Made by a program: the position numbers and the translations under genes. Below the pieces are notes generated by a model that saw only the letters and a program-made list of their open reading frames with translations, was not told the DNA's origin and did not search any database. Below, piece by piece: positions 1 to 34,819 of a DNA stretch of 34,819 nucleotides. Within the stretch, counting starts at the first letter, position 1. Each line of letters opens with the position of its first letter. The DNA is from Telmatospirillum siberiense (lineage in GTDB: Bacteria > Pseudomonadota > Alphaproteobacteria > Rhodospirillales > Magnetospirillaceae), in NCBI RefSeq assembly GCF_002845745.1, contig NZ_PIUM01000047.1, positions 1 to 34,819 on the forward strand, in the 5' to 3' direction.

Positions 1-28
1 GGCAGCGTCAGATGTGTATAAGAGACAG
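1..28. other. Nextera/Tn5 sequencing adapter remnant
   Basis: Bases 10-28 are the Tn5 mosaic end AGATGTGTATAAGAGACAG, and bases 1-9 match the adjoining part of the Illumina Nextera read-1 transposase adapter. This is library-preparation sequence left at a contig end and not genomic DNA. Genomic sequence therefore starts near base 29. Confidence 0.97.
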
Positions 29-362
29 CCCCGGAACCAGATGAAGAACGATCGAAAAACAAAAACATCCATCATATCAACGCGCACAAATTTGTAACAA
101 TATTAACGTTTTAACCAGAATCATTAACAACACGATGCAATATAATTACCAATTTTGGTCAATATCAGAAATTAATATAAATTAAGAATCTATATGTTTA
201 GATAGCTCATATTCGATTGTATATAAGAATGATCAATTGAAACCTTTAATCTGACTGATTGTTATTTTTAGTTGTTTATATGTTCATAGAATCCACCTTG
301 GCGAGAACTCCCCCCAACGACAAGCCAGGCTCGACGGAAGAATCGTCTTTCGGGAGACGAAG
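29..362. other. AT-rich non-coding leader of the diguanylate cyclase gene
   Basis: About 250 bases of strongly AT-rich DNA (roughly 29-290) precede the first gene, with no convincing long gene on either strand. It presumably holds the promoter. Bases 343-360 form a hairpin (TCGTCT, loop ttcggg, AGACGA) directly before the GTG start at 363, with the purine-rich ribosome-binding stretch in its 3' arm. A 28-codon frame (ATG 280, stop TGA 364-366) ends in a GTGA overlap with the cyclase start, but it has no clear Shine-Dalgarno sequence. Confidence 0.6.
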
Positions 363-3300
363 GTGAAAACACCGAAGCCTCTCGGAAGATCGTTGCGCCA
401 TAAGCTCGCGGTTCTGCTCGTCATCACGGCCGTCATGACGACCGGGGGGATTTTCGTCAGTGTTCTGGAACAAAATCGGGATCTTGACCTGCGGGCCCGG
501 CTGCTCGCCTTGGCCACAGACCGCGCCGACACCATGGAACGCGAGGCCGCTCTCGCGTTGCAGCATCTTTTCACGCTGAGCACCCTTCTGCGGCAAAACG
601 ACGGGGAAATGGAGAACTTCGATGCCATCGCCGGCGAGATGATCCGGCGAACCCCGGATGGCATCCTCAATCTACAACTGGCTCCGCAAGGGGTCGTCCG
701 CCGCATCTTTCCCTTGGCGGGAAACGAAAAAGCCATCGGCCACAACCTTTTCCAAGACCCGAACCGTCGCGCCGAGGCGCTCAAAACCCTGGAGTCCCGG
801 CAACCGATGCTCGCCGGACCGTTTCCCCTGGTGCAGGGGGGCTTTGGCGTGGCCGCCCGCCTGCCGGTATTCCTCGATAAACCGTCAGGCGAAGTGTTTT
901 GGGGATTCGTCAATGCGGTATTCCCCGTCGACCGGCTCGTCGCCGCAAGCCGCCTGCCGATATTGGCATCCCGTAAAATCAGCTACCGGCTGATCAAACC
1001 CGACGGCGGCGCCGACCTGCCGATTGCGCGTTCCGAAAAACCCGTCTCGGGCCGGCCGCTCTCCGTCAAAGTGAGCATGCCCAACAGCGAATGGCGTCTC
1101 GATGTTTCCCCCGAGAACGGCTGGCAGGATCCCCCCCGACGGATGACGGAGGTTCTTGCCGTCCTGGTTGCAGCACTCCTCGCCGGCAAGATCGCCGATA
1201 TGACGCTCATCCAGTTTTCGATGCGCAAGGCATTGGAACAACTGGCTGAAAGCGACGGCCTTACCGGACTTTACAACCGTCGGAAACTGGATGAGCTGTT
1301 CCTCCGGGAATGCGAACGATCCAATCGCTTGGGGACCCGTTTGGCGGTCATCATCGTCGATCTGGATCATTTCAAGTCGATCAACGACTCATTCGGCCAT
1401 TTGACCGGAGACAGCGTCCTGACCGCGGTGGCGCAGTGCCTTCAACATTCCGTCAGGAATACCGATGTCGTCGGTCGCTGGGGAGGAGAGGAATTTCTGA
1501 TCCTTTGCCCGGGGACCACACTCGCCGGCGCCCGTCATCTTGCGGAAAAGCTGCGCCAGGAGATCCCGCGAGAGACACCCAATCCAACCGTCGGACGAAC
1601 GACGGCATCGTTCGGGGTGGCCGAATTCAATGCCGGGGAACCCCCTCAGACCCTGCTCCAACGCGCCGACGACGCCCTTTACAAGGCCAAAATGGCCGGA
1701 CGGGATTGCGTCGCCGTCGAAACGGGAGCGACGACGCCCGATACCCCCGGCCTGCCGGACGGACCGATCCATCTGGACTGGAGGACCGAATACGATTGCG
1801 GTCACCCCCTCATCGATGGACAACACCGGAACATCCTCGCCCTGACGGAGAGGGCGGTCTCCGCGGCGGTTTCCGGACGGCCGAAAGAACAGGTCAAAGC
1901 CGGCATCGGCGCGCTTCTGACGACGATCGAACAACATTTCCGGGACGAGGAGCGGATCCTTTACGAAATCGGATTCGAAGGGGCCGAGCAGCACCGGCGC
2001 CAGCACCTGGCTCTCCTCAACAAGGCTAAGGAAATCATCGTCGACTACGAAGTCGGAATCCTTACCTCGGGAGATCTTTTCCAGTTCCTGGCGGGCGAAT
2101 TGGTGCTTCGCCACATGAACAGGGAAGACGCGGCCTTCGCCCCCCTCCTCCGACAGATTTATCAGCAAAGATCTGCCGAGAGCGAGCCGGGGAACTCAAG
2201 GTTGGCGGAAAAAATCAGCGCCGCCCGGTGGCGCGTTCCTGCTCTCCAGACCCTTTGGCTGAGCATCGTTTCCGCCCTGCTGGCAAGCACGATGCTGATC
2301 CCCGGACATTTTCTCCAGCGCCTCGCCTGGGTCGAGACGGGCGACCTGGCCGGAGCGGACGGCGGTTGGCGGGAAAGAACCGGCGATACCGACCTTCTCT
2401 CCATGTGGAGACTCCAACTCGCGCTGTCCGGTGGCCTGTTCGTTTTCCTGGTTGCCGGCGCCACGGTCTTCATCGCGAGAACCGAACGCGCCAATCGGGC
2501 ACGCGCCCTTGCCGAGGCGGGAACCAACAGCGCGACGCGGAAACTCAAGGCGGTCATGGAAACAAGCTTCGAAGGAATCGTCATCACGAGGCAGGGAAAT
2601 ATTATCGAGGCGAACGATCAATTTCTGTCAATGACCGGCTATGAGCGGAAAGAAATCATCGGCAAGGATGTGGAGCCTCTTCTTCCGCCATCGGAGAGAC
2701 CCGCCATCATGCATAATATAATGCATGGAAAAGAATCGCTGACGGAGCACACGATGATCGCCAAAGATGGGCGAATTCTCTTTATCGAGGCTCACGGCCG
2801 CACCATCACGACCTCCGGACAAATGGAACGGATCACCACGCTTCGGGACATCACCGCGCTGAAAAACCATCAGCAGCAACTCGATCGCGCGGCCCATTTC
2901 GACCCGCTGACCGTCCTGCCCAACCGTTCGCATTTCGTCGACCACTTGCGCCAGGCTTTGCATCAGTGCCGCAAAAGGAAGCAACCGCTTGCCGTCGCCT
3001 ACCTCGACCTCGACGCCTTCGCCTCACTCAACGACCGTCACGGACGCTACCTGGGCGACGAAATGCTGACCCTGCTCGGTCAACGCATCCGGATGTCCCT
3101 GCGCGACGAGGATATGATCGGGCGAATCGGCAGCGACGAATTCGCCATCATCCTTTCCGGGGTGGGCAGAGACGGGAATCCGCACCCCATCATGGAGCGG
3201 TTGCTGAATATCGTCTCGGCCAGGGCCACGCTGGCCGGCCAACGGATCGCCACCTCGGCCAGCATCGGCATCGCCTTCTTTCCGGGCGACGGGGGCGATC

Positions 3301-3440
3301 CCGATCAATTGTTGCAGCGTTCCAACCAGGCCATGTACGCCGCCAAGGAAGCGGGAGGAAACGCCTACCACCTTTTCGACAGCGATACAGAATGGGAAAA
3401 CACCGCTGGGAAAGACATCAGAAGGTCGCCGGAGAATTGA
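363..3440 (+). CDS. membrane diguanylate cyclase: CHASE-GGDEF-bacteriohemerythrin-PAS-GGDEF
   Basis: This 1025-residue protein probably makes cyclic di-GMP from two GTP in response to oxygen or redox signals. Seen in order: a TM segment at ~12-35, a CHASE-like extracytoplasmic domain (~40-255), a second TM (~262-280), GGDEF-1 (~297-452) with intact GGEEF at 374-378 and the inhibitory I-site RNTD at 365-368. A bacteriohemerythrin domain (~470-600) follows with the full di-iron ligand set H488, H525, E529, H544, H548, H584, D589. Two more hydrophobic segments (~628-650, ~685-705), a PAS domain (~728-835) and GGDEF-2 (~843-1008) complete it. GGDEF-2 reads GSDEF at 923-927, so its catalysis is doubtful, though it keeps an I-site (R914, D917). 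No EAL domain is present. The GTG start is chosen for the SD-like GGGAGACGAAGG just upstream. The 3' end overlaps the convergent regulator gene by 23 bases. Confidence 0.93.
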   Translation: MKTPKPLGRSLRHKLAVLLVITAVMTTGGIFVSVLEQNRDLDLRARLLALATDRADTMEREAALALQHLFTLSTLLRQNDGEMENFDAIAGEMIRRTPDGILNLQLAPQGVVRRIFPLAGNEKAIGHNLFQDPNRRAEALKTLESRQPMLAGPFPLVQGGFGVAARLPVFLDKPSGEVFWGFVNAVFPVDRLVAASRLPILASRKISYRLIKPDGGADLPIARSEKPVSGRPLSVKVSMPNSEWRLDVSPENGWQDPPRRMTEVLAVLVAALLAGKIADMTLIQFSMRKALEQLAESDGLTGLYNRRKLDELFLRECERSNRLGTRLAVIIVDLDHFKSINDSFGHLTGDSVLTAVAQCLQHSVRNTDVVGRWGGEEFLILCPGTTLAGARHLAEKLRQEIPRETPNPTVGRTTASFGVAEFNAGEPPQTLLQRADDALYKAKMAGRDCVAVETGATTPDTPGLPDGPIHLDWRTEYDCGHPLIDGQHRNILALTERAVSAAVSGRPKEQVKAGIGALLTTIEQHFRDEERILYEIGFEGAEQHRRQHLALLNKAKEIIVDYEVGILTSGDLFQFLAGELVLRHMNREDAAFAPLLRQIYQQRSAESEPGNSRLAEKISAARWRVPALQTLWLSIVSALLASTMLIPGHFLQRLAWVETGDLAGADGGWRERTGDTDLLSMWRLQLALSGGLFVFLVAGATVFIARTERANRARALAEAGTNSATRKLKAVMETSFEGIVITRQGNIIEANDQFLSMTGYERKEIIGKDVEPLLPPSERPAIMHNIMHGKESLTEHTMIAKDGRILFIEAHGRTITTSGQMERITTLRDITALKNHQQQLDRAAHFDPLTVLPNRSHFVDHLRQALHQCRKRKQPLAVAYLDLDAFASLNDRHGRYLGDEMLTLLGQRIRMSLRDEDMIGRIGSDEFAIILSGVGRDGNPHPIMERLLNIVSARATLAGQRIATSASIGIAFFPGDGGDPDQLLQRSNQAMYAAKEAGGNAYHLFDSDTEWENTAGKDIRRSPEN

Positions 3441-4026
3441 CCCACAGAATCCGCGCCTCCTCCTGACCGACGTTCACATAGGCATGCGGATGGTCGGAAC
3501 GGAAATAGAAAGAATCCCCCACCCCCAGGCGAAAGCGCCGCTCGCCGATCGTCATCTCGACGACGCCCTGCAAAACATAGCCGACCTCCTCGCCCTCATG
3601 CTGGATGGCCCCGTTGCTGCCGCCGCCGGGCGCGATGATATGGATGTTGGCCTGCATGAGCGCCCGATCGATGGACAGCGATTCAAGTTTCAATCCCCGC
3701 CCCCGCCCCGAGGGCGTGACCACCAGCACCGGGCGTTCCCCGGCACGCGCGATGACACCATCCTTGTCACCGGCGCCCGTCATCAGACTGGCAATATTGG
3801 TGCCGAGGGCCTGCACCAGGCGGTGCAGCAACTGCAATGACGGCAGCACGCGATCGCATTCTATCTTCGAAATCAGGCTTTCCGAACAACCCACCTTGAG
3901 CGCCAGTTGCGCCATGGTCATTCCCTGGAGATGCCGGGACATCCGCAAGGTACCGCCGAACGCCGGCGGCATGCCGTCGACCAGGCCGTCGACGGTGTCC
4001 GTGTTGATCGATCGTTTGCGCGCCAA
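3418..4026 (-). CDS. XRE-family regulator with C-terminal cupin domain
   Basis: A 202-residue transcription factor. Residues ~24-80 form an XRE helix-turn-helix (MAQLALKVGCSESLISKIE), and ~124-198 form a small-molecule-sensing cupin barrel with metal-site-like residues around H143-E147 and the HPH at 179-181. Such proteins usually control neighbouring catabolic genes by binding a ligand in the cupin. The start is taken as the TTG at 4026-4024 because AAGGGGG lies a suitable distance upstream and homology to the family begins soon after; an ATG at 3972 would be too far into the domain region. The gene follows porB on the same strand after a 140-base gap and probably controls the aminotransferase/POR operon. 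Its 3' end overlaps the cyclase gene. Confidence 0.85.
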   Translation of the reverse strand: MARKRSINTDTVDGLVDGMPPAFGGTLRMSRHLQGMTMAQLALKVGCSESLISKIECDRVLPSLQLLHRLVQALGTNIASLMTGAGDKDGVIARAGERPVLVVTPSGRGRGLKLESLSIDRALMQANIHIIAPGGGSNGAIQHEGEEVGYVLQGVVEMTIGERRFRLGVGDSFYFRSDHPHAYVNVGQEEARILWVNSPATF

Positions 4027-4166
4027 TCCGACGCCCCCTTCCCCATTTTTCCGGTCAGCTCCGGTCCCGGCAATGAGCCGGGGGAGAATTACGACAGATC
4101 GATCGAAAAAACGGAAGTCGTCCAGCAAAAAAACGACGGAAACCGAAAGAGACGAATCTCCGCCGG

Positions 4167-5066
4167 TCAACCCGCGGAAGACTCCCGCACCCAGGCCCGC
4201 AAACTTTTCCAGGCGCCGTCGCGAACCCTTTCCATGGCGGAGATCTCCTCCGGCCGCAGGGTCTTGAACCGTCCCTGCATGGCGAGATAGTCGGCAAGGG
4301 GAACGAAGGCTTCCGGATCGCGATTGAGTCGGGCGGCCCCGTCCCGCCACTCGACGAGCGGCCACAGACCGGTATCGACCACCGACTTGCCGAGCCGAAT
4401 GGTGGCGTCCGACTCGCACGCCCATCCCGTCGGGCATGGCGCGTAGACGTGAAGAAAGGACGGTCCATCGATACTCCCCGCGATCTCGACCTTGCGCAGG
4501 AAGTCGGTTGGGTAACCGACGCTCGCGGTGGCGGCAAAAGGCACCCCATGGGCCGCGGCGATACGGACCAGATCTTTTTTCGGCGCCGGGCTGGACGGCC
4601 GGAAGCCGCCGGGCGAGGTGGTGGTGCGGGCCCCCCAGGGAGTGGCCCCGCTCCTTTGGATGCCGGTATTCATATAGGCTTCGTTGTCGTAGCAGATATA
4701 GATGATCCGCTCCTTCCTGTCGAAGGCGCCGGACAACGACTGCAGTCCGATGTCGGCGGTGCCGCCGTCGCCGGCGAACCCCACCACATGCACGTCCCGC
4801 AAGCCCTTGGCGCGGACCGCCGCGGCGATGCCGGAAAGAACGGCCCCGGTCGCGGCGAAGGGAGAGATCATGGCATTCACACCGAGCGCCATCTGCGGAT
4901 AGATGAAACCGACGGCGGACATGCAGCCGGCCGGCATGACGACGTAGGAACGCTCCCCCAGCACCTTCAGGGTCCAACGCACCACCAGGCTTCCGCCGCA
5001 ACCGCCGCAGGCCTTGTGCCCCAGGAAATATTCCTCGGCAGACAAGTTCTTCAGGGAAATCGTCAT
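4167..5066 (-). CDS. porB: 2-oxoacid:ferredoxin oxidoreductase, beta (TPP-binding) subunit
   Basis: The 299-residue TPP-binding subunit of a pyruvate:ferredoxin oxidoreductase-type enzyme, which oxidatively decarboxylates a 2-oxoacid to an acyl-CoA while reducing ferredoxin. Visible signatures are the cluster cysteines C20, C23, C48 and C211, the TPP/Mg motif GDGGTADIGLQSLSGA (~99-114) and YDNEAYMNTG (~126-135). These match the PorB family well. The ATG overlaps the porA stop as ATGA (5066-5063), giving translational coupling. The substrate cannot be read from sequence. The aminotransferase at the head of the operon suggests a 2-oxoacid derived from an amino acid (aromatic or sulfur-containing) and not only pyruvate. 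Confidence 0.93.
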   Translation of the reverse strand: MTISLKNLSAEEYFLGHKACGGCGGSLVVRWTLKVLGERSYVVMPAGCMSAVGFIYPQMALGVNAMISPFAATGAVLSGIAAAVRAKGLRDVHVVGFAGDGGTADIGLQSLSGAFDRKERIIYICYDNEAYMNTGIQRSGATPWGARTTTSPGGFRPSSPAPKKDLVRIAAAHGVPFAATASVGYPTDFLRKVEIAGSIDGPSFLHVYAPCPTGWACESDATIRLGKSVVDTGLWPLVEWRDGAARLNRDPEAFVPLADYLAMQGRFKTLRPEEISAMERVRDGAWKSLRAWVRESSAG

Positions 5067-6301
5067 CGGGACGCCTCCAGTCCGACGAACCGCACAGACC
5101 GGGCCGGCTCATCCCCATCGCGCCCCGCCGCCCGCGCCAGGTCGTCGAACATCGCGATGATCTGCCCCCGCGAGATATCCTGCCCCCCCAGGCCGGCGAT
5201 GAAATTGCGCACGGGCGGTAAGCCGGCCGGAGCGGAGGCCTCCGCCTGATCGTAGAGCGCGGCCTTGACCTCCAGGGCAACGCCGCCCTGATGCCCGAAC
5301 GAGATATCCTTTTCGAGAATCCCGATGGCCGCAACCGCCGCGCGGCGCAGGGGGCCGAACAGCAATCGCCGCAAGTCCTCGGACGGAAACGGCCGCAAAT
5401 AGCGGATCCGCAGCAATCCGACGCGCAGGCCATCGGCACGCAGGTCGTCGATCACGTCGCGTACCGTTCCGGCGATGCTGCCCAGGGTGATCATGACCAG
5501 TTCGGCGTCGCCGCAACGATAGGGCTCGATCAGATCGGCCGAGCCGCGCCCGAAGATCTCGGCGAAACGCCCGCCCACGTCACGGATGGGCTCGGCGGCC
5601 GCCACCATGTCGCGATGCTGGCGATATTTGAAGCCGGCATAGTCGCCGGGCCCCGCCGAAACGGCCAGGCTTTGCGGCCTGAGGAGATCGAAGGTGCCGG
5701 GGTAGCCCGGCGGAAAGTCGGGCGGCGGCAGAAAGGCGTCGACCGTGTCCTGATCGGGAACGATGACGGGTTCGTAAGTATGGGTGAGGACGAACCCGTC
5801 CAGATTGACCAGGACCGGCGTGCGCACCCGGACGTCTTCGGCGACGGCATAGGCCTGGATGATCATGTCGAGACTTTCCTGGGCGGTTTCGGCATAGACC
5901 TGAATCCATCCCGAGGAGAGCAGCGCCAGCGAATCGCTTTGATCGCCGTAGATATTCCAAGGCAGCGCCAGGGACCGGTTGGCGTTCATCATCACCAGGG
6001 GGAAGCGCCCGCCCGAAGTGTAATGAAGGCATTCGGCCATATACATCAGGCCTTGCGACGACGTGGCCGTGAAGGTCCGCACGCCCATCGCCGCGCTCCC
6101 CATCACCAGGGCGAGAGCCGAATGCTCGGATTCCACATGCACGAATTCCGCGGCCAATTCCCGCGATTCGACCATTTCCGACAGGCGCTCGACGACGATC
6201 GTCTGCGGCGTGATGGGATAGGCGGCGATCACGCGGGGCCGACTGAGCCGCACGCCTTGCGCGACGGCCTCGTTGCCCGAGAGAAAATGCAGCTCGCTCA
6301 T
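5063..6301 (-). CDS. porA: 2-oxoacid:ferredoxin oxidoreductase, alpha subunit
   Basis: The 412-residue alpha subunit, containing the pyrimidine-binding part of the TPP site and the CoA-side domain. Family hallmarks are YPITPQT (28-34), ESEHSA (57-62), TSSQG (80-84) and a C-terminal region with GLGGQDISRGQI. The frame stays open upstream, but the ATG at 6301 is chosen because it overlaps the ferredoxin gene's TGA as ATGA and gives the normal family N-terminus. It forms one complex with the gamma, ferredoxin-like and beta subunits encoded on either side. Its separate subunit layout is that of the four-subunit POR/VOR class and not the fused bacterial NifJ type. Confidence 0.93.
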   Translation of the reverse strand: MSELHFLSGNEAVAQGVRLSRPRVIAAYPITPQTIVVERLSEMVESRELAAEFVHVESEHSALALVMGSAAMGVRTFTATSSQGLMYMAECLHYTSGGRFPLVMMNANRSLALPWNIYGDQSDSLALLSSGWIQVYAETAQESLDMIIQAYAVAEDVRVRTPVLVNLDGFVLTHTYEPVIVPDQDTVDAFLPPPDFPPGYPGTFDLLRPQSLAVSAGPGDYAGFKYRQHRDMVAAAEPIRDVGGRFAEIFGRGSADLIEPYRCGDAELVMITLGSIAGTVRDVIDDLRADGLRVGLLRIRYLRPFPSEDLRRLLFGPLRRAAVAAIGILEKDISFGHQGGVALEVKAALYDQAEASAPAGLPPVRNFIAGLGGQDISRGQIIAMFDDLARAAGRDGDEPARSVRFVGLEASR

Positions 6302-6621
6302 CGCTCGATGCGCCCCTTCCGCTCGTCGCGCATTTCGATGGCGCCCTTCGGGCATTCCACGGCGCAAACTCCGCACCCCTTGCACCAATCCGGCGCGACC
6401 CGGGGAGTTCCGTCCCCCTCCTTGGCGATCGCGCCATCCGGACAATAGAGGAAGCAGAGCCCGCACCGCGTGCAAGCGACGGTGATTTCCGGCCAGCGGG
6501 TACGCCATCCGCTATTGGAAGAGGTGAGATGTCCCGCGTCGAGTTGTGGCGCCAGCGGCCATCCGTCGGAAACCGAGCCCCCCGCGCGAAGGGAGCACGC
6601 CGCCGTGCGCCGCTCAGCCAT
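6298..6621 (-). CDS. porD: POR delta subunit, 2[4Fe-4S] ferredoxin-like
   Basis: A 107-residue protein with two complete 4Fe-4S motifs, C50-x2-C53-x2-C56-x3-C60-P and C80-x2-C83-x2-C86-x3-C90-P. It passes electrons from the TPP subunit of the oxidoreductase to external ferredoxin. The N-terminal ~45 residues are an extension typical of PorD. Either ATG 6621 or ATG 6627 could be the start (the protein begins MAERR or MVMAERR); both overlap the end of the gamma gene. The stop overlaps the porA ATG as ATGA. Confidence 0.9.
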   Translation of the reverse strand: MAERRTAACSLRAGGSVSDGWPLAPQLDAGHLTSSNSGWRTRWPEITVACTRCGLCFLYCPDGAIAKEGDGTPRVAPDWCKGCGVCAVECPKGAIEMRDERKGRIER

Positions 6622-7204
6622 GACCATATCTCCGCGCGGCGTCCCCCGTTTCCGACGAAGCGCGACCGACCTCCCATCCGCACCGGAAGGCCGCGACATT
6701 CTTCCCCCCTTTGGCCCCCTGACCGAACTCCGCGACGATTCCGGCGGTGACGGCGTCGATCGGCAGCAGGCCGGTAAGCCCGATGAAGACGCCCAGCAAA
6801 ACGGTGTTCGTATGGTCCGAACCCAGGATGTCACGAGCGATCTTCCGGGCCGGAACGCGGAAAAAACGCTCGCCGGAACCGGCATCGGTCGGACCGGCCT
6901 CGGCGTCGATGATGACCAGGCTTTCCGCCACGAGAAAATCCGTCGAGACCTGATCGAGAAGGGATTCATCCATCACGACGGCGACATCGGCCCGCCGGAC
7001 GGCGCTCCGGTCCCGGATCGGACGATCGGCGATGCGGGTATAGGCGAAGACCGGCGCACCGCGCCGTTCCGGCCCGAAGGAAGGAAACGCCAAGGCCTGC
7101 TTCCCGGCAAACCGCACGGCCGCGAGGCCCAGAAGGCGGGCGGCGGTAAACGCCCCTTGCCCACCGCGTCCCAGCCAGACCGTCTCATGCATGGTGGTCG
7201 GCAT
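6614..7204 (-). CDS. porG: 2-oxoacid:ferredoxin oxidoreductase, gamma subunit
   Basis: A 196-residue gamma subunit of the POR/KOR/VOR family. The family motif GRGGQG is at 12-17 and FPSFGPERRGAPV at 40-52. This subunit helps bind CoA and holds the complex together. The start could be ATG 7204 or ATG 7192 (MHETVWLGRGGQG); the second leaves only an 8-base overlap with the aminotransferase gene and may be the true start. It is the first oxidoreductase gene after the aminotransferase, so amino-acid deamination and 2-oxoacid oxidation appear to be co-expressed. Confidence 0.9.
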   Translation of the reverse strand: MPTTMHETVWLGRGGQGAFTAARLLGLAAVRFAGKQALAFPSFGPERRGAPVFAYTRIADRPIRDRSAVRRADVAVVMDESLLDQVSTDFLVAESLVIIDAEAGPTDAGSGERFFRVPARKIARDILGSDHTNTVLLGVFIGLTGLLPIDAVTAGIVAEFGQGAKGGKNVAAFRCGWEVGRASSETGDAARRYGHG

Positions 7205-8369
7205 GCCACAACTCCCGTAGGTGAAGAAGGCGCTCCCCTGCCGCGGCCAGGGTTTCCTCCTTCTTGGCGAAATGAAAGCGGATGTAATTGCGAACCGGTT
7301 CGCGAAAGAAGCTCGATCCGGGAACCGCCGCTACGCCGACCCGGCGAATCAGCCATTCGCTGAAGCTGATGTCGTCCTCGCCGGTGCCGTCGATGAAGGG
7401 AGAGATGTCGACCAGCACGTAATAGGCGCCCTGCGGCGGATAGTAGGCGAGACCGGCCTTGTCCAGGCTGGACAGGAACAAGGCGCGCTTGCGCGAATAG
7501 GCCGCCGCCAGACCGGTGTAATAGTCCGAAGGGAAGCGCAGGCCCTCCACCGCCGCGGCCTGCAACGGCGCGGCGGCGCCGACGGTCAGGAAGTCATGAA
7601 CCTTCTTCAGGCCGTCGACGACGGCGGCCGGCGCGATGGCGTAACCGAGACGCCAACCGGTGATCGAATAGGTTTTCGACAGCGAGGAACAGGAAACCGT
7701 CCTCTCGAACATGCCGGGCAGCGAGGCGAAATAGCGATGACGATGCGGCTCGAACACGATGTGCTCGTAAACCTCGTCGGTAATGACGAAGACGTCGTGC
7801 CGCTCCGCCAACCGGGCAATGGTCAGCAATTCCCCCTCGGTGAAGACCTTTCCCGACGGATTGGAGGGATTGCACAGGATCAACGCCTTCGGTTTCCGGG
7901 CGAAGGCGGCCTCGAGGACCGCCTCGTCGAACGTGAAATCCGGTGGCACCAGCGGAACGAAGATCGGCTTGGCGCCGCTCAAAATGGTGTCCGCCCCGTA
8001 ATTCTCGTAGAACGGCGAGAAGACGATCACCTCGTCGCCGGGATTGCACACCGTCAGCATGGCGGCCATCATGGCCTCGGTGCTGCCGCAGGTGACGACG
8101 ACGTTGCGATCCGGATCGATGTCGAGCCCCATGAAGCGGCTTTGCTTTTCGGCAAGCGCCCGTCGAAATTCCGGATCCCCCCAGGTCACCGCATATTGAT
8201 GAGGGCCGTTGCGCATGGCGCGCGCCCCCGCCTCGATGATTTCGTTCGGCGGATCGAAGTCCGGAAATCCCTGGGACAGATTGATGGCGCCGTATTGGTT
8301 GGAAATGCGGGTCATCTTGCGAATGACCGATTCCCCGAATCCGCTGATTCTTTTGCTTGTCTGGGGCAC
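7185..8369 (-). CDS. class I PLP-dependent aminotransferase (methionine/aromatic/kynurenine type)
   Basis: A 394-residue fold-type I aminotransferase. Visible features are INLSQGFPDF (~29-38), CNPSNPSGK (~166-174), the TDEVYEHIVF segment (~197-206) and the PLP-lysine motif SSLSKTYSITGWRLG with K232. These resemble the methionine (YbdL-like) and kynurenine/glutamine aminotransferase branch, which accepts methionine and aromatic amino acids. It is the first gene of the minus-strand operon and is followed by the oxidoreductase subunits, so its 2-oxoacid product probably feeds that enzyme. The 117-base gap to the divergent CoA ligase gene is AT-rich. The exact substrate is not settled by sequence. 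Confidence 0.9.
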   Translation of the reverse strand: MPQTSKRISGFGESVIRKMTRISNQYGAINLSQGFPDFDPPNEIIEAGARAMRNGPHQYAVTWGDPEFRRALAEKQSRFMGLDIDPDRNVVVTCGSTEAMMAAMLTVCNPGDEVIVFSPFYENYGADTILSGAKPIFVPLVPPDFTFDEAVLEAAFARKPKALILCNPSNPSGKVFTEGELLTIARLAERHDVFVITDEVYEHIVFEPHRHRYFASLPGMFERTVSCSSLSKTYSITGWRLGYAIAPAAVVDGLKKVHDFLTVGAAAPLQAAAVEGLRFPSDYYTGLAAAYSRKRALFLSSLDKAGLAYYPPQGAYYVLVDISPFIDGTGEDDISFSEWLIRRVGVAAVPGSSFFREPVRNYIRFHFAKKEETLAAAGERLLHLRELWHADHHA

Positions 8370-8486
8370 GCTCGTCTCTATTTCACACTAAATAAAAAGT
8401 TATATAAAAATTTTCCATTTGCTCGCGCTGTTGAAGCGAATATATTCACCATTCTTCTAGATTAATATAGAAACGAGAGGCGAGCA
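8370..8486. promoter_or_regulatory. divergent AT-rich promoter between aminotransferase and CoA ligase genes
   Basis: This 117-base gap is strongly AT-rich compared with the flanking genes. It carries a GTTATAT box at 8399-8405 preceded by CACACTAAATAAAAA, and the small palindrome GAATATATTC near 8439. Comparable boxes lie in front of several other genes in this window. Promoter -10/-35 elements were not assigned with confidence. GAGAGGCGAGC before the ATG at 8487 supplies a ribosome-binding site. Confidence 0.6.
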
Positions 8487-9839
8487 ATGGCTGTCGGGAT
8501 CAAGCGCGTCGTGGACAATGATCCGGCCTACTGGGATGCGGCTTTGGAAACCCAGAGCCGCCGGGATTGGGACGACCTCAAGCTGGCGCTCCTGCAAAAG
8601 CATCTCCGCCACGCCTATGCCAATTCCCCCTTCTACCGCTCGAGTTTCGACGCCGCCCGGGCCCACCCCGACCAGGTGAAGAGCCTCGATGACATCCGCC
8701 GCTTCCCCTTCATCAATAAGCGCACGCTGCGGGACCGGCAGTTGGCCGTGCCGCCGTTCGGCGATCTGGTGGCCGTCCCGGAGCGCGACATCGTCTATAT
8801 CTCGGCCTCCAGCGGCTCGACCGGCGTTCCCACCGCCTCGCCCTTCACCCAGGGCGATTTCGACGACTGGATCGATTACGAAGCCCGGCAGTTCTGGTCG
8901 TCGGGCATGCGGCCCACCGACCGTTATTGCCACTCGCTGAATTTCTCGCTGTTCATCGGCGGACCTTGCGTCCTGGGCGCGCAGAAGCTGGGGGCGCTCA
9001 GCATCCATGCCGGCACGGTTCCATCCGAGCGGCTGCTGCAGATCCTGCGGCAATTTCAGGCCAGCATCATCTGGACCACGCCGTCCTATGCCTGGTACCT
9101 GGGCGAGACCGCCCAGAAAGAGGGGATCGACCTCAGGAAGGATCTTGCGGTGCGCCGCATCTTCGTGGCCGGCGAACCGGGGGGATCCATCGCCGAGACG
9201 CGCAACCGCATCGAGGATTTATGGGGCGCCTCGGTCTACGATTATTACGGCCTGTCCGACATTTTCGGCTCCTGCGCCGGCATGTGCGAGGAAAAGAACG
9301 GCCTGCACTGGGCCGAGGATCATATCCTGGTCGAGGTTCTCAATCCCGAGACCGGTGAACCGGTGGCCGAAGGCGAACGCGGCGAGATGGTGCTGACGAC
9401 GCTGAAGAAGACGGCGCGCCCGATGATCCGCTTCCGCACCGGCGACATCGTCAGCTTCACCTCGGAACCCTGCGCCTGCGGCCGCACCGCGATCCGCATG
9501 GAGGGCGTGCACGGACGCGTCGACGACATGCTGATCATCAAGGGGGTGAACATCTTTCCGAGCGACGTCGAATCCATCGTGCGCCGCGACCATGACCTGA
9601 CGGGCGAATACAAGCTGGTGGTCGAACGGATCAATCACCTGGATCAGCTGACCGTCGAGATCGAAAAGATCGTCGGCTACAACGGCAGCGACGAGGACCT
9701 GGCCCAACACTTCAGCAAGCGGCTGAAATCGGTAACCGGCGTCACCGCCAAGGTGACGGTGCTGCCCCCCGACACCTTGCCGCGGGCGACACACAAGGCA
9801 AAGCGCGTCGAAGACCGCCGGACCGGAGTCTGGAACTGA
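8487..9839 (+). CDS. phenylacetate-CoA ligase-like AMP-forming acyl-CoA synthetase
   Basis: A 450-residue member of the ANL superfamily, PaaK branch, that would activate a carboxylic acid to its CoA thioester via an acyl-adenylate. Seen: the nucleotide-binding loop SSGSTG (~108-113), YGLSD in the central motif, RFRTGD with the following CACGR, and the C-terminal KGVNIFPSDVE segment. The length is typical of PaaK proteins. It lies just upstream of a thiol dioxygenase and a rhodanese and opposite an aminotransferase/POR operon. The acid could be an aryl-acetate, or (inference) a sulfur-containing acid such as 3-sulfinopropionate or 3-mercaptopropionate. No usual phenylacetate-pathway partners (paaABCDE) are in the window. 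Confidence 0.88.
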   Translation: MAVGIKRVVDNDPAYWDAALETQSRRDWDDLKLALLQKHLRHAYANSPFYRSSFDAARAHPDQVKSLDDIRRFPFINKRTLRDRQLAVPPFGDLVAVPERDIVYISASSGSTGVPTASPFTQGDFDDWIDYEARQFWSSGMRPTDRYCHSLNFSLFIGGPCVLGAQKLGALSIHAGTVPSERLLQILRQFQASIIWTTPSYAWYLGETAQKEGIDLRKDLAVRRIFVAGEPGGSIAETRNRIEDLWGASVYDYYGLSDIFGSCAGMCEEKNGLHWAEDHILVEVLNPETGEPVAEGERGEMVLTTLKKTARPMIRFRTGDIVSFTSEPCACGRTAIRMEGVHGRVDDMLIIKGVNIFPSDVESIVRRDHDLTGEYKLVVERINHLDQLTVEIEKIVGYNGSDEDLAQHFSKRLKSVTGVTAKVTVLPPDTLPRATHKAKRVEDRRTGVWN

Positions 9840-9879
9840 TATCCTGCCCCCCTTGCCTTTGAAGCGAAATCACGAAGAT

Positions 9880-9939
9880 CCCGCGCGCCCCCAGTCATGG
9901 GAGGATGTATCCTTTCGGGATATCCATGACCCGCGCGGG
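9880..9939 (+). promoter_or_regulatory. long imperfect hairpin ahead of the thiol dioxygenase gene
   Basis: The outer arms CCCGCGCG (9880-9887) and CGCGCGGG (9932-9939) enclose an inner stem GTCATGG/CCATGAC plus a short ATCC/GGAT top, with a C-rich bulge on the 5' side. It sits between the CoA ligase stop (9839) and the dioxygenase Shine-Dalgarno sequence GAGGAG (9945-9950). It has no U-tract, so it is more likely an mRNA processing or stability element or an attenuator than a simple terminator. Confidence 0.55.
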
Positions 9940-9959
9940 AAATTGAGGAGAACGACGCA

Positions 9960-10556
9960 ATGGCCAATGTGAACCGCCTGCGCGACTTCGTCATCGAAGC
10001 CACGCATCTGGTGGAAAAGCATCGCGATAACGAATCCGCCCTGCTGGCGGAGGCCAAACCGCTGCTCGCCGGACTTATCGCCTCGGACGACTGGTTGCCC
10101 GAGGACTATGCCGTCGCCGATCCCTTGCGCTACCGGCAGTATCTTCTTCATGCCGATCCGCTGGAACGTCTCTCGGTGGTCAGCTTCGTCTGGGGCCCAG
10201 GCCAGCGCACGCCGGTCCATGACCACCGGGTCTGGGGACTGGTCGGCGTGCTGAGGGGCGCCGAACTGTCCACCGGATTCAGCCGCGCCTCCGACGGACG
10301 CCTTGTTCCCGGCCAGGAAGACCGCATCGAATCCGGCGACGTGGTGGCCGTATCGCCCACCATCGGCGACATCCACAGCATCGCCAACGCCCTGCCCGAC
10401 GCCCCATCGATCAGCATCCACGTCTATGGCGGCAACATCGGCGCCGTCCGCCGCGCCTCCTTCGATCCGCAGACCGGCGAGGAACGCCTTTTCATCTCCG
10501 GCTATTCGAACGAACGCCTGCCCAATCTGTGGGACCGCTCGCGGGAGAATGGATGA
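9960..10556 (+). CDS. thiol dioxygenase, Gln-type (3-mercaptopropionate dioxygenase-like)
   Basis: A 198-residue cupin dioxygenase that adds O2 to a thiol to give a sulfinate, using mononuclear Fe(II). The three iron ligands are H87 and H89 (in PVHDHRVWG) and H140 (in GDIHSIAN). The Ser-His-Tyr triad is S153, H155, Y157. The substrate-carboxylate position is Q60 (RYRQYLLH), which from memory of the family marks the Gln-type enzymes that prefer 3-mercaptopropionate, as in Pseudomonas aeruginosa PA2602, over the Arg-type cysteine dioxygenases. No database comparison was run. The start ATG has GAGGAG nine bases upstream. The rhodanese gene follows at once, an arrangement I recall from Pseudomonas. 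Cysteine activity remains possible. Confidence 0.92.
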   Translation: MANVNRLRDFVIEATHLVEKHRDNESALLAEAKPLLAGLIASDDWLPEDYAVADPLRYRQYLLHADPLERLSVVSFVWGPGQRTPVHDHRVWGLVGVLRGAELSTGFSRASDGRLVPGQEDRIESGDVVAVSPTIGDIHSIANALPDAPSISIHVYGGNIGAVRRASFDPQTGEERLFISGYSNERLPNLWDRSRENG

Positions 10557-10557
10557 C

Positions 10558-12144
10558 ATGCCCCGCCCATTCCAACCGGAAGATCTGCGCCGCCGCTGGC
10601 GGGACGGAAGCGAAATCGCCCTTTTCGACGTTCGGGAGGAAGGGCCTTACGCAGACGCCCATCCGCTTTTCGCCATATCCCTTCCCCTGACGCGGATCGA
10701 AAGCGACATTTTCGATCTGGTTCCCCGCCGCAACGCCCCGATCGTCCTCTATGACGACGGCGAAGGCCTGGCCGAACGGGCCCGGTCCCTGATCGAAGGC
10801 CTGGGCTATTCCGACGTGACCATCCTGGAAGGCGGGCTACGGGGCTATGAGCGTCGGGGCGAACTTTACCGCGACGTCAACGTTCCCAGCAAGGCGTTCG
10901 GCGAATTGGTGGAAAGCATCCGTCACACGCCCTCGCTCGCGGCATCCGAGGTCAAGGCGTTGCTGGACGGCGGCGCCGACATGGCCATCCTCGATTCACG
11001 CCGCTTCGAAGAATACCGCACGATGAGCATCCCCGGCGGAATCAGCGTACCGGGCGGTGAACTGGTATTGCGCGCCGGCGATGCCGCCCCCTCGCCCGAT
11101 ACCCTGGTCATCGTCAATTGCGCCGGCCGCACGCGCAGCATCATCGGCACGCAGTCGCTGATCAACGCCGGGCTTCCGAACCGGGTGGCGGCTTTGCGCA
11201 ACGGCACCATCGGCTGGACACTGGCCGGCTTTCCCCTTGACCGCGGACGAACGGAGAGCTTTCCGCCGACCAGCGAAACCGCCCGCGCCGGAGCCCGCGC
11301 CGCAGCTGCCCGGTGGGCCGAGCGTGTCGGGGTCCGCGTCATCTCCCGCGCCTGGCTGAGGGATTGGCTGACCGAAAGCAACCGCCACACCCTTTATCGT
11401 CTGGACGTCAGGACGCCCGAGGAATATGCCGCCGGCCATCCCCGGGGATTCCGATCGGCGCCCGGCGGTCAACTGGTGCAAGCCACCGATGAATGGGTGG
11501 CGGTACGCGGCGCCCGCATCGTTCTTTTCGACGACGATGGCGTCCGGGCCAGGATGACCGCATCGTGGCTGGTGCAAATGGGCTGGCAGGCCGTCGTCCT
11601 GGAGGAAGGCGCCCTGCCTTGCGACGAGACGGGAACCCCGGCCCGGCAAAGACCGCCGATACCTCCGGGCCGACCGCCGCTCTCGCCGGCCGATCTCGAT
11701 CGATGGGGGCCGGAGGCCTGCGTCCTCGACCTGGCGCGCAGTCCGGAATACGCCGCCGGCCATATTCCGGGCGCCCGGTTCGTCCTGCGCTCCCGCTTCG
11801 CCGCCGACCTGCCGGACCTGCCGGGCGCGGGGCCGATCGTTCTCACCTCGCCGGACGGCGCCGCCGCCGCCTATGCCGCGGAGGAAGCGGCGCGCCACAC
11901 CCGCCGCCCCGTCCATTTCCTGACGGGCGGAACCAAGGCCTGGAGCGACGCCGGCTTTCCGCTTGAACATGAAGCGCATCACTGGCTATCCCCCGCCATC
12001 GACGTCTACAAGCGTCCTTACGAGGGGACCGACAACGCGGCCGACGCCATGCAAGCCTATATCGACTGGGAACTGCAGCTCGTGGCGCAACTGGCCAACG
12101 ACGGCGTGTCCAACTTTCACGTGGTCCGTCCGGAAGCCCCTTAG
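10558..12144 (+). CDS. four-domain rhodanese-like sulfurtransferase with one catalytic cysteine
   Basis: A ~528-residue protein built of four rhodanese modules (~1-105, ~120-225, ~255-365, ~380-480) plus a C-terminal tail. Only the second module has an active-site loop with cysteine (CAGRTR, C188). The equivalent loops of modules 1, 3 and 4 read YDDGEG, FDDDGV and TSPDGA and lack cysteine. It would carry persulfide sulfur or hydrolyse or transfer thiosulfate sulfur in the cytoplasm. It lies directly after the thiol dioxygenase, so the pair probably handles sulfur from a thiol substrate. ATG 10558 is preferred because GGGAG lies ten bases upstream. An in-frame ATG at 10549 sits almost on top of that site and overlaps the dioxygenase stop. 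Confidence 0.88.
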   Translation: MPRPFQPEDLRRRWRDGSEIALFDVREEGPYADAHPLFAISLPLTRIESDIFDLVPRRNAPIVLYDDGEGLAERARSLIEGLGYSDVTILEGGLRGYERRGELYRDVNVPSKAFGELVESIRHTPSLAASEVKALLDGGADMAILDSRRFEEYRTMSIPGGISVPGGELVLRAGDAAPSPDTLVIVNCAGRTRSIIGTQSLINAGLPNRVAALRNGTIGWTLAGFPLDRGRTESFPPTSETARAGARAAAARWAERVGVRVISRAWLRDWLTESNRHTLYRLDVRTPEEYAAGHPRGFRSAPGGQLVQATDEWVAVRGARIVLFDDDGVRARMTASWLVQMGWQAVVLEEGALPCDETGTPARQRPPIPPGRPPLSPADLDRWGPEACVLDLARSPEYAAGHIPGARFVLRSRFAADLPDLPGAGPIVLTSPDGAAAAYAAEEAARHTRRPVHFLTGGTKAWSDAGFPLEHEAHHWLSPAIDVYKRPYEGTDNAADAMQAYIDWELQLVAQLANDGVSNFHVVRPEAP

Positions 12145-12273
12145 CGGCACCATCGCCCCACCTGAAATTATATACATAAATAATATGTTATAAATTAAGA
12201 ATTAACATGTTCATTGACACAAACCACGCCGGGAAATACCATTAGATCAATGGAATGATGCCGTAGGGTAGCG
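12145..12273. promoter_or_regulatory. AT-rich promoter region before the 55-aa ORF and SutR-like regulator
   Basis: A 129-base gap with an AT-rich core (12165-12220). It contains a GTTATAA box at 12187-12193 with ATAT-rich flanks and a nearby TTAACATGTTC element. It resembles the boxes in front of the aminotransferase/CoA-ligase, tauA/aconitase X, dppA and DUF2946 genes. It is the likely site of autoregulation for the downstream regulator. AGGG at 12265-12268 precedes the ATG at 12274. Confidence 0.55.
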
Positions 12274-12441
12274 ATGATGGCCAAGGCAAACGCCGTTGTG
12301 ATCGATCTTGAGGAATTTCGCCGCCGCCGCGATTCGGCGCGCGACAAACATGTCCCTTCCGCCAGTCAGCAGGCCTGCCCGATGATGATGTGGTATCCCG
12401 TCCCCGTCTGGTACGTATTGCCCTACTGGCAAGCCATGTGA
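12274..12441 (+). CDS. 55-aa hypothetical protein with Met/aromatic-rich C-terminus
   Basis: A small open frame with a recognisable ribosome-binding site (AGGG, about 5 bases upstream of ATG). The N-terminal half is soluble and charged (VVIDLEEFRRRRDSARD, ~8-24). The C-terminal half is C35-P-MMM followed by a Trp/Tyr/Pro-rich stretch ending QAM. No known domain is recognised. Its TGA overlaps a possible GTG start of the regulator as GTGA (12438-12441), so the two are probably coupled. The Cys/Met/Trp-rich tail echoes the nearby methionine-rich protein and might bind a metal; that is inference. A fortuitous frame cannot be excluded. Confidence 0.6.
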   Translation: MMAKANAVVIDLEEFRRRRDSARDKHVPSASQQACPMMMWYPVPVWYVLPYWQAM

Positions 12442-12446
12442 CGTCG

Positions 12447-13079
12447 ATGCCGAGGGAGGGTTTGCCGCCCGGCGAGGCACAACTGACGTCGGATATCGTC
12501 GCCGGCTCGCCCAACGGACTGGTTGGCATCGTCGGTGAAAACCTTCGGCGCTTGAGAACGCGCAGGGGTCTGTCTCTTGAACGTTTGGCCAAGGTGAGCG
12601 GCGTCAGTCGCGCCATGCTGGGCCAGATCGAACTGGGCCGCAGCGCCCCCACCATCAATGTTCTTTGGAAGATCGCCCATTCCCTGGATCTTCCCTTCTC
12701 CGCCCTGATCAGCGAAGCCCCCACCCAGGACCAGGCGATGGTCATGCGGCGCTCCGAAAGCAAGATCCTGCTGTCGCAGGACGGTCGTTTTTCGTCGCGC
12801 GCGCTGTTTCCCTTCGATGGGGAACGCAAGGTTGAATTCTATGAATTACGCCTGGCCGGACAGGCCGTGGCCAAATCCGAAGCCCATGCCGTCGGCACGA
12901 CCGAAACGATCGTCGTGAACCGGGGGCAATTGGAGGTGGAAATTCACGGACGTGTTCACCGGCTCGACGTCGGCGACAGCGTCATCTTCGAAGCGGATGC
13001 TGATCACGCCTATCGCAATCCGGGTCATGACGAGGGACTTTATTACCTCGTCATGACCTATGTCGAAAGCCGCCTCTGA
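12447..13079 (+). CDS. SutR-like XRE-cupin transcriptional regulator
   Basis: A 210-residue regulator with an XRE helix-turn-helix (~30-87; SGVSRAMLGQIELGRSAPT) and a C-terminal cupin (~125-205; HAVGTTETIVVNRGQLEVE, GDSVIFEADADHAYRN). The layout and the AMLGQIE...PT...LWKIA...L.PFS..IS pattern closely resemble E. coli SutR (YdcN), a regulator of sulfur-utilization genes. This fits its place between thiol-sulfur genes and the methionine-rich protein gene. The start is uncertain: ATG 12447 is used, while GTG 12438 would overlap the small upstream ORF by four bases. It probably acts on the AT-rich boxes in this window (inference). Confidence 0.85.
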   Translation: MPREGLPPGEAQLTSDIVAGSPNGLVGIVGENLRRLRTRRGLSLERLAKVSGVSRAMLGQIELGRSAPTINVLWKIAHSLDLPFSALISEAPTQDQAMVMRRSESKILLSQDGRFSSRALFPFDGERKVEFYELRLAGQAVAKSEAHAVGTTETIVVNRGQLEVEIHGRVHRLDVGDSVIFEADADHAYRNPGHDEGLYYLVMTYVESRL

Positions 13080-13112
13080 AAATTTACGCGTTCGCCGATG
13101 AACGCCCCGGCA

Positions 13113-13472
13113 TCACGCCATGCAGCACATCATCGGCATGCCGCCGCAGGTCATCATCATCGGCATGCCCATGGCCATCATGGACGCCATCTTCTCGCAG
13201 CACATCTTCATCATTTCCATGGTCATGCCGCCGTCCATCGGCATCATCTTGCAGACCATGCCGGCATCGGTCATCTCGACCGTCATCTTACACATCGGCA
13301 TCATCATCGGCATCGGCATACCCATACCGCCACCCATCATCGGCATCGGCATGCCCATGCCACCGCCCATCATCGGCATCATCATGGACATCATGTTGGG
13401 CATCGTCATCATTCCCATGGGCATGTTCATCGGCATTTGCATGGGCATCGGCATTTGCATCGCGGGCATCAT
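13113..13472 (-). CDS. methionine-rich small protein (46% Met, 7 Cys)
   Basis: A 119-residue protein with 55 methionines and seven cysteines (C61, C74, C91, C92, C109, C116, C117). Residues 1-60 are nearly all Met with Pro, Gly and Gln (MPMQMPMNMPMG type). Residues 36-57 hold two 11-residue repeats of the GGGMGMPMPMM kind. Residues 61-119 are a Met/Cys domain with spaced acidic and basic residues (CKMTVEMTDAGMVCKMMPM). There is no signal peptide, so it is probably cytoplasmic. AAGGA ten bases upstream of ATG 13472 fixes the start; the frame stays open further upstream but loses the composition. No function is known to me. Candidates are Cu(I) binding, oxidant scavenging or a methionine/sulfur store. 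It converges on the SutR-like regulator gene. Confidence 0.85.
   Translation of the reverse strand: MMPAMQMPMPMQMPMNMPMGMMTMPNMMSMMMPMMGGGMGMPMPMMGGGMGMPMPMMMPMCKMTVEMTDAGMVCKMMPMDGGMTMEMMKMCCEKMASMMAMGMPMMMTCGGMPMMCCMA
13303..13380. repeat. 33-base tandem repeat inside the Met-rich gene
   Basis: The unit beginning ATCATCGGCATCGGCAT starts at 13303 and again at 13336 and 13369, two full 33-base copies and a partial third. The copies differ only at a few, mostly third-codon-position, bases, so the encoded 11-residue unit is kept. It arose by in-frame duplication within the coding sequence. Confidence 0.85.
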
Positions 13473-13825
13473 TTTCGAGGATCCTTCTATCTTTTTCGAA
13501 CCAAACGGCGTCGATGGGCAGAGTATCCCCACCATCCCGCAACGCAGCAACCGGCATATCGGAGCCGCCTGCGGTTTGATCCAATAAAACGGAAGCCCCT
13601 CCATCAAAGGCGGCGAGATATCCAGGATATCGGCATTTCCTCCGTTATCTTGGAAAAAGACATGAAAGCCGTCGCATCGGCACATACCTCGATATGCAGA
13701 AACGATGTCATGCCAAATGCTTATCCCAACCTGCGATGATCAAAACTGATCAGCACCCCTCAGGCGCCGGGCGGATTTCTCCGAAACCCTCAGGCTTTCG
13801 CTCGCATAAGCTCGCTGGCCCGATA
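13473..13825. other. intergenic region between Met-rich protein gene and FAD-protein gene
   Basis: About 350 bases of ordinary composition lie between the Met-rich gene start and the FAD-protein stop. The segment nearest 13473 must contain the Met-rich gene's ribosome-binding site (13482-13486) and promoter. A pair of TGATCA sites separated by AAAC lies near 13737-13753. No convincing gene or strong terminator was found. Confidence 0.5.
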
Positions 13826-15244
13826 TCAAGACGCGGTCGAGGCGATCGACGTGAATATCGGAGGAACAGCCGTTGCCCCACCCGCCGCACCGAAACCGCA
13901 CGCAGCCAGATGGGCTGCCAATTCTTCCGCCTGCCGGCGGATGTCGGGAACCGCCGTCACCTCCCAGAAACGTCCGCGGGTGACCGGCCCCAAGGCGAAC
14001 AGACGTTGGTTGGGTCGTCCATCCGCCGCCAACAGGCGCAGATCCTCCGCCACATCGAACCCCAGCCGCAGCTCATCCGGCCGGACCAGCCCATCGTTGA
14101 GCAAGGTCTTCAGCAACGGCTGGGAAACGCGGGCGACGTCGGTCGCCGGACCCGAGCAATTGATGACGGTTCCCACCGTCACGCTCCGCGTCTGTTCACC
14201 GCCGCGCGGACGATAGACGACCTCGATGCCATCTGCTCGCTCCTCCGCGGCGACGATCTGGCCGGCCGCGATGGAAAGCCGTCCTTCGTCGCGCATCCCG
14301 GCGAGCCAGTCGTCCACCTGTGGCGCCAAACGGTGACGATGCACACCCCACCAGGGGCGCAGGTGGCGGAGAAAACGCCGGCGTTCCTCCGAAGACATGC
14401 ATCCCCACCACTGCTGGAGATAAGGCCGCATCCCATCCAGCAGGGCGTGCCAATCGCTTTCCGCCGCCCTTCGCCGGACCTGGCGCAACAGGTGGCTCAG
14501 GCGGACGGGCGGGGCAATATCCTCCGTCCAGGGCAGAGGTTCCCCCACGTCCGCATGGCGAAGCGGCAACAAGCCATGCCGGGACAGGGCCAGAACCGGC
14601 CCTTGATGACCGCGCCTCGACAGACAAAGCACGCAATCGATCATGCTGAGTCCGGTGCCGATGACAAGGATGGACTCGGAGGGGGGGATGGCGTCCAGTC
14701 GCGGCCGGTTCCAGGAATCCGCGACATAACGGGCCGATGTCCTGAGGCCGGCCAGCGCGCCGGATGCCTCGGGAGGAAAGTTGCCGACGGCCAACACCAC
14801 CGCATCCACGTTCAACGAACGCCCCCCGGCCAGGGCAATGCTCGCCGAGGATGGGCCGAAAGTCAGCCCCACGGCCTCGTCGGGAATCAGATTGAGGCTG
14901 AGATACCCCCTTTTCCGACGCAATTGCTCCTTGAGAATGCCCTGCAGATATTGGCCGTAGACCGCGCGCGGCACGAAAGCCTTGGGATCGCCATCCTCCG
15001 GATCGCACCGTGAGAGCCAGCGTCGAAAATGATCGGGGTCGTCTTCGAACGCGCTCATGCGGCTGGTCCGCACATTCAGCAGATGACCGGGATCACTGGT
15101 GGAATAGGCCAGCCCCTGACCGAAAGCGGGCCGACGTTCGATCAGATGGATGCGACAAGGCAACCGCCGCAGAAGATGGACCGCCAGAAGCGAGCCGCTG
15201 AAGCCAGCGCCAATAATGCCGAAGGACGGATAAGGAGGCGGCAT
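13826..15244 (-). CDS. FAD/NAD(P)-binding protein (NAD_binding_9 type)
   Basis: A 472-residue flavoprotein-like protein. The dinucleotide-binding motif GIIGAGFSGS is at the N-terminus (~9-18), and a second nucleotide-binding strand (ESILVIGTGLSMID) sits in the middle. The spacing and the GQGLAYS...HLLNVR segment are those of the FAD-NAD(P)-binding family represented by E. coli YdhS. The substrate is unknown. AGGA seven bases before ATG 15244 supports that start over the in-frame GTG at 15250. It is the last gene of the minus-strand series beginning with the aconitase X fragments, 128 bases after the truncated binding protein, so its link with them is weak. Confidence 0.83.
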   Translation of the reverse strand: MPPPYPSFGIIGAGFSGSLLAVHLLRRLPCRIHLIERRPAFGQGLAYSTSDPGHLLNVRTSRMSAFEDDPDHFRRWLSRCDPEDGDPKAFVPRAVYGQYLQGILKEQLRRKRGYLSLNLIPDEAVGLTFGPSSASIALAGGRSLNVDAVVLAVGNFPPEASGALAGLRTSARYVADSWNRPRLDAIPPSESILVIGTGLSMIDCVLCLSRRGHQGPVLALSRHGLLPLRHADVGEPLPWTEDIAPPVRLSHLLRQVRRRAAESDWHALLDGMRPYLQQWWGCMSSEERRRFLRHLRPWWGVHRHRLAPQVDDWLAGMRDEGRLSIAAGQIVAAEERADGIEVVYRPRGGEQTRSVTVGTVINCSGPATDVARVSQPLLKTLLNDGLVRPDELRLGFDVAEDLRLLAADGRPNQRLFALGPVTRGRFWEVTAVPDIRRQAEELAAHLAACGFGAAGGATAVPPIFTSIASTAS

Positions 15245-15372
15245 GATCACATCCTGACGCTTTGTCCCGGCCCGGGTGGAAGGCCTCCGGAGCGAAGGCT
15301 TACCAGATATGACAGGTGGGAAGGACGAATGGCCCGCGCAACCACGCCGGCGAAAGATGGCTGCAACGCCAC

Positions 15373-15942
15373 TCAGCTTCCCTCCGCGGCGAGCAGCTCG
15401 GGAAAGAACAGGTCCCGCCAGCTTTCCGGGCGGTTCTTGATGGAGCCGGTTCGCGCCATGAACTGGGCGAATTGAACGACGTTGCGCGTCGCCGTGGTGT
15501 AGCGAGTGCCGGGATCGCCGATCAGGGCTTCGACCTGCTCCAGGCTGAGGGAGGGCTTCTCGGCGGCCAGATAAATCCCGGCCGCCCTGTGGCGATCGGT
15601 CTCGCTGATCCGGTCAGCCTCGGCAACCGCCCCGATCAGCGCCTGATTGAGGCCGGGATGGTCGACCCGCACGCGGTTGGCGGCAAACAGGAGGATGGTC
15701 GCCCCGCCGCCGCCGAGAACGTCGCCGGCGGCGAAGACCCGATGGACCCGCTTGTCCTGAAGTTCCTGATGGCGAGCATGCTTTTCGATCAGATGATCAT
15801 GCTCGGCGATGATCAACGGCAGATAGGACAAACCGAGCTGTTTTCCAATGCGGATGGAGGTCGTCTTCGCCAAGGCGGGCTGAACGGAGACCAGGCAACC
15901 GGCCCCCAGAAGAAGAGAAAAGAATCGTCGAAAAAGGTGCAT
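15373..15942 (-). pseudogene. ABC transporter substrate-binding protein with large in-frame internal deletion
   Basis: The 189-residue product has an intact signal peptide (1-25, ending QPALA) and the mature N-terminus of a nitrate/sulfonate/taurine-type binding protein (IRIGKQLGLSYLPLIIAEHDHLIEKHA, in pieces ~30-56). From about residue 58 it jumps to the late-domain sequence QELQDKRVH followed by DVLGG, and ends in the usual FMARTGSIKNRPESWRDLFFPE. Family members are ~330-340 residues, so ~140-150 residues covering much of both lobes are missing. The reading frame is kept across the junction near base 15772. It cannot form a normal binding cleft and has no permease or ATPase beside it. It is called a decayed gene, though an expressed mini-protein is not excluded. 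Confidence 0.82.
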
Positions 15943-15963
15943 GAGGCAGTTCCCGGCCGGATC

Positions 15964-16383
15964 TCAGAAGATCTCGGCCGCTCCATTGGTGATGATGACG
16001 GTGCCGCTTGCCGGATCGACGTCGAGCCAATCGCCGGTGGCGATGGCCCTGGTCACGTCGATCTCGAAGCGATCGATGATGGGAAGGCCGTCGAAAGCCG
16101 GGCTCTGGGCCATGATCTGATCGGCAGCATTGAGCAACAGCGCCTTCAGGCAAAGTCCGCGCTGATTCATGTCGCGCAGCATCCTGGCGGTGGCGCCCCC
16201 ACCCTGGGCCGCGTTAAGAACCAGGATGACGTCGACGCAGCTCCTGCCCATCAAGGCATGGCCGGACCGCGGGAAGATGCCCCGGACAGGATCAAGGCCA
16301 TCGCGATTGTCGGAGGCGGCCAGGGCGATGCCGGAAACGGCGGCGCCGGTGCCCGGATGCCCACGCAGAACCATGTAGCTCAT
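15964..16383 (-). CDS. aconitase X swivel-domain (small) subunit, DUF126 family
   Basis: A 139-residue protein matching the DUF126/AcnX swivel domain: GRSCVDVILVLNAAQGGGATA (in two parts, ~46-66), then LKALLLNAADQIMAQS and GLPIIDRFEIDVTRAIATGDWLDVD near the C-terminus. In bacteria this small subunit pairs with a DUF521 large subunit to form cis-3-hydroxy-L-proline dehydratase or related dehydratases. Here the large subunit gene just upstream is only a stub, so the protein has no visible partner in the window. ATG 16383 overlaps the stub's TGA as ATGA, the expected large-to-small coupling. Confidence 0.82.
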   Translation of the reverse strand: MSYMVLRGHPGTGAAVSGIALAASDNRDGLDPVRGIFPRSGHALMGRSCVDVILVLNAAQGGGATARMLRDMNQRGLCLKALLLNAADQIMAQSPAFDGLPIIDRFEIDVTRAIATGDWLDVDPASGTVIITNGAAEIF

Positions 16384-16541
16384 GGGACCTCCCCCCCGGC
16401 GATGGCCTCAAGCCGGGCCATACCGGAAACACCAGGATCCCCGGCATCGATAAACCGGCCGACGTCCGGCAAACGCTCCATCGCTCGCCGGCGAACCACC
16501 CTTCTTGTTCCGTCCTGCATAGCCTTCTCGGCGTCCTTCAC
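16380..16541 (-). pseudogene. aconitase X catalytic (large) subunit remnant
   Basis: A 53-residue frame whose first ~35 residues (KDAEKAMQDGTRR...RRAMERL.DVGRFIDA) resemble the N-terminus of DUF521/AcnX large subunits, which usually run to about 400 residues. The rest is gone and only a short GMARLEAIAGGEVP tail remains before the stop. The GTG at 16541 is used because GAGG lies ten bases upstream. It keeps the ATGA overlap with the small subunit gene. The loss removes nearly the whole catalytic domain, so the enzyme cannot be active from this copy. Confidence 0.65.
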
Positions 16542-16741
16542 CGTTACGTCGCCTCTAAAATACACAAAATAAAATGTTATATTATTTAAATATAACTCGT
16601 TACGTAGATTTATTCAGTAAAAACGTTTTGCAAGTGTGTTTTTTAGAAAAATTGCGGGAATCCACCGCAAAAATCCTTAGACAATCCATATTGTCTATGT
16701 GTTTAATATACTAACTACAGATTTTCTATGAGATTTGAGAT
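16542..16741. promoter_or_regulatory. divergent AT-rich promoter with perfect GTTATAT-N7-ATATAAC palindrome
   Basis: The gap between the aconitase X remnant (-) and tauA (+) is very AT-rich. Bases 16576-16596 form a perfect 7-7-7 inverted repeat, GTTATAT, TATTTAA, ATATAAC, a convincing operator shape for a dimeric regulator. ACACAAAATAAAAT precedes it, matching sequence beside similar boxes at 8385-8405 and 34062-34080. The position suits control of both divergent units. Confidence 0.7.
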
Positions 16742-17764
16742 ATGCCGATCGGAAAATATGTAATTTTGGCCGCAGGCGCCCTTGCCGGGCTCCTCGCCCT
16801 TCCGCCCCTCTCCCAGGCCGAGGAGGTACCGGCCGTGGTGCGATTCGGCTATCTGAACGGCCCCCGCCCGTGGATTTTGGGCAAGGCCGACCAGTCTTTC
16901 GACAAGGCTTTGGGGACCAAGGTACAGTGGATCAATTTTCCCAACGGCCCCAATGAACTCAATGCCCTGGCCGCCGGCGAGGTCGATATCGGACGCATCG
17001 GTTCGGTACCGACCGTATCGGCCCTGGTCCGCAAAGTTCCGATCAAGGTGATCGCCGTCTCCGGCGTGATCGCCACCAGTGAACGCCTGATCGCCCGCAA
17101 AGGCATCGACAGCGTCAAGGCGCTGGAGGGACATGCGGTCGCCTACCCGCCGGGGTCGACCGCCCATTACGCCCTGCTCGCCGCCTTCAAGGTCCATCAG
17201 GTCGATGTCTCGAAGGTCCGGCAGGTGCAATTGAAACCCGGGGACCTGCTCGCCGCCTGGAAGCGGGGCGACATCGACGCGGCCTATGTCTGGGGGCCCT
17301 TCTCCCAGCAGTTGGAAGGTGAAAACGGCCACGCCATCCTGGCCACCAAGGATCTGCAGCCGGCCGGCTATTTCCTGTTCAACGATTACGTGGTGCGCAA
17401 GGAATTCGCCGAAAAATATCCCGGCCTCGTCGTTAAATTCCTGAAGACCTTCGGCGACACCGTGGCCCGCTACAAAGCCGATCCCGACGGTTCGGCGGCC
17501 ATCATCGCCAAGGAATTGGACCAGGATCCGGCGGCGGCCAAGGATACCCTGGCGGGATTGATCTATCCTCCGTTGAACGAACAGCGGACCACGGCATGGC
17601 TGGGCGACGGCCACGACAGCGGCAATGCGGTGATCACCAAGAGTTTCGCCGATACCGCGCGCTTCCTTGTCGAGCAGGGAGAATTGCGCGCTGCGGATCT
17701 GCCGTCCGATTTCGCACCCTTCATCGACACCAGCTTCCTCGCCAAGGCGGTCGCCGCTCCATGA
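16742..17764 (+). CDS. tauA: taurine/sulfonate ABC transporter, substrate-binding protein
   Basis: A 340-residue periplasmic binding protein with a Sec signal peptide (~1-26, ending LSQA). The segments VRFGYLNGPRPWILGKAD, ALAAGEVDIGRIGSVP, PPGSTAHYALLAAFK and AAWKRGDIDAAYVWGPF follow the E. coli TauA pattern, including the GSTxHY ligand-loop region. It delivers a sulfonate such as taurine to the TauC/TauB membrane complex. No taurine dioxygenase (tauD) or other desulfonating enzyme follows, so the substrate is inferred only from family. The stop overlaps the tauC ATG as ATGA. Its promoter carries the GTTATAT palindrome. Confidence 0.9.
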   Translation: MPIGKYVILAAGALAGLLALPPLSQAEEVPAVVRFGYLNGPRPWILGKADQSFDKALGTKVQWINFPNGPNELNALAAGEVDIGRIGSVPTVSALVRKVPIKVIAVSGVIATSERLIARKGIDSVKALEGHAVAYPPGSTAHYALLAAFKVHQVDVSKVRQVQLKPGDLLAAWKRGDIDAAYVWGPFSQQLEGENGHAILATKDLQPAGYFLFNDYVVRKEFAEKYPGLVVKFLKTFGDTVARYKADPDGSAAIIAKELDQDPAAAKDTLAGLIYPPLNEQRTTAWLGDGHDSGNAVITKSFADTARFLVEQGELRAADLPSDFAPFIDTSFLAKAVAAP

Positions 17765-18552
17765 GCACGGCTTCCGTGGCTCGCTCGGCCCGGCTTGGTC
17801 CGCTCATCAGTATCGCCTCGGTTGCCGCCTTCGTCCTTCTTTGGTACGAGGCGGCCCGCCTTGGCTGGGCCAGTTCGCTGATCCTGCCGGCGCCGGGAGA
17901 GGTGCTGGACACCGCCCTGCAGATGCTGAACGACGGTTATCGCCATGTGCCGCTTTGGCAGCATGTGGCGATCAGCCTCGGCCGGGCCCTCGCCGCCTTC
18001 GCCGCCGCGCTGGTCGTGGGCATCCCCCTCGGCCTCGCCATGGGGCTGTCGCCCATCTTGTCTTCCATCCTCGACCCCTTCGTGCAATTTCTGCGGCCGC
18101 TCCCCAAACTGGCGCTGATTCCACTGGTTATCGTCTGGCTGGGAATCGGCGAAAGCTCCAAAATTTTCCTCATCTTCGTCTCCACCTTGTTCAGCGTGAT
18201 CGTCGGTGCCGCCGCCGCCGCGGGGTCGGTCAAGGTGGGGCGGTTGCGCCTGGCCCGGGCTTTCGGCGCCACGCGGCGTCAGCAACTGTGGTATTTCGTC
18301 CTGCCCAGCGCGCTTCCCGAAATCTTCACCAGCGTCCGGCTGGCCTTCGGGGTCGGATGGACCACTTTGATCGCCGCGGAGATGGTGGCGGCGGATTCCG
18401 GTATGGGCTGGATGGTCATCAATGCCAGTTCCTATATGCGAACCGACATCGTCATGCTGGGTATCCTGCTTTTGGGGGTGACGGGCTATCTGCTCGATCT
18501 CGCCGTCGTCGGCTTGCAACGCGCCGTCGTTCCCTGGGCGGGGCGCGAGTGA
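17761..18552 (+). CDS. tauC: taurine/sulfonate ABC transporter, permease
   Basis: A 263-residue inner-membrane permease of the BPD family with about six hydrophobic segments. The cytoplasmic ATPase-contact (EAA) loop is visible as LARAFGATRRQQLWYFVLP with the following SALPEIFTSVRLAFG. ATG 17761 overlaps the tauA stop, and its TGA overlaps the GTG of tauB, so the three proteins are made in coupled fashion. Confidence 0.92.
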   Translation: MSTASVARSARLGPLISIASVAAFVLLWYEAARLGWASSLILPAPGEVLDTALQMLNDGYRHVPLWQHVAISLGRALAAFAAALVVGIPLGLAMGLSPILSSILDPFVQFLRPLPKLALIPLVIVWLGIGESSKIFLIFVSTLFSVIVGAAAAAGSVKVGRLRLARAFGATRRQQLWYFVLPSALPEIFTSVRLAFGVGWTTLIAAEMVAADSGMGWMVINASSYMRTDIVMLGILLLGVTGYLLDLAVVGLQRAVVPWAGRE

Positions 18553-19352
18553 GCGTCAAGATCGCCTTCGAGGAGGTGACGCAAGTTTACGGCGACACCG
18601 GCAAAGGCGGCGGCACCCGCGCGCTGGAACATTTTTCGCTGGAAATCGCCGAGCGGAATTTCGTCTGTCTCCTGGGACCGAGCGGCTGTGGAAAATCGAC
18701 CGTGCTCAATTTGGCGGCCGGTTTCGAGAAACCCAGCGGCGGCAGTGTCCTGATCGACGGAAAGACGGTCACCGGTCCCGGACGGGATCGCGGCATGGTG
18801 TTCCAGGAACCACTGCTGCTGCCCTGGCGCAACGTCATCGAAAACGTAATGCTGGGCCCCTGTCTGGCCGGATGGCCGAAAGTCGAGGCCTTGGCCCAGG
18901 CACGGCATTATTTGCGCCTGACCGGACTTGAACGGTTCGAACGTCATGCCAGCTACGAGCTTTCGGGGGGCATGCGCCAACGTGTCGCCTTGGCCAGGGC
19001 CTGGATCGGCGAACCCCCGGTGCTGCTGATGGACGAGCCCTTCGGCGCCCTGGACGCGCAGACACGGCTCGTCATGCAGGAGTTACTGCTGGAAATCTGG
19101 GAACAAACGCGCACCACGGTCCTGTTCGTCACCCACGACGTGGACGAGGCGCTGTTTCTGGGGGACCGAGTGGTGGTGATGAGCGCCTCTCCCGGACGGG
19201 TGCTGCTCGATCTCGCGGTCGATCTGCCCCGGCCGCGCACCGAGGAAATCCTGACCTCGCCGCGATTCGCCGATGCCAAGCGCCGATGTCTGCGCTTGAT
19301 CGGCGAAGAAAGCCGAAGGGCCTTCGGCCATCTGGAGGGCGATGGAATCTAG
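18549..19352 (+). CDS. tauB: taurine/sulfonate ABC transporter, ATP-binding protein
   Basis: A 267-residue ABC ATPase that drives sulfonate import. Walker A is GPSGCGKS (43-50), the Q-loop is Q86, the signature LSGGMRQR is at ~138-145, Walker B ends LLMDEP (D162, E163), and the switch histidine is H196 in VTHD. The GTG start at 18549 forms a GTGA overlap with the permease stop. The TAG stop lies at the very edge of a palindromic repeat (from 19351), so insertion of that repeat may have fixed the present C-terminus. Confidence 0.92.
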   Translation: MSVKIAFEEVTQVYGDTGKGGGTRALEHFSLEIAERNFVCLLGPSGCGKSTVLNLAAGFEKPSGGSVLIDGKTVTGPGRDRGMVFQEPLLLPWRNVIENVMLGPCLAGWPKVEALAQARHYLRLTGLERFERHASYELSGGMRQRVALARAWIGEPPVLLMDEPFGALDAQTRLVMQELLLEIWEQTRTTVLFVTHDVDEALFLGDRVVVMSASPGRVLLDLAVDLPRPRTEEILTSPRFADAKRRCLRLIGEESRRAFGHLEGDGI

Positions 19353-19505
19353 AGTATCCGAGCGTCAAGTCTGACGCACGATACTCTAAAAGCGGCCATT
19401 GAGGCCGCAGCCAAGCACGCGGATGCGTGCGCTAAGGCCAAGGGCTTGAAAAACAAGCCCGAGCGGCGTCTCTCGCCCGACGAAGCCGGAGGCGCAGGCG
19501 TCATA
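19351..19505. repeat. chain of four hairpins after tauB
   Basis: Four consecutive inverted repeats stand head to tail: AGAGTATC/GATACTCT (19351-19387) with an inner GCGTCA/TGACGC; GCGGCC/GGCCGC (19392-19408); GCACGC/GCGTGC (19415-19430); and GGGCTTG/CAAGCCC (19442-19460). The stretch also stays open in the tauB frame beyond the TAG, up to TAA at 19503-19505. It looks like a dispersed palindromic (REP-type) element or structured RNA and not a simple terminator. Confidence 0.6.
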
Positions 19506-19510
19506 TAAAC

Positions 19511-19549
19511 CTCAGGCTCTGGGGCGATTATTTCGCCCCAGAGCCTGAG
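19511..19549. terminator. strong hairpin, probable tau operon terminator
   Basis: CTCAGGCTCTGGGGCG (19511-19526) pairs perfectly with CGCCCCAGAGCCTGAG (19534-19549) across a 7-base AT loop. There is no long U-tract afterwards, so termination may be inefficient or Rho-assisted. The core resembles the hairpin after dppF at 29666-29698. Confidence 0.7.
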
Positions 19550-19593
19550 CGCATCCGGAACGGATTGTGTTCCGGACCCTTAAGGAGGTGGTC

Positions 19594-20415
19594 ATGCGAG
19601 GATTTTCGAACAAAGCGATTATTCCGCTGCTGATGGCGGCATCGCTCTCCTTCCCGGCGGCCGGCGCCGACGAAACGCCGGATGTCCAATTGAAGGCCGT
19701 CATCGACGGGCCGCAACGCGGCACGGCCAACCGCGCCCGGGACGTCTACCGTCATCCATACGAAACCCTGCGCTTCTTTGGCATCAGGGAAGACCAGACG
19801 GTGGTCGAAATCGAGCCCTCGGGCGGCTGGTGGACCGAAATCCTGGCGCCTTACCTGCGCGATCATGGCACCTATTACGCCGCCGGCCCGGAACGACAGA
19901 CGACCTCGGCGGAGCAGCAGACTTACCGACGCCAATTCGAGAAGAAGCTGGCCGACGCGCCGAACCTCTACGACAAGGTCGTGGTGACGGAATTCGGCCC
20001 CCATGCCCACGATATCGCGCCACCGGAATCGGCAGATCTGGTGCTGACCTTCCGCAATATTCACAATTGGCTCGCCGACGGCAGCGCCGATTCCGCTTTC
20101 CAGTCCTTTTTCCGTGCGCTCAGGCATGGCGGGATCCTGGGCGTCGAGGAACATCGGGCGGCGGGCGATCAGCCGCAGGATCCCCTCGCCAAAAGCGGCT
20201 ACGTCCGGGAAGACGTGGTCATCGCCCTGGCCGAGGCGGCCGGCTTCAAACTCGCCGGCCGCTCGGACATCAACGCCAATCCCAAGGATACGAAAGATTA
20301 CCCGGCCGGCGTCTGGACCCTGCCGCCGGCTTTGCGGCTCAAGGATCAGGATCGCGAGCGCTATCTCGCCATCGGAGAAAGCGACCGCGCGACCCTGAAA
20401 TTCATCAAGCCCTGA
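19594..20415 (+). CDS. exported class I SAM-methyltransferase-like protein
   Basis: A 273-residue protein with an N-terminal signal peptide (~1-25, ending AAGA) followed by a Rossmann methyltransferase-like domain. Motif I is VVEIEPSGGWWTEILAPYL (~71-89), and the post-motif ADLVLTFRNIHNWL and ALRHGGILGVEEHR segments fit the predicted methyltransferase group COG4798. S-adenosylmethionine is not normally found in the periplasm, so the true activity is unclear. AAGGAGG at 19582-19588, five bases before ATG 19594, fixes the start. A hairpin (TCCGGAA/TTCCGGA, 19554-19576) lies just before this site. The gene stands alone. Confidence 0.85.
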   Translation: MRGFSNKAIIPLLMAASLSFPAAGADETPDVQLKAVIDGPQRGTANRARDVYRHPYETLRFFGIREDQTVVEIEPSGGWWTEILAPYLRDHGTYYAAGPERQTTSAEQQTYRRQFEKKLADAPNLYDKVVVTEFGPHAHDIAPPESADLVLTFRNIHNWLADGSADSAFQSFFRALRHGGILGVEEHRAAGDQPQDPLAKSGYVREDVVIALAEAAGFKLAGRSDINANPKDTKDYPAGVWTLPPALRLKDQDRERYLAIGESDRATLKFIKP

Positions 20416-20429
20416 ATCTTGACGCCCTT

Positions 20430-21605
20430 TTACAGGCCGGCGGCGGCGAAGGCCTTCTTAAGGGCGTTCTTCAGATCGCGCGCCGCCTCAAGACCGATGG
20501 AGATGCGCAGCAAGGCGTCCGATACCCCGGCATGGCGCCTTTCCTCGTCGGTCATCGAGGCGTGGGTCATGGTGGCCGGATGGGCGATCAGGCTTTCGAA
20601 GCCGCCCAGCGATTCGGCGAGGCTGAACAACTTCCCCGGCCCGGCCAGGGCGTTGACGAAGGCTTCGACCTTGTCCGGGGCCGTCAGTTCGATGCTCAGC
20701 ATGGCGCCGAAGCCGTCCTGCTGCCGGGCCGCCAGCGCATGCCCCTCATGGGAGGCCAAGCCTGGATAATAGACCTTGGCGACCGCCGGATGCCCCTCCA
20801 GATAACGGGCGATTTCCCCCGCCGTCCTGGTTTGCGCCCTGACCCGGAGATCGAGGGTCCGGATGCCGCGCAATACCAGCCAACTGTCGAAAGGCGCCCC
20901 GGTCACGCCGACGACATTGGCCCACCAGGCCAGCCTTTCGAAAAGCTCGGGCGACTTCGCCACGACGGCGCCGCCGACCACATCGCTGTGCCCGTTGATA
21001 TATTTGGTCAGGGAATGAACGACGGCGTCGGCGCCCAGCTCGAGGGGCTTCTGCGACACCGGCGAGAGGAAGGTATTGTCGGCCACCACCAGGGCGCCGA
21101 CGCCATGGGCCCGTTCCGCCACGGCCCGGACATCGGTGATGCGCAAAAGCGGATTGCTGGGCGTTTCGATCAGAACGACCTTCGGCTTGCCGGCAAAGGC
21201 CACGTCCCATGTCGCCGGATCGGTCAAGTCGATGAACTTCAGGCGAAACTGCCCGAGATCGGCGCGCTCGCGAAGCAGGCGGTAGGAACCGCCGTAACAG
21301 TCATGCGGCGCGATGATGAGATCGTCGGCCCTCACGTCCGAGAAGATCAGATTGAGCGCGGACAAGCCGGACGAGGTAATGACGGCGTTGTGTCCGCCTT
21401 CCAGCTCGGCGATCACCTGTCCCAGGGTTTCGCGGGTCGGGTTGCCGCTCCGCGTATAGTCGTAAAGGCGGCGGTTTCCGAAGGATTCGAATGAAAAATT
21501 GCTGGATGTCACCAGGGGCGGAGTGATCGCGCCATAGGCCGCATCCTGGTCGATGCCGGCTTTGGCCGCGATGGTTTGGGGACATAACGAACTGGACTTT
21601 TTCAA
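20430..21605 (-). CDS. metB: cystathionine gamma-synthase
   Basis: A ~391-residue PLP enzyme of the Cys/Met metabolism family, which joins an activated homoserine with cysteine to give cystathionine on the way to methionine. The segments DYTRSGNPTRE, APHDCYGGSYRLL, ETPSNPLLRITD, the PLP-lysine motif HSLTKYINGHSD (K ~201) and SLAESLGGFESLI follow E. coli MetB closely, favouring gamma-synthase over gamma-lyase. AGGAGA (21617-21612) precedes two possible starts, TTG 21605 (better spacing) and GTG 21608. A SAM-I riboswitch in the leader shows that expression is tied to SAM, consistent with methionine biosynthesis. Confidence 0.88.
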   Translation of the reverse strand: MKKSSSLCPQTIAAKAGIDQDAAYGAITPPLVTSSNFSFESFGNRRLYDYTRSGNPTRETLGQVIAELEGGHNAVITSSGLSALNLIFSDVRADDLIIAPHDCYGGSYRLLRERADLGQFRLKFIDLTDPATWDVAFAGKPKVVLIETPSNPLLRITDVRAVAERAHGVGALVVADNTFLSPVSQKPLELGADAVVHSLTKYINGHSDVVGGAVVAKSPELFERLAWWANVVGVTGAPFDSWLVLRGIRTLDLRVRAQTRTAGEIARYLEGHPAVAKVYYPGLASHEGHALAARQQDGFGAMLSIELTAPDKVEAFVNALAGPGKLFSLAESLGGFESLIAHPATMTHASMTDEERRHAGVSDALLRISIGLEAARDLKNALKKAFAAAGL

Positions 21606-21692
21606 CACCGCTCTCCTGTCAAAGCACAAACTCCGAAACCCGCGACGGATTTGGTTTGCGCAAACAAAGGAGAATGGGTGTGGTCCCGCTCT

Positions 21693-21799
21693 GCCATCAT
21701 CTGTCGGCCCAAACGCCGCAGGAATTGGCACCTTGCGACACGGGTCGTAGGCTGCCCCAGCGTCAACGGGCCTTTCCCTCGGCTGGTCTTGATGATGGC
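21693..21799 (-). promoter_or_regulatory. SAM-I (S-box) riboswitch in the metB leader
   Basis: On the minus strand GCCATCATC (21799-21791) pairs perfectly with GATGATGGC (21701-21693) to form P1. Between them come AAGA, P2 arms CCAGC/GCTGG around GAGGGAAAGGCCC, then GGGGCAGCC, P3 CGAC/GTCG, the conserved AAGGTGCCAATTCCTGC core, a P4 hairpin, and ACAGATGATGG. Order and core bases match the SAM-I aptamer. Downstream, TCTCCT (21673-21668) can pair with the metB Shine-Dalgarno AGGAGA (21617-21612), suggesting translational control. Bases 21650-21661 contain the palindrome GTTTGCGCAAAC. Confidence 0.9.
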
Positions 21800-21843
21800 C
21801 GGGATCCTAGAAAGGGATGGGTGTGTCTGTCAACCGCTTTAGC

Positions 21844-21873
21844 AGGGTCAATCGGGGTTCCCCGATTGACCCT
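21844..21873 (-). terminator. perfect 14-bp hairpin after the DapA-family gene
   Basis: AGGGTCAATCGGGG (21844-21857) and CCCCGATTGACCCT (21860-21873) are exact inverted copies separated by two bases. It lies 20 bases past the stop of the DapA-family gene and upstream of the metB leader, so it probably insulates the two. No U-tract follows on the minus strand. Confidence 0.65.
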
Positions 21874-21892
21874 GGGTAATCTCTTCCGCTTG

Positions 21893-22813
21893 TCAGCGGA
21901 TCTTGAAACCGTATTTTTCGTCCAATCCCAATGCCCGGACGATATCGATTCCCTTCTGCAACGCCGGCCCCTCCAGCCCGCGCAAGGGTCGGCGCAATTC
22001 GCCCGCCGGCAACCCCAAGGCCTTCATCAACGATTTCACCGCGACGGGGTTGATGGCCGAATAATTGAAGTGCAGCAGAGGCAGAAGCCTCAAATAGGTT
22101 TCGCGGAACGCGGCGGCCTGTTGCCAACCGGCCCACGGCGTCGAAATGGTGGCGATTTCCGCCGGCGCGATATTGCCGCCCATATTGGCTGTTCCCTGCC
22201 CGCCCAACGACATGGTGGGAACCACCAGGCCAAGATTGGGCGAATCGCAGCACATCACCGAAACGTCAGGGCGGGCCGCCAATATCTGGGCGACCTGACC
22301 GACCCGGCCCGTCGATTCCTTGTGGACCACGTAATTGGGGTGGCGGAACAGGCGCAACAGCGCCTCGTGCCCCAGATCCGTCTTCACCCGGGGCGGATTG
22401 TTGTAAATCCCCAGCGGCAGGTCCACCGCGTCGGCCACTTCCGCGAAATAGGCTTCGATATCCGCCTCGGACCCGCAGATATAGGCCGGCGCGGCCAGAA
22501 TCGCCCCATCCGCGCCTTCGGCGGCGGCATAGCGAAGATATTCGATGGTGGTATCGGTGTTGTTGCCGGTACAACCGTAGAACAGTTTCATCCGACCGGT
22601 CTTGAATTTGACGGTTTCATGGATGATTTTCCGCCGCTCATCCGGAGACAACATCGAAACCTCGCCGGTCGACCCCATGATCAGGACGGCGGCGGTCCCA
22701 TTGTCTTCCTGGAACTTCAACAAGGTCCGGAAACCTTCGAAATCGACGGACCCATCCTGGTTGAACGGGGTGATCAGGGCGACGAACGAACCCTCGATCC
22801 TCTGCTTGGGCAT
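21893..22813 (-). CDS. DapA/NAL-family lyase, probable hydroxyproline-pathway deaminase (LhpC-like)
   Basis: A 306-residue TIM-barrel enzyme of the dihydrodipicolinate synthase family. The Schiff-base lysine is K165 (VVHKEST), the catalytic tyrosine Y137 (IYNNPPR, with R142), the pyruvate-loop GSTGE at 47-51 and Y111. The beta-strand normally reading PYYN is PAYI here, so it is probably not DapA itself. Next to a hydroxyproline-type dehydrogenase and an imino-acid or peptide importer, a good candidate is delta1-pyrroline-4-hydroxy-2-carboxylate deaminase (LhpC); 2-keto-3-deoxy sugar aldolase or dehydratase types remain possible. AGGAG nine bases before ATG 22813 decides the start. Confidence 0.85.
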   Translation of the reverse strand: MPKQRIEGSFVALITPFNQDGSVDFEGFRTLLKFQEDNGTAAVLIMGSTGEVSMLSPDERRKIIHETVKFKTGRMKLFYGCTGNNTDTTIEYLRYAAAEGADGAILAAPAYICGSEADIEAYFAEVADAVDLPLGIYNNPPRVKTDLGHEALLRLFRHPNYVVHKESTGRVGQVAQILAARPDVSVMCCDSPNLGLVVPTMSLGGQGTANMGGNIAPAEIATISTPWAGWQQAAAFRETYLRLLPLLHFNYSAINPVAVKSLMKALGLPAGELRRPLRGLEGPALQKGIDIVRALGLDEKYGFKIR

Positions 22814-23003
22814 TGACTTAAGCTCCTCTGCGGCCATGAAGGCCACCTTAATACACACAAAAATTTCTGTTGTACAAAACTTATGACAAACAACCTATCC
22901 CATTGGACAATTAAATGCACATGAAAGGTGTGAAATTTTATTGATTTTACCATTTGCGCGTGATGATATTCGCCCCTTCGAATTGAGGGGGCCCATGGCG
23001 ACG
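22814..23003. promoter_or_regulatory. AT-rich promoter region of the DapA-family gene
   Basis: The 190-base gap is AT-rich at 22850-22960. It contains ACACACAAAAATTT and, on the other side, TTGTACAAAAC, again an ACACAAAA-type box related to those before tauA and the DUF2946 gene. The DapA-family gene is therefore probably transcribed separately from the upstream dehydrogenase gene. Confidence 0.5.
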
Positions 23004-24200
23004 TCACGATGGATCGGAACAGAAGCGGTCGACCGACAGATTGTCCAGCGACATGCTGAGAGGCTGTTCCCGCGCCAATTCGCCGATCAGCCGGGCGGTG
23101 ATCGGCGCCAGGGTGATGCCGTCGCCTTCGTGCCCGGTCGCCACCAGCAGATTGGTTTTCTTGCGGCTTTTGCCGATGATCGGCTTGCGATCCGGAACGA
23201 ACGGCCGCGACCCGGCGAAACCACGCAGGACGGCAACCCCGGCCAGGGCGGGCAGCCGCGCCACGGCCTCCTCCACGATCATTCTGGTGACATCGATATC
23301 GCCGCTGCGGTCTCCGTCGCGGAAAATGCGGGTGCTGCCCAGCAGCAACTGCCCCTCGGCCGTGGGCTCGACGATGAAGCCGTAGCCCAGACGCTCCCTC
23401 GGGTCTTCCGACGTCGCCGCGAGTTCGGGATTGCCCTTGGCGACGAGGTAATGGGCGGAGGCGCAAAAACGGCCGACCAGCGGCCGGGCCATCCTTTCGG
23501 TCACCACGAGATCGCCCCGCCGGGGCTCGATGGGCAGGGGCAATCCCAGTTGCTCGCCGATCGCACGGCTTCCCAGACCGGCGGCGAGCACCCATTGTTC
23601 CGCCGCGACGCGGATTTTTTCGCCCCCCGAGGTCAGTTCCACCCTCAGCAACCGGTCGCTGGACATCTCGATCGGCGCCATGGCGCTCCGCCAGAAAACA
23701 CGGGCACCCCTTTCGACCGCCCGTGCCGCCAGCGCCTGGGTCGCGGCGTAACCCGACACATGGGCTTCGCCCGGACAATAAAGGGCGGCATGCACCCGGG
23801 GGCCGAAATTGGGCTCAAGAGCCAGCAGTCCCGGCCGGTCCCGCAGTTCCGCCACCACGCCGGCGGCGCGCAGTTTCTCAGCTTGTCTCTCAAGCGCGGA
23901 GGGATCGATCTCGGTTTCGGCGATCATCAAACCGCCGGGCTGGCTGTAGCCGATGTCGCGGCCGATGCCGGCGGCCAGATCCCGCCACAGGCGCTGGCTC
24001 TCCACCGCCAATTCGAGCGTGATGCCCGGCACCTTGGTGGATGTGGAAATATACCCGTCACAGGCGCCGCTGGTGCCGGTGGCCGGTTCGGAACGGTCGA
24101 TCAGCGCCACCTTGAAACCAAGACCGGCCAACTCGTCCGCGCAGGCGGATCCGATGATACCGGCCCCGATAACGGCGATGTCGACCTCAATATCCAGCAT
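23004..24200 (-). CDS. FAD-dependent D-amino-acid/hydroxyproline dehydrogenase, DAO-fold subunit (LhpB/HcnC-like)
   Basis: A 398-residue DAO-family flavoprotein with the FAD motif VDIAVIGAGIIGSACADEL (6-24) and C-terminal ATGHEGDGITLAPITARLIGE (in two parts), typical of glycine/D-amino acid oxidase-like dehydrogenase subunits. It would hold the substrate site of a multisubunit enzyme that oxidises cis-4-hydroxy-D-proline or a related D-amino or opine substrate, passing electrons to the FAD/[2Fe-2S] partners encoded divergently at 24284-25890. AAGGA before ATG 24200 supports this start over GTG/ATG codons further upstream. Substrate assignment rests on context and is inference. Confidence 0.85.
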   Translation of the reverse strand: MLDIEVDIAVIGAGIIGSACADELAGLGFKVALIDRSEPATGTSGACDGYISTSTKVPGITLELAVESQRLWRDLAAGIGRDIGYSQPGGLMIAETEIDPSALERQAEKLRAAGVVAELRDRPGLLALEPNFGPRVHAALYCPGEAHVSGYAATQALAARAVERGARVFWRSAMAPIEMSSDRLLRVELTSGGEKIRVAAEQWVLAAGLGSRAIGEQLGLPLPIEPRRGDLVVTERMARPLVGRFCASAHYLVAKGNPELAATSEDPRERLGYGFIVEPTAEGQLLLGSTRIFRDGDRSGDIDVTRMIVEEAVARLPALAGVAVLRGFAGSRPFVPDRKPIIGKSRKKTNLLVATGHEGDGITLAPITARLIGELAREQPLSMSLDNLSVDRFCSDPS

Positions 24201-24283
24201 TCTACTTTTCCTTAAATCCGGCGTGAACGCCATGCCATCGCATGGACCATCTGTTTTTTCAGAATTACTCGGACATATCGTCG
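24201..24283. promoter_or_regulatory. divergent promoter of the dehydrogenase genes
   Basis: An 83-base gap separates the DAO subunit gene (-) from the [2Fe-2S] subunit gene (+). It contains the inverted repeat CCATGC-CATC-GCATGG (24230-24245), a possible operator for joint control of both directions. Confidence 0.45.
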
Positions 24284-24562
24284 ATGACCAGCCCTCCCTT
24301 CATTTCCCCTCCCGCTTCCCGTCTGGTCGAGATTAGTTTCGACGGTCGCCCCCTGATGCTGCCGGACGGCGCCAATCTGGCGGCGGCGCTCATGGCGGCC
24401 GGCGTCCTGCGCTTCGGCGCCACGGCCGACGGATCCCCCCGCGCGCCCTATTGTCTGATGGGAACCTGCCATGGATGCGCCCTCACCATCGACGACGTGC
24501 CCCAACAGCGCAGTTGCCGGACCACAGTGCGGCCGGGTCTGGTTCTGAGGACCTCGCCATGA
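24284..24562 (+). CDS. [2Fe-2S] subunit of FAD dehydrogenase complex (LhpF/HcnA-like)
   Basis: A 92-residue ferredoxin-like subunit. The cluster ligands are C57, C62, C65 and C78 (C-x4-C-x2-C-x12-C, in APYCLMGTCHGCALTIDD...QRSCRT), the pattern of HcnA and the small subunits of opine and D-hydroxyproline dehydrogenases. It relays electrons between the FAD subunits. ATG 24284 gives the usual subunit length; an in-frame ATG at 24242 would add 14 residues and has no better ribosome site. The stop overlaps the next ATG as ATGA. Confidence 0.87.
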   Translation: MTSPPFISPPASRLVEISFDGRPLMLPDGANLAAALMAAGVLRFGATADGSPRAPYCLMGTCHGCALTIDDVPQQRSCRTTVRPGLVLRTSP

Positions 24563-25890
24563 GCCGGATCGCCATCGTCGGAGCCGGTCCAGCCGGCGGC
24601 ACCCTCGCCGTCTGGTTGGCCAGGGCCGGTCTTCACCCACTGTTGATCGACGCAGAACGATCGGCCGGCGGCGCCGGCTGGCGAGGCCGCGAGGGGGACG
24701 GCTTACGCCGCGCCATCGCGCAAGCCCGCCTCGACTATCGTCCGGAAACCGAGGTCATCGACATCGCCGCCGACCGGCGCCTCACTCTGCTGGGGCCTTC
24801 CGGCCAGGCGGTAACGGAAACGGCCGATTGCATCGTGCTGGCGCCGGGCGCCACCGAGCGGCCGCTGCCCGTTCCCGGCTGGACATTGCCGGGTGTTCTC
24901 GGCCTGGGCGCCTTGCAACGGCTGCTCAAGCAGGACGGCATGCGACCGGCCGGCCCCCTGGCGCTGGTGGGCAGCGGCCCCCTCCTCCGCCTGGCCGCCG
25001 ACCAGATGATCGCCGCCGGCGTCCACCTGAGCGGCATCGTCGACGCCGGCCGGCCCGCCGACCTGCGCCTTCTGTCGGGATTGGCCCGCCGCCCGGGCGC
25101 CCTGGCCCGGGGCGCCGTCATGGAAATGCGGCGGCGGCTGGCCGGCGTTCCGCTCTATCACGATTTTCCGGTGGCGGTGCACGGCGCCGAACGGGTCGAA
25201 TCGGTTGAGCTTTCCGACGGGCGCCGTCTCGAAGCCTCGCTGGTCGGTTTGGGTTTCGGATTGCAGTCCAACACGGAACTGGCGCGGCTGGCCGGCCTGA
25301 CCTTGGCGTGGAATGACGCCTGGTCGGCCTGGTTGCCCGAGCGCGACGAGGAATTCCAAAGCTCGCGGGAGGGTATTTTCGTCCTCGGCGACGGGGCCGG
25401 GCTGGGCGGATTGACACTCGCCGAAGCCGAAGGAATTTGTCTGGCCGCCGGACTGATCGAAAAGGCCGCCAAGCCCCTGCCCCCCGGCCTGGCTGTGGCC
25501 CGCCGGCGGGCTTCGCGCCGGCTGCCGTCACTGCGCAAGGCCGGACAGGCTCTGGCCGTCTGGTCGCAGATTTCCCCCGCCGCGCTGCGGGCCATCCCCG
25601 ATGCGACCATCATCTGCCGCTGCGAAGGGACTTCAGTCGGCAGCGTCCGGAACGCGCTGGCCGACGGCTATCGAAGCCCCGCCGCCGTCAAGCTGGCCAG
25701 CCGGGCGGGAATGGGCCTTTGCCAGGGACGAACCTGCGAAGCCGGTCTTCGGGCCATCGTCGAAGCCGCCGGCCTGCCGCCGGCGGACTTTCCTCCCGGT
25801 ACCGTCCGCCTGCCGCTGCGTCCGGTTCCCGCCTCCGCATTCGTCCGCACCGAACCGGACAGCCCCGAGCAAGGACATCGATCCGCATGA
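24559..25890 (+). CDS. FAD/NAD(P)-oxidoreductase with C-terminal BFD [2Fe-2S] domain (LhpE/HcnB-like)
   Basis: A 443-residue pyridine-nucleotide-disulfide-type flavoprotein. FAD-binding GAGPAGG is near residues 8-14, a second nucleotide fold begins at LALVGSGPLL (~134-143), and the C-terminus is a bacterioferritin-associated-ferredoxin-like domain with C353-x-C355 and C388-x4-C393. This is the structure of HcnB, OoxA/NoxA and LhpE, the electron-accepting subunit of such dehydrogenases. It is coupled by ATGA to the [2Fe-2S] subunit before it and to dppB after it, so dehydrogenase and importer are one transcript. Confidence 0.88.
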   Translation: MSRIAIVGAGPAGGTLAVWLARAGLHPLLIDAERSAGGAGWRGREGDGLRRAIAQARLDYRPETEVIDIAADRRLTLLGPSGQAVTETADCIVLAPGATERPLPVPGWTLPGVLGLGALQRLLKQDGMRPAGPLALVGSGPLLRLAADQMIAAGVHLSGIVDAGRPADLRLLSGLARRPGALARGAVMEMRRRLAGVPLYHDFPVAVHGAERVESVELSDGRRLEASLVGLGFGLQSNTELARLAGLTLAWNDAWSAWLPERDEEFQSSREGIFVLGDGAGLGGLTLAEAEGICLAAGLIEKAAKPLPPGLAVARRRASRRLPSLRKAGQALAVWSQISPAALRAIPDATIICRCEGTSVGSVRNALADGYRSPAAVKLASRAGMGLCQGRTCEAGLRAIVEAAGLPPADFPPGTVRLPLRPVPASAFVRTEPDSPEQGHRSA

Positions 25891-26807
25891 TTCCGTTTCT
25901 CCTTCGCCGCATCCTTCACGGAATGATCGTCGCGCTCGGCGTCACCACGGTCGTCTTCGTCGTCACCCGGCTGATCGGCGATCCCGTCAAGGTGATGCTG
26001 CCGCTCGACAGCACCGAGGAGCAACGCGCCGCCCTGGCGGCCAAGCTCGGCCTCGACGGCAGCATCTGGGAGCAGTATCAGCACTTCTGCATCCGCCTGC
26101 TGCATTTCGATTTCGGCGATTCCCTCTGGCAGGGACGCTCCGCCGCCGACATCGTCCTGGAACGGCTGCCCGACACCCTGTCCCTGGTCGGCACGGCGAT
26201 CGCCCTGGCCGTTCTGTTCGCCCTGCCGATGGGCCTGGCGGCGGCGACGCGGCCGGGGGGACATCTCGACAGGCTTCTGGTCGGCCTCAGCCTGACCGGA
26301 TTATCGGTTCCCCAATTCTGGCTGGGATTGCTGCTCATCCTGCTGTTCGCCGTGCAATTGCACTGGCTGCCCACCTCGGGGGACGAAAGCCTGCGTCATC
26401 TCGTCCTGCCCGCCGTGTCGCTGGCCCTGCCCTCCATCGGCCGGCTGACGATCATGGTGCGCTCCACCGCGATCGATGAAATCAATCGCGCCTATGTGCG
26501 AACCGCCGAGGCCAAAGGCCTGACCTTCGGCAGGATCCTCGGGGTCCATGTCATGCGCAACGCGGCCAACCCCATCATCACCATGGCCGGCTGGGAGGCG
26601 ATCCGCATGCTCGCCGGCTATTCGGTGGTCGTCGAAACGGTCTTTTCCTGGCCCGGCGTGGGCTTCCTCGCCGTCCAATCGATCGAGCGCCGCGACCTTA
26701 TCTTGCTGCAGGCCTCGGTCTTCACCGTCGCCCTGATGGTCGTCCTGCTCACCCTGGCGATCGACATCGCCTACAAAGTGATCGACCCACGGATCAAATT
26801 GTCATGA
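25887..26807 (+). CDS. dppB: dipeptide/oligopeptide-type ABC transporter permease
   Basis: A 306-residue DppB/OppB-family permease with the characteristic N-terminal LLRRILHGMIVALGVTTVVF helix and conserved later segments (ATRPGGHLDRLLVGL, EAKGLTFGRILGVHVMRNA around the ATPase-contact loop). It forms the membrane channel with the following gene. ATG 25887 overlaps the preceding stop (ATGA), and its stop overlaps dppC in the same way. Position next to hydroxyproline-type catabolic genes suggests import of an imino acid or of peptides containing it. Confidence 0.92.
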   Translation: MIPFLLRRILHGMIVALGVTTVVFVVTRLIGDPVKVMLPLDSTEEQRAALAAKLGLDGSIWEQYQHFCIRLLHFDFGDSLWQGRSAADIVLERLPDTLSLVGTAIALAVLFALPMGLAAATRPGGHLDRLLVGLSLTGLSVPQFWLGLLLILLFAVQLHWLPTSGDESLRHLVLPAVSLALPSIGRLTIMVRSTAIDEINRAYVRTAEAKGLTFGRILGVHVMRNAANPIITMAGWEAIRMLAGYSVVVETVFSWPGVGFLAVQSIERRDLILLQASVFTVALMVVLLTLAIDIAYKVIDPRIKLS

Positions 26808-27712
26808 ACAGAAATCCATTGACCGAAATCGCCGCGGATCTGTGGCGCGACAAAACCGGCCTGTTCGGCCTGACCGTCATCCTTCTCCTGATCGTGCTGG
26901 TCGTCTTCGGCCCCGTGCTGGCCCCGCACGAACCCGGCGCCATCAATCTGGCCGCCCGCCTGAAGCCCCCGGCCTGGCTCGACGGCGGCAGTTGGGCGCG
27001 GCCCCTGGGAACCGATCATCTGGGACGGGACGTGCTGTCGCGCATGATCATCGGCGCCCGGGCCTCCCTGCTGGTCGGCGCCAGCGTCACCGCCATCGCC
27101 GGCACCTTCGGCTCCATACTGGGCATCATCGCCGGTTATTTCGGACGCCGGGTCGATTCGGCCATCATGCGGCTGGTCGATACCCAGGTGGCCTTTCCCG
27201 GCCTGCTGCTCGCCATCATCATCCTCGCCGTGGTCGGCCCGAAACTCCAGACCGTGATCGTCGTGCTTTGCCTCAACGGCTGGATGGTGTTCGCCCGCAT
27301 GGCCCGGGGAATCGTGCTGACCGTCCGCGAGGCGCCCTATGTCGAGGCGGCGGAAGTCATCGGCTGCCATCCGATCCGCGTCGTGTGGCGCCATATCCTG
27401 CCCAACCTGCTCGCCCCCATGCTGACGCTCGCCGTCCTGGAATTTGCCCGCGTCATCCTGGCCGAGGCCGCCCTTTCCTTCCTCGGCGTCGGCGTGCAGC
27501 CCCCCGACACCTCCTGGGGCCTCGATCTGGCCACCGGCAAGAATTATCTGTTCCGGGCCTGGTGGCTGGTCTGCTTCCCGGGATTGGCCATCACCGTGAC
27601 GGTGCTGGGCGCCAATCTGTTCGCGAACTGGCTGAGAATCGTCGCCGATCCCCACGAACGGGAAAAGCTGTTTGCCGCCGCCGTCGTCGCCGAGGAGGGC
27701 GCCGCCCCATGA
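26804..27712 (+). CDS. dppC: dipeptide/oligopeptide-type ABC transporter permease
   Basis: A 302-residue DppC/OppC-family permease. The typical HPLGTDHLGRD-like element appears as RPLGTDHLGRDVLSRMI (~67-83), and the EAA loop region reads YVEAAEVIGCHPIRVVWRHILPN. It pairs with DppB in the membrane. ATGA overlaps at both ends couple it to dppB and dppD. Confidence 0.92.
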   Translation: MNRNPLTEIAADLWRDKTGLFGLTVILLLIVLVVFGPVLAPHEPGAINLAARLKPPAWLDGGSWARPLGTDHLGRDVLSRMIIGARASLLVGASVTAIAGTFGSILGIIAGYFGRRVDSAIMRLVDTQVAFPGLLLAIIILAVVGPKLQTVIVVLCLNGWMVFARMARGIVLTVREAPYVEAAEVIGCHPIRVVWRHILPNLLAPMLTLAVLEFARVILAEAALSFLGVGVQPPDTSWGLDLATGKNYLFRAWWLVCFPGLAITVTVLGANLFANWLRIVADPHEREKLFAAAVVAEEGAAP

Positions 27713-28686
27713 CGCTCCTCGAAATAGAGAAACTCGACGTGCGCTTCCACACCAGGCGCGGCACCGCCTGGGCGGTGCGCGGCGTCAGCCTGTCGGTGAA
27801 CGAAGGAGAGGCCGTCGGATTGATCGGCGAATCGGGATCGGGAAAATCCGTCACGGCCCAGGCGGTGATGGGCCTGGTTCACTCGCCGGGGCGCATCCAC
27901 GGCGGCGAAATCCGCTGGAACGGCGACGACCTGCTGGCCGCGCCCTCCGTCCGCGACCATCTGCGCGGACATGAGCTGGCGATGATTTTCCAGGATCCGA
28001 TGACGTCGCTCAACCCGCTGCTGCCGGTCGGCGTTCAATTGGCCGAAGGAATGCGCAGGCATCTCGGCTACGACCGCGGAAAGGCGCGCGCGCGATCCCT
28101 GGAACTGATGACCCTGGTCGGCATCAACGAACCGGAACGGCGCCTGAAACAATATCCTTACGAATTCTCCGGCGGGATGCGTCAAAGAGTGATGATCGCC
28201 ATGGCCCTGGCCTGCTCCCCCCGGCTGCTCATCGCCGACGAACCGACGACGGCGCTGGACGTCACCATACAGGCGCAGGTCCTCGATCTTCTGGAGGATT
28301 TGAAGAAGCGCCTGAATTTATCGATCCTGCTGATCAGTCATGATCTGGGCGTCGTTGCCGGGCTATGCGGACGCATGGCCGTCATGTACGCCGGTCAGAT
28401 CGTGGAGGAGGGACCGACGGATCTGTTGTTCGGCCGCCCGGCCCACCCTTACACCGCGGGCCTGCTGCGGGCGACCCCCAGCATCGACGGGGGGCAGGAT
28501 CGCCTGCTGTCCATCGAAGGCGCCCCTCCCGATCTTTTGGAGCCGCCGCCGGGCTGCGCCTTCGCGGCACGCTGCCCGCTGGCCGACGATCGCTGCCGCC
28601 GGGAAGCGCCTCCGATGCAAAAGGACGATGACCGCCGGATGGCCTGCTGGCGCCCGTTTGAACCGGCCTGGGAGATGGTTCCATGA
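27709..28686 (+). CDS. dppD: peptide-type ABC transporter ATP-binding protein
   Basis: A 325-residue ATPase of the DppD/OppD family. Walker A is GESGSGKS, the Q-loop [11 protein letters not shown], the signature FSGGMRQRV, Walker B LLIADEP, and the C-terminal oligopeptide-binding extension has [14 protein letters not shown]. It powers import together with DppF. ATGA overlaps join it to dppC and dppF. Confidence 0.92.
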
Positions 28687-29654
28687 CGGCTCTTCTCAAA
28701 GCCGATAACCTGAGCGTGGCCTTCGACATGGGTTGGCAGGGCTGGCTTCCCCCCCGACGGCTGTCCCTGCGGGCCGTCGACGGCGTCAGCCTGACCATCG
28801 ACCGGGGCGAGACCTTGGGTCTGATCGGGGAATCCGGTTCCGGGAAAACCAGTCTGGGCCGCGCCATCTTGCGACGCCTGCCGCTCGCCGGCGGAAGCGT
28901 GACATTCGACGGCATCGACGTCACGCGGATGTCCGGAGCGCCGCTGCGGCGATTGCGCCGGCGCATGCAGATGGTCTTCCAGGACCCCTACGCCAGCCTC
29001 AATCCCCGCATGTCGGTGGGCGACATCATCGCCGAGCCTTTGAGCGTGCATCGGCTGGGCTCGCCCGGGGACGCCGCCGACCGGGTCGCCGCAGTGCTCG
29101 AAATGGTCGGTCTGCCCGCCGATTCGGCCAGCCGCTACCCCCACGCCTTCAGCGGCGGGCAGCGCCAGCGCATCGGGATCGCCCGGGCTTTGATTTCCGA
29201 ACCCGAGTTCATCGTCGCCGACGAACCCGTCTCGGCCCTCGACGTCTCCGTCCGGGCGCAAATCGTCAATCTGCTGCAGGATCTGAAAAGCAAACTGGGC
29301 CTGACGACCTTATTCATCGCCCACGATCTTGCGGTGGTCCGGCATATCTCGAACCGTATCGCCATTCTCTATGCCGGCCATCTGGTCGAACTGGCTCCGA
29401 CCGAAAGCCTGTATTCAGCCCCCCTGCATCCCTACACGGAAGCCCTGCTCTCGGCGGTACCGGCCACCACTCCGGGAAAAATGGCGGCCCGCCGGCGCAT
29501 CGTCCTGAAAGGGGAGCCGCCCAGCCTGCTCTCCCCGTCGGCCGGCTGCCGTTTCGCCTCCCGCTGCCCGAAAAAGACCGCCCGCTGTGAAATCCAGGCC
29601 CCGCCCCTGGAAGAGCGCCGGCCCGGCCATCTGGCCGCCTGCTGGGAGGCGTGA
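28683..29654 (+). CDS. dppF: peptide-type ABC transporter ATP-binding protein
   Basis: A 323-residue ATPase of the DppF/OppF family with Walker A GESGSGKT, FQDPYASLNPR, signature FSGGQRQRIG, Walker B IVADEP and the C-terminal CRFASRCPKKTARC. It is the last gene of the run that starts with the [2Fe-2S] subunit. The hairpin at 29666-29698 follows. Confidence 0.92.
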   Translation: MTALLKADNLSVAFDMGWQGWLPPRRLSLRAVDGVSLTIDRGETLGLIGESGSGKTSLGRAILRRLPLAGGSVTFDGIDVTRMSGAPLRRLRRRMQMVFQDPYASLNPRMSVGDIIAEPLSVHRLGSPGDAADRVAAVLEMVGLPADSASRYPHAFSGGQRQRIGIARALISEPEFIVADEPVSALDVSVRAQIVNLLQDLKSKLGLTTLFIAHDLAVVRHISNRIAILYAGHLVELAPTESLYSAPLHPYTEALLSAVPATTPGKMAARRRIVLKGEPPSLLSPSAGCRFASRCPKKTARCEIQAPPLEERRPGHLAACWEA

Positions 29655-29665
29655 TCTCGAAAATA

Positions 29666-29698
29666 AGGGCTTGGGGCGAAATTATCGCTCCAAGCCCT
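29666..29698. terminator. hairpin after dppF
   Basis: AGGGCTTGGGGCG (29666-29678) pairs with CGCTCCAAGCCCT (29686-29698), 13 pairs with one G-U on the RNA. It lies 11 bases after the dppF stop in the gap to the convergent dppA. Its GGGGCGA core resembles the hairpin after tauB. Confidence 0.7.
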
Positions 29699-29708
29699 AA
29701 GGGCAAAA

Positions 29709-29741
29709 CGGCAAGCCCGGGGTTTCCCCCGGAGCTTGCCG
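29709..29741 (-). terminator. intrinsic terminator of dppA
   Basis: Read on the minus strand, CGGCAAGC-T-CCGGGG, a short GAAA-like loop, and CCCCGG-G-CTTGCCG form a strong hairpin followed by TTTT. It begins 14 bases after the dppA stop, as expected for a Rho-independent terminator. With the dppF hairpin it separates the two convergent units. Confidence 0.8.
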
Positions 29742-29755
29742 CAGTCTCAATCTAT

Positions 29756-31249
29756 TTACTTAGCCAACGAGACATCCTTGATCAGAACCTTGCCGTCAGC
29801 CCTGGGCTGCCAGCGCAGGGACTTCGACAGACCGAAGATATCCTTCTGATAAAGCAGGAAGACGAACAGGGCGTCGTCGTGGGCGATCTGTCCGATCCGC
29901 CGGTAGAGATCCTCGCGCTTGCCAACGTCGGTCTCGGCCCGCGCCGTCTTGATCAACTCGCCGATTTCCCCGTTGTCGTTCGAAGCCCCCGAACGGCCGG
30001 GTTCGAGATAGGCGCTGTCCGTACGGTCGGCGTCGAACAACTGGTTCGAATGACCGATGAAGATCGTCTGGGGACGAGCCTTTTGATCATTCAACCGGTC
30101 AAGATATTCACTGAATTCGACAATATGCACATTCACCTTGAGACCGATCGCCTCCCAGAAGCCGGCGACGGCCTCGGTGATCTCGCGGTCCTTCAGCCAC
30201 CGGCCGTTGGAGCCGTAGATATCGATGGTGGCCCCTTCCGCACCCGCCTCCTTGAGAAGCTTGCGGGCCGCCTCGGGATCGTAGGGATAGGCCTTGATGT
30301 TCGGGTTGTAGCCGAACCAGCCGGGTTCAAGAATCTGGCCATCGGCGACCGAGGCGAAGCCCTCGAACAGACTTTGCGCCAAAGCGGTCTTGTCGACAGC
30401 CAGATTAAGCGCCTTGCGCACCCGCACATCCGCGGTCAAACCGGCGGTCTTGCGGGAATCCACTTCGATCATGGTGAGCAGGGGACCGGTGGTATTGACC
30501 GCCTGCGGCACGTCCTTGACGAATTCGGGCAGGAGATTGTGGATGAAATCGAACTCGCCGGCCTTCAGGCCGGACAGACGGGTTCCCGGCTCCTTGATGA
30601 AGCGGAAGGTGATCCGTTCCACCTCGGGCTTTGGCCCCCAATAATCCGGATTGCGCTCCAGTACGATCTTCTGCCCCTTTGTCCATTCGACGAAGCGGTA
30701 AGGACCGGTACCAACCGGCTTGCTGGCGAAATCGGTGGCCTGAGACGCCTGCGGCGGCACGATCTTCAAATAGTAAAGACGCGTCAGCACGGCCGGATCG
30801 GGCCCCTTCGTCGTCACGTCGAGCGTCAGATCGTCGACCTTCTCGGCTTTGGCGATGGTGGAAAAAAAGGGGAGCTGACGCGATTTGAAATTGGGATCGA
30901 CGATCCGGTTGACGCTGTAGGCGACGGCGTCGGCGTTGAGCGGTTCCCCATCGGCGAATTTGATCCCCGGCCGCACCTTGACCCGCCATGTCGTCGGGTT
31001 GACCTGCTTGGGCATCTCGGCCGCCAGACCGGTCTGCAGATGGCCATCGGCGGTGCGGACCAGCAGCGTTTCGAAAATATTGTCGTTAACGGTCCATTCC
31101 CCGCCATCCTGGACCAGTTGCGGATCGAGGCTGGTCGGCTCGGAACCCATCGCCACGGTAACGGGCGCGGCATGGGCTCCACCGGCAAGCATGACCCCGG
31201 CCAGGCCGACGACCGCAAATGACAATCTTTTTTGCAAAAACATCACCAT
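29756..31249 (-). CDS. dppA: peptide/imino-acid ABC transporter substrate-binding protein
   Basis: A 497-residue family 5 extracytoplasmic solute-binding protein with a signal peptide (cleavage near GGAHA, ~28-30). The segments EPTSLDPQLVQDGGEW, WRVKVRPGIKFADGEPL, KPVGTGPYRFVEW and RKALNLAVDKTAL are standard for DppA/OppA proteins. It presents the ligand to DppBCDF, encoded convergently. ATG 31249 is chosen because AGAGGG lies five bases upstream; GTG 31255 and ATG 31243 are alternatives. An operator-like repeat at 31265-31288 lies just ahead, so dppA has its own promoter though SDR, AEC and glpM genes precede it on the same strand. Confidence 0.92.
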   Translation of the reverse strand: MVMFLQKRLSFAVVGLAGVMLAGGAHAAPVTVAMGSEPTSLDPQLVQDGGEWTVNDNIFETLLVRTADGHLQTGLAAEMPKQVNPTTWRVKVRPGIKFADGEPLNADAVAYSVNRIVDPNFKSRQLPFFSTIAKAEKVDDLTLDVTTKGPDPAVLTRLYYLKIVPPQASQATDFASKPVGTGPYRFVEWTKGQKIVLERNPDYWGPKPEVERITFRFIKEPGTRLSGLKAGEFDFIHNLLPEFVKDVPQAVNTTGPLLTMIEVDSRKTAGLTADVRVRKALNLAVDKTALAQSLFEGFASVADGQILEPGWFGYNPNIKAYPYDPEAARKLLKEAGAEGATIDIYGSNGRWLKDREITEAVAGFWEAIGLKVNVHIVEFSEYLDRLNDQKARPQTIFIGHSNQLFDADRTDSAYLEPGRSGASNDNGEIGELIKTARAETDVGKREDLYRRIGQIAHDDALFVFLLYQKDIFGLSKSLRWQPRADGKVLIKDVSLAK

Positions 31250-31264
31250 AAACACCCTCTTTTT

Positions 31265-31288
31265 GTGTTATATGAGAGGATATTACAC
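31265..31288. promoter_or_regulatory. GTTATAT-type inverted repeat before dppA
   Basis: GTGTTATAT (31265-31273) and ATATTACAC (31280-31288) match as an inverted repeat at 8 of 9 positions with a 6-base spacer. It lies about 16-39 bases upstream of the dppA start codon. It is close in shape to the perfect palindrome before tauA (16576-16596), so the same regulator may bind both. Confidence 0.6.
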
Positions 31289-31424
31289 ATCTCTTCCCCA
31301 GTAAACTTTTTCGATCGGATAAACCGCTCTTCCGGCCATGCGGTCCGGATGCCGAATCGGAAATCGGCGGATGAGGATGGGGACGCGGCCGATTGGACCG
31401 GCCGGAAAAACCCAAATGATCCCG

Positions 31425-32204
31425 TTAAAAGGTCCCGGGATATTGGCCGCCGTCGATCAGCAGGCTTTGTCCGGTGATGAACCCCGCCTTCGCCGAGCAT
31501 AAAAAGGCGACGCTGGCCCCGATTTCCGAAGGGTCGCCATATCGGCCGGCCGGATTTTGCCGAGCCCGCTCAGCCCAGATCTCATCGAATGACCGTCCCG
31601 TCATTTCGGCCAGCCCCCGGACATGCTCGCGCTGCGCGTCCGAGGCGACGATCCCCGGCAGGATATTGTTGATGGTGACGTTGCGCGCGACGGATTGCCG
31701 GGCCAGGCCGGCGACGAAACCGACGAGACCGGAACGGGCGCCGTTGGACAGCCCCAGTTCGATCTGCGGCGTTTTCACGCTGCGCGACACGATATTGACG
31801 ATACGGCCGAATCCCCGCGCCATCATGCCGTCGACCGTCAGGCGCATCATTTCGATGGGAGACAGCATCATCCGGTCGAGGGCGCGGATCCAATCCTCCC
31901 GGGTCCAGTCGCGATAATCGCCGGGGGGTTCCCCATCGCCGTTGTTGACCAGGATATCCGGCTCGGGACATGCCGCCAGGGCCGCGTCCCGACCGGCGAC
32001 GGTGGTGATGTCGAGCGAAACGGTCCGCACCGGGCGCCCCGTCGCCGCCTCGATTTCCAGGGCAGCCGTCCGCAGCGGCCCGGCCTTGCGCGCGGCGATG
32101 ACGACTTCGGCCCCTTCCGTCGCCAGCGCCTCGGCGCAGGCACGCCCCATCCCCCTGCTGCCGCCGATGACCAGGGCTTTTCGCCCCGCTATCCCCAGAT
32201 CCAT
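31425..32204 (-). CDS. short-chain dehydrogenase/reductase with altered catalytic residues
   Basis: A 259-residue Rossmann-fold SDR. The cofactor motif GGSRGMG is at ~14-20, NNG at ~87-89 and the catalytic-serine position at S140 (NIVSRS). The usual Tyr-x3-Lys is replaced by S153 and R157 (GLSNGARSG). Such non-canonical SDRs exist but would need another proton donor or may not be reductases. AAGG five bases before ATG 32204 supports this start. It lies 59 bases after the AEC transporter gene and 175 bases before dppA on the same strand. The substrate is unknown. Confidence 0.85.
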   Translation of the reverse strand: MDLGIAGRKALVIGGSRGMGRACAEALATEGAEVVIAARKAGPLRTAALEIEAATGRPVRTVSLDITTVAGRDAALAACPEPDILVNNGDGEPPGDYRDWTREDWIRALDRMMLSPIEMMRLTVDGMMARGFGRIVNIVSRSVKTPQIELGLSNGARSGLVGFVAGLARQSVARNVTINNILPGIVASDAQREHVRGLAEMTGRSFDEIWAERARQNPAGRYGDPSEIGASVAFLCSAKAGFITGQSLLIDGGQYPGTF

Positions 32205-32262
32205 GCCCACCTTCCCTCAGAGTCTCAACGCGATTCGATCCGCCGGCGGCCCGCCGCCGTCA

Positions 32263-33189
32263 TCAGAGCAACAGCAAAAGCCCCGAAATGGTCAGGAAGG
32301 AAAAGGTGGTGGCGACCATCAGTGCCGCCGCGCAGACCTGTTCCTGACCGAAGGCCTGGCCGAGCAGGGGATAGATGGACAGCATCGGCGCGCTGGCCAG
32401 GATGACCATCGCCTTGCGTAAATCCGGGTCCAGTCGGGGAACCAGGAAAAGCGCCAGAAAAATGGCGGTGGGATGCAAGATCAGTTTGGTGCCGACGATC
32501 CGTCCGATATCGGCCACCATGCCGCCGACCCGCAGCCCGACCAGTACGCCGCCGACGGCGAACAGGGCGACGACGCCCGACGCCGCCGCCAGCATATCGA
32601 TGGGCTTGGAGATCGGAACCGGCAGGGTGATGCCGGAAAGGGACACCGCGCCGCCCAACAGGATGGCCAGGATCAGCGGATTGAGGGCCATCTTTTTCGC
32701 GATGGGAAGCAGAACCTCGCGGATGCTCTTGCCCTCCTGGCCACTGCATTCGGCCAGGACCAGGGCCAGGGGGATCATCACGATATTCTCGATGATCATC
32801 GTCAGCGCCAGGGCGACGACCACCGCCGGCCCCAGGACCAGCATGGCGATGGGATAGCCGATGAAGCCGCTGTTGGAAACCGACGAGCCAAGCGCGTGCA
32901 TGGCGCTGACCGCCATGTTCTTTTTCCGCACGATGCGGGCGAAGGCGAACATGGACAGGAACACGGACAGCGAGCCCGTCGCGCAGGCCAGCAGATAGTC
33001 GAAATTGACGATTTCCGACAATGAGCGTTGCGACAGCGAGCGGAAGATCAGCGCGGGAAGGGCGAATTTGATGACGAACACCCCGAGCGCCCGGACATCG
33101 GCCTTCGTCGTGATGTTCTTCCACGTCGAGACATAGCCCAGCAAGATGACGATGAAAATCGGCGCCGTGATCGATAATACGGAAAACAT
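32263..33189 (-). CDS. AEC-family membrane transporter
   Basis: A 308-residue hydrophobic protein with about ten membrane segments. The internal half with GSSVSNSGFIGYPIAMLVLGP is the conserved glycine/asparagine-rich segment of the auxin-efflux-carrier family. Bacterial members export or exchange organic acids or amino acids; the cargo cannot be read here. It sits between the GlpM-like and SDR genes on the minus strand. Confidence 0.87.
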   Translation of the reverse strand: MFSVLSITAPIFIVILLGYVSTWKNITTKADVRALGVFVIKFALPALIFRSLSQRSLSEIVNFDYLLACATGSLSVFLSMFAFARIVRKKNMAVSAMHALGSSVSNSGFIGYPIAMLVLGPAVVVALALTMIIENIVMIPLALVLAECSGQEGKSIREVLLPIAKKMALNPLILAILLGGAVSLSGITLPVPISKPIDMLAAASGVVALFAVGGVLVGLRVGGMVADIGRIVGTKLILHPTAIFLALFLVPRLDPDLRKAMVILASAPMLSIYPLLGQAFGQEQVCAAALMVATTFSFLTISGLLLLL

Positions 33190-33238
33190 GACGACCTTTC
33201 AGGCCTTTCCCGGGGCTGGATGCCGCGTCTTATCCACC

Positions 33239-33568
33239 TCAAAGAGCCTTGGGGGCAAGAAAGATCATCAGGGCCGCCGCCAGCCATGCGGCCAATCCCC
33301 CCAGGATCGCCCACCGGTAATCAAGCCGGTCGATGAGAAAATAGCATGACCCGAGGAAAACCAGATAGGCGGGGATGGTCTTCACTCCGGCCAGGCAGGC
33401 CTGGCGGAAGGCCCCCGCCTCCCCCTTCGAGCCCACCGCCAGCAAGGCGATCACCGCGAAGGTCGGCGCCAGCGGCAGAATTCCGGGAAGAACATTGCCC
33501 CGCTTCGACGCCAGGACGATGAGGGCCGTCACCACACCGCCGATCAGCCCTTTCCAAATCACATCCAT
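33239..33568 (-). CDS. GlpM-family small membrane protein
   Basis: A 109-residue protein with four hydrophobic segments. GLIGGVVTALIVLASKRGN, ILPLAPTFAVIAL and TIPAYLVFLGSCYFLIDRL follow the E. coli GlpM pattern (GALVVLLIGVLAK, LIPLFPTFALIAH, IIPYFVYLVSLWYF). The family's biochemical role is not established. GGGAG seven bases before ATG 33568 sets the start. It is the first gene of the minus-strand group glpM-AEC-SDR. Confidence 0.8.
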   Translation of the reverse strand: MDVIWKGLIGGVVTALIVLASKRGNVLPGILPLAPTFAVIALLAVGSKGEAGAFRQACLAGVKTIPAYLVFLGSCYFLIDRLDYRWAILGGLAAWLAAALMIFLAPKAL

Positions 33569-33686
33569 CTTCGCGCTCCCGCTCCACCGCTGAAATTCCA
33601 GCATTTCAGGAAAGCAAACGGCTGCCCCATCCGCAACAGCGATCGTTGAGGATTTGGCCGCGTTGGAGCGTTGGCGCCCCGAAGCT

Positions 33687-33884
33687 TTAGAGCCTGTCGT
33701 CAGTCGTGCTGATGGCCCCAAAAACCGTCATGGCCGTGCTCGACACGGCCATCCACGTGGTGGGAGCGAACGACGGGGACTTGTTCGGGGGCGTGGATGC
33801 CCGGCTCAAGGCCGGGCAGGACATCTTTTGATTGAATCGCCAAACCAAAATACCGGAAGAGCGGTAAATGACGACAGCCCCTAG
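33687..33884. mobile_element. MITE-like element carrying an inverted REP pair
   Basis: Imperfect terminal inverted repeats (GAGCCTGTCGTCA at 33690-33702, TGACGACAGCCCC at 33869-33881; 11 of 13 matching) are each flanked by TA. Inside are two hairpins, ATGGCCGTG/CACGGCCAT (33730-33752) and TGCCCGGC/GCCGGGCA (33798-33818), whose flanks are inverted relative to each other (CCATCCACG versus CGTGGATGC), the usual form of a paired REP unit. There is no transposase. The size (~190 bases) fits a non-autonomous element. Confidence 0.55.
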
Positions 33885-34061
33885 CGGAGGAAGTCCGAGG
33901 CGGACGGATGTCCGACGCCCGGCGTGTGAGGGGCAACAATTTAAATCAGGGCAAGCGGGTTCACTCGATTGCCCCAAACCAATGGATTATCTGTCTTTAA
34001 AATCCATAAAATTTGTATACCATACGAATTAGCGACATAAATCATGTGTGATTTAAATTGA

Positions 34062-34080
34062 TAACACAAAATATATGTTA
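34062..34080. promoter_or_regulatory. TAACA-N9-TGTTA operator-like box
   Basis: A perfect 5-base inverted repeat with a 9-base AT spacer lies inside the wider GATAA...TTATC repeat (34060-34086). ACACAAAATATA within it resembles the sequence beside the tauA-promoter palindrome. It may belong to the same family of sites. Confidence 0.5.
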
Positions 34081-34193
34081 ATTATCAGCATATGATAACC
34101 ACGCCTTTTGCGGCGAATGAGGAAACGATAATGAGTATTAATATCCATAAAATGTGGTTATTCTATATCTCTTGGTAGCATGCCCCATGGGTT

Positions 34194-34207
34194 TTGATCT
34201 GCGTCAA
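34194..34207 (+). promoter_or_regulatory. FNR/FixK-type binding site
   Basis: TTGAT-CTGC-GTCAA matches the FNR/FixK/Anr consensus TTGAT-N4-(A/G)TCAA. It lies about 100 bases upstream of the DUF2946 gene start. If centred near -41 it would place the transcription start around 34242, a normal layout for activation under low oxygen. Confidence 0.75.
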
Positions 34208-34306
34208 GGCAGGCGGATATAAACAGTGGATAACCAGATAGGATCAACGTTCCCGCCGGTCGGATCGAGGCTCGGCCACAAGCGGAAACCGGTCGATTAA
34301 GGAATC

Positions 34307-34786
34307 ATGGCGCGACGGCGGCACCAACTCCTCTCTCTGCTGAAAACAGCGGACCTCTCCCCACGGGACGAGGACCGCGCGGTGTTCCCGCGCCGTGGCA
34401 AAACGCCCCTGAAGCATCTGCTGACGGCTTGGGCGGGAGCGATCGTTCTCGCCATCAATCTTTTCGGCTGGACGGTGACGTCCCTACCCGCGGCGGCGCC
34501 GCAGGCGATGGATATGGCGATGCTGGACGGCATGCCGCTGTGCGAGCATGTCCAGCATCAACCGCCCCAGGACCAGCGAGGCGGCGCCGACCACGGCAAG
34601 ATGGTCTGCCCCGCCTGCTTTCCCTTGGGCAACGCCTCTTCGGGCGCGCTGGCCGCCGGCCCGCCAACCGCCCAGACGGTGTCCGCACCGCTCGTCGTGG
34701 AGCGGAGCCTGCCGCCCGATCGGCGGGCGCCTTCCTCCTTCGTTCCCCATCGCTATCAGGCCCGCGCCCCGCCGCGACCGGCCTGA
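34307..34786 (+). CDS. DUF2946-like small membrane/exported protein
   Basis: A 159-residue protein with a basic N-terminus, one hydrophobic segment (~37-58), then a His/Met/Cys-containing region (MDMAMLDGMPLCEH, HGKMVCPACFPLG) and a Pro/Arg-rich tail ending RYQARAPPRPA. The C-x2-C pair and the ARAPP-type end are features of DUF2946 proteins, often found next to TonB receptors or metal-handling genes, but their function is not known. AAGGA precedes ATG 34307. An FNR-type box upstream suggests induction by low oxygen. The next gene lies beyond the window. Confidence 0.68.
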   Translation: MARRRHQLLSLLKTADLSPRDEDRAVFPRRGKTPLKHLLTAWAGAIVLAINLFGWTVTSLPAAAPQAMDMAMLDGMPLCEHVQHQPPQDQRGGADHGKMVCPACFPLGNASSGALAAGPPTAQTVSAPLVVERSLPPDRRAPSSFVPHRYQARAPPRPA

Positions 34787-34819
34787 CACCGGTGACAGTC
34801 TTCACGCGAACCAAATCAC

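Follow-up and report, generated by a model that had tools for sequence, protein, structure and literature searches.

The Locus and Its Genes

The window, by which is meant the whole 34,819-nucleotide stretch of DNA analysed here, carries at 13113-13472 on its minus strand an open reading frame (ORF) that translates to 119 residues and a stop codon (13113-13115) and has one match in the 6.2-Mb assembly. Translation reproduced the composition given in the preliminary description of this DNA, with 55 Met (46%) and seven Cys, sulfur residues together making up 52% of the protein. Residues 1-60 form a Met/Pro/Gly arm and residues 61-119 a conserved Met/Cys domain. The two 11-residue repeats described earlier are present as two arm copies of MPMMGGGMGMP, encoded by a tandem repeat at 13302-13380 (minus strand; period 33 nt, 2.4 copies, 91% match), and the ribosome-binding site that had been proposed can be read from the sequence as a Shine-Dalgarno-like AGAAGGA at 13482-13488 (minus strand), 9 nt before the ATG. 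Nothing resembling a sigma-70 promoter was found on the Met-rich strand. Directly after the stop codon lies a terminator-like stem with a T-containing tail (13088-13105, minus strand), the 701-base region holding two terminator-like sites against 0.3 expected. No Sec or Tat signal is visible in the window protein by eye, because residues 1-60 contain neither Lys nor Arg, and no hydrophobic signal-like segment is seen, in keeping with the reported absence of a signal peptide.

Convergent with the Met-rich gene is the gene for an XRE-cupin (SutR-like) regulator at 12447-13079 on the plus strand, the start of which is uncertain (the longest ORF begins at 12390), with HTH_3-type and Cupin_2 domains in one chain. 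Next to the regulator, and on the same strand, a cysteine-dioxygenase-like gene (9960-10556; Pfam CDO_I at 23.3 bits against a cut-off of 23, with no NCBIfam match) overlaps one that encodes a four-rhodanese-domain protein (10549-12144, scanned as ORF 10303-12144). A taurine/aliphatic-sulfonate-type ABC binding protein, below NCBIfam cut-offs, is encoded at 16742-17764 (plus strand), and the earlier picture of a SutR-like regulator with sulfur genes nearby therefore stands for the window. The cysteine-dioxygenase-like and four-rhodanese genes are not neighbours common to the other loci compared. The window also carries an AMP-binding acyl-CoA ligase-type gene at 8487-9839 (plus strand).

Coding Status of the Met-Rich Frame

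Since ATG reads CAT on the opposite strand, antisense frames across the gene are open, and include a His-rich ORF of 213 aa (13098-13739, plus strand) and one of 155 aa (13120-13587, plus strand), the latter favoured by a crude codon scorer. These open frames and the codon score are what would suggest that no Met-rich protein exists and that the locus is a CAT/ATG-rich repeat or an antisense gene. The frames were compared in 55 of 56 distinct homologues, Pseudomonas-type and alphaproteobacterial, the Archangium member being excluded. The ratio pN/pS was 0.29 (42 Pseudomonas-type members) and 0.43 (13 others) in the Met frame and 0.68-1.49 in the other five, and median NG86 dN/dS was 0.23 (858 of 861 Pseudomonas-type pairs with dS 0.1-1.2) and 0.32 (71 of 78 other pairs), the pairs sharing history and thus not being independent. 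The Met frame is the sole frame under purifying selection among the 55 homologues tested, and the start codon, the Shine-Dalgarno sequence and an upstream motif are conserved. The Met-rich ORF is a genuine protein, as had been claimed; the frame test rules out the antisense ORF or repeat as the true gene, leaving that reading with next to no probability.

A Family of Met/Cys-Rich Proteins

A search of 199 genomes of relatives (family f1) listed six with a Met-rich match, namely the window genome, G001, G004, G044, G049 and G030; the match in G030 was dropped as false, and the genes of G042 and G050 were found later via the regulator. A scan of contigs gave 16 Met-rich loci, 12 of them from Pseudomonas and the remainder from Magnetospirillum fulvum, M. 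molischianum, a Telmatospirillum metagenome-assembled genome and Archangium lansinium. Profile searches found the gene in seven of 398 genomes across the phylum (the window genome included), in 29 of 149 genomes of genus g202, and in four of 146 genomes of the alphaproteobacterial genus g106, a number that rose to seven after searching via the regulator. Genus g202 is termed Pseudomonas-type here, its proteins matching named Pseudomonas loci and one of its regulator ORFs being identical to that of P. canadensis. In total, 100 extractions gave 56 distinct DNA sequences.

Pooled over these 56 members, Met makes up 41.9% and Cys 8.3% of residues, with Leu at 1.2%, Val at 0.8%, Phe at 0.6%, Ile at 0.3% and zero Trp or Tyr. 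The family is thus a natural protein built nearly without Leu, Ile, Val, Phe, Trp and Tyr, in which Met replaces the usual hydrophobic residues. Members have a common start like MMxAMQM and a conserved C-terminal Met/Cys domain. This domain occurs twice in the Pseudomonas form (159-173 aa, 14-17 Cys) and once in the non-Pseudomonas forms (5-7 Cys), which add a variable Met/Pro/Gly/Asn arm. Cys positions are conserved across the family, and columns with a Met consensus retain Met in 91% of cells in the Pseudomonas type and 84% in the others. One copy (G860; L133/L064) lacks the usual in-frame N-terminal arm and is possibly decaying.

Among 20 members scanned, there were no matches in Pfam or PHROGs and only two unrelated names in NCBIfam (best E 0.54 for three members and 0.012 for one), and a PDB profile search with the family returned nothing at E 1. 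AlphaFold2 predicts two similar strand-strand-helix-strand-strand units for the Pseudomonas form, with blocks reaching a pLDDT of about 84 (mean 61.7, pTM 0.60, from a 12-row alignment); the model of the window protein is poor (mean pLDDT 48), showing strand-strand-helix for residues 61-100 and little confidence in the arm. The models led to no fold assignment. A literature search returned no conserved Met-rich family that has half of its residues sulfur-bearing and a dedicated sulfur-type regulator, and we rate this combination as a categorically new system. Single Met-rich bacterial proteins are known, among them MrpX, and some serve as assay substrates (PMC3514235). One of these substrates, FeNos/MRP1 of Nostoc PCC 73102, a hypothetical protein with 41 Met (33%) and 15 Cys (12%) (PMC3514235), is similar in make-up to the window family.

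The XRE-Cupin Regulator

Clustering of ORFs at 17 loci, comprising the window and the 16 loci of the contig scan, left the regulator as the sole neighbour common to all, each of the 16 carrying it. The regulator gene and the Met-rich gene converge in the window genus, Pseudomonas, g106, G049 and Archangium, and diverge in the Magnetospirillum group. Within g202, the 29 of 149 genomes that carry the Met-rich gene are also the ones with an orthologue of the regulator (E below 1e-89; Fisher p 1.6e-31, without correction for kinship), a thirtieth regulator match being a weak paralogue (9e-22). The regulator falls wholly or partly within the fetched locus (about 1.5 kb each side) in 27 of the 29 carriers; it lies 1.3 kb from the Met-rich gene in G627, and on a separate contig in G641, where the Met-rich gene is at a contig end. 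It was likewise found in two of three carriers from the sister genus g204, the third gene being at a contig end, and regulators of at least 72% identity adjoin the gene in seven of seven g106 genomes, the Met-rich gene of G860 being shortened at its N-terminus. The proposal that homologues might lie next to SutR-like genes was therefore strongly borne out. In family f1, a close regulator (200 bits or more) is present in 12 of 199 genomes, with the Met-rich gene adjacent in seven; the other five have no Met-rich gene adjacent or within stretches of 10-15 kb.

The regulator shares 36% identity with E. coli SutR. In a tree of 62 rows, the regulators of the Met-rich loci and of the encapsulin loci described below form one branch of 39 rows (support 94/94, below the starred level), with SutR, a long branch flagged by the tool, grouping with seven other rows outside it. 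SutR/YdcN and the Pseudomonas XRE-cupin regulators have the same domain architecture and regulate neighbouring genes (PMC7901475), but they are paired with an enzyme or transporter, whereas the regulators of the module are paired with a Met-rich protein and belong to a branch that does not include the long-branched SutR. The best PDB match of the regulator is 1Y9Q (1.2e-23; next 5.4e-9), to which E. coli SutR is also a strong match. Trouillon et al. (PMC7901475) are the source both for D-methionine in the cupin pocket of 1Y9Q and for the inhibition of neighbouring genes by XRE-cupin proteins. By analogy with 1Y9Q, the window regulator would bind a sulfur metabolite, although the D-methionine of that structure may be adventitious.

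In Archangium lansinium (L018), the regulator is 58% identical to that of the window and the same upstream site is present, which suggests that the myxobacterial module was acquired by horizontal transfer. A further XRE-cupin regulator gene in the window (3451-4011, minus strand), 27% identical to the first and with no match to 1Y9Q at 1e-5, adjoins 2-oxoacid:ferredoxin oxidoreductase genes (TPP_enzyme_C, POR_N).

Association With the Encapsulin-2A Operon

Four of the five f1 regulator carriers that have no Met-rich neighbour (G030, G036, G045, and G046) have the regulator 2-6 kb away from a gene for a type 2A encapsulin shell protein (Pfam SrpI-like). By Pfam, G030 and G045 encode an N-extended cysteine desulfurase-type enzyme (Aminotran_5), serine acetyltransferase and SrpI, together with DUF2325 in the former and two Cys/Met-type PLP enzymes in the latter; the same encapsulin and desulfurase genes were recognised by eye in G046, and the regulator of G002 has neither a Met-rich gene nor the SrpI operon beside it. 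The two associations meet in M. fulvum and M. molischianum, where a regulator-led encapsulin/desulfurase operon diverges from the Met-rich gene, with the promoter of the regulator between. The operon of the M. fulvum regulator includes a desulfurase that matches NF041166 (family 2A encapsulin cargo) over the cut-off and an SrpI 87% identical to that of G030; both species also have serine acetyltransferase, DUF2325 and CBS-type genes, identified by eye. A small DUF2325 protein is encoded between SrpI and serine acetyltransferase at L141 9903-10271 (Pfam) and L017 3442-3804 (by eye).

Across the 199 f1 genomes, the close regulator and SrpI occur together in 10, the regulator alone in two and SrpI alone in nine (Fisher 2.6e-10, kinship not corrected). 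In g202, SrpI is absent from 27 of 29 Met-rich carriers and present in three of 120 non-carriers, so the Met-rich protein mostly works without the SrpI compartment in the Pseudomonas-type sample. The encapsulin-2A system (PMC8049743, PMC8346489) thus has in common with the Met-rich module its sulfur function and, in Rhodospirillaceae, the regulator lineage and an upstream motif; it differs in consisting of a shell and an enzyme, as against a single Met/Cys-rich protein, and in being mostly missing where the module occurs in Pseudomonas.

A Candidate Operator

Aligned regions upstream of the Met-rich genes contain an inverted repeat with the consensus CCTCCGnTTTAnTGGAnnAAA. Its window copy, CTTCCGTTTTATTGGATCAAACC (13573-13595, minus strand), is proposed as an operator; it lies 100 nt upstream of the ATG and is the sole exact match of the IUPAC pattern in the 6.2-Mb genome, the pattern having been drawn from sites that include it. 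A second proposed operator (13636-13656, minus strand; one mismatch to the pattern, 10.7 bits) lies 61 bp further upstream, and G001 and G004 have a second TCC..GGA site at the same 61-62 bp spacing, scoring 14.9 and 3.4 bits. With up to one mismatch, the pattern has 12 matches in the genome in all against three for the reversed control. Three genomic positions (G000:C23:77842 and 80229, C60:11505; L160, L161, L165) carry an identical 21-base sequence that departs from the pattern at one base.

A weight matrix was built from seven Met-rich sites picked by eye, which scored 19.4-26.5 bits on leave-one-out. It reaches at least 18 bits 88-109 nt before the ATG in 10 of 14 non-Pseudomonas Met-rich upstream regions, seven of the ten being training sites, and scores 11.7-14.9 bits in the other four. 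Alignment and matrix scan did not find the motif in Pseudomonas Met-rich upstream regions, and therefore either the Pseudomonas regulator reads another site or the operator inference fails there.

Upstream of SrpI, the matrix scores 20.6-23.9 bits in all six genomes in which the regulator adjoins the operon (G030, G036, G042, G044, G046, and G050), with about 90-120 nt between the end of the site and the estimated start of SrpI. The site is found in none of the seven SrpI loci that have no adjoining regulator (G000, G011, G028, G049, G051, G052, and G100; at most 8.1 bits), the window genome's own SrpI included (8.1 bits), and mononucleotide shuffles of the SrpI upstream regions reach at most 15.2 bits. 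The comparison (Fisher 5.8e-4) excludes G045, which is at a contig edge, and G002, G033, G135, G147, and G176, and it represents few independent events, all six positives belonging to genus g8; since three of the seven negatives are also from g8, the contrast is not only one of kinship. The SrpI-upstream site adjoins the DUF2325 gene. A shared regulator lineage and a shared site of the Met-rich and SrpI genes are well supported by these sequence comparisons, which lead us to infer binding of the motif by the regulator. The preliminary description had noted neither the upstream site nor the encapsulin link. A candidate operator and an XRE-cupin regulator are thereby on offer for the encapsulin-2A/cysteine-desulfurase operon in Rhodospirillaceae (L017 508-5299, L021, L141, L142).

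Possible Functions of the Module

The reading that we favour, tentatively and with a probability of roughly 0.43, is a two-gene sulfur-response module in which a cytosolic Met/Cys-rich sulfur reserve or sink would be switched by a sulfur-metabolite-sensing XRE-cupin regulator. The regulator would bind the two inverted repeats that precede the Met-rich gene by about 100 and 160 bp. On the model of XRE-cupin proteins, it would keep the gene repressed until its cupin detects a sulfur metabolite, for which methionine or a related compound is the likeliest candidate. The derepressed cell would then make a small cytosolic protein, half of whose residues bear sulfur, that would act as a sulfur/methionine reserve or sink and be degraded by proteases once sulfur runs short; repression, ligand, storage and turnover are all things that we infer. 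The protein may belong to the same sulfur programme as the encapsulin-2A/cysteine-desulfurase compartment, because in relatives the regulator lineage and its DNA site precede the genes of that compartment. The conserved domain and the predicted AlphaFold repeat units suggest a role more specific than that of a mere store, which need not conserve its sequence. In S. elongatus, SrpI is reported to be induced by sulfur starvation, and knockouts of SrpI compartment genes gave no growth phenotype (PMC8049743). That induction, if the two systems are co-regulated, counts against a reserve filled at sulfur excess; were it to hold under the regulator described here, starvation could also switch on the Met-rich protein, and a sulfane-sulfur or scavenging role would then be favoured over a store.

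A sulfane-sulfur binder of this kind would use a soft Met/Cys surface to hold polysulfide or elemental sulfur, protecting or partitioning the output of the desulfurase and encapsulin, and would be made on starvation together with SrpI, the starvation induction of which (PMC8049743) speaks for it. The motif and neighbourhood in common with SrpI and desulfurase and the conserved Cys positions would suit such a role, as would the genus of the window, where in G001 the module lies among genes for a sulfite/nitrite-reductase-TusA fusion, JAB and ThiF proteins, a Cys/Met-metabolism PLP enzyme and a MetQ/NlpA-family lipoprotein, the first three adjoining the regulator, in a neighbourhood picked out after the fact and without statistics. 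We nevertheless consider it improbable, ranking it below the oxidant sink discussed next, given the lack of SrpI in most Pseudomonas-type carriers, the small number of Cys in the non-Pseudomonas forms and the fact that we know of no precedent for Met residues holding sulfur(0). The sulfite/nitrite reductase-type protein of G001 (L035 7253-9577, minus strand) has its TusA domain at the C-terminus.

MrpX of Azospira suillum, like the window family a small bacterial protein very rich in Met, is periplasmic and is found with msrPQ and an oxidant-responsive sigma factor, whereas the window family shows no signal peptide and has a SutR-like regulator. A cytosolic counterpart, in which Met would take up HOCl or peroxide and be recycled by MsrA/MsrB as proposed for MrpX, would agree with the Met-rich composition and with the retention of Met in the consensus columns, and in vitro, Msr is reported to restore other Met-rich proteins that peroxide and hypochlorite have oxidised (PMC3514235). 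Such an oxidant sink is unlikely, however, as the 17 loci have neither an Msr gene nor an oxidant regulator conserved beside the Met-rich gene (the ORF clustering, which did not rely on gene names, gave no conserved msrPQ (yedYZ) linkage), the regulator is of the SutR/XRE-cupin kind with a presumed site common to a sulfur operon, and no export signal is visible. The setting is thus unlike that of MrpX, as the preliminary description had held. Buffering of a soft metal (Cu(I), Ag(I), or Hg), to which the Met- and Cys-rich motifs and conserved Cys positions could lend themselves, is very unlikely and the least supported of these three alternatives: the sole conserved partner is a SutR-like XRE-cupin protein and neither a metal-type regulator nor a copper gene, and in the cytosol Met ligands are weak competitors of thiols. 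A metal-type ABC permease does lie beside the regulator in G036, but it was recognised by eye alone and at a locus that has no Met-rich gene. Among the functions listed earlier for the protein, the methionine store has accordingly gained from the link to the sulfur operon, owing to which a sulfur/methionine store is favoured over Cu(I) binding or an MrpX-like sink, while the latter two have lost ground, having no conserved neighbour.

If the favoured reading of a sulfur reserve or sink is extended, the family would be a dedicated bacterial protein-based reserve of sulfur (Met/Cys), a protein counterpart of the encapsulin-2A system with its own methionine-type-sensing XRE-cupin repressor, spread as a two-gene module between Pseudomonas, Alphaproteobacteria and Myxococcota; this larger proposal is possible but doubtful. 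We know of no bacterial protein that stores sulfur amino acids. The idea of a sulfur store is directly testable, the module comprising one small gene, a dedicated regulator and a candidate DNA site, with homologues in fluorescent pseudomonads. Sulfur is likewise held as protein Met in the Met-rich seed storage proteins of plants (2S albumins and delta-zein), for which homology with the window family is not claimed and in which the Met content is lower, that of delta-zein being 24% (PMC3514235).
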